DNA of 64,000 nucleotides from NCBI GenBank assembly GCA_913060655.1, contig CAJXTG010000003.1, forward strand, positions 1-64,000, read 5' to 3'. Numbering within the stretch: position 1 is the stretch's first letter; every line of letters starts with the position of its first letter. Source of the stretch: an uncultured Nitriliruptoraceae bacterium (GTDB lineage Bacteria > Actinomycetota > Nitriliruptoria > Nitriliruptorales > Nitriliruptoraceae). A program made the translations under genes and the position numbers. Shown one piece after another: positions 1 to 64,000 of this stretch. The notes below the pieces were generated by a model that saw only the letters and a list, made by a program, of their open reading frames with translations, searched no databases and was not told where the DNA came from.

Positions 1-1
1 C

Positions 2-58
2 GGGCGGCTGCAGGAGGTCCACGCGTCGGCCCACCCGCGAGCGCGCGCGGCCCGCTGA
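2..58 (+). CDS. xerC: Tyrosine recombinase XerC, C-terminal end (partial)
   Basis: Only the last 18 codons are inside the window; the gene enters from the left and stops at TGA 56-58. The residues read GRLQEVHASAHPRARAAR. This matches the usual end of XerC/XerD recombinases, where the nucleophilic tyrosine is followed by a helix ending in a pattern like RL-x-VY-x-x-x-HPRA. XerC resolves chromosome dimers at dif together with XerD. In many actinobacteria xerC lies just upstream of an M23 peptidase gene and rpsB, as here. The call rests on a short tail plus gene order, so it is probable rather than certain. Confidence 0.6.
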   Translation, partial: GRLQEVHASAHPRARAAR

Positions 59-108
59 GCGTCGTCCACAGCACCTCGACGTGCCGGTCGCCACGCCGGC
101 GGGCGACC

Positions 109-114
109 TAGGGT
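109..114 (+). promoter_or_regulatory. -10 element (TAGGGT) for the M23/hydrolase gene
   Basis: TAGGGT fits the TANNNT pattern found upstream of most genes in this window. It lies 54 bases before the GTG at 168, and no convincing -35 is visible. If real, it rules out the longer reading that would start at GTG 81. Confidence 0.45.
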
Positions 115-167
115 CGCTCCGGCCGGTCGCGGTCGCGGCCGGTCCGACGACGGGGCGTGGAGCGCAC

Positions 168-1823
168 GTGCCCCGTCCCCCGGCTTCGGCCCACCGCCCG
201 GCCCCGGCCCACCACCCGGTCCGTCGCACGGTCCCCGTCCTGCTCGCCGTCACCGGGCTGCTCGTGCCCGCCGGCCTCGCGACGGCCGTCGGCGCGACGT
301 CCGACCGGCCGGCGGTCGCACCGACGGCGACGGTGGGTGCGGCGCGGACCGCGCTCCGCGTCGCCGCGGCCGTGAGCGAACTGGCCGAGGCGCTGCGGCC
401 GCCCGAGTACCGGCTGCCCGTCGACGCGCCCGTGGTCCGGCCCTTCGCACCCCCCTCCGAGCGGTTCGGCGCCGGGCACCGGGGCATCGACCTGGCCGCC
501 CCGCCCGGGACGCCGGTGCGGGTCGCGGAGCGGGGGACGGTCGTGCACGCCGGTCCCGTCGCCGACGTCACCTGGGTCGTGGTCGCGCACCGGGACGGGG
601 TGCGCACCAGCTACGGGCCACTGGCCGGGCTCGCGGCGGGTGCCGGCGACGAGGTCGAACGCGGGGACGTGCTCGGCACGCTGGCCGCCGGCGACCACGG
701 GGACCCCGGCGCCGACGTCGGGCTCCACCTCGGCGCGCGCCGTGGGGACCGCTACGTCGACCCGATGACCCTGCCCGGCCTCGGCCGGCCCCGTCCCACG
801 CTCGTCGGGGACGGCGGCTGGTGGGCGGCGGACCATGCGGTGCGGCCCTACGCGCCGTGGTCGGGCGGCCGGCTCGGAGGTCTGCTGACCAGCCCGAGTC
901 CGGACGCGGACCGGGCCGGCTTCGCCGTCCCGCCGAACCCGAACCATCTCGTCCTCGTCGCCGGACTGTCCAGCACCAGTGACGTCGAGCTGCTCGACCC
1001 CGACCATCTCGGCATCGACGACGCCGGTGCGACCCGGTTCTCGTACGCCGCGCCCGGCGCGCCCTACGACGTCCGCCACACGTGGCAGGACGTCGACACG
1101 GCCGCACGCCGGCTCGAGGAGCAGCTGCGCGCGCAGGCACGGCGCCAGCCGGGCCGTGCCGTCGACCTGCTCGGGCACTCGCTGGGCGGGGTCGTCATCG
1201 CCCACTACCTGCTGCACCGGCACGACCCGTACGACCCGGACCTCCCGCCGGTCGGGCACGTCGTGACCGTCGCCTCACCGCTGGAGGGGTCCGACCTCGC
1301 ACGGGCCGGCGTCGCCCTCGTCGACGGGCCCGTGACGGGCCGGCCGCTGCGGGGCGCCTGGGAGGCGGCCGGTGCGCTCCCGGGCGCTCCGGGTCGCGCG
1401 GCCCGGTCGCTCGAGCCCGACGCGCCGGCGCTGCACGACATCGCCACCGGCTCGGACGTGCTCACCGAGCTCACCGCCCGCTGGGAGGCGGACCGTGCCG
1501 GCGCCGGCTCGGGCGCCCTCGCGACGGGCACCCGCGTGCTCAACATCGTCGCGAGCCTCGACGGGCTCGTCGGCGCCGACCGGGCGGCCCTGCCCGGCGC
1601 CGAACGTCGGGTGCTGCCGGGCACCCACGCCGGTGTGCTCGAGACGGAGGCGCTGCGCGAGGTCGTCTGGCGGTTCCTCGCCGGCGAGGACATCGTCCGC
1701 AGCCCCGGGGGACTGACGACCGCGGTCGGTGCGGTGACGGGGGACGTGCTCACCGCCGTCGGCGCCCTCGCCGGTGACGGCGACGCGGCCGCCGACCTGC
1801 CGCTCGCGCCGCTGCTCCCGTGA
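168..1823 (+). CDS. Secreted or anchored M23 (LytM-like) domain fused to an alpha/beta-hydrolase (lipase-like) domain
   Basis: Numbering from the longer possible start at GTG 81, a hydrophobic segment at residues 51-70 looks like a signal peptide or anchor. An M23 domain spans about 110-230. It has the HRGID zinc motif (133-137), but the second motif reads GLHLG (214-218) where active enzymes have HLH, so the first His is Gly. From about 285 a second domain shows a lipase nucleophile elbow GHSLGG (365-370, Ser367) with candidate Asp494 and His516. M23 proteins cut or bind peptidoglycan; the second half looks like a serine esterase or lipase acting outside the membrane. I chose GTG 168 because GGAG sits five bases upstream and a -10 lies between 81 and 168. 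M23 genes next to rpsB are common in actinobacteria; the hydrolase fusion is unusual. Confidence 0.8.
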   Translation: MPRPPASAHRPAPAHHPVRRTVPVLLAVTGLLVPAGLATAVGATSDRPAVAPTATVGAARTALRVAAAVSELAEALRPPEYRLPVDAPVVRPFAPPSERFGAGHRGIDLAAPPGTPVRVAERGTVVHAGPVADVTWVVVAHRDGVRTSYGPLAGLAAGAGDEVERGDVLGTLAAGDHGDPGADVGLHLGARRGDRYVDPMTLPGLGRPRPTLVGDGGWWAADHAVRPYAPWSGGRLGGLLTSPSPDADRAGFAVPPNPNHLVLVAGLSSTSDVELLDPDHLGIDDAGATRFSYAAPGAPYDVRHTWQDVDTAARRLEEQLRAQARRQPGRAVDLLGHSLGGVVIAHYLLHRHDPYDPDLPPVGHVVTVASPLEGSDLARAGVALVDGPVTGRPLRGAWEAAGALPGAPGRAARSLEPDAPALHDIATGSDVLTELTARWEADRAGAGSGALATGTRVLNIVASLDGLVGADRAALPGAERRVLPGTHAGVLETEALREVVWRFLAGEDIVRSPGGLTTAVGAVTGDVLTAVGALAGDGDAAADLPLAPLLP

Positions 1824-1876
1824 CGGTCGGGGGCGGTGGGGGACCTGTGGCCGTGCGCCGCGCCGCGGCACGGCGC

Positions 1877-1882
1877 TAGCGT
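1877..1882 (+). promoter_or_regulatory. -10 element (TAGCGT)
   Basis: TAGCGT lies 26 bases before the GTG of the membrane-protein gene, in the 85-base gap after the hydrolase gene. The -35 region is poor. Confidence 0.45.
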
Positions 1883-1908
1883 CGAACGCCCCGACAGGAG
1901 CACGCCCC

Positions 1909-2535
1909 GTGGGACGATCGGTCGCCGGTGCACTGCTCGTCGTGCTCGGTGTCGCGCTGCTGCTCATCGAGCTGACCGGCGTCGGCGGCGTCGCCGTCGT
2001 CCTGCTCGGAGGCCTGGCGTTCCTCGCCACCTACCTCGCGACCCGCAGCTACGGCTTCCTCGTCCCCGGCGGGATCCTCAGCGGCGTCGGTGGTGCGCTC
2101 GTCGCGCAGGACCTCGGCCTCGCCGACGACGTCGGGCTCGCCGGCCTCGGCATCGGCTTCCTGCTCATCCCCACCGTGCAGCTCCTGTCGCGCGGCACCC
2201 GTGAGGGCGGCTGGTGGTGGCCGGTCGTCCCCGGCTCGATCCTCACCGGGCTCGGCGTCGTCGAGTCGGTGCAGGGCGGGACCGCCGGCCTGATCCTGCC
2301 GGCCGTCCTCATCATCCTCGGCCTGTCGTTCCTGCTCAGCGCGACGCGCCGCAGCGCGAAGGAGGCCGCCGCCGCCCGCCGCGACGCGGCGTCGGGCACG
2401 CGCGAGCCCGCCGCCGACGGGTCACCGGCCGCGGACGCCGCCGCACCCGCCGGACCCGCCGAGGCGGGGGAGGACGCGGCGGATGCGGTGCCGGCCGGCG
2501 AGGACGCCGATCCGGACGGGCCCGCGGCGCGCTAG
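1909..2535 (+). CDS. Small multi-spanning membrane protein of unknown function with an acidic Ala/Pro-rich tail
   Basis: The protein has 208 residues. The first 140 are almost entirely hydrophobic, with about four or five transmembrane segments divided by Gly-rich turns. A basic stretch ([15 protein letters not shown]) follows, then a low-complexity acidic Ala/Pro tail of about 50 residues, probably cytoplasmic by the positive-inside rule. GTG 1909 was chosen because AGGAG (1896-1900) is at proper distance and a -10 lies at 1877. I recognise no family. It sits alone between the M23 fusion and rpsB. Its TAG stop, rare here, forms the first half of the next promoter element. Confidence 0.7.
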
Positions 2536-2538
2536 CAT
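2533..2538 (+). promoter_or_regulatory. -10 element (TAGCAT) for rpsB, overlapping a stop codon
   Basis: TAGCAT begins on the TAG stop of the preceding gene. It would start a transcript with a leader of about 180 nucleotides before rpsB. Confidence 0.45.
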
Positions 2539-2544
2539 CCCTCC

Positions 2545-2723
2545 GGTCCGGGCAGGTCCCGGACGGCACTTCCCCCTGCAGCATCGAACCCATCACGCAC
2601 GCCCGCCGACGGGCGGCCCCGGTGCCCCGCTCACGCGGGGTGGGTCGCGCGGTGCGGACCGCACAGCGGTCGCACCCCCCGGACGACGCGGGCGGAGGCC
2701 CAACCGAACCGAGAGGATCACCC
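2545..2723 (+). promoter_or_regulatory. Structured 5' leader of rpsB
   Basis: Four local hairpins follow one another: GTCCGGG/CCCGGAC (2546-2552 with 2558-2564), GCCCG/CGGGC (2601-2605 with 2610-2614), CCCCGC/GCGGGG (2625-2630 with 2635-2640) and GTGCG/CGCAC (2652-2656 with 2660-2664). No open reading frame of its own is credible. Ribosomal-protein leaders are often autoregulatory, so this could bind S2, but I recognise no known leader family. In sequence this rich in G+C, short hairpins also arise by chance. Confidence 0.35.
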
Positions 2724-3638
2724 ATGGCCGTCGTCACCATGCGCCAGCTGCTCGAGGCCGGCGTCCACTTCGGGCACCAGACCCGCCGGTGGAACCCCAA
2801 GATGCGCCGCTTCATCTACGGCGAGCGCAACGGCATCTACGTCATCGACCTGCGGCAGACCGTCGGGCTCATCGAGCAGGCGTACGCCTACACCCGTGAC
2901 CTCGTCGCCCGCGGCGGGACGGTGCTGTTCGTCGGCACCAAGAAGCAGGCCGCCGAGACGATCCGCTACCAGGCGGAGCGCGTCGGCATGCCGTACGTCA
3001 CCGAACGCTGGATGGGCGGCATGCTCACCAACTTCGAGACGATGCGCTCGCGCATCGCCCGGCTCAAGGAGCTCGAGGCGATGCAGACCTCGGGCACCTT
3101 CGACCTCCTCCCCAAGAAGGAGGTCCTGCAGCTCGAGCGTGAGCGGGAGAAGCTCGACCTGACCCTCGGCGGTATCCGCAGCATGGGCAAGGTCCCCAAC
3201 GCCGTCTGGGTCGTCGACACCGTCATCGAGGAGATCGCCGTCAAGGAGGCGAACCGCCTCGACATCCCCGTCATCGGCATCCTCGACACCAACTGCGACC
3301 CCGACGTCGTCCAGTACCCGATCCCCGGGAACGACGACGCGATCCGGGCCTCGACCCTGCTGACGCGCATCATCGCGGACGCGTGCGCCGACGGCCTGAT
3401 GCTGCGCGCGTCGCGTTCCGCCGACGACGAGCTCCGCGAGCAGGCGGAGGCCGCGGCGACCACCGGCGGCGACGCGGACGCGAGCGAGCCGAAGGCCGCG
3501 TGGGAGCTCGAGCTGGAGCGGCAGAAGGCGGCCGAGCAGGCCTCCCGGGCCGCGGCCGCCGACCTCGCCGCGCAGGCCGTGCCCGAGATCGCCGACGACC
3601 TGGTCGACGGCGGCTCCGACGACACCGCAGGCGCCTGA
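2724..3638 (+). CDS. rpsB: 30S ribosomal protein S2
   Basis: Small-subunit protein S2, needed for late 30S assembly and for S1 binding where S1 is present. The 304-residue product starts [19 protein letters not shown]. It keeps the S2 hallmarks: the early [15 protein letters not shown] motif, FVGTKKQA and the [10 protein letters not shown] segment. Residues from about 235 form an acidic, Ala-rich tail beyond the usual core. ATG 2724 follows the strong site GAGAGGA at 2711-2717. tsf follows 36 bases later, the almost universal rpsB-tsf pair. Confidence 0.97.
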
Positions 3639-3674
3639 CCGGCCCCACCCCACCACGACCGAGGGAGCACCACG

Positions 3675-4286
3675 ATGGCGATCACCGCCGAGGACGTCAA
3701 GAAGCTGCGCGAGCTGACCAACGCGCCGATGATGGCGTGCAAGTCCGCGCTCGTCGACGCCGACGGGGACATGGACCGCGCGGCCGAGCTGGTGCGCGAG
3801 CGCACCGGCGCGAAGATGGACGCGCGCGTCGCGGACCGGACGGCCGCCGAGGGCATGGTCACCGCCTACCTGCACCAGCCCAGCCCCGGCTCGCCCGCAC
3901 GGGTCGGCGTGCTGCTGCAGCTGTCCAGCGAGACGGACTTCGTCGCGAAGAGCGAGCCGTTCCAGGAGCTCGCGAAGCAGCTGTGCCTCCACATCGCCGC
4001 CTCGAAGCCGCTGTTCGTGCGGGCCGAGGACGTCGACGCGGCGATGCTCGACAAGGAGCGCGACTTCGCCCGCAAGGAGGCGCTCGAGCAGGGCAAGCCG
4101 GAGGAGATGGTCGAGCGGATCGTCGAGGGCAAGGTGAAGAAGGTGCTCGCCGACTGGGTGCTGCTCGACCAGCCGTTCGTCGTCGACCCGGACCGCACCG
4201 TCGCGCAGGCGCTCAGCGACCTCCAGGGTGTGCTCGGCGAGAAGATCGAGGTCGCCCGCTTCACCCGCTACGAGGTCGGTGCCTGA
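3675..4286 (+). CDS. tsf: Elongation factor Ts (short form)
   Basis: Nucleotide exchange factor that releases GDP from EF-Tu. The N-terminal UBA-like region ([19 protein letters not shown]) and the EF-Tu-contact motif TDFVAKS (about residues 91-97) are intact. At 203 residues it is about 70 shorter than the mycobacterial and streptomycete proteins. It resembles the short Thermus type, which has one core subdomain and acts as a dimer. ATG 3675 follows GAGGGAG at 3661-3667. It is cotranscribed with rpsB. Confidence 0.96.
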
Positions 4287-4338
4287 CCGGCCGTCGACGA
4301 GGTGCGGCCGTGGCCGCGGTGAGCACGAGGAGCCGAGC

Positions 4339-5082
4339 GTGAGCGAACGGACCCCCTACCGGCGCGTCCTCCTCAAGCTCTCCGGCGAGGCGTTCTCCGA
4401 CCCCGCCGTCCAGGGCGGGATCGACCCGTCGATCGTCCGGCGGGTCGCCGAGGAGGTCGCCGAGCTCCGCGAGAGCGACGGCACCGAGGTCGGCATCGTC
4501 GTCGGCGGGGGCAACATCTTCCGTGGCAACGCGCCGGCCGCAGCCGGCATGGACCGCTCCAGCGCCGACCAGATGGGCATGCTGGCCACGACCATCAACG
4601 CGCTCGCCCTGCAGGACGCGCTCGAGAAGGCCGGGGTGCCCACGCGCGTGCAGACGGCGATCGCCATGCAGCAGTTCGCCGAGCCCTACATCCGCCGCCG
4701 TGCGATGCGCCACCTCGAGAAGGGTCGCGTCGTCGTGTTCGCCGCCGGTCTGGGCGCGCCGTACTTCACCACCGACACGACCGCGGCGCAGCGGGCCCTC
4801 GAGATCGGCGCGGACGCGATCCTCAAGGGCACCCAGGTCGACGGGGTCTACGACCGCGACCCGAACCGCTTCCCGGACGCGGCCCGCTACGAGTCGATCG
4901 ACTTCCTGTCGGTGCTGAACCAGGGCCTGAAGGTGATGGACGCGACGGCGATCTCGTTGTGCATGGACCACGGCCTCCCCATCGTCGTGTTCGAACTGCT
5001 GCGCGCCGGCAACATCCGCCGGGTCGTGCGCGGCGAGGACGTCGGCACGCTGGTCCACGCCGCCGGCGCCGAGGCCGGCTGA
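4339..5082 (+). CDS. pyrH: Uridylate kinase (UMP kinase)
   Basis: Phosphorylates UMP to UDP with ATP in pyrimidine nucleotide synthesis; bacterial PyrH is a hexamer of the amino-acid-kinase fold. The 247-residue product shows the phosphate loop KLSGEAF near the N-terminus, the GGGNIFRG loop, and the [16 protein letters not shown] and VDGVYDRDP segments typical of the family. GTG 4339 is preceded by GAGGAG at 4327-4332 with six bases between. It lies 52 bases after tsf in the conserved rpsB-tsf-pyrH-frr order. Confidence 0.97.
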
Positions 5083-5260
5083 CGCGGCACAGGGCCGGAA
5101 CGTCGCGACGCCCCGAGGCATGACGGGGGCATGACGGGCGCGACGGGGCGTGACGGGGCGGTCGGAGCGGCCGGCGCGGCCGGGGCGGCCGCTGCCCGGC
5201 CCCGTACCATGACCCTGCAGCGGCCCCGCCGATCGGGCCGCGCCCCCACAGGAGCGCACG
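5083..5260 (+). other. pyrH-frr intergenic region
   Basis: 178 bases without a gene. The sequence is rich in repeats of the type GACGGGGCG and GGCCGGCGCGGCC. It contains the candidate frr -10 at 5205-5210. I see no other defined element. Confidence 0.5.
5205..5210 (+). promoter_or_regulatory. -10 element (TACCAT) for frr
   Basis: TACCAT lies 50 bases before the frr ATG, in an otherwise repetitive G+C-rich gap. It suggests that frr has its own promoter besides readthrough from pyrH. Confidence 0.4.
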
Positions 5261-5821
5261 ATGAGCATCGACGCGATCATGACCGACGCCGAGCACCGGA
5301 TGGGGCAGGCGGTCACCAAGGTCAGCGAGGACTTCGCCACGATCCGGACGGGGCGGGCGAACCCGCAGCTGCTCAACCGCGTCGTCGTCGAGTACTACGG
5401 CACGCCGACACCCATCCAGCAGCTCGCCAACTTCTCCGTGCCGGAACCGCGCATCCTCGTCGTCAACCCGTTCGACAAGGCGGCGCTCGACGACATCTCC
5501 CGGGCGATCTCCGAGGCGGACCTCGGGCTCAACCCGTCGTCGGACGGCAGCATCCTGCGGTGCGTGTTCCCCGAGCTGAGCGAGGACCGGCGCAAGGACT
5601 ACATCCGGCTCGCTCGCAGCACGGCCGAGGAGGGGCGGGTCGCGCTGCGCAACGTGCGCCGCAGCGCCCGCGACGCCATGCAGAAGCTCGAGGACGACGG
5701 CGAGGTCGGCAAGGACGAGCACGAGCGGGCCGCCAAGCAGCTGGAGGACCTCACCGCGAACCACGTCGGCCAGGTCGACCGGGCGCTGGAGGCGAAGGAG
5801 AAGGAGCTGCTCGAGGTCTAG
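5261..5821 (+). CDS. frr: Ribosome recycling factor
   Basis: Splits post-termination ribosomes together with EF-G. The 186-residue product has the standard RRF length. It shows the N-terminal helix with IRTGRANP, the central PTPIQQLAN and the C-terminal long-helix sequence RKDYIRLARSTAEEGRVALRN (partly shown), all characteristic. ATG 5261 is preceded by ACAGGAG at 5248-5254. The stop is TAG, one of only three seen in this window; nearly all other genes use TGA. Confidence 0.97.
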   Translation: MSIDAIMTDAEHRMGQAVTKVSEDFATIRTGRANPQLLNRVVVEYYGTPTPIQQLANFSVPEPRILVVNPFDKAALDDISRAISEADLGLNPSSDGSILRCVFPELSEDRRKDYIRLARSTAEEGRVALRNVRRSARDAMQKLEDDGEVGKDEHERAAKQLEDLTANHVGQVDRALEAKEKELLEV

Positions 5822-5847
5822 GCCCCCGGCCCGACCCGAGCGAGCCC

Positions 5848-6672
5848 ATGGAGGCGGACCTGAACACCGAGACGGGGAAGGGGCGTGACCTCGTCGCGGC
5901 CACCGTCGTCGGCGTGACGCTCCTCGTCCTGCTCGCCGCCGCGCTCGCGCTCCCGCCGGTCGCGCTCACCCTGCTCGTCGGTGCGCTGGTCGTCGCCGCC
6001 CATCTCGAGCTCGGCCCGCTGCTCGCCCGCCTCGGTCGGCCCGTCCACACCGACGTGCTCGTCGGCAGCGCCGTCGTCCTGCTCGGTGGCGTCCACCTCG
6101 GCGGCACCGCCGGGCTCGGTGCCGGACTCGTCGTGCTGGTCGTGGCCGCGCTGCTGCGTTCGCTCGTGCACGTCGACCGTTCGGACGTGCTCGGCACGGT
6201 CGCCCGTACCGTGCTGCTGGGCGCATGGGTCGGTGGGCTCGCGGCGTTCGCGCCGCTCGTGCGCGCCCTCGACGGTGGGGTCGTGCCCCTCGTCGCCGTC
6301 ATCGGCGCCGCCGCGGCCGGCGACGTCGCCGCCTACGCCGTCGGTGCGCGGCTGGGCCGGCGACCGATCGCCCCGGCCGTCAGTCCGAACAAGACCTGGG
6401 AGGGGTTCGTGGGTGGTGTCGCGGGTGCGGCGCTCGTCGGCGCGCTCGTCCTGCCGCTCGACGGGTTGCGCACGCCCCTGCTCGGCGCGGCCGTCGGCGC
6501 CGTCGTCGGGCTCGCCGCGTTCGTCGGCGACCTCGTCGCGTCGATGATCAAGCGCGACCTGGCGGTGAAGGACCTCGGTCGGCTCCTGCCCGGACACGGG
6601 GGCGTGCTCGACCGGGTCGACGGCCTGCTGTTCGCCCTGCCCGCCGGCCACCTGCTGCTGGTGCTGACGTGA
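5848..6672 (+). CDS. cdsA: Phosphatidate cytidylyltransferase
   Basis: Integral membrane enzyme making CDP-diacylglycerol from phosphatidic acid and CTP, the branch point for phospholipids and the substrate of PgsA encoded at 34.4 kb. The 274-residue protein has several hydrophobic helices. It carries the family signatures SPNKTWEGFVGG and, near the C-terminus, SMIKRDLAVKDLGRLLPGHG followed by GVLDRVDGLL. ATG 5848 has only a weak upstream purine run; the 26-base gap from frr suggests cotranscription. The stop overlaps the rlmN start as GTGA. Confidence 0.95.
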   Translation: MEADLNTETGKGRDLVAATVVGVTLLVLLAAALALPPVALTLLVGALVVAAHLELGPLLARLGRPVHTDVLVGSAVVLLGGVHLGGTAGLGAGLVVLVVAALLRSLVHVDRSDVLGTVARTVLLGAWVGGLAAFAPLVRALDGGVVPLVAVIGAAAAGDVAAYAVGARLGRRPIAPAVSPNKTWEGFVGGVAGAALVGALVLPLDGLRTPLLGAAVGAVVGLAAFVGDLVASMIKRDLAVKDLGRLLPGHGGVLDRVDGLLFALPAGHLLLVLT

Positions 6673-7868
6673 GCGCCGCGTCCACCGACACGCCTGTGGA
6701 CCTGTACGCCACCGACCGCGCCGGGCTGCGTGCGCTCCTCGAGGACCTCGGGGAGCCGGCCTACCGCGGCGACCAGGTCGCGGCGTGGCTCGTGCGCGGC
6801 GTCGACGACCCGCAGCGCATGACGGACCTGCCCGCCGCCCTGCGCGACCGGCTCGCTGCGCGCACGGCCGGGTCGACGCCCGAGCTCGTCGCCCACCACG
6901 TCGCCGACGGGGGGCGGACCCACAAGTTCCTGCTCCGGTTCGCCGACGGGGAGGCGATCGAGACGGTGCTCATGCGGTACCCGCGGCGCGCGACCGTGTG
7001 CATCTCCACGCAGGCGGGCTGCGCGATGGGCTGCCCGTTCTGCGCGACCGGTCAGGCCGGGCTGCGGCGGCAGCTCACCGCCGGTGAGATCGTCCGGCAG
7101 GTCGTCGTCGCGCAGCAGGCCCTGGCGACGGGCCGCATCGGTGACGTCGAACTGGACCCGTCCGTCGTCGCCGGCGAGGGACCGGACCACGTGACCAACG
7201 TCGTCTACATGGGCATGGGGGAGCCGCTCGCGAACCTCGAGCCGACGATCGCGAGCGTGCGCTGGCTCCACGACCCCGACGGGTTCGGGCTGTCCGCACG
7301 CAGCATCACCGTCTCGACCGTCGGGCTCGTGCCCGCCATCGGGCGCCTCGCGGAGCTCGGGCTCCCGCTGACGCTGGCCGTCAGCCTCCATGCCGCCACC
7401 GACGCGCTGCGCGACGACCTCGTGCCCGTCAACCGCACCCATCCGCTCCACGAACTGGAGCGGGCCGTGCAGGACTACCGGCGTCGGACGCGCCGTCGCG
7501 TCACCATCGAGTGGTGCCTCATCGGTGACGTCAACGACGACGTGTCCCAGGCCGACGCGCTGGCGGCGATCGCACGGCGGCTCCGCGCCCACGTCAACGT
7601 CATCCCGATGAACCCCACGCCGGGGGTCCGCTGGCAGGAGCCGACCCGCGCGCGGACCGACGCGTTCGTCGGTCGGCTCGAACGCTCCGGTGCGACGGTC
7701 ACGCTGCGTGACACCCGTGGTCGGGACGCGGAGGCGGCCTGCGGGCAGCTGCTCGCCGCACGCACGCTCGGCGAGGGCCGCACGCTGCCGGCCGCCCGCG
7801 GTGCCGCCGACCGGGTCGGCCTGCTCGTCGCGGCCGCCGAACGCGGCGGATCGGAGGGGCCGTCGTGA
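6669..7868 (+). CDS. rlmN: Dual-specificity 23S rRNA/tRNA adenine-C2 methyltransferase RlmN
   Basis: Radical-SAM enzyme that methylates A2503 of 23S rRNA and A37 of some tRNAs. The iron-sulfur motif CxxxCxxC is at Cys118, Cys122 and Cys125 (CAMGCPFC). The second catalytic cysteine that forms the protein-substrate crosslink is Cys358 in EAACGQL. The motif YMGMGEPLANLE also marks the family. The 399-residue length is normal. GTG 6669 overlaps the cdsA stop by four bases, and rseP begins in the same way at its end, so the three genes form one translationally coupled unit. Confidence 0.96.
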   Translation: MSAASTDTPVDLYATDRAGLRALLEDLGEPAYRGDQVAAWLVRGVDDPQRMTDLPAALRDRLAARTAGSTPELVAHHVADGGRTHKFLLRFADGEAIETVLMRYPRRATVCISTQAGCAMGCPFCATGQAGLRRQLTAGEIVRQVVVAQQALATGRIGDVELDPSVVAGEGPDHVTNVVYMGMGEPLANLEPTIASVRWLHDPDGFGLSARSITVSTVGLVPAIGRLAELGLPLTLAVSLHAATDALRDDLVPVNRTHPLHELERAVQDYRRRTRRRVTIEWCLIGDVNDDVSQADALAAIARRLRAHVNVIPMNPTPGVRWQEPTRARTDAFVGRLERSGATVTLRDTRGRDAEAACGQLLAARTLGEGRTLPAARGAADRVGLLVAAAERGGSEGPS

Positions 7869-9283
7869 GCGGCACCCTGGGCATCGTCGCCTTCGTCGCG
7901 AGCATCGTGCTCGCCGTCATCATCCACGAGGCCGGCCACCTCGTCAGCGCCAAGCTGACCGGCATGCGCGCCGACCGGTTCTTCGTCGGCTTCGGCCCGA
8001 CCCTGTGGTCGACCCGCCGCGGGGAGACCGAGTACGGGCTGAAGGCGCTGCTGCTGGGCGGCTACGTGCGCATCGTGGGGATGGGCGACGAGGGGGAGAC
8101 GACGCAGGAGCCGCTCGTCGCGGCGCTGCCGGTCGTGCACGACGCGGAGGACGCCCGCCGCTGGTGGACGGCGCTCGACGAGGAGCTCGCCCACCGCGGC
8201 GTGCCCGCCGATCTCGCCGTGCGCATCCGCGACACCGCACGGGGGTCCGACCCGGCGCCGGAGGACGCCGCGATGCGCGCGGCCCTGGCACGCGCGCTGG
8301 AGCGGGAGCTGCCGCCGAGCCGGCGCGTCGGCGACGTCCCCCACCGGCTGCTGCGCGGTGACGAGGGGCGCCGGTACGGCGACCGTCCGGCGTGGCAGCG
8401 GGCCGTCGTCGTCGGCCTCGGGCCGGTGACCCACCTCGTCATCGCCTTCGCCCTCCTCGCCACGGTGTTCACCGTGTGGCCGCAGCCGACCGGGGCGTTG
8501 ACCGGCGAGGTCGCCTTCGTCCGCGAGGACTCCCCGGCGGCCGCGGCGGGGGTCACCGTCGGCGACGTGCTCGTCGCCGTCGACGACGTCGCGAGCACCG
8601 ACTTCGCCGTCCTCCGCGAGGCGCTGCGGGCCCGCCCCGACGTCCCGTCGACGCTGACCGTCGAACGCGCGGGGGAGCGGCTGACCCTCGCCGTCACGCC
8701 CGAGGCGGTCGAGACGGACGACGCCGGCGTCATCGGCATCATCGGCATCGCCACCGCCCCGGAGCTGCAGCGGCTCCGACCGGGGGAGGCGCTCGTCGAG
8801 GCCGCGGTCGGTGCGCCGTCCCCGGGCTCGCCGGGCGGGGTCGTCCCCATGATCGGGGAGTCGGTGCGCGGGCTCGTCCGCATCCTGTCGCCGTCGGGGC
8901 TCGGGGACCTCGTGGCCCAGGCGTTCGGACAGCAGGAGCGTGACGTGGAGGGGGCCGTCTCCCTCGTCGGTGCCGCGTCGCTCGCCGGGCAGATCGGGGA
9001 GCGTGAGGGCGGGCTGCCGGTCGTGCTCACCCTGCTCGCCGCGATCAACGTGTTCTTCTTCCTGTTCAACCTGGTGCCTCTCCCGCCGTTCGACGGCGGG
9101 CATCTCGCGGTCGTCGCCGTCGAGTCGACGGTCAACGGGCTGCGCCGGCTGCGGGGCCGGCGGCAGGACTTCCGCGTCCGACCCGAGGCGCTCGCCGGCA
9201 TCGCGATCCCCGTCATCGCCGTGCTCGCCCTGCTGCTCGTCACGACCCTGTGGCTCGACCTGACCGACCCGATCCGGCTCTGA
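7865..9283 (+). CDS. rseP: Site-2 intramembrane zinc metalloprotease (RseP/Rip1 family) with an unusual insertion
   Basis: Cleaves transmembrane substrates such as anti-sigma factors within the membrane. The zinc site HEAGH is at residues 21-25 and the conserved LPPFDGGH at 406-413. A PDZ-like domain lies at about 212-282, and hydrophobic segments lie near both ends. Between GGYVRIVGM (65-73) and [10 protein letters not shown] (174-183) there are about 100 residues of charged, helix-prone sequence, whereas characterised relatives have a far shorter loop. The gene overlaps rlmN by four bases. In many actinobacteria dxr precedes it; dxr is absent here. Confidence 0.93.
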
Positions 9284-9296
9284 GCCGCCCCGCGGC

Positions 9297-9302
9297 TACC
9301 TT
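9297..9302 (+). promoter_or_regulatory. -10 element (TACCTT) for ispG
   Basis: TACCTT lies 13 bases after the rseP stop and about 100 bases before the ispG start, giving a leader of about 95 nucleotides. Confidence 0.4.
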
Positions 9303-9404
9303 CCCGTCCTGACGCCGCAGCGCTCCGAACCAGGCGGACGGCGCCCGACGGTCCGCTCCCCGCCGGCCCGCGACGCGGCGCCCACCGACCACGAGGTCCA
9401 CGCC

Positions 9405-10571
9405 GTGAGCTCCACGCTCCCGATCGTCCCCGACACGGCGGCCGCCGCCACGCCCGCGGCGGCGTCCGACGGGCCCGTCCGCCGGAAGTCGCGGCGCATC
9501 AGCCTCGGCCCGATCGGTGTCGGTGGCGACGCCCCGGTGACCGTGCAGACGATGACGGTCACCCCGACCCACGACGCCGACCTGACGCTGCAGGCGATCG
9601 CCGCGGTGCAGGCCGCCGGCGCCGACATCGTGCGTGTCGCCGTCCCGCGCCGTGAGGACGCCGAGGCCCTGCCGCGCATCGCCGAGCACGCGCGCATCCC
9701 CGTCGTCGCCGACATCCACTTCCAGTGGAAGTACGCGGTGATGGCCATCGAGGCCGGGTGCGCGGGGGTGCGGATCAACCCGGGCAACATCAAGAAGCAC
9801 GACAAGGTGGCGCTGCTCGGCCGGCTCGCCGCGGAGGCGGGGGTCGCCATCCGCATCGGTGTCAACGGCGGCAGCCTCGAGGACGCGATCCTCGAGGAGT
9901 TCGGGGGGCCCACGCCGGAGGCGATGGTCGAGTCGGCGCTGCGGGAGGTCCGGCTGCTCGAGGACGTCGACTTCTTCAACACGAAGATCTCGGTGAAGCA
10001 TTCCGACCCGTGGACGATGATCCGCACCTACCGCCTGCTCGCCGAGCGCTGCGACTACCCGCTGCACCTCGGTGTGACCGAGGCCGGTCCGCTGCAGTCG
10101 GGGTCGATCAAGTCCGCCGTCGGGATCGGGGCGCTCCTCGCGGAGGGCATCGGCGACACGATCCGCGTGTCGCTGTCCGCCGACCCGGTCGAGGAGATCA
10201 AGGCCGGCATCACCATCCTCGAGTCGCTCCACCTGCGCGAGCGGGGTCTCGACGTCGTGTCCTGCCCGTCGTGCGGTCGGGCGCAGGTCGACGTGTGGAC
10301 GCTCGCCGAGGAGGTGCAGCAGGGGCTCGAGGGCATCGATGCCCCGCTGCGGGTCGCCGTCATGGGCTGCGTCGTCAACGGTCCCGGCGAGGCCCGCGAG
10401 GCCGACCTCGGGGTCGCTGCCGGGAACGGCAAGGGCGACATCATCCGCCGGGGGGAGCGCATCGCCACCGTCCGGGAGGAGGACATCGTCGAGGCGATGG
10501 TCCACTTCGCGACGGAGATGGCCGAGGAGATCCGCCGCGAGCGCGGTGAGGGCGCCCCCGTCGTCGTCTGA
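9405..10571 (+). CDS. ispG: 4-hydroxy-3-methylbut-2-enyl diphosphate synthase
   Basis: Penultimate step of the MEP isoprenoid pathway: reduces MEcPP to HMBPP with a [4Fe-4S] cluster. The cluster ligands are visible: Cys287 and Cys290 in SCPSCGR and Cys322 in [11 protein letters not shown]. The N-terminal barrel carries [13 protein letters not shown] and IRINPGN-like sequence. The 388-residue length is usual for the short bacterial form. GTG 9405 was taken because the conserved region starts soon after and GAGG precedes it. The neighbouring MEP gene dxr, expected before rseP, is missing from this locus. Confidence 0.96.
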
Positions 10572-10672
10572 CCCCCGCGCCGGACCCGCTCGTCCCGCCC
10601 ACCGCCCCCCGCCGGCGCCCGCCGGCCCGTCCGGTGGCCCCGGCTGGCCCTCCGGCACGCCCTGCGCCGTGG

Positions 10673-10678
10673 TAGCGT
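10673..10678 (+). promoter_or_regulatory. -10 element (TAGCGT) for the rimP-nusA-infB operon
   Basis: TAGCGT lies 190 bases before the rimP GTG. No good -35 is visible at 16-18 bases. It is the only TANNNT in the region. Confidence 0.45.
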
Positions 10679-10768
10679 CCCCACCGTGCGGTCCGAACGG
10701 GTCGCACCGTCCCGTCCGAGGGCAGCGTTGGACGCCCGCGGGACGAACCGACGGTTCACGACCTCGTC

Positions 10769-10791
10769 GGCCGGCCCCCCGTGGGCCGGCC
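10769..10791 (+). promoter_or_regulatory. Strong hairpin in the rimP leader
   Basis: GGCCGGCCC (10769-10777) and GGGCCGGCC (10783-10791) form a perfect nine-pair stem with loop CCCGT. No T run follows, so it is more likely a leader element or factor-independent pause than a classical terminator. rimP-nusA operons in other bacteria carry regulatory leaders. Confidence 0.5.
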
Positions 10792-10815
10792 GTTGCCGTG
10801 CGGGCCCCGGCCCGG

Positions 10816-10854
10816 ACGGTCCGGCACGACGGTCCGGCACGACGGGCAGGCACG
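10816..10854 (+). repeat. Three tandem copies of a 13-base unit before rimP
   Basis: ACGGTCCGGCACG occurs at 10816-10828 and 10829-10841. A third copy, ACGGGCAGGCACG, at 10842-10854 has two changes. The array ends just upstream of the GGAGGAG ribosome-binding region of rimP. Confidence 0.75.
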
Positions 10855-10868
10855 ACGGAGGAGCAGGA

Positions 10869-11360
10869 GTGGGCGGCACGGTGGGGACCGTCGAGGGACG
10901 GGTCGCGGAGCTCGCACGGACGGAGGCGTCCGTGCGTGGGCTCGCCGTGCTCGACGTCGCCGTCCGCGACGGCCGCGCCCCGACCGTGACCGTCACCGTC
11001 GACGTCGACGTGCCCGAGGTCGGCCGGCTCGAGGCCGGCACGGGCAGGCCGGAGGCGGTCGACATCGACGTCATCGCGGCGCTGTCGCGGGCGCTCGACG
11101 CCGCCCTCGTCGCCGAGGGTGTGGTGCCCGCCGAGGCGATCCTCGAGGTCTCCTCGCCGGGGGTGGAGCGTCCGCTGCTCACGTCGCAGGACCTCGTGCG
11201 CAACCTCGGACGCGACGTCGAGCTGACCGTCGATGACGCGCCGGTGCGCGGCCGGCTGGTCGCGGTCGACGAGGACACCGTCGACGTCGTCGTCGACGGG
11301 GTGACGCAGCAGGTCGCGCGGGAGCGGGTCGCCGCGGCGCGGCTCGTGCTGCCCTGGTGA
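10869..11360 (+). CDS. rimP: Ribosome maturation factor RimP
   Basis: Assists 30S assembly. The diagnostic motif EVSSPGVERPL is present near the middle, followed by the small C-terminal beta-barrel. At 163 residues it is close to normal. A loop around residues 45-62 (DVPEVGRLEAGTGRPEAVD) is longer than usual. GTG 10869 has GGAG and GAGCAGGA immediately upstream; longer in-frame readings begin in the leader and lack such a site. It is the first gene of the rimP-nusA-ylxR-infB-ylxP-rbfA-truB-ribF run. Confidence 0.93.
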   Translation: MGGTVGTVEGRVAELARTEASVRGLAVLDVAVRDGRAPTVTVTVDVDVPEVGRLEAGTGRPEAVDIDVIAALSRALDAALVAEGVVPAEAILEVSSPGVERPLLTSQDLVRNLGRDVELTVDDAPVRGRLVAVDEDTVDVVVDGVTQQVARERVAAARLVLPW

Positions 11361-11385
11361 GGACCGAAGCGGAGGAGGGAGTGCG

Positions 11386-12552
11386 ATGAAGATCGACATC
11401 GACGCGCTGCGCGAGATCGAGCGTGAGAAGGGCATCGACTTCCTGACGGTCGTCGACGCCCTCGAGGGTGCCCTCGCCGCCGCCTACAAGCGGTCCGCGA
11501 TGGCACGGGCCGACGAGGCGCGGGTCACCATCGACCGGATCTCCGGCGACGTGACGCTGTACGCGCAGGAGCTCGACGACGACGGCAACATCGTCAACGA
11601 GTGGATCGACGAGCCGCGTGACTTCGGCCGCATCGTCGCGCAGACCGCGAAGCAGGTGCTGCTGCAGCGGCTCCGGGAGGCCGAGCGGGAGGTCACCTAC
11701 GGCCAGTTCGTCGGGCACGAGGGCGACATCGTCTCGGGGCAGGTGTCCCAGCAGGGCAACGTGACGCTGCTCGAGCTCGGCCGGACCGAGGCGCTGCTGC
11801 CGTACTCCGAGCAGGTCCCCAACGAGCGGCTCGCCCACGGCGCCTACTCGCGGGCGGTCGTGATCGAGGTCCGCAAGCAGCTCCGTGGGGCGCAGATCGT
11901 GTGCTCCCGCACCCACCCGGCGCTCGTCGTCGGCCTGTTCGCCCTCGAGGTGCCCGAGATCGAGGAGGGCATCGTCGAGATCAAGGGCATCGCCCGCGAG
12001 GCCGGCCACCGCACGAAGGTGTCGGTGATGAGCCACGACGCCGACGTCGACGCGGTCGGTGCGTGCGTCGGCCCGGCCGGGGCGCGGGCGCAGGCCGTCC
12101 AGCGCGAGCTCCACAACGAGGGGCTCGAGCGCATCGACATCGTCCGCTGGGCGGAGGACCCGGGCGAGCTGATCGCCAACTCGCTGTCGCCCGCGAAGGT
12201 CAGCGACGTCCACCTCTACCCCGACGACGCGACCGCGGTCGTGATCGTGCCGGACTACCAGCTGTCGCTCGCGATCGGCCGGGAGGGGCAGAACGCACGG
12301 CTCGCCGCCAAGCTCACCGGCTGGCGCATCGACATCAAGTCGGAGTCGCAGTTCGCCGAGGAGCAGCGCGCCTTCCAGGCCGCGCTCGACGCCGGACTGA
12401 TCGACGAGTACGGCAACCCGCTGTCCGAGGAGGGCGCGAAGGCGATCGAGGAGGCCTACCAGTCCGCCGAGGCGGTCCGGCAGAGCGTCCTCGACGAGGG
12501 CGGGGCCGAGGAGCCGCCGGCCCCCGGGGACCCCGCGCCCGAGGGCGAGTGA
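11386..12552 (+). CDS. nusA: Transcription termination/antitermination factor NusA
   Basis: Binds RNA polymerase and nascent RNA, affecting pausing, termination and antitermination. The 388-residue protein has the N-terminal polymerase-binding domain (1-105), an S1 domain (about 110-180), and two KH domains with GACVGPAGARAQAV (225-238) and LAIGREGQNARLAAKL (295-310). The acidic C-terminal repeats of E. coli NusA are absent, as usual in actinobacteria; instead a short acidic tail follows. ATG 11386 follows GGAGGAGGGA at 11371-11380. Confidence 0.97.
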   Translation: MKIDIDALREIEREKGIDFLTVVDALEGALAAAYKRSAMARADEARVTIDRISGDVTLYAQELDDDGNIVNEWIDEPRDFGRIVAQTAKQVLLQRLREAEREVTYGQFVGHEGDIVSGQVSQQGNVTLLELGRTEALLPYSEQVPNERLAHGAYSRAVVIEVRKQLRGAQIVCSRTHPALVVGLFALEVPEIEEGIVEIKGIAREAGHRTKVSVMSHDADVDAVGACVGPAGARAQAVQRELHNEGLERIDIVRWAEDPGELIANSLSPAKVSDVHLYPDDATAVVIVPDYQLSLAIGREGQNARLAAKLTGWRIDIKSESQFAEEQRAFQAALDAGLIDEYGNPLSEEGAKAIEEAYQSAEAVRQSVLDEGGAEEPPAPGDPAPEGE

Positions 12553-12555
12553 CCG

Positions 12556-12876
12556 ATGGGGCGAGGACCGCGCGTCGCGCGCCGTGCCGCACGGGCCGCC
12601 GAGAGGCGGCCGGTCCGTGCGTGCGTCGCCTGCCGTGCCCGGCGGGCCCAGCCCGACCTGCTGCGGCTGACCGTCGACGACGGGCGCGCGGTGGTCGACG
12701 CCGGCGGGTCGCGCCGACCGGGCCGGGGCGCGTACCTTTGCGGCGACACGACGTGCGTGGAGCGGGCGTTCGCCCGGGACGCGCTGCTGCTGCGGCGCGC
12801 ACTGAGGACGACGGTGGCCGCCACGGTGCCGGACGAGCTGCGACGCGTCGCCCCGACCGCGTCACGAGGAGCGTGA
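12556..12876 (+). CDS. ylxR: YlxR family RNA-binding protein (DUF448)
   Basis: Small basic protein of 106 residues with the family motif RACVACRARR at 21-30 and RPGRGAYLC in the middle. YlxR proteins are encoded between nusA and infB in most Gram-positive bacteria and are thought to bind RNA. ATG 12556 lies four bases after the nusA stop region and infB starts four bases after its stop. This placement supports the call. Confidence 0.92.
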   Translation: MGRGPRVARRAARAAERRPVRACVACRARRAQPDLLRLTVDDGRAVVDAGGSRRPGRGAYLCGDTTCVERAFARDALLLRRALRTTVAATVPDELRRVAPTASRGA

Positions 12877-12880
12877 AGCC

Positions 12881-15583
<2,703 letters not shown>

Positions 15584-15614
15584 GCAGGACCGGGCGGGCG
15601 GAGGAGCACTCGTC

Positions 15615-15926
15615 GTGCCGCAGGAGCGGGTGCATGGGGCCGTCGTCCGCCTCGCGCTGCACCTGCCCGGTGCGCGCAGCCGCAAGGACCGGCGTGGGCA
15701 CGTGCAGCGGCTCCGCCGCGCGCTGGTCGACGAGCTCGGCTGCAGCGTCGCGGAGGTCGGCGGGCAGGAGACGTGGCAACGGGTCACCCTCGGCGTCGCG
15801 GTCGTGTCGGGCACGGCCTCCGGCGTCGACCGGGTCGTGGAGCGCATCGTCCCGCTCGCCGAGCGGGACCCCGGGGTCGTCGTGACCCGCTGCGACGTGC
15901 ACCGCGACACCTACGACGACGACTGA
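15615..15926 (+). CDS. ylxP: DUF503 (YlxP-like) protein
   Basis: 103-residue protein of the DUF503 family, located between infB and rbfA in most Gram-positive bacteria and suspected to help ribosome assembly. Typical family features are the N-terminal strand (HGAVVRLALHLPGARSRKD, about 7-25), the middle CSVAEVGGQETWQRVTLGVA and the final VTRCDVHRDTY-like strand. GTG 15615 is preceded by GGAGGAGC. The product is longer by a few residues at both ends than the minimal family. Confidence 0.85.
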   Translation: MPQERVHGAVVRLALHLPGARSRKDRRGHVQRLRRALVDELGCSVAEVGGQETWQRVTLGVAVVSGTASGVDRVVERIVPLAERDPGVVVTRCDVHRDTYDDD

Positions 15927-15942
15927 CGAGGACGGAGACGGC

Positions 15943-16362
15943 ATGGCACGGCAGGGGAGTCCCCGGGCCGCCCGCGACGTGCGGGCGGCGCTGGCCGACG
16001 CCCTGCTGCAGGTCGGCGACCCGCGGCTGGCGCTCGTGACCCTCACCGACGTCGAGCTGACCCCCGACCATGAGCACGCGACGGTCTTCTGGTCGACGCC
16101 GGACCCCGGGCTGCTCGCCGAGGGGCGGCGGCGCGGGGCACCGCGCCCCGCCCGCCCCGACGAGGTCGCCGCGGCGCTGGAGGCGGCGACGCCACTGCTG
16201 CGCGGCGCGGTCGGCCGCCGGGTCCGCCTGCGGATGACCCCCGAGCTGCGCTTCCGGCCGGACCCGGTCGCTGAGCAGGTCGAACGGGTCGAGCGGCTGC
16301 TGCGGGACGTCCTGCCCGGCGACGGTCCGGCGGAGGACGGGCGGACGGAGGCCGACGGATGA
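15943..16362 (+). CDS. rbfA: 30S ribosome-binding factor RbfA
   Basis: Cold-shock associated factor that binds immature 30S subunits near helix 1 of 16S rRNA. The 139-residue product has the KH-like fold signatures: RDVRAALADALLQVGDPRL early, VELTPDHEHATVFWS in the centre and LRMTPELRFRPD later. An insertion (about 50-65, rich in Arg and Gly) splits the central strand from the next helix. ATG 15943 lies 16 bases after ylxP, and its end overlaps truB as ATGA. Confidence 0.92.
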   Translation: MARQGSPRAARDVRAALADALLQVGDPRLALVTLTDVELTPDHEHATVFWSTPDPGLLAEGRRRGAPRPARPDEVAAALEAATPLLRGAVGRRVRLRMTPELRFRPDPVAEQVERVERLLRDVLPGDGPAEDGRTEADG

Positions 16363-17297
16363 GCGCGCCGGCGCCCGAGGGCGTGCTCGTCGTCGACAAG
16401 CCGGCCGGGATGACGTCGCACGACGTCGTCGACCGGATCCGGCGTGTCGCCGGGACCCGCCGCGTCGGTCACACCGGCACGCTCGACCCCGCGGCGACGG
16501 GGGTGCTCGTCGTCTGCCTCGGTCGGGCGACCCGGCTGGTGACCGCCCTGCAGGCGGGGACGAAGACGTACGCGGCCGTCGTCCGGCTGGGCACGACGAC
16601 CGCCAGCGACGACCTCGACGGGGAGGTCCTCACCACCGTCGACACGTCGCACCTCGACGAGGCGGCGGTCTGCGCGGCGCTGTCCGGCTTCCGTGGCACG
16701 TTCGAGCAGGTCCCCCCGATGGTGTCGGCCGTGCGCGTCGACGGGGAGCGGCTCCACGCGCGGGCGCGTCGCGGTGAGGTCGTCGACCGTCCTGCCCGGC
16801 GCGTCACCGTCGAGAGCATCCTCCTCGACCGGTTCAGCCCCGGCCCGGCCGCGGAGGTCGCCTTCCTCGTGTCCTGCTCGGCCGGCACCTACGTCCGCAG
16901 CCTCGCCCGCGACCTCGGCGCCGCGCTGGAGGTGGGGGGGACGCTCGCGTCGCTGCGACGGGTCAGCAACGGGCCGTTCGTCGTCGACGACGCGGTCACG
17001 CTCGACGAGCTCGAGGCGGACCCGCAGCTCCTCACGGCGCGGCTGCTCACCCCGGTCGCGGCGCTGCGCCGTGCCGTCACCGTGCACGAGGTGACCGATC
17101 CGGCCACGGCCCGGGCGCTGGTGACCGGGACCCGTCCCGAGCGGCTCGGGCTCGGATCGCCGAGCGACCGGACGACCGCGCTCGTGCACGGCCCGTTGCT
17201 GCTCGCCGTCGTCGGACCCGGGCCGGACGGGCCGCAGCACCTCGTCTGGTCCCAGCCGGCCGACCTCGACGCCCTGCGGCAGGCGGACGCCGGGTGA
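16359..17297 (+). CDS. truB: tRNA pseudouridine(55) synthase TruB
   Basis: Makes pseudouridine 55 in the T loop of tRNAs. The catalytic motif GHTGTLDPAATGVL places the essential Asp at residue 43. KPAGMTSHDVV (14-24) and SCSAGTYVRSLARDLG (centre) are also diagnostic. The 312-residue length includes a C-terminal PUA-like part. ATG 16359 overlaps the rbfA stop by four bases, and ribF starts inside its own stop (GTGA), giving tight coupling. Confidence 0.95.
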   Translation: MSAPAPEGVLVVDKPAGMTSHDVVDRIRRVAGTRRVGHTGTLDPAATGVLVVCLGRATRLVTALQAGTKTYAAVVRLGTTTASDDLDGEVLTTVDTSHLDEAAVCAALSGFRGTFEQVPPMVSAVRVDGERLHARARRGEVVDRPARRVTVESILLDRFSPGPAAEVAFLVSCSAGTYVRSLARDLGAALEVGGTLASLRRVSNGPFVVDDAVTLDELEADPQLLTARLLTPVAALRRAVTVHEVTDPATARALVTGTRPERLGLGSPSDRTTALVHGPLLLAVVGPGPDGPQHLVWSQPADLDALRQADAG

Positions 17298-18196
17298 GCG
17301 CCGTCGTCACCATCGGCAACTTCGACGGCGTGCACCGCGGTCACGCGGCCCTCGTCGAGCGGGCCGTGACCGTCGCCCGAGCGCGCCGGGTGCGTGCCGT
17401 CGCGCTCACCTTCGACCCCCATCCGGCGGCCGTGCTGCGCCCCGATGCGGTGCCCCCTGCGCTCCAGTCGCTCGACGAGCGCGTCGCCACGCTCGAGGCC
17501 CTCGGCTGCGACGCCGTCGAGGTCGTGCCCTTCGACGCGGACCTCGCCGCACGCAGCCCGGAGGGGTTCGTCGTGGACCTGCTCGTCCGACGCCTCGCCG
17601 CGGTCCATGTCGTCGTCGGGGAGAACTTCCGCTTCGGGCAGGGTGCGGCCGGTGACGTCGCCCTCCTGCGCCGCCTCGGCGCGACGCACGGGTTCGACGT
17701 CGACGCGCTCGGACTCGTCGACGTCGGGGACGGCCCGGTGTCCTCCAGCGCCGTCCGCGCGCTGCTCGCCGCCGGTGACGTCGCCGCGGTGACCCGCGCG
17801 CTGGGTCGGCCCCACCGGCTCAGCGGTGCGGTCGTCGCGGGCGACGGTCGCGGGCGCACCATCGGGGTCCCGACCGCGAACGTCGCGGTCCCCGACGGCC
17901 GGGCGCTGCCCGCCGACGGTGTCTACGCCTGCTGGGCGGCGGTCGAGGACGCCGCCGCGGCGCCGGCGGTCGTCAACGTCGGCTGGCGGCCGACCTTCGA
18001 CGGGACGGCCCGGACCGTCGAGGCCCACCTGCTGGTGGACGGCGCGCCGGACCTGTACGGGCGGCGGCTGGCGCTGGACCTCGTCGCCCGCATCCGCGGC
18101 GAGGAGCGCTTCGACGACGTCGCCGGCCTCGTCGCACGCATCGCCGACGACGTGCGGGCCGCCCGGGAGCTCCTCGGGGGTCCCCGCCCGGCCTGA
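17294..18196 (+). CDS. ribF: Bifunctional riboflavin kinase/FAD synthetase
   Basis: Converts riboflavin to FMN and then FAD. The N-terminal nucleotidyltransferase domain has [10 protein letters not shown] (8-17) and the ISSSxVR-like [10 protein letters not shown]. The C-terminal kinase domain has [11 protein letters not shown] and [14 protein letters not shown]. At 300 residues the length is normal. It is the last gene of the rimP operon. FAD made here would serve flavoenzymes such as any ThyX. Confidence 0.96.
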
Positions 18197-18226
18197 ACGC
18201 CCCCGCAGCGCCGTTCGGGCGTCCGG

Positions 18227-18255
18227 TTGCCGTTCCGGCCCCCATGTGCGACACT
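18227..18255 (+). promoter_or_regulatory. Candidate promoter of rpsO (TTGCCG, 17 bases, GACACT)
   Basis: TTGCCG at 18227-18232 and GACACT at 18250-18255 are separated by exactly 17 bases. This is one of the few sites here with a recognisable -35. The leader to rpsO would be about 170 nucleotides and contains the palindrome GGATCGGACCGATCC, a possible S15 control site. Confidence 0.5.
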
Positions 18256-18432
18256 TCGGCTCCCGGATCGGACCGATCCGGCCTCGCCGTGCCCGTTCGG
18301 GCGTCAGGCACCCACCGCCTCCGGGGCGGTCCCGTCGCACCGTCGTGGTCCTCGGGAGCCGGTGCCTCACGGTCGGTGGACCCCGTCCACCCCGGCCCGA
18401 CGGCGCAGGGCCCGACACGACAAGGAACGACG

Positions 18433-18705
18433 TTGGCGACCGAACTCCCCACGGACAAGCAGGCGCTCATCGACCGCTTCGCCCGTGAGCCCGGCGACAC
18501 CGGGTCCCCCGAGGTCCAGATCGCGCTGCTCACGCAGCGCATCACCCACCTCACCGCCCACCTGCAGCAGCATCACCTCGACCACCACACGCGTCGGGGC
18601 CTGCTGCTGCTCGTCGGGAAGCGCCGGCGGCTGCTCAACTACCTGCGGAAGCGGGACATCGGGCGCTACCGGACCCTCATCGAGGAGCTCGGCATCCGAC
18701 GCTGA
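18433..18705 (+). CDS. rpsO: 30S ribosomal protein S15
   Basis: Primary 16S rRNA-binding protein of the 30S platform. The 90-residue product has the usual length and the motifs [36 protein letters not shown] and the ending [13 protein letters not shown]. The start is taken as TTG 18433, an uncommon start codon. AAGGA lies at 18422-18426, the S15 family begins at this point, and the longer readings upstream have no S15 similarity. pnp follows, the widespread rpsO-pnp pair. Confidence 0.96.
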
Positions 18706-18710
18706 ACGAC

Positions 18711-18735
18711 CCGGCCGGGACGGACGTCCCGGCCG
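18711..18735 (+). terminator. Hairpin between rpsO and pnp
   Basis: GGCCGGGAC (18713-18721) and GTCCCGGCC (18726-18734) form a perfect nine-pair stem, plus one more outer pair, with loop GGAC. It starts a few bases after the rpsO stop. It could be a terminator or, as known in E. coli between these same genes, a processing site used in PNPase autoregulation. No T run follows. Confidence 0.55.
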
Positions 18736-18935
18736 CGGCATGTCCGTCCGGGTCCGCCGGCCGGCACGCCACCCCCAACCGCATACGCACGGAGCGCCGT
18801 CCCGACCGCCTCGGTGGTCAGTGGCGACGCCTCGGGCCGCAGCCGACGGCCGGTCCGAGACGTCCCCACTGATGCACCGGTGCCCGGGCCGGCCTCCCCC
18901 CGCGCACGGCGCGGGACGGATAAGGAGGCCCCCAC

Positions 18936-21311
18936 GTGGGAGCACTCGGCACGCACGAGATGACCGTCGACATCGACGGCAAGCAGTTCACCTTCGAGGC
19001 GGGCAAGATCGCCGCCCAGGCCGGCGGGGCCGTCATCGTCTCGCTCGGTGACACCAAGGTCCTCACCACCACGACCGCGTCGCGCAGCCCGAAGGAGTCC
19101 CTGGGCTTCTTCCCCCTGACCATCGAGGTCGAGGAGCGCATGTACGCGAACGGCCGCATCCCCGGCTCGTTCTTCAAGCGGGAGGGTCGCCCCTCCGAGA
19201 ACGCGATCCTCACCTGCCGGCTGACGGACCGCCCCCTGCGGCCGACGTTCGCCGACGGGCTGCGCAACGAGGTCCAGGTCGTCAACACGGTCCTGCAGAC
19301 CGCGCAGTTCGACCCCTACGACGTCGTCGCCATGAACGGCGCGTCGCTCGCGACGATGATGGCCGGCATCCCCTTCGACGGGCCGGTCGCCGCCATCCGC
19401 TACGCGATGCTGCGCGACGGCTCCTGGGTCGCGTTCCCGTCGTTCGAGGAGCTCGCCGAGGAGGCCGTGTTCAACATGGTCATCGCCGGCCGGGTCGAGG
19501 ACTCCGGTGAGGTCGCCATCCTCATGATCGAGGCGGAGGCGACGCCGGAGGCGGTGCTGCACATCGAGATGGGCGCACCGGCCCCGACCGAGCAGGTCGT
19601 CGGCGAGGCGATCGAGCAGGCGAAGGGGCTCATCCGCGAGCTCTGCGAGGCGCAGCAGCGCTTCGTCGACGTCGCGGGCGTCCGTGACGCCGGCGAGTTC
19701 GCCCTGTTCGTCGACTACTCGTCCGAGGTGTTCGACGCCGTGTTCGACGCGGCCGCCAAGGACGTCGAGGCGGTCTACCGCGACGCGTCGCTGGGCAAGG
19801 AGCTGCGCGACGAGAAGCTGGGGGAGATCCGGGCCGAGGTCGTGGACCGGGTCGTCGCCGCCGGGGTCGCCGGGGTCGACGAGTCGGCGCTGCCCGGCCA
19901 GGCCCGCGAGGCGTTCCGCTCGGTCGAGAAGAAGGTCGTCCGTCGGCTGATCGTCACCGACGGCTTCCGCGTCGACGGGCGTGGGCCCAAGGACCTGCGC
20001 CCGGTCTCCGCGGAGGTCGGCCTGCTCCCGCTGACGCACGGCTCCGCGCTGTTCACCCGCGGCGAGACCCAGGTGCTGTCGGTCCTCGCGCTGGGCACCA
20101 CGCGTGAGGGGCAGCGGCTCGACACCCTCGACCCCGAGGCCGAGAAGCTGTACATGCACCACTACAACATGCCGCCTTACTCGACCGGTGAGACCGGCCG
20201 GGTCGGCTCGCCGAAGCGGCGTGAGATCGGCCATGGCCTGCTCGCCGAGCGTGCGATCGTCCCCGTGCTGCCGAGCACCGAGGACTGGCCGTACGCGATG
20301 CGCGTCGTGTCCGACATCATGAGCTCCAACGGCTCGACGTCGATGGGCTCGGTGTGCGCGTCGTCGCTGGCGCTCATGGACGGTGGCGTGCCGACGCACG
20401 CGCCGGTCGCGGGCATCGCGATGGGCCTCGTGCACGAGGACGGGAAGTACACGACGCTGACCGACATCCAGGGCGTCGAGGACTTCTACGGCGACATGGA
20501 CTTCAAGGTCGCCGGTCCGGAGGGCTTCATCACCGCCCTGCAGCTCGACACGAAGCTCGCCGGCATCCCCGCGCAGGTGCTCGCCGACGCGCTCCTGCAG
20601 GCGCGTGACGCGCGCCTGGAGATCCTCGGCGTGATGAACGCGGCGCTGGACGCGCCGCGTCCGGAGGTGGCCGCGAACGCTCCGCGCGTCGAGGTCATCC
20701 ACATCCCGCAGGACAAGATCGGCGAGGTCATCGGCCCGCGCGGCAAGATCATCAAGGAGCTGGTCGAGGAGACCGGCGCCCAGATCGACGTCGACGAGGA
20801 GGCCGGCCGCGGCGTCGTGAAGATCTACGCGACGGGTGCCGAGCAGGCGACGGCGGCCCGCGACCGCATCAACGCGATCGCGAACCCGACGCTGCCCGAG
20901 GTGGGCGAGCGCTACCAGGCGACGGTCGTGAAGACCGTCGACTTCGGGGCGTTCGTGTCGCTCACGCCCGGCATCGACGGGCTGCTGCACATCTCCGAGC
21001 TCGGCAAGATGGCCGGCAAGCGGCTCGACCACTCGGAGGACGCCGTCAGCGTCGGCCAGCAGGTGCTGGTCGAGGTGAAGGAGGTCCTCGAGGGTGGGCG
21101 TCGCTTCAAGCTCGAGTACGTCGGCGAGAAGGCCGAGCCCGCCGAGGGTGCCGACCGTCCGCGTGGCGGTGGGGACCGTGGCGGGGAGCGTCGCGGCGGG
21201 GACCGCGGCGGCGAGCGTCGTGGCGGGGACCGTGGCGGGGAGCGTCGCGAGCGGTCCGGGGACGGCGAGGGCCGGACCCGCAGCCGCAGTCGGAGCCGCT
21301 CCCGGGACTGA
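18936..21311 (+). CDS. pnp: Polyribonucleotide nucleotidyltransferase (PNPase) with an RGG/RS-like tail
   Basis: Phosphorolytic 3'-5' exoribonuclease acting in mRNA decay. The 791-residue protein has two RNase PH-like domains (about 15-560; EVEERMYANGRIPGSFFKREG in the first, MSSNGSTSMGSVCASSLALMD in the second). A KH domain (EVIGPRGKIIKELVEETG) and an S1 domain (YQATVVKTVDFGAFVSL) follow. The last 60 residues are a disordered tail with three GGDRGGERR repeats and a run of Arg-Ser dipeptides, longer and more repetitive than is common. GTG 18936 follows the near-ideal site AAGGAGG at 18922-18928. A terminator follows. Confidence 0.96.
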   Translation: MGALGTHEMTVDIDGKQFTFEAGKIAAQAGGAVIVSLGDTKVLTTTTASRSPKESLGFFPLTIEVEERMYANGRIPGSFFKREGRPSENAILTCRLTDRPLRPTFADGLRNEVQVVNTVLQTAQFDPYDVVAMNGASLATMMAGIPFDGPVAAIRYAMLRDGSWVAFPSFEELAEEAVFNMVIAGRVEDSGEVAILMIEAEATPEAVLHIEMGAPAPTEQVVGEAIEQAKGLIRELCEAQQRFVDVAGVRDAGEFALFVDYSSEVFDAVFDAAAKDVEAVYRDASLGKELRDEKLGEIRAEVVDRVVAAGVAGVDESALPGQAREAFRSVEKKVVRRLIVTDGFRVDGRGPKDLRPVSAEVGLLPLTHGSALFTRGETQVLSVLALGTTREGQRLDTLDPEAEKLYMHHYNMPPYSTGETGRVGSPKRREIGHGLLAERAIVPVLPSTEDWPYAMRVVSDIMSSNGSTSMGSVCASSLALMDGGVPTHAPVAGIAMGLVHEDGKYTTLTDIQGVEDFYGDMDFKVAGPEGFITALQLDTKLAGIPAQVLADALLQARDARLEILGVMNAALDAPRPEVAANAPRVEVIHIPQDKIGEVIGPRGKIIKELVEETGAQIDVDEEAGRGVVKIYATGAEQATAARDRINAIANPTLPEVGERYQATVVKTVDFGAFVSLTPGIDGLLHISELGKMAGKRLDHSEDAVSVGQQVLVEVKEVLEGGRRFKLEYVGEKAEPAEGADRPRGGGDRGGERRGGDRGGERRGGDRGGERRERSGDGEGRTRSRSRSRSRD

Positions 21312-21327
21312 CCGTCCTGCACGTCCC

Positions 21328-21358
21328 GGAGGGCCGCGACCGCGTGTCGCGGCCCTCC
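21328..21358 (+). terminator. Terminator hairpin after pnp
   Basis: GGAGGGCCGCGAC (21328-21340) pairs perfectly with GTCGCGGCCCTCC (21346-21358) over 13 pairs with loop CGCGT, 17 bases after the pnp stop. No T tract follows, as is frequent in G+C-rich actinobacteria. Confidence 0.8.
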
Positions 21359-21426
21359 GTACGTCGCGGACCGTCGCGGCCCGTCCGGCCCCCGTCCGGT
21401 CGTGGTCGTGGCACGTCCCCGGCACC

Positions 21427-21432
21427 TACGCT
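21427..21432 (+). promoter_or_regulatory. -10 element (TACGCT) for dapB
   Basis: TACGCT lies 27 bases before the dapB ATG and downstream of the pnp terminator, so dapB starts a new unit. Confidence 0.5.
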
Positions 21433-21458
21433 GCGGGCCGGCTCGGAGGGAGGACGGC

Positions 21459-22271
21459 ATGACGCTGCGCGTGGGGATCATCGGGGTCGCCGGCCGGCTC
21501 GGGTCCGTGCTCGCCGCCGGTCTGGACGCTGCGGACGGGCTCGAGCTCGTCGCCGGGGTCTCGCCGGCCCACGCGGGGCGGCCGCTCGGTGACGTCGTCG
21601 GGGCGCTGCCGGAGGGCGCCCCCGCTGCGGCGACACCGGTCGGCGCCGACCTCGACGCACTGCTGGACGCCGGCGTCGACGTCGCCCTGGAGGTCACCGG
21701 TCCGGCGACGGTCGGCACCCACCTGCGCTGGCTGCTCGAGCACGGCGTCCACGCGGTCGTGGGTGCCACCGGCCTGAGCGATGCCGACCTCGACGCCGCC
21801 CGCGCGCTCGCGGCGGCGTCACCCGCCAATGCGGTCATCGCACCGAACTTCTCCCTCGGTGCGGTGCTCGTGGAGCGCTTCGCGGCGGAGGCCGCCCGGC
21901 ACCTGCCGCACGTGGAGATCGTCGAGCTCCACCACGACGGCAAGGTCGACGCGCCGTCGGGCACGGCGATCGCGACCGCCGCCGCCGTCGCGCGGGCGCG
22001 CGGTGACGACGCGCCCGCGCCGGCCGGCACGTCGGGACCGGCGGTCGTCGACGGTGCACGCGGCGCGACCGTGCACGGCGTCCCCGTCCACGCCGTGCGG
22101 CTGCCCGGGCTCGTCGCCCACGAGGAGGTCCTCCTCGGCGGTGAGGGACAGCTGCTGACGTTGCGGCACGACACGACCGACCGGTCCGCGTTCGTCGCCG
22201 GCGCGGTGCTCGCGTGCCGACGGGTCGGCGACGTGGGCGGGGTGGTCGTGGGGCTGGGCGAGCTGCTCTGA
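21459..22271 (+). CDS. dapB: 4-hydroxy-tetrahydrodipicolinate reductase
   Basis: Second committed step of the diaminopimelate/lysine pathway, using NAD(P)H. The 270-residue protein shows a Rossmann start (VGIIGVAGRLG), the GATG-type segment VVGATGLSD, APNFSLGAVL, and the catalytic ELHHDGKVDAPSGTA with its His-His and Lys. ATG 21459 follows GGAGGGAGGA at 21445-21453. dapA (27.6 kb) and dapF (45.9 kb), which act before and after it, are on the same segment but in separate units. Confidence 0.96.
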   Translation: MTLRVGIIGVAGRLGSVLAAGLDAADGLELVAGVSPAHAGRPLGDVVGALPEGAPAAATPVGADLDALLDAGVDVALEVTGPATVGTHLRWLLEHGVHAVVGATGLSDADLDAARALAAASPANAVIAPNFSLGAVLVERFAAEAARHLPHVEIVELHHDGKVDAPSGTAIATAAAVARARGDDAPAPAGTSGPAVVDGARGATVHGVPVHAVRLPGLVAHEEVLLGGEGQLLTLRHDTTDRSAFVAGAVLACRRVGDVGGVVVGLGELL

Positions 22272-22294
22272 CGGCGGTCTGCGGAGCGAGCCGC

Positions 22295-22300
22295 TAGCGT
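22295..22300 (+). promoter_or_regulatory. -10 element (TAGCGT) for the PPR-like gene
   Basis: TAGCGT lies 41 bases before the GTG start, in the 70-base gap after dapB. The -35 region is weak. Confidence 0.45.
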
Positions 22301-22341
22301 CCCGACGCCTGCGGGACCGGCCCCGGCGGACGAGGGACCCT

Positions 22342-23985
22342 GTGGCGACCGACCAGCCCACCGAGCACGCGCCCGTCGACGACGCCGACGCAGCGGCCGC
22401 CGACCACTACGTCGAGGCGCTGCGTCGCTTCCGCGGTGACGTCCGGATGATGGAGCAGGTCCTCGCGACGATGATCGAGCGGGGCGAGCCGCGCACCGCC
22501 GAGCATCTCGAGCTGATGCTGGACGAGTACCTCGCCGGTCGTTCCCTGCGCAAGGCCCGCGCGATCATCGAGCAGCTCGACCTGCTCGGCGTCCACCTCG
22601 ACCCGGCACGCCAGTACGAGGTCGCGCTGGCCACCGCGACCGCCGGGAGCGCCGGCGAGGCGCTCACCGTCATCGACCGGCTCCTCGGGGAGCAGCGGGA
22701 CCCCGCCCCCGCGCAGGCGCCCGTCGTCCTGGACCTGCTCGTCGGCGCCCGCCGGACCCCGCAGGCGTGGTCGCTGTTCCGGCGCATGCGGGCGCGCGGG
22801 CAGGCCCCCAGCCGCGACGCCCTGCTGCACCTCCTCGCGGACGCCCTGCGTCGGCGGGCCGCGAAGGACTCCGTGGCGGTCGTCGCCGCCCTGCGCGCGG
22901 CGGGACATCGCCTCCCCGACGGCCGTGGCGGCGCGATCGTGCGCATGCTCACCGCCGCCGGTCAGCTCGACCGGGCGCTCGAGGTCCTCGACCATCTCGA
23001 GGCCGCCGCCGCCGACGGGACCGGCGCACCTCCGGGCGACGACGTCGTCGGGCAGGTGCTCGAGGCGCTCGCGGCGCAGGGGCGCGTCGACGAGGTCCAC
23101 GCACGGCTGGCACCGCTGGTCGACGCGGGGCGGCCGCTGTCGGGGCACCAGCGCAACCTGCTCCTCGGCGCGCGGATCGCCGCGGGGGACCTCGACGCGG
23201 CGTGGGCGGACGCCGAACGCATGTGGGCGGAGGCGTGCCTGCCGACGGGGCGCAACCTCGAGGCGCTCCTCGACCTGACCCTCGCCGCCGGCAACGTCGC
23301 GCGGGCCGCGGGGGTGCTGGACCTGCTCCTGCTCGTCGGCGTCCCCGTCGGCGCACCCCGCAGCGGTGCGGTGCTGCGCGCGGAGATGGCCGACGGGGGG
23401 CTCGACCGGGTGCTGCCCGTCGCCGCCGAGCTGCTGGACCGCGAGCTCGTGTTCGACCGCTCCGCCGCCCGTGATCTCGTGGAGCGGCTCGTGCGGGCAC
23501 GGCGGCTCGACGACGCGCGCGCGTGGCTCGAACGGTTCCGCACCGCCGGCACCCTCACGCAGGGGCGCAGCTACGGGTCCCTGCTCGGGGCGCTCGTCGC
23601 CGCCGGCCGCGTCGACGACGCGCTCGGCCTGCTCGACCACATGGTCGCGCACGGGGTGCGGCCGGAGCGGGCCGACGTCGCCCGGCTGGTGACGGGACGG
23701 CTCAAGGCGGGCGACGTGGCGACGGCGGAACGGCTGGTGACCGCTGCGGCCTCCGCCGGGGCGCACGCGGACGAGGCGACGCTGCGTGAGCTGCTGTGGA
23801 CCCACGCCCGTGCGAGCGACGTCGCCGGGGTCGACCGGGTGCTCGACCTGCTGCGCGCGTCGGGGGTCACGCCCGACGAGCGCCACGACAAGGCGCGTGC
23901 CTGGGCCTCCGGGGCGACGCCCCGCCGGCTGGAGGACACCACCACGCCGGCGTCGGACCCCGCCGCGTCAGACGGGGCCGGCTGA
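22342..23985 (+). CDS. Pentatricopeptide-repeat-like alpha-solenoid protein
   Basis: 547 residues, almost wholly built of about twelve helix-turn-helix repeats of 34-36 residues (roughly 55-515). The clearest unit (about 408-441) reads RSYGSLLGALVAAGRVDDAL, then GLLDHMVAHGVRPE. Similar units start near 127, 233, 268, 303, 373, 442 and 478. The 35-residue period and endings such as GVRPE, GVTPD and GVHLDP match PPR rather than TPR consensus. PPR proteins bind single-stranded RNA, mostly in organelles, and are rare in bacteria. No catalytic domain, signal peptide or membrane segment is visible, so a cytoplasmic RNA-binding role is inferred. GTG 22342 has GAGGGA upstream. The 3' end overlaps the opposing ABC gene by 18 bases. 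A degenerate TPR-like scaffold is the alternative. Confidence 0.7.
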   Translation: MATDQPTEHAPVDDADAAAADHYVEALRRFRGDVRMMEQVLATMIERGEPRTAEHLELMLDEYLAGRSLRKARAIIEQLDLLGVHLDPARQYEVALATATAGSAGEALTVIDRLLGEQRDPAPAQAPVVLDLLVGARRTPQAWSLFRRMRARGQAPSRDALLHLLADALRRRAAKDSVAVVAALRAAGHRLPDGRGGAIVRMLTAAGQLDRALEVLDHLEAAAADGTGAPPGDDVVGQVLEALAAQGRVDEVHARLAPLVDAGRPLSGHQRNLLLGARIAAGDLDAAWADAERMWAEACLPTGRNLEALLDLTLAAGNVARAAGVLDLLLLVGVPVGAPRSGAVLRAEMADGGLDRVLPVAAELLDRELVFDRSAARDLVERLVRARRLDDARAWLERFRTAGTLTQGRSYGSLLGALVAAGRVDDALGLLDHMVAHGVRPERADVARLVTGRLKAGDVATAERLVTAAASAGAHADEATLRELLWTHARASDVAGVDRVLDLLRASGVTPDERHDKARAWASGATPRRLEDTTTPASDPAASDGAG

Positions 23986-25851
23986 CGCCGGCTGCAGCTG
24001 GGTGCGGACGAGCTCCGCGTAGCGGCCGTCCGCGGCGAGCAGCGTCGTGTGGGTGCCGCGCTCGACGATCCGACCGGCGTCGAGCACGACGATCTCGTCG
24101 GCCTCGACGACCGTCGACAGCCGGTGGGCGATGACGAGCGCGGTGCGGTCGGTCAGCGCGTCGCTGAGGGCCTGCTGCACCAGACGTTCGCTGCCCGCGT
24201 CGAGGTGCGCCGTCGCCTCGTCGAGCACGACGATCGCGGGGTCGCGCAGCAGCATCCGTGCGATCGACAGCCGCTGCTTCTCCCCACCGGAGAACCGGTA
24301 GCCGCGCTCCCCGACGACGGTGTCGTAGCCGTCCGGGAGGCGCGCGATGGTGTCGTGGATGCGTGCCGCGCGGGCGGCCGCGACGAGCTGCTCGTCGGTC
24401 GCGTCGGGACGCGCGTAGCGCAGGTTCGCCGCCACCGAGTCGTGGAACAGGTGCGGGTCCTGGCTGACGACCCCGATGGCGGCCCGCAGCGACTCGAGCG
24501 TGAGGTCGCGGACGTCGTGGCCGTCGACCGTGACCCGCCCCTCGGTGACGTCGTAGAGGCGGGGGAGCAGCGACGCGAGCGTCGACTTCCCCGCGCCGGA
24601 CGGGCCGACGAGCGCGACGGTCCGCCCCGGTGCGATGTCGAGGTCGACGTCGATGAGCACGTCCGTCCCGGGCTCGTCCGCATGCGGCGTCGCCGGCCCC
24701 TCGAGCGAGGCGAGGCCGACGCCCTCGCCGGCCGGGTAGCGGAAGCGCACGTGCTCGAGGCGCACGTGCCCGCGCGGGGCGTCCAGCTCCGTCGCGTCGT
24801 CCCGCTCGGTGATGCTCGAGCGCAGGTCGAGGACCTCGAAGACCCGCTCGAAGCTGACGAGCGCCGTCATCAGGTCGACCCGTGCGTTCGACAGCTGCGC
24901 GAGCGGCCCGTACAGCTGCGTCACGTACAGCCCGAGCGCGACGACCGTGCCGACCTGCACCTCGGGGTCGGTGATGACGACCCGGCCACCGACGAGGTAG
25001 ACGAGCGCCGTCGCGATCGAGCCGACCAGGCCGAGCGCGGCGAACAGCGCGCGGCCGTGCAGCGCCGTCCGGACGCCGATGCGGGCCACCTGGTCGGCCC
25101 GTCCGTGGAACGTCGCGGCCTCGTCGTCGATGCGGCCGAAGAGCTTCACGAGCAGTGCCCCCGACACGTTGAAGCGTTCCGTCATCGTCGAGTTCATGTC
25201 CGCGTTGAGCGCCATCGACCGTCGTGCGAGGTCCTGCAGACGGCGGCCGACGATGCGGGCCGGCACGACGAACAGCGGCAGCAGCGAGATCGCGAGCAGC
25301 GTGACCCGCCAGTCGAGCGCCGCCATCACGGTGATGGTGACGGTGACGCCGATGAGGTTGTCGACGATGCCGCCGAGCGTGCCGGTCAGCGCCCGCTGTG
25401 CGCCGATGACGTCGTTGTTGAGGCGGGTGACGAGCGCGCCCGTCTGCGTGCGGGTGAAGAACGCGATGGGCAGGCCCTGGACGTGGCGGTACAGGCGGGA
25501 GCGCAGCTCGAGGATGAACCCCTCGCCGATCGTCGCCGACAGGAGGCGCTCGACCATCGACAGCACGGCGACCAGCAGCGCGACGGCCACGAGTCCCCCC
25601 GCGAGCGTCCACAGCAGGCCGAGGTCCTCCTCGGGGATGGCGCGGTCGATGATGAGCCGGATCAGCTGCGGCGGGGCCGCGGAGATGACCGAGATCGTGA
25701 CGATGAGCCCGACGTAGCCGAGGATCCGCCAGCGGTAGGGGCGGGCGAGCCGGACGGCGCGCCGGGCGACGGTGCGGTCGAAGCGGCGGTCACGGGCCTC
25801 GTCGCGCGCCGACGACGCGCCCATCATCATGCCCATCATCGGGTGCTGCAT
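23968..25851 (-). CDS. ABC exporter, fused membrane and ATPase domains (MsbA/multidrug type)
   Basis: 627 residues forming a half-transporter that should dimerise. The first 340 residues hold six transmembrane segments with the coupling-helix region FFTRTQTGALVTRLNND. The ATPase domain has Walker A GPSGAGKST (416-424), signature FSGGEKQR, Walker B with LDEATAHLD, and the H-loop VIAHRLST. Substrate cannot be read from sequence; lipid-like or drug-like molecules are usual. The N-terminus MQHPMMGMMMG is remarkably Met-rich. ATG at 25851 has GGAG upstream; longer readings overlap the divergent ThyX-like gene. It is convergent with, and overlaps, the PPR-like gene. Confidence 0.9.
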   Translation of the reverse strand: MQHPMMGMMMGASSARDEARDRRFDRTVARRAVRLARPYRWRILGYVGLIVTISVISAAPPQLIRLIIDRAIPEEDLGLLWTLAGGLVAVALLVAVLSMVERLLSATIGEGFILELRSRLYRHVQGLPIAFFTRTQTGALVTRLNNDVIGAQRALTGTLGGIVDNLIGVTVTITVMAALDWRVTLLAISLLPLFVVPARIVGRRLQDLARRSMALNADMNSTMTERFNVSGALLVKLFGRIDDEAATFHGRADQVARIGVRTALHGRALFAALGLVGSIATALVYLVGGRVVITDPEVQVGTVVALGLYVTQLYGPLAQLSNARVDLMTALVSFERVFEVLDLRSSITERDDATELDAPRGHVRLEHVRFRYPAGEGVGLASLEGPATPHADEPGTDVLIDVDLDIAPGRTVALVGPSGAGKSTLASLLPRLYDVTEGRVTVDGHDVRDLTLESLRAAIGVVSQDPHLFHDSVAANLRYARPDATDEQLVAAARAARIHDTIARLPDGYDTVVGERGYRFSGGEKQRLSIARMLLRDPAIVVLDEATAHLDAGSERLVQQALSDALTDRTALVIAHRLSTVVEADEIVVLDAGRIVERGTHTTLLAADGRYAELVRTQLQPASAGPV

Positions 25852-25897
25852 GCTGGTCTCCGGTCGCGGCTGCCCCGGACGGGGAGGGTCGCGTGGG

Positions 25898-25903
25898 TAG
25901 TCT
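25898..25903 (+). promoter_or_regulatory. -10 element (TAGTCT) for the ThyX-like gene
   Basis: TAGTCT lies 11 bases before GTG 25915 in the 63-base divergent gap shared with the ABC exporter. The leader would be only a few nucleotides. Confidence 0.45.
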
Positions 25904-25914
25904 GCCCGCCCGGC

Positions 25915-27525
25915 GTGGCAGGGGTCGATGTGGTGGACGGTCCGGACGGAGTGGCTGGTCCCGACGCCCGCCGGGACGTCCTCGCGCGCTACCTGACCGA
26001 TCCCGACGGGGACGTGTTCGCCCTGACCGGGCTGCCCGAGGTCGTCAAGGGCGCCGTGTTCGCACGGTACTCCCGGTCGGCGTCGGGCGTGAAGGACCTC
26101 CTCGTCGACGAGTTCGCGAGCGACCTGGCGACCGACGGGGTCGCGGAGCGGGCGGACGCCCTCTACGCGAAGGTGTTCGGGGACTACGGGGACGACTCGG
26201 TCGCCCAGCTCGGCGGCGCGCACGTCGCGCTCGAGGGCATCTCGAACGTCGCGACGAAACGGGTCGAGTGGGGTCGTCTCGCCGCCTACCTCGAGCAGTC
26301 GACCCGCTACATCGCCTACGACCAGCGGGTCGGGGGGCGGTACCGCTACCACCGTGAGGCGTCGGTGATGGCGTCGCGCCATGCGGCCCGGTACGAGGAG
26401 GTCCTCGACCACCTCTTCGCCACCTACGCGCAGCTGCTGCCACCGCTGACCGAGTGGGTCCGCGGTCGCTTCCCCCACGACGAGGGGACGAGCGAGCGCG
26501 CCTGGCGCGCGGCGACCCGCGCGAAGGCGCTGGACCTGCTGCGTGGGCTGCTGCCCGCCGCGACGGAGGCGAACGTCGGCATGTTCGCCTCCGGACAGGC
26601 CTACGAGGCGCTGCTCCTGCGGCTGGCCGCCGACCCGCTCGTCGAGATGCGGGAGCTCGGTGACCGGCTGCTGCACGAGCTGCGCAAGGTCATCCCGTCG
26701 TTCGTCGCCCGCGTCGACCGTCCCGACCGCGGCCACGTGTGGCGCGACTACCTGGCGGCCATCCGTGACGACACGCGCGCCCTCGCCGACCGTCACGTCA
26801 TCGGCGACCCCGATCCGTCCGTCGAGCCGGTGACCCTCATCGACTGGTGGCCGCGCGATCCGGTCGACGCGGAGGTGTCGCTCGTCGTCGGGACGCTGCT
26901 GCCGCACGTGACGGTGTCGGAGGAGCAGCTCACCGCGCAGGTCCGCACCTGGCCGGCCGAGCAGCGCGCCGAGGTGCTGCGCGCCGCCGTCGGGGAGCGC
27001 GTCAACCGTCGGCACCGTCCCGGGCGGGCGTTCGAACGGGTCGTCTACCGCTTCGACGTGCTGGGGGACTACGGCGGCTTCCGCGACCTGCAGCGGCATC
27101 GCATGTGCACGATCGACTGGCAGCGGCTCACCACCGTCCACGGGTACGACACGCCGCCGGAGCTCGCCGAGGCCGGTCTCGACGGACCGTGGCACGAGGC
27201 GATCGGTCGGGCGCGGGCCCTGCACGACGACCTCGCCGTCGACCTGCCCGAGGCCGCCCAGTACGTCGTGCCGTTCGCGTTCCGTCTGCGCTACTCCGTG
27301 CAGCTGAACGCGCGGGCGGCCATGCAGATGCTGGAGCTCCGCTCGACCCCGCAGGGGCACCCCCAGTACCGCCGCATCGTCCAGGCGATGCATCGGGCGA
27401 TCGCCGACGTCGCCGGCCACACGGCGGTCGCCGACGCGATGGTCCACGTCGACCACGGGGTGGGGGACCTCGAACGGCTCGCGTCCGAGCAGGCCCTCGA
27501 GCGACGTCGCGCCGCCCGCGGATGA
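25915..27525 (+). CDS. Tandem ThyX-fold protein (FAD-dependent thymidylate synthase homologue)
   Basis: 536 residues with two ThyX-like halves. The first (about 40-270) has the LEQSTRYI motif (126-133) and a helix AATEANVGMFASGQAYEALL, but no RHR. The second (about 370-510) has RHRMCTIDW (394-402) and the helix NARAAMQMLELRSTP (465-479), but lacks the serine that follows RHR in the canonical RHR-x7-S motif. ThyX methylates dUMP using FAD and methylene-tetrahydrofolate; here each half keeps different parts of the site. Proteins of this double length are known to me only as uncharacterised ThyX homologues, so catalytic activity is uncertain. The start could also be GTG 25930, which has AGGGG upstream. 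Confidence 0.75.
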   Translation: MAGVDVVDGPDGVAGPDARRDVLARYLTDPDGDVFALTGLPEVVKGAVFARYSRSASGVKDLLVDEFASDLATDGVAERADALYAKVFGDYGDDSVAQLGGAHVALEGISNVATKRVEWGRLAAYLEQSTRYIAYDQRVGGRYRYHREASVMASRHAARYEEVLDHLFATYAQLLPPLTEWVRGRFPHDEGTSERAWRAATRAKALDLLRGLLPAATEANVGMFASGQAYEALLLRLAADPLVEMRELGDRLLHELRKVIPSFVARVDRPDRGHVWRDYLAAIRDDTRALADRHVIGDPDPSVEPVTLIDWWPRDPVDAEVSLVVGTLLPHVTVSEEQLTAQVRTWPAEQRAEVLRAAVGERVNRRHRPGRAFERVVYRFDVLGDYGGFRDLQRHRMCTIDWQRLTTVHGYDTPPELAEAGLDGPWHEAIGRARALHDDLAVDLPEAAQYVVPFAFRLRYSVQLNARAAMQMLELRSTPQGHPQYRRIVQAMHRAIADVAGHTAVADAMVHVDHGVGDLERLASEQALERRRAARG

Positions 27526-27562
27526 TCCGCCGGCGCACCGGCCCCCTGCGGATGCCGGGCAG

Positions 27563-27568
27563 TAGTCT
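27563..27568 (+). promoter_or_regulatory. -10 element (TAGTCT) for dapA
   Basis: TAGTCT lies 42 bases before the dapA GTG. The same hexamer is used upstream of the ThyX-like gene. Confidence 0.5.
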
Positions 27569-27610
27569 CCGCGTGGCACCCCGAGGAGCGCCGCCCGAGG
27601 AGGGCAGCCA

Positions 27611-28525
27611 GTGAGCCCACGTACGGGAACGGACGCCGTCGGACGGGTCGTGACGGCGCTCGCGACACCGTTCACCCCCGACGGGGCGCTCGACCTCGAC
27701 GGGGCCGCGACGCTCGCGCGGCACGTGGTCGCCACCGGCTCCGACGGCCTCGTCCTCGGGGGGACCACCGGCGAGTCCCCGACCCTGCGGGACCCCGAGC
27801 TGTGGGACCTCGTCGCCGCGGTCCGCGCCGCCGTCGGCACCGACGTGCGGCTCACCGTCGGCACCGGGACGAACGACACCGCACGGTCGGTGGAGCGCAC
27901 CGAGCGGGCGCAGGCCGCCGGCGCCGACGCCGTGCTCGTCGTCACCCCCTACTACAACCGCCCGTCCCAGGCGGGGCTCGTCGCGCACTTCTCGAGCGTC
28001 GCCGCGGCGACGGACCGGGCCGTGCTGCTCTACGACATCCCGTCGCGCACGGGCCGGGAGCTCGACGTCGCCACCCTCGCGACCCTCGCGGCCGTCCCCA
28101 ACATCGTCGGGGTGAAGGATGCGACGGGCCGGGCCGACAGGGCCGCGGACGTCCTCGTCGCCACCGCCGGCGCACCGGGCGGCTTCGCCCTCTGGTCCGG
28201 CTCCGACGAGCTGAACCTGCCGCTGCTCAGCGTCGGTGCGGTCGGGGTCGTGTCCGTCGCCGCCCACCTGGCGGGACCGGAGATCGCCGAGATGGTCGCC
28301 GTGCACGACCACGACCCGGTCCGAGCCCGCGCGCTGCACCTGGCCTGCATGCCGCTGCACCGGGCCCTGTTCCTCGACCCGAACCCGGGGCCGCTGAAGG
28401 CCGGCCTGCGGGCGCGCGGCCTGCCGGCCGGGCCGGTGCGCCCCCCGCTCGCCGACGCCGGGGACGAGGTCGCCGCCCGGGTGGTCACCGCGCTCGCGGC
28501 CCTCGAGGCGCAGCGCGACCGATGA
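27611..28525 (+). CDS. dapA: 4-hydroxy-tetrahydrodipicolinate synthase
   Basis: Condenses pyruvate with aspartate semialdehyde, the first committed step towards diaminopimelate and lysine. The 304-residue TIM barrel carries LGGTTGESPTL (49-59), YYNRPSQ, the catalytic Tyr141 in YDIPSRTG and the Schiff-base Lys169 in GVKDATG. GTG 27611 follows GAGGAGGG at 27597-27604. The rnj start is 57 bases downstream; the dapA-rnj pairing is common in actinobacteria. Confidence 0.96.
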   Translation: MSPRTGTDAVGRVVTALATPFTPDGALDLDGAATLARHVVATGSDGLVLGGTTGESPTLRDPELWDLVAAVRAAVGTDVRLTVGTGTNDTARSVERTERAQAAGADAVLVVTPYYNRPSQAGLVAHFSSVAAATDRAVLLYDIPSRTGRELDVATLATLAAVPNIVGVKDATGRADRAADVLVATAGAPGGFALWSGSDELNLPLLSVGAVGVVSVAAHLAGPEIAEMVAVHDHDPVRARALHLACMPLHRALFLDPNPGPLKAGLRARGLPAGPVRPPLADAGDEVAARVVTALAALEAQRDR

Positions 28526-28582
28526 GGCGTCGCGGCGACGCCTGACGTGCTCCGCGACGGAGGACGCGACGGAGGGACGGAC

Positions 28583-30265
28583 ATGGGTGAGGTGCGCTCG
28601 GCGGACGTCGCGCCGGTCGAGGTCGTGTTCCTCGGCGGGCTCGGGAGCATCGGCCGGAACATGGCCACCATCGAGGTCGACGGGCGCATCGCCGTCGTCG
28701 ACTGCGGCGTGCTGTTCCCCGATGCGGAGCACCTCGGGGTCGACCTCATCCTGCCGGACTGGCGCTGGCTCGTCGCGCGCGGCGACGACGTCGAGGCGGT
28801 GTTCCTCACGCACGGGCACCTCGACCACATCGGCGCGCTGCCGTACCTGCTGCGGGACCTCGACCGTTCCGTGCCCGTCTACGGCACGCGGCTGACCCTG
28901 GCGTTCGTCGCCTCCATCCTGCGGGAGTGGCCCGAGCTGCCCGCGCCCGACCTGCGGGAGATCGTCCCCGGCACGAGCGTCGACCACGACCCGTTCACCG
29001 TCGAGGTCGTGCAGGTGTCCCACTCCATCCCGGACGGCTGCGCGTTCGCGTTCACCACGCCGCACGGGACCATCGTGCACACCGGCGACATCAAGCTGGA
29101 CCAGACGCCCGTCGACGGGCTGCCCACCGACCTCGCCCACTTCGCGCGCATCGGGGACCGCGGGGTCGACCTGCTGCTCGCCGACTCGACGAACGCCGAC
29201 GTCCCCGGTCACGTCCCCAGCGAGCGCACCGTCGGCGCCGCCATCCGTGAGGCGCTGTCGCAGGCCGACGGGCTCGTCGTCGTCGCGTCGTTCGCGTCGC
29301 ACGTGCACCGCATCCAGCAGATCCTCGACGAGGCCGAGACGTTCGGTCGTCGACCGGTGTTCGTCGGACGGTCGATGGTCAACAACATGGCGATCGCCCG
29401 GGAGCTCGGCTACCTCGACTTCGACCCCGACCGTGAGGTCGCGATGGCGGACGTCGAGCGGCACGACCGTTCCGAGCTGATCGTCGTCTCGACGGGTTCG
29501 CAGGGGGAGCCGTTCAGCGCGCTGAGCCTCATGGCGAGCGGTGACCATCGGCACCTCGAGCTGGGGGAGGGTGACCTCGTCATCCTCGCGTCCAGCCTCA
29601 TCCCGGGGAACGAGCAGGCCGTGTTCCGATCGATCAACAACCTGGCCCGGCGCGGGGTCGACGTCGTGCACGGGGGGATCGCGTCGGTCCACGTGTCGGG
29701 GCATGCCGCCGCCGACGACCTCGCGATCCTGCACAACGTCCTCGAGCCCGAGTACGTCGTGCCCGTCCACGGGGAGCACCGCCACATGATGGCCCACCGG
29801 CGCATCGCCGTCGCGACCGGCTGCCCGTGGGAGCAGGTGCTCGTGTGCGAGGACGGCGACCGTGTCGTGCTCACCGACGGGGTGGTGACCCGGGGCGAGC
29901 CGGTGCCGACCAGCCACGTGTACATCGACGGGCTGCTGCCCGACGTCGGGCCGGCGATGCTGCGTGACCGGCGACGGCTCGGCGAGGACGGCATCTGCAT
30001 CGCCGTGGTCACCATCGATCCCCGGGACGCGGAACGGGCCGCCGACAGTGTCATCACCCAGCGCGGCGTCGTCCTCGGGGAGCACGTGGACGAGCTGCTC
30101 GGCACGGCGCGCGCCGCGGTCGACGAGGCCATCGACCGTCTCAGCCGCGCACGCCGGGAGGACACCACCGCGGTGCAGCGCGAGGTCGTCCAGACGCTCG
30201 GACGCTTCTGGAAGCGGGAGACCGGCCGCCGACCGGTGATCCTGCCGGTCGTCCAGGAGCTGTGA
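28583..30265 (+). CDS. rnj: Ribonuclease J
   Basis: Metallo-beta-lactamase fold ribonuclease with endonuclease and 5'-3' exonuclease activity in mRNA decay and rRNA maturation. The zinc motif HGHLDH is at 77-82, followed by IGALPYLLRD. The beta-CASP region has FASHVHRIQQILDEAE and VHVSGHA, and EYVVPVHGEHRHMMAH follows. At 560 residues the length is normal. ATG 28583 was chosen over an earlier GTG (28547) because GGAGGGA (28571-28577) precedes it. Together with pnp at 19-21 kb it provides the RNA-decay enzymes of this segment. Confidence 0.96.
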   Translation: MGEVRSADVAPVEVVFLGGLGSIGRNMATIEVDGRIAVVDCGVLFPDAEHLGVDLILPDWRWLVARGDDVEAVFLTHGHLDHIGALPYLLRDLDRSVPVYGTRLTLAFVASILREWPELPAPDLREIVPGTSVDHDPFTVEVVQVSHSIPDGCAFAFTTPHGTIVHTGDIKLDQTPVDGLPTDLAHFARIGDRGVDLLLADSTNADVPGHVPSERTVGAAIREALSQADGLVVVASFASHVHRIQQILDEAETFGRRPVFVGRSMVNNMAIARELGYLDFDPDREVAMADVERHDRSELIVVSTGSQGEPFSALSLMASGDHRHLELGEGDLVILASSLIPGNEQAVFRSINNLARRGVDVVHGGIASVHVSGHAAADDLAILHNVLEPEYVVPVHGEHRHMMAHRRIAVATGCPWEQVLVCEDGDRVVLTDGVVTRGEPVPTSHVYIDGLLPDVGPAMLRDRRRLGEDGICIAVVTIDPRDAERAADSVITQRGVVLGEHVDELLGTARAAVDEAIDRLSRARREDTTAVQREVVQTLGRFWKRETGRRPVILPVVQEL

Positions 30266-30286
30266 GCGACCGACCCTGACGTCCCC

Positions 30287-30305
30287 GCCGCCGCAGCGCG
30301 GCGGG
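30287..30305 (+). terminator. Possible terminator after rnj
   Basis: CCGCCGC, loop AGC, GCGGCGG forms a seven-pair stem about 22 bases after the rnj stop. It is short and has no T run, so support is modest. Confidence 0.35.
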
Positions 30306-30362
30306 CCCCACGGCCCGGCCGGACGGACGACACGGCTGGAGTTCCACGGGGGTGCCCGCCGC

Positions 30363-30368
30363 TAGCCT
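30363..30368 (+). promoter_or_regulatory. -10 element (TAGCCT) for ftsK
   Basis: TAGCCT lies 79 bases before GTG 30448. It is the only TANNNT in the 182-base gap and excludes an in-frame reading that would start at 30352. Confidence 0.45.
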
Positions 30369-30447
30369 CCCCGGCCGGGTGCGGCCCCGACGCGACACGC
30401 CCACCGCGACGCGCCCGACGCGACCGGGCGCGACAGGGGGAGTGCGG

Positions 30448-32940
30448 GTGGCGAAGACGAAGAAGCGCGGCTCGACGGCCTCGAAGCGCACGCCGTCGAA
30501 GGGGCGCGGCGCAGGAGCGGGTGCCACCACGGCCCGGGGGCCGGGCCCCCTCCGCCGGGCGGCCACGGCCGTCCTGTCCGCCGTCGCCGCCGCGCTCGCC
30601 GAACGCCGCCGTGACGTGGCCGGCATCCTGCTCCTCCTCGCCGCGGTCATCAGCGGCCTCGCGATCTACCTGGACGCCGCCGGACCCGTCGGGCGCTGGC
30701 TCGACGTCGCCGCCCGCGGAGGCTTCGGCCGCATCGGCCAGCTGCTGCCCGTCGCCCTCGTCGTGCTCGGCGCGTCACTGTTCCTGGAGCGGACGGCCGC
30801 CGAGGTCGGACGGCTCGCGACCGGCGTGACCCTCCTCGTCGCCGGCCTGCTCGGCGGCGCGCACCTGGCCGTCGACGTCCCGCCGCCCGGCGACGGCCTC
30901 GCCGCGATCGCCCGCGGGGGCGGGGTGGTCGGCTGGGCGCTCGCCGCGCCGCTCGAGGCCGGGCTGTCGCGTGCGGGGGCCTGGGCCGTCATCGTCGCCC
31001 TCGTCGTGCTCGGGGTCGTCCTCGCCGCCCGCATCGACCTGCGCGGCACCCTGTTCGCCGGCGTCGCCCGCGTCGTGCGCGGCCTCGTCGGCCGGCTGCG
31101 GGCGGCGGTGCGTGGCCGCTCCCGCCCCACGGCCACCCACGACGCCGCCATCCCCGACGGTCCGGACGCGGAGGCGTCGGCCGGCCGGCCGGAGGAGGAG
31201 CGGCGCGCGGTCGTGGACGTCTGGCTGGACGACGAGCCGGAGGACGCGACGACGGAGCTGCCCGCCGTCGACGACGTGCACGAGGCGCCGACGGAGCTGC
31301 TCGTCACCGTCGGACCCGACGGGGACGAGCAGCCCGGTCCCGACGCCACGGCTGCCCGCGACGCGGAGGCCGACGCGGAGCAGGGCGGCGAGGCCGACGA
31401 GGAGGACCAGGTGGTCCGCGCCCGTCCGGTCGCCCCGCCCGGTGAGGAACGGCCCTACGAGCTGCCGTCGCTGGACCTGCTGCGGTCGGGTCGCGCCCAG
31501 GGCGGCGACCCGGCGCGCACCATCAGCGCGCAGTCGCGCGCCCTGCAGGAGACGTTCGACCAGTTCGGCATCAACGCGAAGGTCGCCCGTTCCTCCCGCG
31601 GTCCGACCGTCACCCGCTTCGAGGTCGAGCTCGGCCCCGGCGTCAAGGTCAACAAGGTCGCGAACCTCGGTGACGACATCGCCTACGCGCTGGCGGCGCC
31701 GGACGTGCGCATCGTCGCACCGATCCCGGGGAAGTCCGCGATCGGGATCGAGGTGCCCAACACCGAGCGCGACCTGATCTCGCTGGGGGACGTGCTCCGA
31801 TCGGACGCCGCGCAGCGCGACGACCAGCCGCTCTCCGTCGCCCTCGGCGTCGACATCGCCGGCGAGCCGTCGCTCGTGGACCTGACGACGATGCCGCACC
31901 TGCTCGTCTCCGGCTCCACGGGGTCGGGGAAGTCGGTGACGCTCAACGGCATGATCGCCTCGGTGCTGATGCGCGCCCGCCCCGACCAGGTGCGCATGCT
32001 GCTCATCGACCCGAAGCGGGTCGAGCTCGGCGTGTACGAGGGTGCGCCGCACCTGCTCGCCCCCGTCGTCACCGACCCGCGCCGCGCGGCCGATGCGGTC
32101 GCCTGGTGCGTGAAGGAGATGGAGCAGCGCTACGAGCTCCTCGCGCTGCTCGGCTTCCGCAACATCGACGGCTACAACGACGCGTACGACCGTGGCGAGC
32201 TCGCGTCCCGTCCGGGTCCGGACGGGACCGAGATCCCCCCACGGCGGCTGCCCTACATCCTGCTGGTCATCGACGAGCTCGCCGACCTCATGCTCGTCGC
32301 CCCCCGCGACGTCGAGGACGCGATCTGCCGCATCGCGCAGATGGCCCGCGCGGTCGGCATCCACATGGTCATCGCGACGCAGCGTCCGTCGGTGGACGTC
32401 ATCACCGGGCTGATCAAGGCGAACATCCCGTCACGGCTCGCGCTGGCCGTCGCCAGCCAGACCGACTCGCGCACGATCCTCGACGCCGGTGGCGCCGAGA
32501 AGCTCGTCGGCCGTGGTGACATGCTGTTCCTGCCGGCCAGCCAGGGCAAGCCGTCCCGCATGCAGGGCTGCTGGGTCACCGAGGAGGAGATCGCCACGGT
32601 CGTGTCGTTCTGCCGGACCCAGCGGGAGGCCGAGTTCGAGGAGGCGGTCGCCGCGACCGTCACCGGTGACGCCACCGCCGGGGCCGGACCGGGCAGCCGG
32701 GGCGACGACGACGGCGACGCGGGCCTCCTGCGCCGTGCGGCCGAGCAGGTCGTGTCGAGCGGGCTGGGGTCGACGTCGATGCTGCAGCGCAAGCTGCGCA
32801 TCGGGTTCGCCCGCGCGGGACGGCTGATGGACGAGCTCGAGGAGGTCGGCTGCGTCGGGCCGAGCGAGGGCTCCAAGGCCCGCGAGGTGCTGTGGGACGA
32901 GGAGCGGCTGCGCGCCGCGCTCGAGTCCGGCCTGCTGTGA
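30448..32940 (+). CDS. ftsK: DNA translocase FtsK/SpoIIIE
   Basis: Hexameric motor that pumps DNA through the division septum and activates XerCD recombination, linking it to the xerC end at the left of the window. Of 830 residues, the N-terminal region (about 55-195) has four hydrophobic segments. An acidic linker of about 150 residues follows, then the motor with Walker A GSTGSGKS (489-496) and Walker B LLVIDELADLM (Asp near 609). The C-terminal winged-helix gamma domain (SMLQRKLRIGFARAGRLMDE) recognises KOPS-like sequences. GTG 30448 was selected because AGGGGGA (30435-30441) fits. Confidence 0.95.
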   Translation: MAKTKKRGSTASKRTPSKGRGAGAGATTARGPGPLRRAATAVLSAVAAALAERRRDVAGILLLLAAVISGLAIYLDAAGPVGRWLDVAARGGFGRIGQLLPVALVVLGASLFLERTAAEVGRLATGVTLLVAGLLGGAHLAVDVPPPGDGLAAIARGGGVVGWALAAPLEAGLSRAGAWAVIVALVVLGVVLAARIDLRGTLFAGVARVVRGLVGRLRAAVRGRSRPTATHDAAIPDGPDAEASAGRPEEERRAVVDVWLDDEPEDATTELPAVDDVHEAPTELLVTVGPDGDEQPGPDATAARDAEADAEQGGEADEEDQVVRARPVAPPGEERPYELPSLDLLRSGRAQGGDPARTISAQSRALQETFDQFGINAKVARSSRGPTVTRFEVELGPGVKVNKVANLGDDIAYALAAPDVRIVAPIPGKSAIGIEVPNTERDLISLGDVLRSDAAQRDDQPLSVALGVDIAGEPSLVDLTTMPHLLVSGSTGSGKSVTLNGMIASVLMRARPDQVRMLLIDPKRVELGVYEGAPHLLAPVVTDPRRAADAVAWCVKEMEQRYELLALLGFRNIDGYNDAYDRGELASRPGPDGTEIPPRRLPYILLVIDELADLMLVAPRDVEDAICRIAQMARAVGIHMVIATQRPSVDVITGLIKANIPSRLALAVASQTDSRTILDAGGAEKLVGRGDMLFLPASQGKPSRMQGCWVTEEEIATVVSFCRTQREAEFEEAVAATVTGDATAGAGPGSRGDDDGDAGLLRRAAEQVVSSGLGSTSMLQRKLRIGFARAGRLMDELEEVGCVGPSEGSKAREVLWDEERLRAALESGLL

Positions 32941-32962
32941 CGCGGTCCGACCCGGCGGGCGG

Positions 32963-33265
32963 TCAGCGCCAGCGGAACTCGCCGTCGGTCTGCTCACGGT
33001 CGCCGCGCAGCTGGCGGCGCAGCGTCGCGACACCGGCCAGGGCGACGACCGCCATCACCCCGTAGAGCAGCAGCCCCAGCTGGTCCCGCTGCGTGGGAGC
33101 GATGGGGCGACGCTCCCGCTCCTCGGCGGCGAGCACCGTGGCGTCCTCCGCGACGGCGGCGGCCGGCGCAGCGGTGCCACCGAGCACGAGGGCGACGGCC
33201 AGCAGCCCTGCGGCGAGCGCGAGCAGGGCACGGACGGGGGCGTGGGCGCGGGTCATCGTGTGCAT
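32963..33265 (-). CDS. Small exported protein with C-terminal membrane segment, unknown function
   Basis: 100 residues. A typical signal peptide (residues 8-38, Ala/Leu-rich, ending near APAAAVA) is followed by about 30 polar residues. A second hydrophobic segment (LGLLLYGVMAVVALAGVATL) comes next, then a basic tail, giving a small bitopic membrane protein with a short external loop. I recognise no family. ATG 33265 lies eight bases after a TACCCT element, so the mRNA appears leaderless; a second in-frame ATG is at 33256. It is convergent with ftsK, 22 bases apart. Confidence 0.6.
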   Translation of the reverse strand: MHTMTRAHAPVRALLALAAGLLAVALVLGGTAAPAAAVAEDATVLAAEERERRPIAPTQRDQLGLLLYGVMAVVALAGVATLRRQLRGDREQTDGEFRWR

Positions 33266-33273
33266 GGGTCGCG

Positions 33274-33279
33274 AGGGTA
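33274..33279 (-). promoter_or_regulatory. -10 element (TACCCT), leaderless arrangement
   Basis: On the minus strand TACCCT is followed after eight bases by the ATG of the small membrane protein gene. Confidence 0.5.
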
Positions 33280-33396
33280 GCCGCACGGCGCCCGTGGACC
33301 GCGGCACGGGTCGCCGTACGGATCGCGGCAGGGTGTGCCGTCCGCCCTGAAGCGCATTCGGGCCGCCCGCCCCTTCCCAAACGGCGATCCGCGGCG

Positions 33397-33402
33397 TATC
33401 GT
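33397..33402 (+). promoter_or_regulatory. -10 element (TATCGT) for the RodZ-like gene
   Basis: TATCGT lies 79 bases before ATG 33482 and marks the start of the rodZ-like unit, divergent from the small membrane protein gene. Confidence 0.45.
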
Positions 33403-33481
33403 CGGACCGTCCGAACGCCCCCGCCGCCCCACCGCAGGCACGACGACGGCCCACCGCGATGACGGCACCGGATGGAGCCCG

Positions 33482-34297
33482 ATGGACCAGCTCGAGCATG
33501 CTGGGGATGAGCCCGGACCGGACGGTCCGGCCCGCGCCGGCGCGCTGCTGCGACGGGCCCGCGAGGACCGCGGGCTGACCGTCGCCGACTGTGCGACGCG
33601 GCTGCGCTGTCGGACCGCCCAGATCGAGGCCCTCGAGGCCGGCGACGTCGGGGTCTTCGGCGGGGCGGTGTACGCCCGCGGGTTCCTCCGCTCCTTCGCC
33701 ACCCTCGTCGGTGCGGACGCGGACGAGCTGCTGCGGCTGCACGGGGACGACCCGCTCACGCGCGCGACGAACCTCCCGACGGGCGAGGCGATCCGGCTGC
33801 GGCGGGACGCCCCTCGCTGGCTGATCGGCGTGGGCGGGGTCCTCGCGCTCGCCGGTGTCGTCGCGGTCATCCTCGGACTCGGAGGTCGGCGGGTCCCCGA
33901 GCCGGCACCCGCCGATCGTGCCGTCGCCGTCACACCGGACCCGGCGACGCCGGCACCGGCCGACGAGCCCGAGCCGTCCGCACCGGAGCAGCTGCCCGCG
34001 CCCGAGCCCGACGGCCCGCCCGTCGACGTCATCCTGACCTTCGAGGCCGACTCGTGGCTGGAGGTGCTGGTCGACGGGGTGCCGGCCCGTCCGTCGGCCG
34101 TCGTCGCCGCCGGCGAGACGCTGCGCTTCGAGGCCACCACCCGGGTCGCCCTGCGGTTCGGGAACGCCGGTGGCGTCCGCGTCGAGCTCAACGGCGAGGA
34201 CCTCGGTGCGCCGGGCGCGTCCGGCGCGGTCGTGAGCGTCGTCCTCGGTCCTGACGGACCCGTCGACACCGACGCCGCGGCCGTCGCGGACGGGTGA
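33482..34297 (+). CDS. RodZ-like HTH transmembrane protein
   Basis: 271 residues with the RodZ plan: a cytoplasmic helix-turn-helix (about 20-85, LRRAREDRGLTVADCATRL and VYARGFLRSFATLVG), one transmembrane helix (113-133), a Pro/Glu-rich linker, and an external beta domain of the DUF4115 type (about 180-260, ADSWLEVLVDG). RodZ links cytoskeletal MreB to wall synthesis in rods. In actinobacteria such genes sit next to ftsK and pgsA, as here, and their role is less clear. ATG 33482 has GGAG at 33474-33477. Confidence 0.85.
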   Translation: MDQLEHAGDEPGPDGPARAGALLRRAREDRGLTVADCATRLRCRTAQIEALEAGDVGVFGGAVYARGFLRSFATLVGADADELLRLHGDDPLTRATNLPTGEAIRLRRDAPRWLIGVGGVLALAGVVAVILGLGGRRVPEPAPADRAVAVTPDPATPAPADEPEPSAPEQLPAPEPDGPPVDVILTFEADSWLEVLVDGVPARPSAVVAAGETLRFEATTRVALRFGNAGGVRVELNGEDLGAPGASGAVVSVVLGPDGPVDTDAAAVADG

Positions 34298-34311
34298 ACC
34301 GGCCGAGGCCC

Positions 34312-34317
34312 TACCCT
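34312..34317 (+). promoter_or_regulatory. -10 element (TACCCT) for pgsA-cinA
   Basis: TACCCT lies 34 bases before GTG 34352, just after the rodZ-like gene. Confidence 0.45.
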
Positions 34318-34351
34318 TGCCACGCTCCGGACGCGACGGGAGGGCGGCGGC

Positions 34352-34963
34352 GTGGCACCGCACGGACCCGGGTCGGCGCATGACCACCGTCCGACGTGGC
34401 GGTCGCTCGTCCCCAACGCCGTCACCTTCCTGCGTGCCGCCCTCGTCCCGCTCGTCCTCGTCCTCCTCGCCGTCGGGGACGAGCTCCCCGACGCCCGCTG
34501 GTGGGCGTTCGGCGTGTTCGTCGGCGCGGCCCTGACCGACACGTTCGACGGGTGGGTCGCGCGCCGCATCCAGGGGGTGAGCGCGTTCGGCGCGCTGGCC
34601 GACCCGCTGGCCGACAAGCTGCTCGTCGTCGGCACGCTCGCGTCGCTGGCCCTGTTCGCCGAGGTCCCCTGGTGGGTCGTCGCCGTCATCGCGGGCCGCG
34701 AGCTCGTCGTCACGCTGCTGCGCGTCGTGATCGTCCGCCGTGCCGGCGTCGTGGTGCCCGCCACCGTGTGGGGGAAGGTGAAGACCGTCGCGCAGATCGT
34801 CGCGATCGCCGCGATCATCCTGCCGCTCGTCGACGGCCCGCTCGTGCAGGGCCTGCTCGTGATCGCGCTCGCCCTGACCGTCGGCTCGGGGGTCGACTAC
34901 CTGTGGCGGGCCCGGGCGCTCGTCGGTCGTGCGACGCGCGACGCACGGATGAGCACCGCATGA
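34352..34963 (+). CDS. pgsA: CDP-diacylglycerol--glycerol-3-phosphate 3-phosphatidyltransferase
   Basis: Membrane enzyme making phosphatidylglycerol phosphate from CDP-diacylglycerol, the product of CdsA. The CDP-alcohol phosphotransferase motif is complete: DTFDGWVAR, eight residues, G, three, D, three, D, with Asp63, Asp66, Asp84 and Asp88. About five hydrophobic helices follow in 203 residues. GTG 34352 has GGGAGG at 34338-34343. The stop overlaps the cinA ATG. The pgsA-cinA-recA order is conserved in Gram-positive bacteria; related phosphotransferases with other alcohols are the main alternative. Confidence 0.9.
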   Translation: MAPHGPGSAHDHRPTWRSLVPNAVTFLRAALVPLVLVLLAVGDELPDARWWAFGVFVGAALTDTFDGWVARRIQGVSAFGALADPLADKLLVVGTLASLALFAEVPWWVVAVIAGRELVVTLLRVVIVRRAGVVVPATVWGKVKTVAQIVAIAAIILPLVDGPLVQGLLVIALALTVGSGVDYLWRARALVGRATRDARMSTA

Positions 34964-36231
34964 GCCTGACCGTCGCCGGCGGGACGCGCGCGGCGGTGCT
35001 GTCCGTCGGGGACGAGCTCCTCCTCGGTGACCTCACCGATACGAACGCGACGTGGATCAGCGGCCGGCTGCGCGCCCGCGGGGTCACCGTCGCCCACCAC
35101 CTCGCCGTCGGGGACGAGGTCGGGGCCATCGTCGACGCGCTCCGCTGGCTGGCCGACCGTTGCGAGCTCGTGATCGTCGGCGGTGGGCTCGGACCGACGG
35201 CCGACGACCGCACCCGCGAGGCCGTCGCCGCGGCGCTGGACGTCGAGCTGGAGCTGCGGGAGGAGCTCGAGGAGGCGATCCTCGCCCGCTTCGTCGCGCT
35301 CGGACGTCCGATGGCCCCGAGCAACCGTCGGCAGGCGATGGTGCCCGCCGGTGCGGTCGCGGCGGAACCGGCGGGGACCGCCCCGGCGTTCGCCGTGGAC
35401 CTGCCCGTGGGGGACCGGCAGGTCCGCATCGTCGCGCTGCCCGGTGTCCCCTGGGAGCTCGCGGAGCTGTGGGACCGCTTCGTCGAGCCCCAGCTCGCCG
35501 GGCTCGTCCCGGCGGCGGCGACCGTGACCCGTGTCGTCCACGTCGCCGGGCGGGGGGAGTCGGACGTCGCCGCGCTCGTCGAACCGCTGGTCGCCGCCGA
35601 CGGGGACGTGACGCTCGCGTTCCTCGCCAAGCAGCACGGGGTCCAGGTCCGGCTCACCGCGACCGCCGAGGACCGGACGGCGGCGTGGCGCCGGGCACAG
35701 CCGGCCGTCGACCGGGTCGTCGCAGCGCTGGGGGATGCGGTCGCCGGGCTCGACGACGAGGACCTCGCCGCCACCGTCGTCCGGCTGCTCGTCGCCCGCG
35801 GCGAGCGGGTCGCGACCGCGGAGTCGGCGACGGGTGGGGCGATCGCCGCACGGCTCGCGCGTGTCCCCGGCGCGTCGGCCGCCCTCGTCGGGGGCCTCGT
35901 CGTCTACGGCGACGGCGCGAAGGCGGCGCTGGCCGGGCTCGATCCCGCGCTGGTCGCCGCGGCCGGGCCGGTGTCCGAGCCGACGACCCGCGCGCTCGCC
36001 GTCGCGGCACGGGAGCGGTCCGGGGCCGACTGGGGGCTCGCGGTCACCGGCGTCGCCGGCCCCGAGCCGGTCGGTGCCCTGCCCGTCGGCACCGTCCACT
36101 GGGCCCTCGCGGGTCCGGACGGCGCCTGCGAGGCGGACGGGCGGCGTCTCCCCGGCGACCGGGGCGCGATCATCGACCGCCTCGGGTCAGCCGCCCTCGA
36201 CCTGCTGCGCCGCCGGCTCGTCACCGGCTGA
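34960..36231 (+). CDS. cinA: CinA-family nicotinamide-nucleotide amidohydrolase / competence-damage protein
   Basis: 423 residues in two domains. The N-terminal COG1058 (MoaB-like) part has SVGDELLLGDLTDTNATWIS and VGGGLGPTADDRTREAVA. The C-terminal amidase-like part has the nucleophile region TAESATGGAIAARL, GGLVVYGDGAK and AVTGVAGPEPVGALPVGTV. CinA proteins recycle pyridine nucleotides; the C-terminal domain deamidates NMN. The usual Cys or Ser-rich ESCTGG reads ESATGG here, and VVYSNEAK reads VVYGDGAK. It overlaps pgsA by four bases and ends 45 bases inside the opposing exonuclease gene. Confidence 0.92.
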   Translation: MSLTVAGGTRAAVLSVGDELLLGDLTDTNATWISGRLRARGVTVAHHLAVGDEVGAIVDALRWLADRCELVIVGGGLGPTADDRTREAVAAALDVELELREELEEAILARFVALGRPMAPSNRRQAMVPAGAVAAEPAGTAPAFAVDLPVGDRQVRIVALPGVPWELAELWDRFVEPQLAGLVPAAATVTRVVHVAGRGESDVAALVEPLVAADGDVTLAFLAKQHGVQVRLTATAEDRTAAWRRAQPAVDRVVAALGDAVAGLDDEDLAATVVRLLVARGERVATAESATGGAIAARLARVPGASAALVGGLVVYGDGAKAALAGLDPALVAAAGPVSEPTTRALAVAARERSGADWGLAVTGVAGPEPVGALPVGTVHWALAGPDGACEADGRRLPGDRGAIIDRLGSAALDLLRRRLVTG

Positions 36232-36861
36232 CGGCGCGGCCGGCGTCTCGCGGCTCGACGGCGGCCGGGGGACCGGCGGGGGCAGCGGTGCGTCGTCGGC
36301 CCGCAGTCCACGCAGCAGTTCCCACACGCGGTCGAAGCAGCGCATCGTCTGCTGCGCGTCGTACAGGGCGCCGTGCGCACGCTCGGGGTCGTGGGGCACC
36401 CCGAGCGAGGTGCACAGCGACGCGACACCGCGGGGCACCTCGGGGGCGGCGGCGAGCAGCGGCATCGCCAGCGTCCCGACGTCCAGCAGATGGTGGTCCC
36501 AGGTGGGGGTGCGTCCGACCCGCTGGCAGGCCTGCAGGAGGTGGCGGGCGTCGAAGTCGGGCACGACCCCCACGAGCACCGCCCCCTCGGTGTCCCCGAG
36601 CAGGACGTCCACCCACTCGGCGTCGGGAGTGCGGGGCTCGTCGGCGAGGAGCTCGTGGTACCGGGTCAGCTCGAGCGCCTTCGCCTCGGCCCCCTCCAGC
36701 GTGTGCTCGGGCACGAAGCGGCGCGTCCGCTCCGTGCCGTCGGGCTCGCGCACCACCCAGGCCACCTCGGTGAGCTGGTGGACACGGTGGTCGAGCCCGG
36801 TCGCCTCGGTGTCGACGAACACGAGGCGCGGGGCCCGCGGGTCGCTGGGACGCTCCGGCAC
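36187..36861 (-). CDS. DnaQ-like 3'-5' exonuclease (DEDDh)
   Basis: 224 residues with the exonuclease fold. Exo I is FVDTEATGL with Asp17 and Glu19, Exo II contains PDFDARHL with Asp104, and Exo III is HGALYDAQQTM with His163 and Asp168. This is a complete DEDDh set, so it should degrade DNA or RNA 3' ends. It is a stand-alone protein, not fused to polymerase or helicase, with a Pro-rich C-terminal tail of about 35 residues. The ATG has GAGGAG upstream. It is divergent from recA across 468 bases, and its last 45 bases overlap cinA. Confidence 0.88.
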   Translation of the reverse strand: MPERPSDPRAPRLVFVDTEATGLDHRVHQLTEVAWVVREPDGTERTRRFVPEHTLEGAEAKALELTRYHELLADEPRTPDAEWVDVLLGDTEGAVLVGVVPDFDARHLLQACQRVGRTPTWDHHLLDVGTLAMPLLAAAPEVPRGVASLCTSLGVPHDPERAHGALYDAQQTMRCFDRVWELLRGLRADDAPLPPPVPRPPSSRETPAAPSAGDEPAAQQVEGG

Positions 36862-36884
36862 GGCGGCTCCTCGGTCGGCGGTCG

Positions 36885-36890
36885 ACGCTA
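36885..36890 (-). promoter_or_regulatory. -10 element (TAGCGT) for the exonuclease gene
   Basis: On the minus strand TAGCGT lies 23 bases before the ATG, followed by the GAGGAG ribosome site. Confidence 0.5.
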
Positions 36891-36919
36891 GCGCCGGCCG
36901 CCGGCGGCCCGGACACGAC

Positions 36920-36946
36920 AGGACCCCCGCGTGGGGCGGGGGTCCT
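36920..36946 (-). terminator. Perfect 11-pair hairpin upstream of the exonuclease gene
   Basis: AGGACCCCCGC (36920-36930) pairs with GCGGGGGTCCT (36936-36946) around loop GTGGG. No coding sequence ends near it on either strand, so if it is a terminator it must serve an RNA starting within the intergenic region, most likely on the minus strand. It could also protect the exonuclease leader or block readthrough. Confidence 0.5.
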
Positions 36947-37064
36947 GGGCCGACGCAGGGGGACGGCCGGGTGGCCGGCGCTGCGACCCGCCGTCCACCG
37001 TGTCGGACGCGCGCCGGGAGCGGGCGGCGGTCCGACCACCGCCGGGAGGAGAGGACCGACGGTG
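36920..37064 (-). ncRNA. Candidate small RNA of about 145 nucleotides
   Basis: A minus-strand TAGGGT (37077-37072) would start a transcript near 37064 that ends in the perfect hairpin at 36946-36920. The body has no start codon with ribosome site and no recognised RNA family; I checked by eye for RNase P RNA, tmRNA and SRP RNA signatures and found none. The -35 region is poor. This is a geometric argument only. Confidence 0.25.
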
Positions 37065-37199
37065 CGAGCGAACCCTACGGGCGGGGGGAGAACGGGCGGT
37101 GACGGCGGGGTGGCCGGCGGATGGCGGGTGACGGACCGTTGCGGGCCGGGGTCGGACGGGTCCGGACGGGTCGGCCGGGGCCGGACGGACACCCCTTCC

Positions 37200-37228
37200 G
37201 TGACATCGAACAGGTGTTCGGTTAGCCT
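37200..37228 (+). promoter_or_regulatory. recA promoter with LexA (SOS) box between -35 and -10
   Basis: GTGACA (37200-37205), 17 bases, and TAGCCT (37223-37228) form a good promoter. The spacer is filled by the palindrome CGAACAGGTGTTCG (37207-37220), matching the Gram-positive/actinobacterial SOS box CGAAC-N4-GTTCG. LexA bound here would block polymerase directly. Confidence 0.9.
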
Positions 37229-37277
37229 CGCGTCCACAGGCGGCGGACCGTTCCGTCGCCGCCGGCGGACCAGCCCC

Positions 37278-37283
37278 TAGGGT
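37278..37283 (+). promoter_or_regulatory. Second -10 element (TAGGGT) upstream of recA
   Basis: TAGGGT lies 47 bases before the recA start and downstream of the LexA-controlled promoter. It could provide SOS-independent expression, as the two-promoter recA of mycobacteria does. No good -35 is visible. Confidence 0.35.
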
Positions 37284-37329
37284 CGCCGCAGCCCGCACCC
37301 CGACCCCGCGCACCGGACGGAGACGCACC

Positions 37330-38373
<1,044 letters not shown>

Positions 38374-38375
38374 AC

Positions 38376-39074
38376 GTGCCGGTCGACGCGGAGCGGTGGC
38401 TCGCCGAGCGCGGCGTGCCGCGCGAGCCCGTCGCGGCGCCCGGACGGGCGGACCGTGACGGCACCGATGCTCCTGCACCGCGGGCCGCGGAGGTCGTCGA
38501 CCTCGCGCGCCAGTCCGCCGGCGACGCGCCGCCCCGCACCGACGGCGCCGACGCCGGGCCCGACCCGGCGTCCGTCGCCGAGCGTGCGGACGACGTCGAC
38601 GCGGCCGTCGCGTTCATCCGGCGTTCGACCGCGAACGCCCCCCAGTCGGAGGGCCGGCTGCGCGACAAGCTCGCCGACCGCGGACACGACGACGCGACGA
38701 TCGACGACGCGCTGCGCCGCGCCCGCAGCGACGGGCTCGTCGACGACGAGGCGCTGCTGCACGCGCTCATCGCGGAGCGGCGTGCCCGTGGCCATGCGGA
38801 CCGCCGGCTCCGCCGCGACCTCCGCGACCGCGGTTTCACCGGCCCGCAGGTCGACGAGGCCCTCACCCGGCATGCGCACGCCGACCCCGAGGCGGCCGCG
38901 TTCGCGGTCGCCCGCGACCACGCGGCACGTCACCGCGGGGTCGAGGCGGAGGCGGCGGTGCGGCGCACCGTCGGCGCGCTCGTCCGCCGCGGCCACGGGG
39001 AGGCGCTGGCACGCAAGGCCGCCCGTGACGCCGTCTACGCCGATCGTGAGGACCGCGCCGCGGCCGAACGCTGA
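38376..39074 (+). CDS. recX: Regulatory protein RecX
   Basis: Modulates RecA filaments. The 232-residue product has the RecX three-helix repeats (LRDKLADRGHDDATIDDALRRA and RRLRRDLRDRGF, shown in parts, then AVARDHAARHRG) after an Asp/Ala/Pro-rich N-terminal extension of about 70 residues that is probably disordered. GTG 38376 is two bases after the recA stop, so it is cotranscribed and SOS controlled. Confidence 0.92.
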   Translation: MPVDAERWLAERGVPREPVAAPGRADRDGTDAPAPRAAEVVDLARQSAGDAPPRTDGADAGPDPASVAERADDVDAAVAFIRRSTANAPQSEGRLRDKLADRGHDDATIDDALRRARSDGLVDDEALLHALIAERRARGHADRRLRRDLRDRGFTGPQVDEALTRHAHADPEAAAFAVARDHAARHRGVEAEAAVRRTVGALVRRGHGEALARKAARDAVYADREDRAAAER

Positions 39075-39090
39075 GCCGACGCCGCAGCAG

Positions 39091-39096
39091 TAGCCT
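39091..39096 (+). promoter_or_regulatory. -10 element (TAGCCT)
   Basis: TAGCCT begins 17 bases after the recX stop and 46 before the next ATG, separating the recA-recX unit from the following genes. Confidence 0.45.
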
Positions 39097-39141
39097 GCTC
39101 GGAGGCGGGGCGCTCGGCGCCCGCGCGGAGCGGAGGTGCGG

Positions 39142-39420
39142 ATGAGCGGCCTGCAGGTGTGGCTCGTCATCGGCGTGCCGGCGCTCCTGACCGTCATGGT
39201 CCTCCTCGTCGGTCGTTCCGCCGTCCGCGCCCGCATCGCCCTCGGCGTGCTCGTCGGCCTCGCGGCGCTGCTCGCCGTCCTGCCGGGTGCCGGGGGCGCG
39301 TCGACCGCCCTGCTCGCGCTCCCCGTCGTCGTCCTCGTCGCGTCCGGACGGCTGGAAGGACGGGACGGCCCACGGCACCACGAGACGCGCCGCCGCTTCA
39401 CCACCGCCGCCGGGCGCTGA
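39142..39420 (+). CDS. Small three-helix membrane protein, unknown function
   Basis: 92 residues with three hydrophobic segments (about 5-22, 33-48, 54-69) and a basic His/Arg-rich cytoplasmic tail (GRDGPRHHETRRRF). No family recognised. ATG 39142 has GGAGG five bases upstream; the in-frame GTG at 39136 overlaps that site and is less likely. It lies between recX and a transporter gene that starts 12 bases after its stop, probably in one unit. Confidence 0.6.
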   Translation: MSGLQVWLVIGVPALLTVMVLLVGRSAVRARIALGVLVGLAALLAVLPGAGGASTALLALPVVVLVASGRLEGRDGPRHHETRRRFTTAAGR

Positions 39421-39431
39421 GCGCCGTCACC

Positions 39432-40700
39432 GTGGACCGGACCCCACAGGTGCAGCGTCGCACGCGCCGGCTGCTCGTCGCGACCCAGGTGCTCGGCGGC
39501 CTCGGCGTCGGCGCCGGTGTGACCGTCACCACCCTGCTCGCGTTCGAGCTGTCCGGCTCCGCCGCGCTCGCCGGCCTCGCCGCCTCCGCCTCCGCGTTCG
39601 GTGCAGGGGTGGCCGCCGCCGCCATCGGTGCCTCCGCCCGCCACGGGCGCCGCCCGGGCCTCGTCGCCGGCTACCTCGTCGGCCTGGCCGGCGCCGTGCT
39701 CGCCGTCACCGCCGCCACGGTCACCAGCTTCCCGCTCATGATCGCCGCGACGTTCCTGTTCGGGTCCTCCAACGCCTCCAACCTGCAGGCCCGCTACGCC
39801 GCCACCGACCTCGCCGACCCGGCCCGACGTGGCGCCGACCTGTCCGTCGTCGTCTGGGCGACGACGGTGGGGGCCGTCCTCGGTCCGAACCTGACCGGCC
39901 CCGGGGTGGTCGTCGCCGAGCTCGTCGGCGTCCCCGACCTCGCCGGGCCCTACGTGTTCTCCGCCACCGCCTTCGCGACCGCCGCGCTGCTGCTCGCCGT
40001 CGGACTCCGGCCGGACCCGCTGCTGCTCGCCCGCGACCTCGCGGGGACGTCGGCCGGTGACGGCCCGAGCCCTCGCCGCGGTGTCGCGAGCGCGTTCGCG
40101 GCGGTCGGTGCCAGCGGCGGGGCCCGGGCGGCCGTCGCGGCGATCGCCGCCGCGCACGCCGTCATGGTCGGGGTGATGGTCATGAGCCCGGTCCACATGG
40201 GCCATCACGGCGCGGACGTGCGCATCATCGGGCTGACCATCAGCCTGCACATCTTCGGGATGTACGCCCTCAGCCCCGTGTTCGGCCGCCTCACCGACCG
40301 GTACGGCGCCCACCGGATCCTCGCCGTCGGCCTCGGGCAGCTCGTGCTCGCCGTCGCCCTCGCCGCCCTCAGCACGCCGCAGGGCGGGCCGGGCTTCCTC
40401 GCCGGCCTGCTGCTGCTCGGCACCGGCTGGTCCGCCGCGCTCATCGCCGGGTCGGCCCTGCTGACCGCGTCGCTGCCGCTCGACGACCGGGCGCCGGCGC
40501 AGGGGCTCAGCGACCTCGCGATGAACGTCGCCGGCGGCAGCGCCGGTGCGCTCTCCGGCCTGCTGATGACCCTGCTCGGGTTCTCGGCGATGGCCGCCAC
40601 CACCATCCTGCTCCTGCTCGCCCCGGCCGCCCTCGTCGCCGTGGAGACGCGCCGTACGCGGCGCACCGACGGGGGAACCGTCCTCGCTGACGTCAGCTGA
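39432..40700 (+). CDS. Major facilitator superfamily transporter
   Basis: 422 residues with about twelve transmembrane helices. The MFS loop motif appears in the second half as [13 protein letters not shown]. The first half has [19 protein letters not shown], a degenerate version of the same motif. A GPNLTGP segment resembles the antiporter motif of drug exporters. The His/Met-rich segment [11 protein letters not shown] in the middle is unusual. Substrate unknown. GTG 39432 is the first in-frame start after the preceding gene. No regulator gene lies nearby. Confidence 0.85.
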
Positions 40701-40731
40701 CCGGCACCCACGCGTCCGACGGAGGTCACGG

Positions 40732-42225
40732 ATGACCAGCCCCACCGCGACGGCGACGGCGCCGCGCACCTACGCGGTCCGCACGTTCGGCTGCCAGATG
40801 AACGAGCACGACTCGGAGCGCGCCGCCGGCATCCTCGAGGCGGTCGGCTACCGGCGTGCGGTCGACCCGATGGACGCCGACCTCGTCCTCCTCAACACGT
40901 GCGCGGTGCGGGAGAACGCCGACGAACGGCTCTACGGCACGCTCGGTCACCTCAAGGGGCTGAAGGACGCCCGCCGCGCGGAGGGGCGCGACCTCACCAT
41001 CGTGGTGGGCGGATGCCTCGCCCAGAAGGACGGCGACACGGTCGCCGAGCGGGCACCGTGGGTCGACGTCGTCTACGGCACGCACAACCTCGGGCACCTG
41101 CCCGACCTGCTCGCCCGTGCCGACGCCGACCACCTGCCCGTCGTCGAGCTGCTGGAGACGCTGGAGGTGTTCCCCTCGGCACTGCCGGCGCAGCGCGGCG
41201 TCCGCCATCACGCGTGGGTGTCGATCTCCGTCGGCTGCGACAACACGTGCGCGTTCTGCATCGTCCCGGCGCTGCGCGGGCCGGAGCGCTCCCGTCCCGT
41301 CGAGGACGTGCTCGCCGAGGTCCGCGGACTCGTCGCCGACGACGTCGTCGAGGTCACCCTCCTCGGGCAGAACGTCAACTCCTACGGCAGGGACCTCGCA
41401 GGCCGGGCCCTCTTCGCCGACCTGCTGCGCGCCCTCGGCGACGTCGACGGGCTGCTGCGCGTCCGGTTCACGTCGCCGCATCCGCGGGACTTCACGCCCG
41501 ACGTGCTCGACGCCATGGCCGAGACGCCCAACGTCATGCCGCACCTGCACCTCCCGCTGCAGTCGGGGTCGGACCGCGTGCTGCGGGCGATGCGCCGCTC
41601 CTACCGGCAGGAGCGCTACCTCGACCTCGTCGAACGCACCCGCGCGCTCATCCCCGACGCGTCGCTGACCACCGACATCATCGTCGGCTTCCCCGGGGAG
41701 ACGGAGGACGACTTCCTCGCCACCCTCGCCGTCGTCGACGAGGTCCGCTTCGACCAGGCGTTCACGTTCCAGTACTCGCCCCGCCCCGGTACCGACGCCG
41801 CAGAGCTCGTCGACCGGTTCGTCGACCCCGACGAGGTCGCCCACCGCTACCGCCGGCTCGAGGAGCGGGTCCGGGCGCACTCCCATGCGGCCCACGAGCG
41901 GCTCGTCGGCCGTGACGTCGAGCTGCTCGTCACCGGCCCCAGCCGCACCGACCCCGGCACGTGGTCGGGGCGCGACCCCGCGAACCATCTCGTCCACCTC
42001 CCGGCCCCGACGCCGGAGCGCGGGTTCCACCCCGGGGACCTGGCCGTCGCGACCGTGCGGTCCGCCGCCACCGGGTACGCCGTCGCCGGTCCGGCCCGCA
42101 CGGTGACCCGCACGGCCGCCGGACGGGCCGCCGAGCGGGCCGCCGCCGACGGGGCCGTCCCCACCGCGAGCGGCACCCCGACGTTCGTCAGCCCGACGCT
42201 GCGGCGTCTGCCCGTCGTCGGGTGA
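40732..42225 (+). CDS. miaB: tRNA-2-methylthio-N6-isopentenyladenosine synthase MiaB
   Basis: Radical-SAM methylthiotransferase that modifies isopentenyl-A37 made by MiaA, the next gene. The N-terminal UPF0004 domain has [11 protein letters not shown] and NTCAVRENA, which bind the auxiliary cluster. The radical SAM motif is CDNTCAFC with three Cys. A TRAM domain lies at about 380-450, followed by an Ala/Arg-rich tail. The 497 residues are typical for actinobacteria. ATG 40732 follows GGAGG. The stop overlaps miaA as GTGA. Confidence 0.96.
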
Positions 42226-43175
42226 GCGGGCCGCCGACGTCGGACGACGGCACCGGCCGCGACGTCCCGCCGGTGTCCGACGGCCCGGTGCTGGCGCTGC
42301 TCGGCCCGACCGCGTCGGGGAAGTCCGCGCTCGCGCTCGAGGTGGCCGAGCGCCGCAGCGCTGCGGGCCGGCCGACGGAGCTCGTCGCCATCGACGCGTT
42401 CACCGTGTACCGCGGCATGGACGTCGGCACGGCGAAGCCGTCGGCGCAGGACCGCGCGCGCGTCCCGCACCACCTCGTCGACGTGCTGGACCCGGCGGAG
42501 GAGCTCACCGTCGTGCGCTTCCGCACGCTCGCGCGGGCCGCGATCGCCGAGGTGCACGCCCGCGGGGCGACGGCGCTGCTCGTCGGCGGGTCCGGGCTGT
42601 ACTGGCGGGCGGTCAGCGACGAGCTGGCCTTCCCCCCGACCGACGCGCCGCTGCGTCGCCGCCTCGAGGCGCGGTACGCGGACGACCCTGCGGCCGCCCA
42701 CGGTGCGCTCGCCGCCGTCGACCCGGTCGCGGCCGCGCGGATCGGCGCCCGCAACGTGCGCCGGCTCGTGCGGGCGCTGGAGGTGGTGGAGCTGACCGGG
42801 CGGCGCTTCAGCGACTGGGACGGCTCCTGGCAGCGGTACGAGAGCGTCTACGACGACCTCGACGTCGCGTTCCTCGACCCGCCCGGGGACGTCCTGCGCG
42901 ACGCGATCGACCGTCGTGCGCGCCGGATGGTGGCCGACGGGCTCCTCGACGAGGTCGGACGGCTCCGACGGGCGGCACGGTCACGCACCGCCGCCGCCGC
43001 CATCGGCTACGCGGAGGCGGAGGCCGTCCTCTCCGGTGCCGCTGCGGCGGACGGGCTGGTCGACGCGATCGCGGCGCGGACCCGCCGCTACGCCCGACGG
43101 CAGCGGGCCTGGTTCCGGGCCGACCCGCGGTGCACGGCCACGTCGCCGGCCGACGTGCTCAGCCGCTGGGGGTGA
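42222..43175 (+). CDS. miaA: tRNA dimethylallyltransferase MiaA
   Basis: Adds a dimethylallyl group to A37 of tRNAs reading UNN codons, the substrate of MiaB. Walker A is [11 protein letters not shown] (29-39), and [10 protein letters not shown] and the [14 protein letters not shown] region fit the family. The usual DSxQxYRG reads DAFTVYRG here, so the conserved Ser and Gln are Ala and Thr; their loss may alter tRNA or pyrophosphate contacts. 317 residues from GTG 42222, overlapping the miaB stop by four bases. Its 3' end overlaps the opposing acylase gene by 17 bases. Confidence 0.93.
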
Positions 43176-45762
43176 GGGTCAGGACCTGCTCCGCACGGGC
43201 GGCGGTCGCCGCCGGGGTGAACGCCATCGGCGCGTAGGCCCCGACGCGCCAGCGCTCCGCCTGGTCGGTGTAGTGGCGGTGGAACGGTCGGCCCGACTGG
43301 CCCGTGAGGTGGATCCACCGCCCGGCGTCGAGGTCGGACAGGTCCATCAGCATCCGCATCGACGGCACCCACACCACCTCGTAGCCGTCCGGTGCGGACC
43401 AGGCGGTGGCGTTGACGATGTCGGACCCGCCCGACGTCTCCAGCGGCCCGCGGTTGAACAGCCGTTCGACGGGGCCGATGCCCGACGAGCCGAACGTCGC
43501 ATGCGTCAGCGTCAACGTGTGCAGCGCACCCCAGCGCCACCCCTCCGGGTCGGCCCCCAGCCGGGCGGTCAGCTCCGCGTGGGCGTCCGCCAGCGCGAGC
43601 CGGAGGACGTCGTCGCGGGTCTGCCGTGCCCCGAGCGACGCGTCGTGCCACCAGGCGGAGCGCGGCTCGGCGAGCAGCCCGCGCACGACCTCCCACCAGC
43701 GCCCGCCGCCCGACGGCCACGCCCACTCCGGCAGCTCGTCGTGGAACGTGCGGGCGAGCACCGCCCGCCACGTCGCGTTGAACGCGGCGGCGGCGGCCGA
43801 GTCGGCGTCGTCCTGCAGGTCCCAGCCGGCGAGCAGCTCCTGCATGGCCCGCACGTCGGGGTCGTCGGTGGGGACGGCGAGGAGATGGGGCACCAGCGTC
43901 GCCGCGTTGGTGTTGTGGTTGTCGAACTGGATCGCCGCGAGGTCGTCGAGCGTCAGGTCGTCGCGGTCGCCGAGCAGCTCGACGATGCGCCCGCCACGCT
44001 GGCCGGCCGCCACGTCGACGTGGAGGAACGGGGTCGACCCGGGTGGCAGCACCAGCTGGTTGGCCGTGACCAGCAGCCCCTCCGCGGGGTCGCGCGTGTA
44101 CGGCAGCTCGTCGAAGGTCAGGTAGCGGGACCAGTCGGCGACGCCGGTCCAGCCGGGGACGGGCACCGTGCCGTCGTGGCCGTCGCGGACCGGGATGCGG
44201 CCCGGCGCCTGGTAGGCGATCGTGCCCGCCGTGTCCGCGTACAGCAGGTTCTGGCTGGGGACCTCGAAGTCGGCCGCCGCACGGCGGAACTCGTCGAAGT
44301 CGCGTGCGGTCATCAGCCCCGGGATCGCGTCGGCGGTGCGCCCCGGCTCGAGCGCCGTCCAGCGCAGCGCGACCGCGTACTCCGCGCCGTCGTCACCGTC
44401 GGCGAGCGGACCCGACGTCAGCTCGGTCGCGTCCTCGGACACGTCGGAGAACACGGGGCCGTTGGGGGTCGTGCGGATCGTCAGCGGGACGTCGTCCCCG
44501 CCGGCGACGCGGATGGTCTCGGTGCGGACCTCGAGGGGGACGGGGCCGGCGGCGGTCGCCACCGTGTCGCCCTCGATGCGTTCGACGACCAGGTCGGCGA
44601 CGTCGGGGCCGAGGTTGGTGAACGCCCACGCGACGTCGGCGTTGTGGCCGATGATGATCCCGGGCATGCCGGAGAACGAGAAGCCGGCGACGTCGTAGGG
44701 GCAGGCGTCGGTGACGGGCGCGCAGCGCAGGCGCACCTGGTACCACAGCGACGGCTGCGACGGCCCCAGGTGCGGGTCGTTCGCGAGCAGCGCCCCGCCC
44801 GTCGCACTGCGCTCCGGGGCGATCGCCCACGAGTTCGACCCGATGCCGGGCACGTCCCCGTCACCGAGCAGCGTCGGGGCCGCCGCGAGCGCGACGCCGG
44901 CCCGCGCCAGCGCCGCATCGACCTGCGCGGCGCTGACGGTGGTGGGCGACGGCACGTCCGAGGGGGACGGTCCGGCCGCCGGGGCGACGCTGGCGGCGAC
45001 CCCGGTCGCGGACGCGGTGGTCCCGGCCGCGGGCACGAACGCCCCGTCGACGACGCCGCCGCCCCACGGCAGGATCGGCGGGTACGTGGCGGCGTCGAAG
45101 GCGGGGAAGAGGTCCTCCCACGCGCGGCCCGGCCCCAGGTCGACGAGCTGCAGCCGGCCGCGCTCCAGCTCCGTGTTCAGGTTGGAGCGCAGGTCCCAGG
45201 CCATCGCCTTCAGCCACGCGAGCGAGTCGACGGGGGTCCACGGCTCCGGCCGGTAGTCGCGGGCGCCCGTCACCGGCAGCAGCGCGTGCTCGAACGACAG
45301 GGCGGCGCCACGGCGGCCGTCGATCCAGGCGTTGACCCCGTCGGCGTACGCGTCGAGCATGCGGCGGGTGCGCTCGTCCAGCAGCGGCAGCTCCGCCTCG
45401 GCGACCCGCCGCCAGCCGAGGGTGCGGATGAACCGGTCGGTGTCGAGCTGCGACGCGCCGAACAGCTCCGACAGGCGTCCCGCCGTCACGTGCCGGCGGA
45501 AGTCCATCTCCCAGAACCGGTCCTGCGCATGGACGAACCCCTGCGCGCGGAACAGGTCCGCGGCGTCGGACGCGACGATGGTCGGGATGCCGTCGACGTC
45601 ACGCTCGACGGTGACGGGTGCGGACAGTCCCGCCAGCACGGTCGTCCCGTCGGTCTCGGGGAACGAGCGGCGGACGGCGACCACCCCCGCGACGGTCACC
45701 AGCACGAGCGCCACGACGGTGACCACGACGATCGCCGTGACGGTGCGGCGCAGCATGCGCAT
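43159..45762 (-). CDS. Penicillin acylase family (Ntn-hydrolase) membrane-anchored protein
   Basis: 867 residues of the penicillin G acylase/quorum-quenching acylase family, N-terminal nucleophile hydrolases that cut amide bonds. A hydrophobic N-terminal segment (9-30) suggests export or an anchor. The small-subunit region has DVDGIPTIVASDAADLFRAQ and GFVHAQDRFWEMDFRR. After a low-complexity Ala/Pro spacer, self-cleavage is expected at Gly308-Ser309 in GIGSNSWAI, exposing Ser309 as nucleophile, followed by LANDPHL. Natural substrate unknown: acyl-homoserine lactones, lipopeptides or other amides. ATG 45762 has GGAGGGG upstream. It is divergent from dapF. Confidence 0.92.
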   Translation of the reverse strand: MRMLRRTVTAIVVVTVVALVLVTVAGVVAVRRSFPETDGTTVLAGLSAPVTVERDVDGIPTIVASDAADLFRAQGFVHAQDRFWEMDFRRHVTAGRLSELFGASQLDTDRFIRTLGWRRVAEAELPLLDERTRRMLDAYADGVNAWIDGRRGAALSFEHALLPVTGARDYRPEPWTPVDSLAWLKAMAWDLRSNLNTELERGRLQLVDLGPGRAWEDLFPAFDAATYPPILPWGGGVVDGAFVPAAGTTASATGVAASVAPAAGPSPSDVPSPTTVSAAQVDAALARAGVALAAAPTLLGDGDVPGIGSNSWAIAPERSATGGALLANDPHLGPSQPSLWYQVRLRCAPVTDACPYDVAGFSFSGMPGIIIGHNADVAWAFTNLGPDVADLVVERIEGDTVATAAGPVPLEVRTETIRVAGGDDVPLTIRTTPNGPVFSDVSEDATELTSGPLADGDDGAEYAVALRWTALEPGRTADAIPGLMTARDFDEFRRAAADFEVPSQNLLYADTAGTIAYQAPGRIPVRDGHDGTVPVPGWTGVADWSRYLTFDELPYTRDPAEGLLVTANQLVLPPGSTPFLHVDVAAGQRGGRIVELLGDRDDLTLDDLAAIQFDNHNTNAATLVPHLLAVPTDDPDVRAMQELLAGWDLQDDADSAAAAAFNATWRAVLARTFHDELPEWAWPSGGGRWWEVVRGLLAEPRSAWWHDASLGARQTRDDVLRLALADAHAELTARLGADPEGWRWGALHTLTLTHATFGSSGIGPVERLFNRGPLETSGGSDIVNATAWSAPDGYEVVWVPSMRMLMDLSDLDAGRWIHLTGQSGRPFHRHYTDQAERWRVGAYAPMAFTPAATAARAEQVLTLTPSG

Positions 45763-45818
45763 CGGGCCCCTCCGCGATCCGGTCCGCACCGGGGGCCGGG
45801 GCGGACGGCTCGCCGCGG

Positions 45819-45824
45819 AGCCTA
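45819..45824 (-). promoter_or_regulatory. -10 element (TAGGCT) for the acylase gene
   Basis: On the minus strand TAGGCT lies 56 bases before the ATG. The dapF promoter faces the other way only 25 bases to the right, so the two units share about 100 bases. Confidence 0.45.
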
Positions 45825-45849
45825 GACCGCGGCACCTCGACCGGACCCC

Positions 45850-45855
45850 TACCCT
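45850..45855 (+). promoter_or_regulatory. -10 element (TACCCT) for dapF, leaderless arrangement
   Basis: TACCCT is followed after seven bases by the dapF ATG at 45863, leaving no room for a ribosome-binding site. Transcription should begin at or next to the start codon. Confidence 0.55.
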
Positions 45856-45862
45856 CGGGCCG

Positions 45863-46777
45863 ATGACGCTCCTCACCGCCCACGGCGCCGGCAACCGCTT
45901 CGTCGTGCTCGTCGACCGTGACGGGTCCCGCCGCCTGTCCGCCGACCTCGCCCGCCTGCTGTGCGCCGCGGACGGGCCGCTCGCGGACGACGACGGCGGG
46001 CACGACGGCGCCATCCGCATCGCACCGGCCGCCGAGGGTGGCGCCGACGTGCTCATGGACCACCGCAACGCCGACGGGTCGACGGCCGAGATGTGCGGCA
46101 ACGGCGTGCGGGTCGTCGCCCGTGTGGCCCTCGAGCACGGGCTGGTCGACGCCGACGCCGCCACCGTCGCGGTCAGCACCGGTGCGGGGCTCCGACCGGT
46201 GCGGGTCCTGCGGGACGCCGACGGCACGTTCGCCGCCGCCGCCGTGACCATGGGCCGGGCCGAGCAGGACCCGGACACGGTCGGCTTCGCGGCCGAGTGG
46301 GCCCGCCGGGACATGAGCAACCGCTGGCATCTCGACGACGTCCCCCTCGCCTTCGACGTCGTGTCGATGGGCAACCCGCACGCCGTGATCACCGTCGACG
46401 ACGTCGCCGACGCGCCGCTCGAGTCCGACGGGCGGGACCTGCAGTCCCACCCGGCGTTCGCCGCGGGGGTCAACGTCGGCTTCGCTCAGCCCGAGGGGTC
46501 CGACAGCGTCCGGCTGCGCGTGCTCGAGCGCGGCGTGGGGGAGACGGCGGCCTGTGGCACCGGCGCGTGCGCGGCCGTCGCCGCCCTCCGCGCCCGCGGG
46601 CTCGTCGACGCGGAGGTCGCCGTCCACCTGCCCGGCGGTGTCCTGACCGTCCGTGACCTGGACGGGACGCTGGAGCTGGAGGGTCCCGCCGAGATCACGT
46701 CCTCCCTCGCCCTCGACGACCCGCGGCTCGCCGCGGTCGCGCCGCTGGCGGCGGACGGGTGGTCCGCGGCCACGTGA
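45863..46777 (+). CDS. dapF: Diaminopimelate epimerase
   Basis: Converts LL- to meso-diaminopimelate, used in peptidoglycan and lysine synthesis. The two catalytic cysteines are Cys78 in MCGNGVR and Cys231 in ETAACGTGACA. MGNPHAV and HGAGNRFVV also fit. 304 residues, normal with a slight insertion (36-50, Asp/Gly rich). Its mRNA looks leaderless. The stop overlaps the hflX start as GTGA. The miaA-dapF-hflX-lexA neighbourhood is typical of actinobacteria. Confidence 0.96.
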   Translation: MTLLTAHGAGNRFVVLVDRDGSRRLSADLARLLCAADGPLADDDGGHDGAIRIAPAAEGGADVLMDHRNADGSTAEMCGNGVRVVARVALEHGLVDADAATVAVSTGAGLRPVRVLRDADGTFAAAAVTMGRAEQDPDTVGFAAEWARRDMSNRWHLDDVPLAFDVVSMGNPHAVITVDDVADAPLESDGRDLQSHPAFAAGVNVGFAQPEGSDSVRLRVLERGVGETAACGTGACAAVAALRARGLVDAEVAVHLPGGVLTVRDLDGTLELEGPAEITSSLALDDPRLAAVAPLAADGWSAAT

Positions 46778-48216
46778 CGACCACGCCCGACGGGGAGGAC
46801 CCGACGGTCGCGCTGCGTCGGGCCGAGCGTCGCCGTGCGGACCGTGACGTCATCGCGGACGACGCGCCCCGCGAGGGCGTGGACATCATCCGCCCCGTCG
46901 AGCGGGCCGTCATCGTCGGGATGGGGCTGCCCGGACGCGACGAGGCCGAGGTGACCGCGTCCCTCGACGAGCTCGAGCGGCTCATCGACACCGCCGGTGG
47001 GGTCGTCGTCGCCCGGGCGACGCAGCGGCGGGGCCATCCGGACCCTGCGACGTACGTGGGCGGGGGGAAGATCGACGAGCTGCGCGCGCTCGCCGAGGCG
47101 CACGACGCCGACGCGGTCATCCTCGACGACGAGCTCAGCCCCGCCCAGCAGCGCACCCTCGAGGAGCGCATCCGCCGCAAGGTGCTGGACCGCACCATCG
47201 TCATCCTCGACATCTTCGCGCAGCACGCCGCCTCCCGGGAGGGCCGGCTGCAGGTCGAGCTGGCGCAGCTCACCTACCTCCTCCCGCGGCTGCGCGGCTG
47301 GGGGCAGGCGCTGTCCCGGCAGGCCGGTGGTCGCACCGCCGGCGGCGCCGGGATCGGCGGACGCGGGCCCGGTGAGACGCAGCTGGAGGTCGACCGCCGC
47401 CGGCTGATGCGGCGCATCACCGCGATCCGTCGTGAGCTCGCCGGCAGCGCCCGGGTCCGGGCCGTCAAGGCCGCCCGACGTCAGCGCAGCGGCCTGCCCG
47501 TCGTCGCGCTCGTGGGCTACACGAACGCGGGGAAGTCGTCGCTGCTCCGGCGCCTGACGGGCGCCGACGTGCTCGTCGAGGATCGCCTGTTCGCGACGCT
47601 CGATCCGGCGCTGCGTCGCCTCCGGCTCGGGGACGGTCGGGAGGTGGGCCTGTCCGACACGGTCGGGTTCGTCCGCAAGCTGCCGCACGGGCTCGTCGAG
47701 GCGTTCCGGTCGACGCTCGAGGAGACGGCCGACGCCGACCTGCTCCTCCACGTCGTCGACGCGGCCGACCCGCAGGCGCTCGTCCAGCTGGACGCGGTGC
47801 GGGAGGTCCTCGCCGAGATCGGGGCCGCGGAGGTCCCCGAGGTCGTCGTCCTCAACCAGGTCGACCGGGCCGACGCGCTGACGCTCGCCGACCTCGAGCA
47901 CGCCGTCCGGGCGTCCCGGCATGCGGAGCCGGTGCGGACCTCGGCGGTGACGGGGGAGGGGGTCGACGCGCTGCTCTCGAGGGTGGCCGCCGAGCTGCCC
48001 GACGAGCGGCGCACCGTCGACGTCCTGCTGCCGCACGCACGTGCGGACCTGGTCGCCCGCGTCCATCGCGAGGGCCGCGTCGTCCGCGTCGAGCACGCGG
48101 CCGAGGGGACGACGCTGCGCGCGGAGGTCGGACCGGCGCTCGCCGCACGGCTGCTCGCCGCGGGCACGCCGGTGGCCGACGCCGTCGACGTCAGCGGATC
48201 GAACGCAGCACGCTGA
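46774..48216 (+). CDS. hflX: GTPase HflX
   Basis: Ribosome-associated GTPase that rescues or splits stalled 70S ribosomes. The N-terminal HflX domain has TYVGGGKIDEL and the glycine-rich GGAGIGGRGPGETQLE. The G domain shows GYTNAGKSSL (248-257), SDTVGFVRKLPHGLVEAF and NQVD. 480 residues. GTG 46774 was preferred over GTG 46759 because it gives the four-base overlap with dapF seen in many pairs here. The 3' end runs 26 bases into the opposing lexA gene. Confidence 0.95.
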   Translation: MTTTPDGEDPTVALRRAERRRADRDVIADDAPREGVDIIRPVERAVIVGMGLPGRDEAEVTASLDELERLIDTAGGVVVARATQRRGHPDPATYVGGGKIDELRALAEAHDADAVILDDELSPAQQRTLEERIRRKVLDRTIVILDIFAQHAASREGRLQVELAQLTYLLPRLRGWGQALSRQAGGRTAGGAGIGGRGPGETQLEVDRRRLMRRITAIRRELAGSARVRAVKAARRQRSGLPVVALVGYTNAGKSSLLRRLTGADVLVEDRLFATLDPALRRLRLGDGREVGLSDTVGFVRKLPHGLVEAFRSTLEETADADLLLHVVDAADPQALVQLDAVREVLAEIGAAEVPEVVVLNQVDRADALTLADLEHAVRASRHAEPVRTSAVTGEGVDALLSRVAAELPDERRTVDVLLPHARADLVARVHREGRVVRVEHAAEGTTLRAEVGPALAARLLAAGTPVADAVDVSGSNAAR

Positions 48217-48871
48217 CGACCTTGCCGAGCACGCGCACGTCCTGGTCGGGGAGCAGCGCGATCGGCTCGTAGGCCGGGTTGGCCGGGTCGAGGAACACGT
48301 CCCCCCCTCGGGTGCGACGGAACGACTTCACCGTCGCCTCGCCGTCGATCAGCGCGGCGCACATCTCGCCCTGCTCGACCCGGGGCTGCGCGCGGACGAC
48401 GACGAGGTCCCCGTCGAGGACGCCCGCCTCGATCATGGAGTCGCCCCGGACGGTCAGCATGAACAGCTCCCCGTCGCCGACGAGCTCCTTGGGCAGCGGG
48501 AGGACCGTCTCGACCCGCTCCTCGGCGACCAGCGGTGCACCCGCCGCGATCTCGCCGACGAGGGGGACGTTGCGGCTCGAGCCGGGCCGGCGGGTGAGGT
48601 TGGTGACCGGGTCGCGCCCGAGCTCCATGGCCCGGCCCTTGGACCCCTCGCGCCGGAGGTAGCCGCGCGCCTCCAGGGACTCGAGCTGCGCGTGCACCGA
48701 CGACGACGAGCTCAGGCCGACCGCGTCGCCGATCTCGCGCACCGACGGCGGGTAGCCGCGCTCGTCGATGCTGGCCTGGATCACGTCGAGGATGGCGCGC
48801 TGCCGCGCGGTCAGCGGGGTCTGCTCGTCCGCCTCGGACGCGCCGTCGTCGTGGGTCGTGTCGCGCGCCAT
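48191..48871 (-). CDS. lexA: LexA repressor
   Basis: SOS repressor that cleaves itself when RecA filaments form. 226 residues: winged helix (about 20-85, LTARQRAILDVIQASIDERG and PPSVREIGDAVGLSSSSSVH) and a self-cleaving protease domain with site Ala110-Gly111 in GEIAAGAPL, Ser145 in GDSMIEAG and Lys182 in TVKSF. All key residues are present. ATG 48871 has GGAGG (48879-48883) upstream. The divergent promoter region has four LexA boxes, so lexA is autoregulated; recA at 37.2 kb carries the same box. Confidence 0.97.
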   Translation of the reverse strand: MARDTTHDDGASEADEQTPLTARQRAILDVIQASIDERGYPPSVREIGDAVGLSSSSSVHAQLESLEARGYLRREGSKGRAMELGRDPVTNLTRRPGSSRNVPLVGEIAAGAPLVAEERVETVLPLPKELVGDGELFMLTVRGDSMIEAGVLDGDLVVVRAQPRVEQGEMCAALIDGEATVKSFRRTRGGDVFLDPANPAYEPIALLPDQDVRVLGKVVSVLRSIR

Positions 48872-48908
48872 GCCGCGCCTCCGTCCGCCGGGGCCGGTCC
48901 GGACGTTC

Positions 48909-49020
48909 CGAACAGCCGTTCGACAGCATAGCCGCCGGCGGCGGCGACGCGAACACCCGTTCGGACGAACACCTGTTCGAACGGACGGGTCCTCGGGGCC
49001 CCGCGTCGAACGCCTGTTCG
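48909..49020. promoter_or_regulatory. Array of four LexA (SOS) boxes between lexA and the LysM gene
   Basis: CGAAC-N4-GTTCG occurs at 48909-48922 (AGCC), 48950-48963 (ACCC), 48966-48979 (ACCT) and 49007-49020 (GCCT). Centre-to-centre distances are 41, 16 and 41 bases, a mirror-symmetric layout. The first two cover the lexA start site and -35; the fourth sits just before the likely promoter of the LysM gene. Confidence 0.93.
48925..48953 (-). promoter_or_regulatory. lexA promoter (TTCGCG, 17 bases, TATGCT)
   Basis: On the minus strand TTCGCG (48953-48948) and TATGCT (48930-48925) are 17 bases apart. LexA box 2 overlaps the -35 and box 1 the expected start of transcription. Confidence 0.65.
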
Positions 49021-49050
49021 GTTCACTGCCGGCACGGCGGGCGACACGGC

Positions 49051-49074
49051 CCGACCGCCCGACCGCCCGACCGA
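49051..49074 (+). repeat. Three tandem 8-base repeats upstream of the LysM gene
   Basis: CCGACCGC, CCGACCGC and CCGACCGA follow directly one after another in the leader of the LysM gene. Function unknown; slippage-prone. Confidence 0.6.
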
Positions 49075-49119
49075 CCGCGCAGGAGCGTCCCGGCACCAGC
49101 CGGGACCGGAGGAAGCCCG

Positions 49120-49479
49120 ATGGCCGCCAGCACCGTCGTCCCAGCCCCCACCGGGGCGCCCGCCCGCCCCCACCTGCGCGTCGTCGCGGCGCCCGCGGCG
49201 CCACCGCGCGGTCGGACCGTCCTCGTCGCGCTGGCCGCGATCCTCGTCGCCGCGGCCCTCGCCGTCGGGGTCGCCCGGCCGCTGCTGGCCGCCGCGGAGC
49301 CGCCGCGGGCGGCCGGCCACGTCGTCCTCCAGCCGGGTGAGACGCTGTGGGACGTCGCGGTGCGGTCGGCGCCGGCCGACGTCGACCCGCGTGCGCAGCT
49401 CGAGGCGCTGCGCCGGCTCAACGGGTTCGGGAGCGGCGCGCTCGACGCGTGGACGGTCGTGCTCGTCCCCGCACCCTGA
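49120..49479 (+). CDS. LysM-domain membrane protein, candidate SOS cell-division inhibitor
   Basis: 119 residues: a Pro/Ala-rich N-terminus, one transmembrane helix (about 33-57), then an external LysM domain (66-117; HVVLQPGETLWDVA and LEALRRLNGFGSGAL) that should bind peptidoglycan. Single-pass LysM proteins encoded divergently from lexA are SOS-induced division suppressors in other Gram-positives (YneA in Bacillus, DivS in Corynebacterium, Rv2719c in Mycobacterium). Size, topology and LexA boxes fit the same job. ATG 49120 follows GGAGGAAG. It is convergent with nrdR, seven bases apart. Confidence 0.82.
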   Translation: MAASTVVPAPTGAPARPHLRVVAAPAAPPRGRTVLVALAAILVAAALAVGVARPLLAAAEPPRAAGHVVLQPGETLWDVAVRSAPADVDPRAQLEALRRLNGFGSGALDAWTVVLVPAP

Positions 49480-49486
49480 GCCGCGC

Positions 49487-49954
49487 TCAGCGCTGCTTCG
49501 GCGGCAGCTCCTTGCGCAGCTCCGACAGCTCCTCCTCGAAGTCCTCGGGCCGCTGGAAGTCCTTGTAGACCGACGCGTAGCGGACGTAGGTCACCTCGTC
49601 GAGGTCGCGCAGGCGCGCGAGCACCTGCAGGCCGACCTGCTCGCTGGTCACCTCCCGGCGTCCGGCGTCGCGCAGCGTCCGCTCCACCTCCGCCGCGGCC
49701 CGCTCGAGCAGCGGCCGCTCGACCCGGTCCTTCGCCGCACGGGCCATCCCCTCCAGCACCCGGGCGGGCTCGAACGGGACGAGGGCGCCGGAGCGCTTGC
49801 GGACGAGCAGCGGCCGGCGCTCGACGCGCTCGAAGGTCGTGAACCGGCCACCGCACGCGCGGCACTCGCGGCGACGCCGGATCGCCTCGCCGCCCGGCTG
49901 GGGGCGCGAGTCCACGACGTGATCGTCGTCCTGACCGCATTCGGGGCAGCGCAC
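49487..49954 (-). CDS. nrdR: Transcriptional repressor NrdR
   Basis: Nucleotide-sensing repressor of ribonucleotide reductase genes. 155 residues: zinc ribbon with Cys3, Cys6, Cys31 and Cys34 (CPEC, CRAC), then an ATP-cone domain (about 48-138) with VRKRSGALVPFE. Standard length. The GTG start lies six bases after a TAGGCT element, so the mRNA appears leaderless. Its expected target nrdJ lies 4 kb downstream; the lexA-nrdR-nrdJ neighbourhood is conserved in actinobacteria. Confidence 0.96.
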   Translation of the reverse strand: MRCPECGQDDDHVVDSRPQPGGEAIRRRRECRACGGRFTTFERVERRPLLVRKRSGALVPFEPARVLEGMARAAKDRVERPLLERAAAEVERTLRDAGRREVTSEQVGLQVLARLRDLDEVTYVRYASVYKDFQRPEDFEEELSELRKELPPKQR

Positions 49955-49960
49955 GCGCGG

Positions 49961-49966
49961 AGCCTA
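49961..49966 (-). promoter_or_regulatory. -10 element (TAGGCT) for nrdR, leaderless arrangement
   Basis: On the minus strand TAGGCT is followed after six bases by the GTG start codon of nrdR. Confidence 0.55.
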
Positions 49967-50007
49967 GACGGCGCGGCCCCCCGGGCCGAGGTCCCCACCA
50001 CCGCGAC

Positions 50008-50013
50008 TAGCGT
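50008..50013 (+). promoter_or_regulatory. -10 element (TAGCGT)
   Basis: TAGCGT lies 40 bases before ATG 50054 of the hot-dog-like gene, divergent from nrdR. Confidence 0.5.
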
Positions 50014-50053
50014 GCGGCCCGCGCCCGGTCGGGCGACGGTCGGGGAGGGTGCG

Positions 50054-50968
50054 ATGCGGGACGACGGTGACGGGTCCGCGGGCCCGCCGGTCGACCTCCC
50101 CGCCCCCGACCGGCCGCTCGGACCGCCCGGGCTCGGCGTGCGCGTCGGCGCACCCCGTCACGACGGGGCCGGCACCTGGTTCGCCGTCGCCCTGCCGGCC
50201 GGGCTCGACGGCCCCCCGGGCGTGCTGCAGGGCGGGCTGACCGCCGGCCTCACCGCGGAGCTCGCCACGCTCGTCGACCGGCACGGGGCGCCGCTGCACG
50301 CGCTCACCGCCCGGCTCGCCGCGCCCACCCTGCTCGACGCGCCGCTGGCCGCGCACGTCACGCCCGGGGCGAGCGCCGGCTGGTACGACGTGACGACGTG
50401 GCAGCACGGCGCGCCGCGGGTCAGCGCGACGGTCGAGCTGACCGGCACCGACCCGCTCGACGCGCTCGCCGATCTGGTCGCGCTCGCGGAGGGGCCGCCC
50501 CCGCCACCGTCGCCCGACCCGCTCTATCCGACGTGCTTCGTGTGCGGGACCGCGTCGACCCATCCGCTGGCGCTGCGGACCCCGCCGGCGTTCCTCGCGT
50601 CGGACCGGCTGTCGGTGCCGTGGGTGCCCGACCCCGGGCTCGTGCGGCCCGGCTCGGCCGACGGGGGTGGTCCCGGGCAGGTCGCGCTGCCGGTGGTCGC
50701 CGCGGCCCTCGACTGCCCCTCGGCGTGGGCGACGGTGCCGGCGGCCCGGGAGGCCGGACACCGCGCCGTGCTGCTCGGGTCGCTGCGCCTGCAGGTCGCC
50801 GGTCCCGTCGAGGCGCTCGACCCGGTACGGGTCACCGCACGGATGGACGCGCAGGAGGGGCGCAAGCTGCGGGCCCGCAGTGCCGTCGTCGACTCCGACG
50901 GCAGGGCGCTCGCGGTCCTCGACGCGCTGCACATCGCCGTCGACGCGCTGCCCGACGTCGGCGCCTGA
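50054..50968 (+). CDS. Putative double hot-dog (acyl-CoA thioesterase-like) protein
   Basis: 304 residues that look like two hot-dog halves. The first has GPPGVLQGGLTAGLTAELAT and LTARLAAPTLLDAPL; the second has VVAAALDCPSAWA and VLLGSLRLQVAGPVEALDPV. They are joined by YPTCFVCGTAS, a CFVCG motif seen in thioesterase-like proteins of actinobacteria. Hot-dog enzymes hydrolyse acyl-CoA or sense acyl groups; the substrate cannot be told. ATG 50054 has GGGGAGGG upstream. It ends directly against the opposing gene with no spacer. Confidence 0.65.
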   Translation: MRDDGDGSAGPPVDLPAPDRPLGPPGLGVRVGAPRHDGAGTWFAVALPAGLDGPPGVLQGGLTAGLTAELATLVDRHGAPLHALTARLAAPTLLDAPLAAHVTPGASAGWYDVTTWQHGAPRVSATVELTGTDPLDALADLVALAEGPPPPPSPDPLYPTCFVCGTASTHPLALRTPPAFLASDRLSVPWVPDPGLVRPGSADGGGPGQVALPVVAAALDCPSAWATVPAAREAGHRAVLLGSLRLQVAGPVEALDPVRVTARMDAQEGRKLRARSAVVDSDGRALAVLDALHIAVDALPDVGA

Positions 50969-51853
50969 TCAGGTCCGGCGCTCGACGAGGACCCGGCGTC
51001 CGTGCTGGCCCTCCGCGTCGGTCCAACGGTCGACGAGCTCCAGCCGGCCGTCGTCGCGGCGCTGGGCGCGCATGATGCCGCCGCCCTCCGCGGTCTCGAG
51101 GTCCGTCCCCGACTCGACCGCATGCAGGAAGCGGTAGGTGAGCACGCCCCCGTGCAGGATGCCGGCGAGCTCGCCCTCGGGCAGCTCGTCCGCGTCGTAG
51201 CGGGCGAGGGTCCGACGGCCCTCCTGGAGGAACCGCACCACCAGCCCCGGCAGGTCGGGTCCCTCCGCCGTCTCCTCGAGCACGAACGTGAGCCCGTGCA
51301 GGTCGAGCTCGGCGGCGTCACTGCGGTGGCGGTCCCGCTGCCAGTCCGACCGGGTCAGCGCGTAGCCCCACTCGGAGGCGCGCCCCCCGGAGGCCTGCTC
51401 GAAGGTGTCGCGGTAGCGGGCCTCCATGCGGAAGCCGGCGGCGTGGAACACCCGCTGCATCGGCACGTTGCGCTCGTGCGCGCGACCGGTGAGCCGCAGC
51501 AGCGTGTCGTCCGCCGCGAAGTGATGGTCGGCCAGCCGCCGGAGGACGTCGCGCCCCGCGCCCCGTCCCCGCTGGGCCGGCAGGATGCGCAGCTGGACGC
51601 GTGCGTCCTCGGGGCCCTCGCGGACCACGACGGCGAAGCCGGCCGGCGAGCCGTCGAGGAGGACGGCCCAGGCGAAGCGGTCGTCGGTCGCCCACGTCCC
51701 CTCCGCGAGCTCGGTCGCGAGGCGCTCCGCGTCGAGGCCGAGCGGCGGTGCGAACGCGGTCGCGGCGGAGGCGTCCGCGGCAGCCATCCAGTCGGCGTCG
51801 TCGGCGACGGGCATCCGGAGGTGGACCTCGGCACGCCCCCGCGGTTCAGCCAT
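50969..51853 (-). CDS. GNAT acetyltransferase fused to a small beta-rich C-terminal domain
   Basis: 294 residues. The first about 180 form a GNAT domain: LRILPAQRGRGAGRDVLRRL holds the acetyl-CoA loop, and LRLTGRAHERNVPMQRVFHAAGF is typical (shown in part: NVPMQRVFHAAGF). The last about 110 (VLEETAEGPDLPGLVVRFLQ, ARYDADELPEGELAGILHGG, LELVDRWTDAEG) resemble small stand-alone proteins sometimes labelled n-acetylglutamate synthase; that resemblance is from memory and unverified. The substrate is unknown. It overlaps the upstream permease gene by eight bases. Confidence 0.75.
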   Translation of the reverse strand: MAEPRGRAEVHLRMPVADDADWMAAADASAATAFAPPLGLDAERLATELAEGTWATDDRFAWAVLLDGSPAGFAVVVREGPEDARVQLRILPAQRGRGAGRDVLRRLADHHFAADDTLLRLTGRAHERNVPMQRVFHAAGFRMEARYRDTFEQASGGRASEWGYALTRSDWQRDRHRSDAAELDLHGLTFVLEETAEGPDLPGLVVRFLQEGRRTLARYDADELPEGELAGILHGGVLTYRFLHAVESGTDLETAEGGGIMRAQRRDDGRLELVDRWTDAEGQHGRRVLVERRT

Positions 51854-53075
51854 CGCGCCGACCGCCCCCTGTGCCGCTGCGGCGCCGTGGGCGGCGGGGC
51901 TGGGCCGGTGCCGCCTCGGGCAGCCCGAGCTCGGGGTCGACGCCGCGACCGCCGAGGGGTGCCGGCCCGGGACGCGAGCCCCGCCGGCGCAGCTCGCTGC
52001 GGAGCCGCAGCTCGTTGCCGACCGCCGCGAGCGTGGCGGCCAGCGGGACCGCGAGGAAGGCGCCGACGACACCGACGACGACCGCGCCGGCGGTGAGCAC
52101 GCTGAGGATGACGACGGGATGGAGGGCGACGGCGCGGCGCATGATGAGCGGCTGCAGGACGTTGCCCTCCAGCTGCTGGACGGCGAGGACGATGCCGAGC
52201 ACGATGAGCGCGTCGGTGAGCCCGCCGGTGGCCAGCGCCACGAGCACGGCGAGCAGTCCGGACACGAACGCGCCGATGACGGGGACGAACCCGCCGAGGA
52301 ACACGAGCAGCGTCAGCGGCAGCACGAGCGGCACGCCGAGGACGAGCAGCCCGAGCCCGATGCCGACGGCGTCGATGAGCGCGATCGCTGCGGTCCCGCG
52401 GACGTAGCCGGCGAGCGCGCCCCAGCCGCGGGCTCCCGCCGCCCGCATGTCGTCGCGGACCCGCTCGGGGGCGCGGGCGATGAACCAGCCGACGATCTGC
52501 TCACCGTCCTTGACGAAGAAGAACAGCAGGACGAGGGCGAGGACGACGGCGGTGAGCACCTCGCCCACGGCGATCGCGAGCTCCCCCACCTGTGACGCGA
52601 GCGTGCCGGAGAACTGGCCGACGTTGGTCAGCGCGTCGCTGATGAGCGACTCGAGGTCGGCCCGGTCGAGGCCGAACGGGCCGCGGTCGAGCCAGGCGAG
52701 GACCCGCTCGAACGCCTCGCTGACGGTCGGTCCGAGCGCCGCGACCTGGCGGGTGAAGGCCGGGACGAGGAGGACGATCCCGCCGATGAGGACGACGGCG
52801 CCGCCACCGACGGTCGTGAGCGCCGCCAGGAGGCGGGGCGCCCCGCGGCGCTCGAGCCGCCGCGCGGGCGGCACGGCGATGGTCGCGAGGATCAGCGCGA
52901 GGATGAGCGGCAGGGAGACGAGGTAGAGGCGCGTCATGAGGAACACGACGCCGGCGACGGCGGCGAGGACGATGAGGAGCCGCCAGGACAGCTGGGCGAG
53001 GGTGTCCAGCCACGGGGGGACGGTCCGGGGGGAACCGGGGCCGGGGCGCTCTGCGGGCTGCTCTGCGGGCTCCAC
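51846..53075 (-). CDS. AI-2E family (PerM/TqsA-like) membrane transporter
   Basis: 409 residues with about eight transmembrane segments and the family's long amphipathic central region (VSEAFERVLAWLDRGPFGLD). Conserved elements are LFFFVKDGEQIVGW, the LGGFVPVIGAFVSG segment and QQLEGNVLQPLIMRRAVALH. Members export small molecules or ions; none can be assigned here. The C-terminus is Arg/Pro rich. GTG 53075 is chosen because GGGAGGG (53085-53091) precedes it and a -10 lies further upstream. It leads a two-gene unit with the GNAT gene. Confidence 0.88.
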   Translation of the reverse strand: MEPAEQPAERPGPGSPRTVPPWLDTLAQLSWRLLIVLAAVAGVVFLMTRLYLVSLPLILALILATIAVPPARRLERRGAPRLLAALTTVGGGAVVLIGGIVLLVPAFTRQVAALGPTVSEAFERVLAWLDRGPFGLDRADLESLISDALTNVGQFSGTLASQVGELAIAVGEVLTAVVLALVLLFFFVKDGEQIVGWFIARAPERVRDDMRAAGARGWGALAGYVRGTAAIALIDAVGIGLGLLVLGVPLVLPLTLLVFLGGFVPVIGAFVSGLLAVLVALATGGLTDALIVLGIVLAVQQLEGNVLQPLIMRRAVALHPVVILSVLTAGAVVVGVVGAFLAVPLAATLAAVGNELRLRSELRRRGSRPGPAPLGGRGVDPELGLPEAAPAQPRRPRRRSGTGGGRRDG

Positions 53076-53134
53076 GCGCGGGGTCCCTCCCGGTCGGTTC
53101 GGTCGGGCCGGACGAGGGGCCGGCCGCGGGCCGC

Positions 53135-53140
53135 AGGGTA
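53135..53140 (-). promoter_or_regulatory. -10 element (TACCCT) for the permease-GNAT unit
   Basis: On the minus strand TACCCT lies 59 bases before the GTG at 53075. It supports that start over longer readings. Confidence 0.45.
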
Positions 53141-53347
53141 GTTGTCCGTCCCGGTCGGACGGTGGTCGTCGGCCCGGACGTGTGGACGGCGCCGTGTGGG
53201 CGCGCCGACGGCTGAGACCGCGCGACCAGCGCACGGCGAAGGGCTGCTTCGTGCGCGGGGCGTTGCGGACGACCGGGGGACGACCTGGGGAACGGAGGGG
53301 GACGGGAGCCCGGCCGCGGGGGACGCGCGGGGGAGCGGCGGGGTCGG

Positions 53348-53399
53348 GACCACCACATGCGGTGGTCGTCGGCCCCTCCGGTCCCCCACGGATGGTGGG
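53348..53399 (+). promoter_or_regulatory. Two palindromes upstream of nrdJ, candidate operators
   Basis: GACCACC-ACATGC-GGTGGTC at 53348-53367 and CCCAC-GGATG-GTGGG at 53385-53399 have centres about 34 bases apart, slightly more than three helical turns. Paired operators of about this spacing are typical for NrdR, but the sequences are not close to published NrdR boxes, which are A+T rich. They could be NrdR sites adapted to high G+C or something else. Confidence 0.35.
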
Positions 53400-53429
53400 C
53401 GGCCCCGTCCACCGCCCGGTCCGTGGTAC

Positions 53430-53458
53430 TTGCGTCGCGGTCGTCGAGTCGGCAGAGT
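53430..53458 (+). promoter_or_regulatory. Candidate nrdJ promoter (TTGCGT, 17 bases, CAGAGT)
   Basis: TTGCGT (53430-53435) and CAGAGT (53453-53458) have ideal spacing and lie just downstream of the two palindromes. The leader to the ATG would be about 280 nucleotides. Confidence 0.35.
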
Positions 53459-53745
53459 GCGGCGGTCTTCCACGCGTGTAGTTCCGCGTGCGCCGGACGC
53501 CCGCGACCTGCGGGGTCGGACGCACGGGGCAGCGCGGGAGCGGCCGTCCGCCATCCGAGTGCCGGACGCCCCGCCCCTCCGACTGCCGCCGGGATCGCGC
53601 GGGGCGGGCACCGTAGGACCACAACCACACAGCGGCGACCGGACCCCGAAGGGGCTCCACGGACCAGCACGGGCCTCCGCGTCGCCACCCACCTGAACGC
53701 CCCCCCGCCGGCGTGCGCCGGGGCGACGACGAAGAGGGAACGGAC

Positions 53746-56586
53746 ATGGGCAAGCAGGACACGAAGGCGGCGACGCCGCAGGACGCAACGGACGGTGGGG
53801 TCGGCGTGCGCGTCGTCGAGCGCGAGGACGGCCGCCGAGGCATGCGCTTCCAGCGCACCTTCACCACCCCGGGCGTGCACCCCTACGACGAGCTCGAGTG
53901 GGAGCTGCGCGACGCGGTCCTGACGAACTGGCGCGACGGCTCGGTGTCGTTCGAGCAGCGCGGCGTCGAGTTCCCCACGTCGTGGTCGATGATGGCGACG
54001 CAGATCGTCTCGCAGAAGTACTTCCGTGGCACGCTGGGGACGCCGGAGCGTGAGCGCAGCGTGCGGCAGATGGTCGACCGCGTCGCCGACACGATCACCG
54101 GCTGGGGCATCGACGGCGGCTACTTCGCCGACGACGAGTCCGCCGAGATCTTCAACGCCGAGCTGAAGCACCTGCTGGTCAACCAGAAGGCGGCGTTCAA
54201 CTCGCCCGTGTGGTTCAACGTCGGGGTCGAGGAGCAGCCGCAGTGCTCGGCGTGCTTCATCCTCTCCGTCGAGGACACGATGTCGTCGATCCTCAACTGG
54301 TACGTCGAGGAGGGCACGATCTTCAAGGGCGGCTCCGGCTCCGGGATCAACCTCTCGACCATCCGGTCCTCCAAGGAGCAGCTGAAGGGCGGCGGTGAGT
54401 CCAGCGGCCCCGTCTCCTTCATGCGGGGCGCCGACGCGTCGGCCGGGACCATCAAGTCCGGTGGCAAGACCCGCCGCGCCGCCAAGATGGTCATCCTCAA
54501 CGTCGACCACCCCGACGTCGAGGAGTTCATCTGGACCAAGGCGCGCGAGGAGAAGAAGATCCGCGTGCTGCGCGAGGCCGGCTTCGACATGGACCTCGAC
54601 GGCTCCGACTACTCGAGCGTCCAGTACCAGAACGCCAACAACTCGGTGCGCGTCACCGACGAGTTCATGCGGGCCTACGAGAACGACGAGGAGTTCGCCC
54701 TGCGGGCCGTGACCACCGGCGAGGTGGTCGAGACGAAGCCCGCTCGCGACATCATGCGCCAGTTCGCCCAGGCCGCCTGGGAGTGCGCCGACCCCGGCAT
54801 GCAGTACGACACCACCATCAACGACTGGCACACGTCGCCGGAGTCGGGCCGCATCAACGGCTCGAACCCGTGCAGCGAGTACATGCACCTCGACAACTCG
54901 GCGTGCAACCTCGCCAGCCTCAACCTCAAGAAGTTCTACGACTACGAGGCCGGCCGGTTCGACGTCGCCTCCTACGAGCGCGCGGTCGAGGTCGTGTTCA
55001 CCGCCCAGGAGATCATCGTCGGGTACTCGTCGTACCCGACGGAGAAGATCGGGCGCAACGCGATCGACTTCCGCGAGCTCGGGCTCGGCTACGCCAACCT
55101 CGGTGGGCTGCTGATGTCCATCGGGCTGCCCTACGACTCCGACGAGGGGCGGGCCTGGGCCGGTGCGCTGACGGCGCTGATGACGGGTGCGGCCTACCGC
55201 ACCTCCGCGGAGCTCGCGAAGGTCCAGGGGCCGCACAACGGCTACCGCAAGAACGAGTCCGCGATGCTGCGCGTCATCGGCAAGCACCGTGCGGCCGTGG
55301 ACGACATCGACCCGCGCCCGGTGCCCCGCGACCTCCTCGACGCCGCACGTGGCGCGTGGGACGCGGCCCTGGCCATCGGTGAGGACCACGGGTTCCGCAA
55401 CGCGCAGGCGACCGTGCTCGCGCCGACCGGCACCATCGGGCTGATGATGGACTGCGACACCACCGGCATCGAGCCGGACCTCGGGCTCGTGAAGCTGAAG
55501 AAGCTGGTCGGTGGTGGCTCCATCGTCATCGTCAACCAGACGGTCCCGCAGGCGCTGCGGCACCTCGGCTACACCGAGGAGCAGGTCGAGGCGATCGTCG
55601 CCTACATCGACGAGAACAAGACCATCCACGGGGCTCCCGCGCTGCGCGAGGAGCACACCAAGGTCTTCCAGTGCGCGATGGGTGACGACAGCATCCACTA
55701 CATGGGCCACGTCCGCATGATGGCGGCCGCGCAGCCGTTCATCTCCGGCGCGATCTCCAAGACGGTGAACCTGCCGGAGACCGCGACGGTGGAGGAGGTC
55801 GAGCAGCTCCACGTCGACGCGTGGAAGCTCGGCATCAAGGCCATCGCGATCTACCGCGACAACTGCAAGGTCGCCCAGCCGCTGTCGGTGTCCAAGAAGG
55901 ACGACGCGGCGGCCGACGGGGACACCGCCGCGACCGTCGTCGAGACGGTCAACGTCCCGACCCGTCGCAAGCTGCCCAAGACGCGGCCCTCGCAGACGAT
56001 CTCCTTCGGGGTGGGTGACGCCACCGGCTACCTCACCGCGGGCGAGTACCCCGGTGACGGGCTCGGCGAGATCTTCGTGAAGCTCGGCAAGCAGGGCTCG
56101 ACGCTGTCGGGGCTGCTCGACGCGTTCGCGATCAGCGTCTCCATCGGGCTCCAGTACGGCGTCCCGCTCGAGACCTACGTGGCGAAGTTCATGAACATGC
56201 GCTTCGAGCCGGCCGGGATGACCGACGACGAGGAGGTCCGCTTCGCGACCTCCATCGTCGACTACGTCGCCCGGAAGCTGGCCCTCGAGTACCTGCCCTA
56301 CGAGACGCGGGACCGGCTCGGCATCTACTCGGTCGCCGAGCGCACCGCGTCGCTCGACGCCGAGTACGGCACCGCACCGCAGCTCGGGACCGCCGCACCG
56401 GCGAGCGACCCGGCACCGGCCGCACCGGCCGTGGCCACCGAGCCGGAGACGCCCGCCGGCTTCGCCGGCTCGTCGGTGCCGGTCGACGCGGACGCGCCGA
56501 TGTGCCTCGAGTGCGGCATCAAGATGCAGCGGGCGGGCGCCTGCCACGTCTGCGAGTCCTGCGGCGCGACGAGCGGCTGCAGCTGA
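53746..56586 (+). CDS. nrdJ: Adenosylcobalamin-dependent (class II) ribonucleotide reductase
   Basis: Reduces ribonucleotides to deoxyribonucleotides with coenzyme B12, independent of oxygen. 946 residues, the long actinobacterial type. The barrel has NSPVWFNVGV (from 152), Cys167 and Cys170 in QCSAC, NPCSEYMHLD (374-383, Cys376) and PTGTIGLMMDCDTTGIEPD. A TSCPD domain lies at about 760-860, then an Ala/Pro linker. A terminal cysteine-rich segment has Cys920, Cys923, Cys933, Cys936 and Cys939, expected to bind zinc and re-reduce the active site. ATG 53746 follows AGAGGGA. No ATP-cone is evident at the N-terminus. Confidence 0.97.
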   Translation: MGKQDTKAATPQDATDGGVGVRVVEREDGRRGMRFQRTFTTPGVHPYDELEWELRDAVLTNWRDGSVSFEQRGVEFPTSWSMMATQIVSQKYFRGTLGTPERERSVRQMVDRVADTITGWGIDGGYFADDESAEIFNAELKHLLVNQKAAFNSPVWFNVGVEEQPQCSACFILSVEDTMSSILNWYVEEGTIFKGGSGSGINLSTIRSSKEQLKGGGESSGPVSFMRGADASAGTIKSGGKTRRAAKMVILNVDHPDVEEFIWTKAREEKKIRVLREAGFDMDLDGSDYSSVQYQNANNSVRVTDEFMRAYENDEEFALRAVTTGEVVETKPARDIMRQFAQAAWECADPGMQYDTTINDWHTSPESGRINGSNPCSEYMHLDNSACNLASLNLKKFYDYEAGRFDVASYERAVEVVFTAQEIIVGYSSYPTEKIGRNAIDFRELGLGYANLGGLLMSIGLPYDSDEGRAWAGALTALMTGAAYRTSAELAKVQGPHNGYRKNESAMLRVIGKHRAAVDDIDPRPVPRDLLDAARGAWDAALAIGEDHGFRNAQATVLAPTGTIGLMMDCDTTGIEPDLGLVKLKKLVGGGSIVIVNQTVPQALRHLGYTEEQVEAIVAYIDENKTIHGAPALREEHTKVFQCAMGDDSIHYMGHVRMMAAAQPFISGAISKTVNLPETATVEEVEQLHVDAWKLGIKAIAIYRDNCKVAQPLSVSKKDDAAADGDTAATVVETVNVPTRRKLPKTRPSQTISFGVGDATGYLTAGEYPGDGLGEIFVKLGKQGSTLSGLLDAFAISVSIGLQYGVPLETYVAKFMNMRFEPAGMTDDEEVRFATSIVDYVARKLALEYLPYETRDRLGIYSVAERTASLDAEYGTAPQLGTAAPASDPAPAAPAVATEPETPAGFAGSSVPVDADAPMCLECGIKMQRAGACHVCESCGATSGCS

Positions 56587-56604
56587 GCGTCGCCGCCGCG
56601 CACC

Positions 56605-56645
56605 GGACGGTGAGGGAGGGGCTCCGGCCCCTCCCTCCGCCGTCC
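56605..56645 (+). terminator. Terminator hairpin after nrdJ
   Basis: GAGGGAGGGGC (56612-56622) pairs with GCCCCTCCCTC (56627-56637) around TCCG, a stable UNCG-type tetraloop. The outer arms GGACGG (56605-56610) and CCGTCC (56640-56645) extend the stem to 17 pairs. No T tract follows. It is the strongest terminator in the window. Confidence 0.85.
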
Positions 56646-56761
56646 GTGACTCGACGGGCTCCGAACCCGAGGCGCGGGGCGCGCCCGACGGCCGCGCCCG
56701 ACGGCCTGGAGCGGTCGCCGTCGGGACCGGTCGCGAACGGCAGCGCGGAGGGGGCTCGACG

Positions 56762-57694
56762 ATGGCGTTCACCGAGGACGACGTCCCCGACCTGACCGGT
56801 CGCACGGTCCTCGTCACCGGGGCGAGCAGCGGGCTCGGGCTCGAGAACGCCCGCGCGCTCGCCCGCCGTGGTGCCCACGTCGTGCTGGCGACCCGCGACC
56901 CCGACCGGACGGCGACCGCGACCGCCCGCATCCAGCGGGCCGTCCCCGACGCGTCGCTCGAGCACCTGCCGCTCGACCTCGCCGACCTCGCCTCGGTCCG
57001 CGGCGCGGTCGCCGCGATGCGCGCCCAGCACGACCGGCTCGACGTGCTCATCGCGAACGCCGGCGTGATGGGCACCCCCGCACGGACGACGGTGGACGGC
57101 TTCGAGCTGCAGATGGGGGTCAACCACCTGGGGCACGCCGCACTCGTCGCCGGGCTCCTGCCGCTCCTCGCCGCGGCGCCCCGGCCGCGCGTCGTCGTCG
57201 TCACCTCCGAGATGGCCCGGGCCGGACAGGTCGACCCCGCGACGCTCGGACGGCCGGCCGTCCCGCACCGGCCGTGGCGCGCCTACGCGGCGTCCAAGCT
57301 CGCCAACCTGCTGTACACCGCGGCGCTCGCCGAGCGGCTCGCGCAGGCGGACGCCGCCGTCGTCGTGGCGTCCGCCCACCCCGGCTACGCCGCGACCGAC
57401 CTGCAGACCCGTGGCCCCGCGCTCGGCGGCGGTGCGCTGGCGCGCTCGCGGGCCCGGCTGCTCGGTGCCGCCACGTCGCTGCTCGCGCAGCCGGCGGCCG
57501 CCGGCGCCCTCCCGCAGCTGCGGGCCGCGACCGACCCGACGGTCCGCCCCGGCAGCGCCTGGGGTCCGGCCCGCGGGATGCGGGGCGCACCGGTCGAGGT
57601 CACACCCCCGCCCCGCGCCCGCGACCGTGCCCTCGCCGCCGCGCTCCTCGCACGGACCGAGGAGCTGACGGGCGTCACGCACCGCACCGGCTGA
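56762..57694 (+). CDS. Short-chain dehydrogenase/reductase (retinol-dehydrogenase-like)
   Basis: 310 residues. Rossmann motif TGASSGLG (19-26), NANAG-type IANAGVM (97-103), catalytic Ser149, Tyr175 and Lys179 in the YAASK motif. The segment VNHLGH (120-125) is typical for the retinol-dehydrogenase/WWOX-like group. It uses NAD(P)H; substrate unknown. The C-terminal 90 residues are longer than the minimal fold. ATG 56762 has GGAGGGGG upstream. It is convergent with mgtE, 13 bases apart. Confidence 0.88.
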   Translation: MAFTEDDVPDLTGRTVLVTGASSGLGLENARALARRGAHVVLATRDPDRTATATARIQRAVPDASLEHLPLDLADLASVRGAVAAMRAQHDRLDVLIANAGVMGTPARTTVDGFELQMGVNHLGHAALVAGLLPLLAAAPRPRVVVVTSEMARAGQVDPATLGRPAVPHRPWRAYAASKLANLLYTAALAERLAQADAAVVVASAHPGYAATDLQTRGPALGGGALARSRARLLGAATSLLAQPAAAGALPQLRAATDPTVRPGSAWGPARGMRGAPVEVTPPPRARDRALAAALLARTEELTGVTHRTG

Positions 57695-57707
57695 CCGCAC
57701 CGGCGGG

Positions 57708-59081
57708 TCACAGCCCGAGGAGCGTCCGGGCGATGAGCAGGTAGATCACGAGGCCGGTCGCGTCGACCAGTGTCGAGATGAGCGGGGCCGACACGACCGC
57801 AGGGTCGATGCCGACCTGCCGGGCCAGCACCGGCAGCAGGCCGCCGGCGAACGACGCCCACGTGCAGATCGCGAGCAGCGTCAGGGCGACGACACCGGCG
57901 AAGTCCCATCCGAAGACGAGGCCGACGACGGGCAGGCTGATGCCGCCGAGGATGATGCCGAGCAGCAGTCCGACGGTGAGCTCTCGTCGGAGGATGCGTG
58001 GCAGGTCGGCGATGCGGACCTCGCCGAGCGCCATCGCCCGCACCACCGCCGTCGCCGCCTGCGCGCCGGAGTTCCCGCCGGTGCCGATCAGCAGCGGGAT
58101 GAACACGGCGAGCGTCACGACCTGGTCGAGGGTCGCCGCGAACGCCTGCAGCACGTTGACGGTCAGCACGGCGGCGACGACGAGCAGCAGCAGCCAGGTC
58201 CCCCGGGCACGGGCGAGCAGGAGCACGCCGGCGTCGAGGTACGGGACGAGGATCGGCTCGGCACCACCGGCGCGGGCCGCGTCCTCCGTCTCCTCCTCCT
58301 CGATGATCTCCATCGCGTCGTCGACCGTCAGGACGCCGACGAGCCGGCCCTCGTGGTCCAGGACCGGCAGGGCGACGAGGTTGGCCTCCTGCATGAGCCG
58401 GGCGGCGACCTCCTGGTCCTCCTCGACGGACACCGCGTAGGTCTCGGCACGGGCGAGTCCGCCGACGGGCGTGCCCGGCTCGGCGGTGACGACGTCCGGC
58501 AGGTCGACGACGCCGACGAGCCGGCGGGTCGCGTCGACGACGGGCAGGACGAGCACCTCCCGGGGTCGCAGCTGTGCGGTCCGCACCTTCGCGATCGCGT
58601 CGCCGGCGGACATCGTGTCGGGCAGCGAGACGTACCGGGGGCTCATGGCCCGGCCGGCGGACTCCTCCGGATAGCCGAGCAGCGTGTCGGTGTAGCGCCG
58701 GGCCTGCGGCGGCAGCTGGGCCAGCAGCCGGGCCGCGACGCTCGCCGGCATCTCGTCGAGCAGCTCGGCCCGGTCGGCGGCGTCCAGGGCGAAGAACAGG
58801 TCGTGGACGCTCGCGTCCCCCAGGGCCTCGACCAGCTCCGCCTGGTGCGTGGGCGACAGCACCTCGAAGGCCTCGGAGGCGCGGTCCTTGCGCAGCAGGC
58901 GGAACACGATCGCACGCTCGGCCGGGTCGAGCCGGGCCAGCTCGTCGGCGACGGTGAGCAGGTCGCGGTCGGACACCCAGCGGTCGACGCCGTGCAGGTC
59001 GCCCGCATCGAGGAGCGCCTCGAGGTCGAGGTGCCCCGCGAGGGTGTCGGGACCGTCGTCTCGGCCGACCGTCTCGGACAT
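57708..59081 (-). CDS. mgtE: Magnesium transporter MgtE
   Basis: 457 residues with the full MgtE plan: an N-terminal superhelical domain of acidic helices (about 20-130, LDPAERAIVFRLLRKDRASEAFE in part), paired CBS domains (about 135-255, GRAMSPRYVSLPDTMSAGDA and GVLTVDDAMEIIEEEETED in part) and five transmembrane helices (from about 283) with the pore motif GTGGNSGAQAATAVVRAM (shown without flanks). The N and CBS domains sense cytoplasmic magnesium and gate the channel. ATG 59081 has GAGGAG upstream. Confidence 0.95.
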   Translation of the reverse strand: MSETVGRDDGPDTLAGHLDLEALLDAGDLHGVDRWVSDRDLLTVADELARLDPAERAIVFRLLRKDRASEAFEVLSPTHQAELVEALGDASVHDLFFALDAADRAELLDEMPASVAARLLAQLPPQARRYTDTLLGYPEESAGRAMSPRYVSLPDTMSAGDAIAKVRTAQLRPREVLVLPVVDATRRLVGVVDLPDVVTAEPGTPVGGLARAETYAVSVEEDQEVAARLMQEANLVALPVLDHEGRLVGVLTVDDAMEIIEEEETEDAARAGGAEPILVPYLDAGVLLLARARGTWLLLLVVAAVLTVNVLQAFAATLDQVVTLAVFIPLLIGTGGNSGAQAATAVVRAMALGEVRIADLPRILRRELTVGLLLGIILGGISLPVVGLVFGWDFAGVVALTLLAICTWASFAGGLLPVLARQVGIDPAVVSAPLISTLVDATGLVIYLLIARTLLGL

Positions 59082-59152
59082 GGCCGCTCCTCGCGTCGCC
59101 GGTCGTCCGACCCGCCCGTGCGGTGCCCTCACCGCAGGTCCACGACGGCGGC

Positions 59153-59158
59153 AGGCTA
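59153..59158 (-). promoter_or_regulatory. -10 element (TAGCCT) for mgtE
   Basis: On the minus strand TAGCCT lies 15 bases after the stop of the nitroreductase gene and 71 bases before the mgtE ATG, so mgtE has its own promoter. The leader of about 65 bases is too short for the known M-box magnesium riboswitch. Confidence 0.45.
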
Positions 59159-59172
59159 GTGGTCGGGGCCGC

Positions 59173-59703
59173 TCATGCGGTGGTCGGCGGTCGCGGGGTC
59201 CCGACGTGCACGAGCCCGATCACCTGCTCGTCGTCGGCCGCGCCGAGGGCCGCCCGCACCTCCGGCGTCTCGACGTACCACCCGGTCCGCCAGGCCGACC
59301 CGAAGCCGAGGGCGGTCGCCGCGAGGCAGAGGTTCTGCACCGCCGCGGCCGCGGCGGCGAGCTGCTCCCATGCGGGCACCGTCGGATGGTCCACGGTGCG
59401 GGCGAACGCGGCGATGACGCACGGGCCGCGGAGCGGCTTCGACGCCGCCCGCTCGACGAGGTCGTCGCGGTCGTCCCGTGTCCGCTGCGCGTGGGCGTAG
59501 GCCGTCGACACCGCCGCACGGTCGGCGGCGTCGAGGGGGACGAGCCGCCACGGGTGCAGCCGGCCATGGTCGGGTGCCGTGTCGGCGGCGGCGAGCAGCG
59601 CGGCGAGCGCGTCGCCGTCGGGGCCGGGGTCACCGAGGCGTGAGACCGTCCGCCGGTCGTGGAGGAGCTGCAGCCGGGGGTCCAGCGCCCGCTCCCGTGA
59701 CAT
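59173..59703 (-). CDS. Nitroreductase family protein (small, YdjA-like)
   Basis: 176 residues of the FMN-binding nitroreductase fold: RRTVSRLGDPGPD near the N-terminus binds phosphate, PDHGRLHPWRLVPL follows, AAAAVQNLCLAATALGFGSAW is the dimer helix (shown in part here), and GLVHVGTPRP is the usual ending. Members reduce nitro compounds or quinones with NAD(P)H. ATG 59703 has GGAGG upstream. Substrate unknown. Confidence 0.88.
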   Translation of the reverse strand: MSRERALDPRLQLLHDRRTVSRLGDPGPDGDALAALLAAADTAPDHGRLHPWRLVPLDAADRAAVSTAYAHAQRTRDDRDDLVERAASKPLRGPCVIAAFARTVDHPTVPAWEQLAAAAAAVQNLCLAATALGFGSAWRTGWYVETPEVRAALGAADDEQVIGLVHVGTPRPPTTA

Positions 59704-59735
59704 GGTGGCCTCCGGGTCGGGCGGGTCCGTCAGGC

Positions 59736-59924
59736 TCAGCGGCCGAGCAGCCGGGAGAGCCGTGCGCCGAGCGAGCGGCGCTCGCGGAGGCTGCGCGGTG
59801 GACGGGCGTCGTCACAGGTGCAGCGCTGGTCCTCGGGGACGTCGCGCAGGACCTGGTCGACGTGGGCGCCGCAGCCGGACCAGGTCGCGAGGCCGCAGGA
59901 GGGGCAGGAGACGCGGGAGCACAT
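59736..59924 (-). CDS. Small cysteine-rich conserved protein, unknown function
   Basis: 62 residues with five cysteines before residue 40: MCSRVSCPSCGLATWSGCG and the RCTCDD motif, a probable zinc-binding fold, then a basic tail (SLRERRSLGARLSRLLGR). The pattern CxxCG-x-x-TWxGCGxHV-x-x-x-L-x-x-VP is familiar from uncharacterised small proteins of many actinobacteria. The ATG lies seven bases after a TAACCT element, so the mRNA seems leaderless; this also argues against longer readings. Confidence 0.75.
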   Translation of the reverse strand: MCSRVSCPSCGLATWSGCGAHVDQVLRDVPEDQRCTCDDARPPRSLRERRSLGARLSRLLGR

Positions 59925-59931
59925 GCGGCGG

Positions 59932-59937
59932 AGGTTA
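59932..59937 (-). promoter_or_regulatory. -10 element (TAACCT), leaderless arrangement
   Basis: On the minus strand TAACCT precedes the ATG of the cysteine-rich small protein by seven bases. Confidence 0.5.
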
Positions 59938-59959
59938 GCAGCGTGTCGGGGGTCTTCCC

Positions 59960-59965
59960 TACGCT
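59960..59965 (+). promoter_or_regulatory. -10 element (TACGCT)
   Basis: TACGCT lies 107 bases before ATG 60073, divergent from the cysteine-rich small gene. The same hexamer precedes dapB. Confidence 0.4.
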
Positions 59966-60072
59966 GGCCGCGCACCGGAGGGGCCGGTGTGCACCGCCGT
60001 GGGGCCGGTCGGACGGCTGCTCGCCGTGGCCGTGCGGGGTCGACGGACGCGAAGGGTCCGAAGGGGTCGAGG

Positions 60073-60225
60073 ATGAGCATCAACAAGACGCGCGGGTTCC
60101 TCTACACGCTGGCGAAGGTCCTCGGGGACGTCCAGGCGGTCCGCAAGGGCCGGATCGGGCGGCGTGTGGGACGGCGGGTCGCCGGCCGGATCACCGGGCG
60201 CGGGTTGGGCGGCCTGTTCCGCTGA
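60073..60225 (+). CDS. Very basic 50-residue conserved protein, unknown function
   Basis: Starts MSINKTRGFLYTLAKVLGDV and continues QAVRKGRIGRRVGRRVAGRI to an end GLGGLFR; more than a fifth of residues are Arg or Lys. Similar small proteins with the pattern NKTRGLLYKLARxLGDxxAVxKGxxGKR are widespread in bacteria without known role, so this is a real gene rather than noise. The N-terminal half could form an amphipathic helix. AAGGGG lies about six bases before ATG 60073. The last 35 bases overlap the opposing transporter gene. Confidence 0.75.
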   Translation: MSINKTRGFLYTLAKVLGDVQAVRKGRIGRRVGRRVAGRITGRGLGGLFR

Positions 60226-61396
60226 GCACGCCGGCGCGCCACAGCAGCAGCGTGGCGACCGCCCCCACCCCCACGAGGGCGAGGGTGAGGGGGAGGACCG
60301 TGCCGTCGTAGGCACGGTCGAACGTGGCGCCGAGCAGCCCACCGGCCCCGACGAGCACGGCGCCGTTGACGGCGCTCGCGGTGCCCGCGATCGCTCCCAT
60401 CGGCTCCATGGCGCGCGCGTTCAGGTTGGGGATGAGGACGGCGTGGCTCGCGAGCAGCAGCGCGAGGACGCCGACGTAGGGGCCGAGCGCCGGACGGCCG
60501 CCGGTCACCAGCGCGAGGGTGAGGAGCAGGACGGCGCCGGTGAGGTAGCCGGCGAGCACGGTGCGCAGCATCCGGTCGAGGCCGATGCGCTCCACCAGTC
60601 GGCCGTTCACCAGCGTGACCGATCCCATCAGCAGCGCCATGCCGCCGAACAGCAGCGGGAACAGGTCGGCGCGGCCGAACACGTCCGCGTAGACGACCTC
60701 GGAGGTGGACAGGTAGCTGGCGAAGCCGCCGAACAGCACCGCCTGGGCGACCACCAGCGGGCCCGACGCCGGATGCCGCAGGACGTGTGCGGCCGTGGCC
60801 CGCAGCTCGGCCGGCACGAGCGTGCGCCGTGCGTCCGGCGTCAGCGTCTCGCCGAGCCGCGTCGTCCACACGAGCATCACGCCGGCGGCGGCGAGGTTGA
60901 TCAGGACCAGCTGGTCCCACGTGAACAGGGTCAGCAGCAGCGTGCCGAGCGACGGTGCGACGACGGGGACGAGGATGAACACGGCCATGATCGTCGACAC
61001 GGTCCGGGCCATCGCCGCACCCGCGTAGCCGTCGCGCACGATCGCGATGGTCAGCACGCGACCGGCCGCGGCCCCGAGCCCCCACACGACGCGGGCGACG
61101 AGCAGGAGCGTGAACGACGGGGCGAGGATCGTGAGCGCGGCACCGATGGCGTACAGGACGATGCCGGCGCGCAGCAGCACCCGGCGACCGAAGCGGTCCG
61201 ACAGCGGCCCGATGATCAGCTGGCCGACCGCGAGGCCGACGAAGTAGGCGGAGATGAACCTCGAGATCAGCGTCGAGCCGGACGGCAGGTCGAAGGCGAC
61301 CCGCATCTCGGGGAACGCGGGGATGAGCAGGTCGATGCCGAGGGCGGAGAGCGCCATCGTCATCGCGAGGAAGAGGATCAGCTCGCGGCCGGCCAT
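60191..61396 (-). CDS. Bcr/CflA-type drug resistance MFS transporter
   Basis: 401 residues with twelve transmembrane helices. Diagnostic sequences are ALGIDLLIPAFPEM at the end of helix 1, the loop motif GPLSDRFGRRVLLRAGI, and ARVVWGLGAAAGRVLTIAIV with the antiporter-like GlyAla motif, typical of the Bcr/CflA proton antiporters that expel drugs or sulfur compounds. The ATG has no clear ribosome site. Its promoter overlaps the recQ stop, so it can be read with or without recQ. Confidence 0.88.
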   Translation of the reverse strand: MAGRELILFLAMTMALSALGIDLLIPAFPEMRVAFDLPSGSTLISRFISAYFVGLAVGQLIIGPLSDRFGRRVLLRAGIVLYAIGAALTILAPSFTLLLVARVVWGLGAAAGRVLTIAIVRDGYAGAAMARTVSTIMAVFILVPVVAPSLGTLLLTLFTWDQLVLINLAAAGVMLVWTTRLGETLTPDARRTLVPAELRATAAHVLRHPASGPLVVAQAVLFGGFASYLSTSEVVYADVFGRADLFPLLFGGMALLMGSVTLVNGRLVERIGLDRMLRTVLAGYLTGAVLLLTLALVTGGRPALGPYVGVLALLLASHAVLIPNLNARAMEPMGAIAGTASAVNGAVLVGAGGLLGATFDRAYDGTVLPLTLALVGVGAVATLLLWRAGVLSGTGRPTRAR

Positions 61397-61468
61397 CGGG
61401 CGGCGGGCACGACGCGGCAGGGTCGGGGTCGTGGACAGGGGGAGCGCTCCACGGGAGGGGTCGGCCCG

Positions 61469-61474
61469 ACGCTA
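61469..61474 (-). promoter_or_regulatory. -10 element (TAGCGT) overlapping the recQ stop codon
   Basis: On the minus strand TAGCGT begins on the TAG stop of recQ, the same arrangement as upstream of rpsB. It would drive the Bcr-type transporter gene 73 bases downstream. Confidence 0.45.
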
Positions 61475-63292
61475 CTCCTCCGCGAGCGCCGCGAGGAACG
61501 CGGCGCCGTACCGCTCGAGCTTCACCCGGCCGATCCCGGGGATGGCCAGCAGCCCCGCCTCGTCACGGGGGACGTCCCGGGCGATCGCGGCGAGCGCCGC
61601 GTCGTCGAGGACGACGTAGGCGGGGACGCCCTGCTCGTGCGCGAGGGTCCGTCGCAGCTCCCGGAGCCGCTCGAAGCGTGCCCGCTGCGGACCGTCGAGC
61701 GCATCCGCGGGGCGTCCCGCTCCGCCACGCCCGCGGGTCCGTGCCGAGGCCGTCCCGCCCGCACCGATCCGACGTCGCCCGACGTGCAGCGTGCCGTCGC
61801 CGCGCAGCAGGGCCCCGCTGCGGTCGGTCAGCCGCAGCCCGTCGTGCTCGGTCGTCGCGAGCTCGCCGCGTGCGACCAGCTGCCGCAGCACCGCCTTCCA
61901 CGTCGCCTCGTCGACGTCCGTCCCGATCCCGAACGTCGACACCTCGTGGTGCCCGTTCCGGCGGATCCGGGCGTCGTCGCGGCCGAGCAGCACGGCGATG
62001 ACGTACCCGGCGCCGAAGCGCTCGCCGGTCCGGTAGACGCACGACAGCGCCATCCGGGCGGCCTCGGTCATGTCGACGGTGTCCTGCGGCTCGAGACAGT
62101 TGTCGCAGTTCCCGCAGTCCGCCCCCGGGTCGTCGTCGAAGTGGGCGAGCAGCACCCGCCGGCGGCAGCCGGTCGCCTCGCAGTAGCCCAGCAGCGCCTC
62201 GAGCCGGCGCACGTCCTGGCGCCGATGCTCCTCGTCCGCGTCGGACCCGTCGATGAAGCGGCGCTGCTGGACGACGTCGGCGAGGCCGTACCGCATCCAG
62301 GCCTCGCTCGGCAGCCCGTCGCGGCCCGCCCGCCCGGTCTCCTGGTAGTAGGCCTCGAGGCTGCGGGGCAGGGACAGGTGCGCGACGAAGCGCACGTCCG
62401 GCTTGTCGATGCCCATCCCGAACGCGACCGTCGCCACCATGACGATGCCGTCCTCACGGCGGAACCGCTGCTGGTTCGCGTCCCGCTCCGCCGCGTCCAT
62501 CCCGGCGTGGTAGGGGAGCGCGGTCACCCCCTGGGCCGCCAGCCACGCCGCGACGTCGTCGACCATCCGTCGGGACAGGCAGTACACGATGCCCGCCGCG
62601 CCGGCGTGCCGCTCCTGGACGAACCGCAGCAGCTGGGGACGTGCGGAACCGTCGTCGAGGCCGACGAGGTAGCGGATGTTGGGACGGTCGAAGCCGGTGA
62701 CGACGTGGGCGGCGTCGCTGCGCAGCAGCCGGTCGGCGATCTCGTCGCGGGTGCGCCGGTCGGCCGTCGCCGTCAGCGCCATGCGGGGCACCCAGGGGAA
62801 CCGCTCCCGCAGGAACGACAGCTGCAGGTACTCGGGCCGGAAGTCGTGCCCCCACTGGGACACGCAGTGCGCCTCGTCGATGGCGAACAGCGCCGGCTCG
62901 AACTCGTCGAGCAGGGCCCGGAACCGGTCGGTGACGAGCCGTTCGGGGGCGACGTAGAGCAGGTCCAGCGTGCCGGCGACGAGCTCGTCCTCCACGGCGC
63001 GGGCCCCCTCGGGTGACAGCGACGAGTTGAGGGCGGCCGCGCGCACCCCACGGGCCCGCAGGTCCTCGACCTGGTCGCGCATCAGCGCGATCAGTGGCGA
63101 GACGACGATGGCCGTGCCCGGTCGGGCGACCGCGGGGACCTGGTAGCAGAGCGACTTGCCGCTGCCCGTCGGCATGACCACCAGCACGTCACGGTCGTCC
63201 ATGACGTGCCCGACGACCTCGTCCTGGCTCGGACGGAACGCGGGGAAGCCGAACACGTCCGCGAGGACCTCGGTCGCACGGGCGAGGGTCAC
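61472..63292 (-). CDS. recQ: ATP-dependent DNA helicase RecQ
   Basis: 3'-5' helicase in recombination and repair. 606 residues: Walker A PTGSGKS (41-47), DEAH (139-142) in [19 protein letters not shown], motif [12 protein letters not shown]. The RQC zinc site has four Cys (YCEATGCRR and CGNCDNC), followed by a winged helix. A C-terminal HRDC domain (last about 80 residues, [15 protein letters not shown]) follows an Arg/Gly linker. GTG 63292 overlaps the stop of the upstream dehydrogenase by four bases; readings starting further upstream lie inside that gene. The stop is TAG. Confidence 0.95.
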
Positions 63293-64000
63293 GCGGACGA
63301 TCCGTCGTCGGTGCGATGACGACGAGCGCGGGCGGCGGCGTTCCGCTGACGGGGCCCCTCGGCGAGCCGGCCGACGCCGCGCCACAGGGGGGTGGCGACG
63401 TGCCGGAGGACGACGAAGCCCCGGTACCAGCGGGGCACGGTCACCTCGGTCCGACGCTTGCGCACGGCACGCACGAGCGCGTCGGCGACCACCTCCGGAC
63501 CGACGACGAGCCGGGCGAGCGGGGTCCCGTCGGCCCACTCCTGCGGGAACCCCTCCGTGTGCACGAACCCCGGGTTGCACTGCGTCACCGTCACGCCACG
63601 TCCCCGCCAGGCGACCTCGAGCGCCTCGCTGAGCCCGACCATGCCGAACTTCGACGCGACGTACGCGGCGGGGCCGAGCCCCAGCTTGCCCGCGACGGAC
63701 GCGACGTTCACGACCTGCGACGGTGCGGACGCGGTGAGCAGCGGTGCGAACGCGGCGCAGCAGCGCAGCGTGCCCGCCAGGTTGACGTCGAGGACGGCGA
63801 GCGCGGTGTCGAGATCGTCCCGCCCCTCGAGGGACCCGCCACCGACGCCGGCGTTGCAGACGAGCAGATGGCAGGCGCCGAGGTCGGACGTCACCCGCGC
63901 GGCGAGCGCATCGACCGACGCCGTGTCGGTCACGTCGACCGGCAGCGGGACGACCCGCCCGGCCGCCGCGGTGTCCTCGACCTCCGCGGCCAGGCGCCCC
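63289..64000 (-). CDS. Short-chain dehydrogenase/reductase (partial, N-terminus beyond the right edge)
   Basis: About 236 codons are inside the window; the frame stays open to base 64000, so the true start and the TGxxxGxG nucleotide motif lie outside. An internal GTG at 63933 is not the start, because sequence before it ([21 protein letters not shown]) fits the SDR second beta-alpha unit. Visible are NAGVGGG, the catalytic Ser in VASVAGKLG, the YVASK motif, and [10 protein letters not shown]. The C-terminal 50 residues are basic and suggest the membrane-associated SDR subgroup. It is translationally coupled to recQ. Confidence 0.85.

Follow-up and report, generated by a model that had tools for sequence, protein, structure and literature searches.

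The window, the whole 64,000-nucleotide stretch of Nitriliruptoraceae DNA analysed here, carries a gene for a 547-residue protein of the pentatricopeptide repeat (PPR) type, flanked by dapB and an ABC transporter gene. The features of this region are as follows:

18963..21311, + strand: pnp (polynucleotide phosphorylase), the start of the ancestral pnp-dapB-thyX-dapA-rnj cluster.
21459..22271, + strand: dapB, co-directional with and 70 bp upstream of the PPR gene.
22342..23985, + strand: PPR-solenoid protein gene of Nitriliruptorales, 547 aa, GTG start, single-copy in the genome.
22393..23877, + strand: 14 tandem PPR-type hairpins (residues 18-512), delimited by AF2 helices, the 35-aa register, orthologue unit lengths and Pfam PPR, PPR_2 and PPR_long matches.
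22342..22392, + strand: disordered N-terminal leader (residues 1-17), variable among aligned orthologues (AF2 pLDDT < 50 for residues 1-19).
23458..23877, + strand: repeats 11-14 (residues 373-512), the proposed RNA- or partner-binding half, on the basis of conservation, charge and K/R at position 13.
23878..23931, + strand: C-terminal cap (residues 513-530; ERHDKARAWASGATPRRL), delimited by alignment and conservation.
23932..23982, + strand: Pro/Ala/Glu low-complexity tail, short in the window protein and up to ~280 aa in relatives.
23968..25851, - strand: ABC transporter, fused permease-ATPase, convergent on the PPR gene (gene end approximate).

The open reading frame agrees exactly with that called in the sequence-only reading, in position, strand, start codon and length, and the neighbour-like codon use and G+C noted there were confirmed (GC3 0.94; CAI-like index 0.81, against 0.75-0.89 for the neighbouring genes). 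As the opposite-strand ABC transporter gene converges on it, the PPR gene is the last of its direction. Promoter/terminator and Rfam scans gave no result.

Self-comparison of the window protein peaks at a lag of 35 residues, with a mean BLOSUM score of -0.03 against a best-lag null of -0.55 +/- 0.05 (shuffle maximum -0.38; n=500), some 10 SD above the shuffles, and 35 is likewise the top self-similarity lag in 20/20 orthologues, which bears out the period near 35 residues first read from the sequence. Two shuffled copies of the window protein matched no repeat family in Pfam, ruling out an artefact of low complexity or alanine richness. The AF2 model, built from an alignment of five sequences, is an all-helical solenoid (mean pLDDT 86; pTM 0.67) of 14 helix-turn-helix units spanning approximately residues 22 to 506, followed by a capping helix (residues 513-523) and disordered at both ends. 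The repeat array described previously therefore stands, while its count of about twelve gives way to 14 full hairpins plus the cap helix. With boundaries set so that helix b begins at repeat position 17, the units start at residues 18, 53, 88, 123, 158, 193, 233, 268, 303, 338, 373, 408, 443 and 478. The sole break in register is a five-residue insertion at the end of repeat 6, which is restricted to the window's genus and is four residues long in the most divergent member of that genus. Nearly every unit in the other orthologues is exactly 35 residues long, and in most orthologues this holds for the full set of 14. The protein is thus composed of 14 PPR-type hairpins in a strict 35-residue register with a highly conserved C-terminal cap. 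Beyond the cap, orthologues carry Pro/Ala/Glu-rich tails of ~15 to 280 aa (e.g. L042:505-2949:-), those of the window's genus being among the shortest.

The earlier proposal of a PPR-type solenoid is borne out by both the sequence profile and the predicted fold. The window protein matches the Pfam models PPR_long (2.3e-16), PPR (2e-10) and PPR_2 (1.7e-9) above their cut-offs, while every TPR model remains sub-threshold, and scores 67 bits against NCBIfam TIGR00756 (cut-off 20); current NCBI models would probably label it a PPR protein, so that the motif is not a hidden one. All 20 orthologues match PPR models, the best being PPR_2 at 1.8e-36, compared to 2.8e-14 for the best TPR match. Of the 49 PDB sequences matched by the family profile, every one is a PPR protein or a designed PPR. 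The repeats furthermore show the positional hallmarks of PPRs (L/I/V/M7, 94%; M/L27, 91%; G31, 82%; P34, a fraction of 0.49) and virtually none of those of TPRs (G8, 0%; A27, 3%; P32, 1%). The predicted geometry is also PPR-like: the AF2 hairpins have the helix spacing of designed PPRs, in which the helices span positions 1-14 and 17-30 (PMC4837458), and Foldseek ranks 1-38 are occupied by PPR proteins, PPR-bearing organelle complexes or designer PPRs, including RNA-bound dPPR, PPR10, plant mitoribosome rPPRs, the plastid polymerase protein PAP2, LRPPRC and mS39, with the first TPR subunit of the APC/C at rank 39. Whole-model TM-scores against solved PPRs are low (0.2-0.55), probably because the pitch of the superhelix differs. 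A TPR, SEL1 or HAT identity can be rejected, PPR profiles being clearly better in the Pfam and PDB comparisons. Throughout, f1 denotes the window's family, f2 the other family of the order Nitriliruptorales and f3-f5 the other three families of the class. A TPR protein of f4 (L069), included as a positive control, showed the opposite preference (TPR_14, 5.6e-11; PPR_2, 0.0097), and the other weak PPR-profile matches inspected in the phylum, in families f4, f9 and f15, were TPR or unrelated proteins. Comparison with eukaryotic PPRs was made solely through Pfam, NCBIfam and the PDB.

In designed PPRs the RNA base is chosen by residues 5 and 35 of each repeat and the phosphates are met by Lys13; seven 5/35 pairs (ND, NN, NS, TD, TN, SN and SD) have been validated experimentally, and loss of the position-13 residue abolishes RNA binding by dPPRs (PMC4837458). 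The sequence-only reading had raised the question of whether residues 5 and 35 follow this code. They do not: validated pairs occur in 0/14 units of the window protein and in 0-5/14 units of its relatives, most of which have 0-3, and plant-type modular base reading is therefore not expected. The window protein is a PPR protein by fold and motif, and fails to be one by the canonical code.

Other features of the solenoid are nevertheless patterned. Among the 35 positions, position 5 is the one whose diversity between repeats most exceeds that within repeats; it differs from repeat to repeat while remaining constant between species, although the difference from the other exposed positions alone is not significant (p = 0.09). 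Position 35 does not stand out in its conservation (p = 0.37). Exposed positions on the inner face are more conserved than those on the outer face (entropy 1.51 v 1.79; p = 0.004). Repeats 10-13 have inner faces that are net positive, with net charges of +3.5 and +1.9 for repeats 11 and 12, respectively, and those of repeats 1, 2, 5 and 7-9 are net negative. A lysine or arginine at position 13 is found in repeats 11, 13 and 14 in 19/20 orthologues and in repeats 3, 6, 7 and 10 in 14-15/20, and is rare elsewhere; in the window protein it is present in repeats 5, 11, 13 and 14 only. Repeats 11-14 are mostly well conserved, repeat 13 less so, and the cap is the most conserved segment of the family (entropy 0.68), with a consensus of E/D-E/D-R-H-x-K-A-x-x-W-A-x-G-x-T-x-R-R-L and invariant residues R514, H515, A518, W521, A522, G524, T526, R528 and L530. 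The position 5 pattern, the conservation of the inner face and the positive C-terminal face with its K/R13 residues together suggest that the inner groove holds a ligand.

Judging from sequence and the predicted model, we lean modestly towards this ligand being RNA: the protein would be a non-canonical RNA binder, probably of structured RNA, with a role in RNA maturation, folding or protection. As a constitutive RNA-binding factor, its right-handed solenoid would hold the RNA on the inner helix-A face of repeats 11-14 and against the basic/aromatic cap. K/R at position 13 would contact the phosphates, and the repeat-specific, species-fixed residues at position 5 would make site-specific contacts independently of the plant N/S/T plus D/N/S code. 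By analogy with ribosomal PPRs and PRORP, the target is more likely to be one or a few conserved cellular RNAs than a large set of mRNAs; rRNA, tRNA and a conserved leader are examples of such targets. The effect on the target would be one of maturation, folding or protection, since the protein has no catalytic domain.

The main rival is that the PPR-fold solenoid binds a protein rather than RNA, in the manner of a TPR scaffold (e.g. as an assembly factor or regulator), which we consider somewhat unlikely. The missing 5/35 code, the acidic-to-neutral pI (6.5 for the window protein and 5.8-7 for most relatives, none of which suggests a protein that is basic overall) and an inner face that is mostly negative in the N-terminal half all suit such a scaffold and count against RNA binding. 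The conserved groove and cap would suit any ligand, and the inner-face and position 5 conservation is equally expected of a protein-binding solenoid; the lack of significance for position 5 alone and for position 35 and the low TM-scores to solved PPRs also weigh against the RNA-binder reading. Against a protein scaffold, however, stand the repeat hallmarks, the structural relatives, all of which are PPR rather than TPR proteins, the K/R13 residues and the positive inner face of repeats 10-13.

That the protein is instead a canonical P-class PPR, using residues 5 and 35 to read single-stranded RNA one base at a time, is improbable, although the PPR fold itself and the repeat-specific yet species-conserved position 5 would fit. 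In the family consensus, repeat 13 carries SD and repeat 8 NT, and one orthologue (L039) has five validated pairs; however, none of the seven validated pair types occurs in the window protein, most relatives are scarcely richer, and residues such as R, W, E, G and P occupy position 5 in several repeats. The residue table thus largely refutes this reading, and with the code residues absent from it, no target could be read out by the canonical code.

The genomic context bears on a third alternative. The gene was placed between pnp and rnj, which is correct, with dapB intervening on the pnp side and the opposite-strand ABC transporter, thyX and dapA on the rnj side. On every contig of sufficient length, the PPR gene comes after dapB in the rpsO-pnp-dapB series, and beyond it there is usually the opposite-strand ABC gene and then thyX-dapA-rnj; in the deepest members (f2 and genus g2) and in the window's genus, dapB and the PPR gene are immediate neighbours. 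The rpsO-pnp-dapB-thyX-dapA-rnj cluster is, however, also present in f3-f5, where it lacks the PPR gene, as in L138, in which thyX lies 133 bp after dapB with no PPR gene between them. Most likely, therefore, the PPR gene entered a cluster that already existed, and as this cluster is older than the insertion, the position is no evidence of function. The proximity of the two RNA-decay genes, previously taken as a functional hint, consequently loses its weight, and a functional link drawn from it was rejected. An RNase Z gene is located head-to-head with the PPR gene at approximately ten loci of sister genera (e.g. L030:9985-10896:+ and L037:12317-13231:+).

This pairing, the PRORP PPR region (PF17177, PPR_long) as the best single Pfam model and the lack of a recognizable RNase Z in the window genome could suggest a dedicated role in tRNA 3' maturation with RNase Z, or substitution for a missing tRNA processing enzyme. 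We regard this as very improbable. No true RNase Z gene was found in the four genomes of the window's genus (g1), or in g2 or g3, all of which keep the PPR gene, and the pairing is secondary and younger than the PPR gene; in f2 RNase Z is present, away from the PPR locus. A partnership with RNase Z was rejected on these grounds. Substitution for RNase P is ruled out by the ordinary RNase P RNA of the window genome, and the window protein contains repeats, cap and low-complexity tail only, with no NYN nuclease domain. tRNA 3' processing in the streamlined genus of the window may proceed by another route.

The family profile finds the PPR gene once per genome in 30/35 f1 genomes and in the sole f2 genome (28-30% identity), and in 0/30 genomes of f3-f5. 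All five f1 genomes that lack it also lack a dapB match, and the locus is therefore probably missing from these assemblies, although two of them belong to one genus (g6), in which there may be a real loss. PPR protein distances track those of dapB (r = 0.89; 17 loci) and pnp (r = 0.86; 12 loci), these tree and distance comparisons being based on small samples. The dN/dS values against two congeners are ~0.22 and 0.30, and on these ratios the gene is under purifying selection. Judged by orthology and synteny throughout the order, it is a single-copy, vertically inherited and fixed feature of the Nitriliruptorales. The sequence-only reading of a native gene, and its suggestion that relatives be searched for conservation at this locus, are thus answered alike by the single copy, the one syntenic site beside dapB, the divergence in step with dapB and pnp and the local codon use. 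A recent transfer from a eukaryote, without a settled function, is refuted by the same synteny, distance tracking, dN/dS and codon use, as patchy distribution, foreign codons and the lack of a fixed locus are all absent, and its probability is negligible; an older transfer, at the base of the order, may have taken place. The f2 genome additionally contains a broken partial copy (L041:5384-6109:-), ~2 kb from the intact gene and beside a run of N, which is either a duplicate that has decayed or an artefact of scaffolding. In the window's genus, genomes (including the window genome, G000) are ~1.7 Mb in size, compared to 2.3-5.6 Mb elsewhere in the family, and retain the PPR gene.

Among characterized systems, the closest in profile and fold are the P-class PPRs of plant organelles and the designer dPPR and cPPR proteins (PPR10, dPPR-U10), which share the strict 35-residue hairpin register and the signature L7, G15, A20, M/L27, G31 and P34. 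The window protein differs in being bacterial and present in one copy, in lacking the 5/35 code and an overall basic character, and in its distinctive invariant cap. High-ranking structural and profile relatives also include mitoribosomal mL102/rPPR5 and mS39/PTCD3, plastid PAP2 and LRPPRC. PPRs bound to ribosomes or polymerases often have no readable code and are structural RNA or protein binders; these are, however, organellar and eukaryotic, while for the bacterial window protein an association with ribosome or polymerase is not indicated. PRORP (protein-only RNase P) binds structured tRNA rather than reading single-stranded RNA, but unlike the window protein it has the NYN nuclease and far fewer than 14 repeats, and the window genome keeps its RNA-based RNase P.

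PPR proteins are RNA-binding factors regarded as almost confined to the organelles of plants and protists. Prokaryotes "do not typically possess" PPRs, and the motif has been called "exclusively eukaryotic" (PMC4029402). The few bacterial PPRs reported as of 2010 were from Ralstonia solanacearum, Rhodobacter sphaeroides and Legionella longbeachae, the last with two (Llo1404 and Llo2643) described as eukaryotic-like proteins of the pathogen (PMC2824747). These share with the window protein the presence of PPR motifs in a bacterium, but are species-restricted, whereas the window gene is order-wide, syntenic and single-copy in apparently free-living hosts. No report of a PPR in Nitriliruptor or other actinobacteria was found in the open-access literature searched. 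A second actinobacterial group, family f22 (8/11 genomes), encodes proteins of ~1000 aa containing 10-14 PPR motifs that are unusual in having 32 residues (VTYNTLISKAPDYETAREWLGAMRQEGITPN), at loci L110:1-2976:- and L111:544-3612:+ and in genomes G084, G098, G111, G143, G192, G221 and G393. Code position 5 is N in most of their units, with N/D towards the end, which is closer to the canonical code than the window protein comes, and their ~200-aa N-terminal region has no Pfam match other than a weak, non-significant one to uridylate cyclase. They are not orthologues of the window protein.

The Nitriliruptorales protein is new in being vertically conserved across its order, in its fixed array of 14 units, in lacking the code and in its cap. 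As a bolder and rather unlikely extension, the PPR architecture may have been recruited by, or have arisen in, bacteria as a housekeeping RNA factor that reads a conserved RNA through a non-canonical position 5 and a new cap. If this is true, PPR-based RNA recognition would not be an exclusively eukaryotic invention with sporadic transfers. By keeping a single PPR gene at a fixed locus, even where the genome is as small as 1.7 Mb, these organisms offer a simple bacterial system for the role of a long-established single PPR, in which it can be asked how RNA might be recognized when the plant code is absent, and one that bears on the direction in which PPRs have moved between the domains of life.

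Follow-up and report, generated by a model that had tools for sequence, protein, structure and literature searches.

We report a tandem ThyX protein from an uncultured member of the Nitriliruptoraceae whose two halves hold complementary parts of the canonical ThyX active site. The protein is predicted to be a flavin-dependent thymidylate synthase that works as an obligate pseudo-dimer of two sub-functionalised domains, a reading to which we assign a probability of about 0.83. The ThyX enzyme is essential and serves as a drug target; its mechanism has been explained by residues drawn from three identical subunits.

Gene and domain architecture

The window, by which we mean the whole stretch of 64,000 nucleotides that was analysed (contig CAJXTG010000003.1), had been noted in a first-pass annotation to encode a tandem ThyX at positions 25915 to 27525. 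This was borne out, as an open reading frame occupies exactly these positions and the Pfam Thy1 model (PF02511) matched its 536-aa product twice, with 112 bits in total against a cut-off of 24.8. The gene and its two domains are as follows.

25915..27525, + strand: tandem ThyX gene, 536 aa, from GTG at 25915 to a stop codon ending at 27525 (open reading frame and translation)
26062..26700, + strand: half 1, N-terminal Thy1 domain, residues 50-262, the dUMP/lid half (Pfam and genome search)
27001..27414, + strand: half 2, C-terminal Thy1 domain, residues about 363-500, the FAD half (Pfam and genome search)

Each half was also recognised on its own at the same cut-off of 24.8 bits, with residues 1-262 scoring 57.8 bits (match 50-262) and residues 263-536 scoring 58.1 bits (match about 362-500). 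When the profiles of the two halves were compared directly, no significant match resulted, and their kinship is drawn from the match of each to Thy1. The NCBIfam thyX equivalog TIGR02170 gave the window protein 43.1 bits, below its cut-off of 87.9, so that this model alone would not name it ThyX; the protein is a member of the Thy1 superfamily and not a canonical ThyX. On reading the sequence around the start, we found no good ribosome-binding site for GTG 25915, and AGGGG lies 5-8 nt upstream of GTG 25930 and GTG 25933. The true start may be one of these two codons, either of which leaves both Thy1 domains intact.

Predicted structure

Searching the whole tandem protein against the sequences of the PDB returned only matches to H. 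pylori ThyX at E values of 0.03-0.06, and a comparison of folds was therefore required. An AlphaFold model built with 94 sequences had a pLDDT of 89.9 and a pTM of 0.89, suggesting that the two-domain arrangement is confidently placed. With Foldseek, all of the 50 matches listed per model were ThyX at a probability of 1.00, and among these the TMt reached 0.74 for the better model. These predictions support a ThyX fold for the tandem protein; the lack of any structural match to ThyX, which the first-pass annotation had named as a refuting result, was not what the comparison returned. The top Foldseek match of the first model was Thermus thermophilus Thy1 (PDB 6j61), which is an elongated ThyX like the tandem protein and whose title names an extra C-terminal domain; judged by title and length, its matched chain of ~240 residues leaves no room for a second full Thy1 domain.

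The two halves divide the canonical active site

The canonical ThyX site is built by three subunits, of which A supplies RHR and Arg199, B supplies Ser71 and Arg190, and C supplies Arg87, Ser105, Arg107 and the lid Tyr108 (PMC6514825). The sharing of residues in PBCV-1 ThyX, where Gln75 and Arg182 come from one monomer and Ser88 from another (PMC3498832), agrees with this partition. We assigned residue equivalences by profile alignment to segments of M. tuberculosis and H. pylori ThyX, and counted conservation over 94 aligned tandem proteins, namely the window protein and 93 others homologous along their entire length, drawn from Nitriliruptoria, Acidimicrobiia, Chloroflexota and others. The following positions carry the argument.

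26269..26277, + strand: W119-G120-R121, degenerate RHR position of half 1 (profile alignment to canonical ThyX)
26293..26310, + strand: E127-Q-S129-T-R131-Y132, dUMP/lid motif of half 1 (E127, S129, R131 and Y132 in 94/94)
26542..26544, + strand: R210, invariant Arg of half 1 (94/94)
27094..27102, + strand: R394-H395-R396, RHR motif of half 2 (94/94; equivalents of M. tuberculosis R95/H96/R97)
27307..27315, + strand: N465-A-R467, FAD-phosphate motif of half 2 (N465 and R467 in 94/94; equivalents of Asn188/Arg190)
27340..27342, + strand: R476, dUMP-activating Arg of half 2 (94/94; equivalent of Arg199 in M. tuberculosis and Arg174 in T. maritima)

The first-pass annotation had described half 1 as keeping EQSTRY without RHR, and half 2 as keeping RHR without the Ser that follows it, and both descriptions held. 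EQSTRY occupies residues 127-132, and its S129, R131 and Y132 align with Ser105, Arg107 and Tyr108 of M. tuberculosis ThyX. At the RHR site of half 1, Gly stands at the His position (G120) in 93 of the 94 proteins and position 119 is Trp in 88 and Arg in 6, though the last Arg of the motif is still present as R121. The RHR of half 2 (residues 394-396) is followed by MCTIDWQRLTT, without Ser-x-Arg-Tyr. Half 1 has S226 and Q228 at the position of N465 and R467, with Gln at the Arg190 position in all 94, and its R236, kept in 92/94, may be a remnant of Arg199.

Elsewhere in the pocket, the Ser71 position is occupied by S95 in half 1 and R371 in half 2, the Arg87 position by N111 in half 1, and at the place of the folate-site His (T. 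maritima H53) the alignment puts D93 of half 1 and P369 of half 2. Given these departures, the folate/FAD pocket must differ in detail. Taken whole, the tandem protein contains the canonical catalytic residues, with the exceptions of Arg87 and the folate-site His. An RHR motif and a following Ser-x-Arg-Tyr within one chain segment were found in the canonical proteins of the phylum (L124-L143) but not in the tandem. The split motifs were also read in 80/80 loci from a scan run independently over bacterial genomes, which spanned Nitriliruptoria, Acidimicrobiia, Chloroflexota and others, and among 17 further tandem loci across the phylum the half 1 motif was present in 17 and the half 2 motif in at least 15.

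The equivalents of RHR, R190 and R199 are therefore in half 2 and those of Ser105, Arg107 and Tyr108 in half 1; neighbouring subunits of canonical ThyX are reported to share the work along the same line. The tandem protein shares the Thy1 fold with canonical ThyX (FDTS; T. maritima TM0449, M. tuberculosis and H. pylori), and both have the FAD/RHR and Ser-x-Arg-Tyr residues and occur in genomes without thyA and folA. By contrast, canonical ThyX is a single chain of 215-260 aa that holds all the residues and forms a homotetramer with four identical sites, whereas each tandem chain has two diverged domains that hold complementary parts of the site.

The same residues bear on whether one half might be catalytically dead, serving a structural or regulatory role, with the other half working through a non-canonical site of its own, for example in a symmetrical half 2-half 2 arrangement. 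Half 2 alone has RHR, N465/R467 and R476, enough on paper for FAD, and its conserved WQxL segment (W402 in 94/94) could replace the missing Ser-x-Arg-Tyr. However, S129, R131 and Y132 of half 1 are invariant in the 94 proteins and are kept also in distant Bacillus-phage tandems, and such exact retention of the dUMP/lid residues is not expected of a dead partner. With invariant catalytic residues in both halves, a dead partner, which the first-pass annotation had offered as an option, is improbable.

The tandem gene occupies a thyX position

In the window, the genes run in the order pnp, dapB, a TPR-like gene, an ABC transporter (other strand), tandem thyX, dapA, rnj and ftsK. The dapA and dapB genes were named by family models, and the other neighbours by reading their translations (the RNase J-like gene being called rnj).

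21459..22271, + strand: dapB, upstream in the same cluster (TIGR00036, 194 bits)
27614..28525, + strand: dapA, directly downstream of tandem thyX (TIGR00674, 250.7 bits)

Canonical thyX genes of Actinomycetota likewise adjoin dapA-rnj, as seen in two actinobacterial loci (L137 and L141) where thyX is followed by dapA and rnj. In related loci dapB adjoins thyX: genome G018 has a canonical ThyX beside dapB, and genome G026 has a 286-aa ThyX of the type 'THR-x-FSRNS-x-SSRAIP' between dapA and dapB. With tandem, canonical and THR-type proteins all present at the dap locus, forms of ThyX alternate at one locus. Most tandem genomes of Acidimicrobiia and Chloroflexota did not show this gene neighbourhood within 3 kb, which limits the synteny argument to the window's own lineage and some others.

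The THR-type protein constitutes a third form of ThyX of about 290-300 aa, with THR in place of RHR (NTHRVFSRNSSSSRAIP), and is the sole Thy1 gene in genomes G039-G042, G023 and G026 (L116-L120). A further genome, G022, appears to hold both the THR-type and the tandem ThyX, and G133 carries two different tandem ThyX genes (L146 and L147), one of them near dapA.

The tandem is the only recognisable thymidylate synthase in the tandem genomes tested

The genome search for canonical thyX or thyA that the first-pass annotation had proposed was carried out, and neither was found in the organism's own genome. This genome (96.6% complete) has a single Thy1 gene, and searching it gave no match to ThyA, DHFR or thymidine kinase; the idea of a further, canonical ThyX or of an overlooked ThyA was rejected. 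It does encode dCTP deaminase and thymidylate kinase, the steps that flank the conversion of dUMP to dTMP. All 31 diverse tandem-carrying genomes gave exactly two Thy1 matches each, with ThyA in 0/31 and DHFR in 0/31. Both the organism's own genome and 31/31 tandem genomes, many of the genomes examined being drafts, have the tandem gene as their sole recognisable thymidylate synthase. ThyA yields dihydrofolate and so needs DHFR, and ThyX does not; tandem genomes that lack both ThyA and DHFR therefore bear the signature of ThyX chemistry.

Across the class Nitriliruptoria, two or more Thy1 matches were present in about 50 of the 66 genomes by hand count. ThyA was found in three of the 66, as a full gene (G030), a fragment (G012) and a weak match (G023), and DHFR in G030 and G012, with a sub-threshold match in G024. 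In G030 (contig C9, L121), thyA adjoins folA and the genome is without any Thy1, and the tandem is present in three genomes of the same genus; thyA-folA in G030 is a natural replacement of the tandem ThyX. The thyA fragment and folA of G012 lie on a short stretch (contig C181; L033 and L115), although the tandem is present in this genome too, and may represent contamination or a recent arrival. The G023 match scored 27 bits over positions 88-209 of 266 and, on a reading by eye of the open reading frames in that stretch, was not taken as a full ThyA.

These genomes also bear on the proposal that the tandem uses its flavin for another reaction or methylates uracil in another substrate, such as a different nucleotide, while the cells obtain dTMP through some unrecognised pathway or by salvaging thymidine. 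PolB, described as a C-5 methylase that acts on UMP (PMC5003785), is a precedent for methylating uracil in other substrates; thymidine kinase is present in 22 of 41 related genomes, and the tandem falls under the ThyX equivalog cut-off. Against this, nine near-complete tandem genomes (G001-G003, G006, G011, G013, G021, G028 and G031, with G003 in a single contig) gave no match to ThyA, DHFR or thymidine kinase, thyA-folA takes the tandem's place in G030, and the tandem occupies the thyX position beside dapA-rnj. Organisms without ThyA, canonical ThyX, DHFR and, in some cases, thymidine kinase still need dTMP, an essential precursor of DNA, and a different flavin reaction, also raised in the first-pass annotation, is accordingly disfavoured and very unlikely.

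Distribution and origin of tandem ThyX

The tandem architecture of about 540 aa recurs in more than a hundred independent assemblies, among them the single-contig chromosomes L108, G003 and G046, and homologues are about 47-83% identical to the window protein by alignment. Carriers with a species name include Ilumatobacter nonamiensis and Candidatus Lucifugimonas marina. The notion that an ordinary ThyX was misread, because the start was wrong, the frame shifted or adjacent genes were joined, draws on the uncertain start codon and nothing else, and we give it next to no credence, since this recurrence and the conservation across 94 proteins rule out a misread start, frameshift or domain border as well as chance.

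A main-type tandem with 41% identity was also seen in a Parabacteroides plasmid record (L164), a 278-kb circular record assigned to Bacteroidota. More distant tandems share about 21-26% identity with the window protein and carry no annotation beyond thymidylate synthase. They come from Bacillus and Paenibacillus plasmids and from viral contigs (together L165-L175), and from phage Tunturi_5 (L161), whose protein gave no match when searched against viral contigs. Like the window protein, this Bacillus-phage type has Ser-x-Arg-Tyr in half 1 and RH(N)R with the Arg199 equivalent in half 2. Unlike it, the equivalents of N188/R190 are in half 1 (TANGRAW) and not in half 2, with only the Arg present in Tunturi_5. 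The role of the third subunit (Asn188/Arg190) thus appears, from these alignments, to sit in different halves in the actinobacterial and Bacillus-phage lineages. The Bacillus-phage type also keeps GHSSVAEH in half 1.

In a tree that included 11 canonical ThyX proteins, the half 1 sequences grouped together and the half 2 sequences likewise, with support of 100/98 for each group. Such separate groups are consistent with one tandem ancestor for both lineages, to be read with caution given the long branches, above all those of the Tunturi_5 rows.

Proposed mechanism and implications

We favour the pseudo-dimer because the kept residues fit the partition between canonical subunits, because they are invariant in both halves, and because the tandem is the sole recognisable synthase. 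The first-pass annotation had suggested that a pseudo-dimer might still assemble one site; these three lines strongly favour that suggestion, the assembly of the site being itself a prediction. In the proposed mechanism, dUMP and CH2-THF would be converted to dTMP and THF via FAD. Half 2 would act as the FAD-holding subunit, its RHR binding FAD and R394 and R476 touching dUMP, and half 1 as the neighbouring subunit, whose S129, R131 and lid Tyr132 would cover dUMP and flavin. Two chains would form a pseudo-tetramer of two half 2 and two half 1 domains, and the 222 symmetry of the canonical tetramer would fit half 2 at A and B and half 1 at C and D. There would probably be two chains per pseudo-tetramer and two active sites instead of four, two of the ancestral homotetramer's four sites having been lost. 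More broadly, we put at even odds the proposal that the tandems form a distinct and widespread structural class of thymidylate synthase, working as an obligate, asymmetric pseudo-tetramer that lost two of its four sites through duplication, with two lineages derived from one tandem ancestor and N188/R190 in different halves reflecting two domain placements around a shared site.

Databases already label such tandem proteins as FAD-dependent thymidylate synthase or ordinary ThyX. Our search of open-licence papers on tandem or split ThyX found no description of the split, which is weak evidence of absence. In the tandem, the contributions of the subunits are physically parted into two domains that are not interchangeable. 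With the roles in separate domains, each can be mutated independently and the sites can be counted, which the homotetramer does not permit. Much of Nitriliruptoria and Acidimicrobiia, and some Chloroflexota, apparently rely for thymidylate synthesis on an enzyme that the equivalog model misses.
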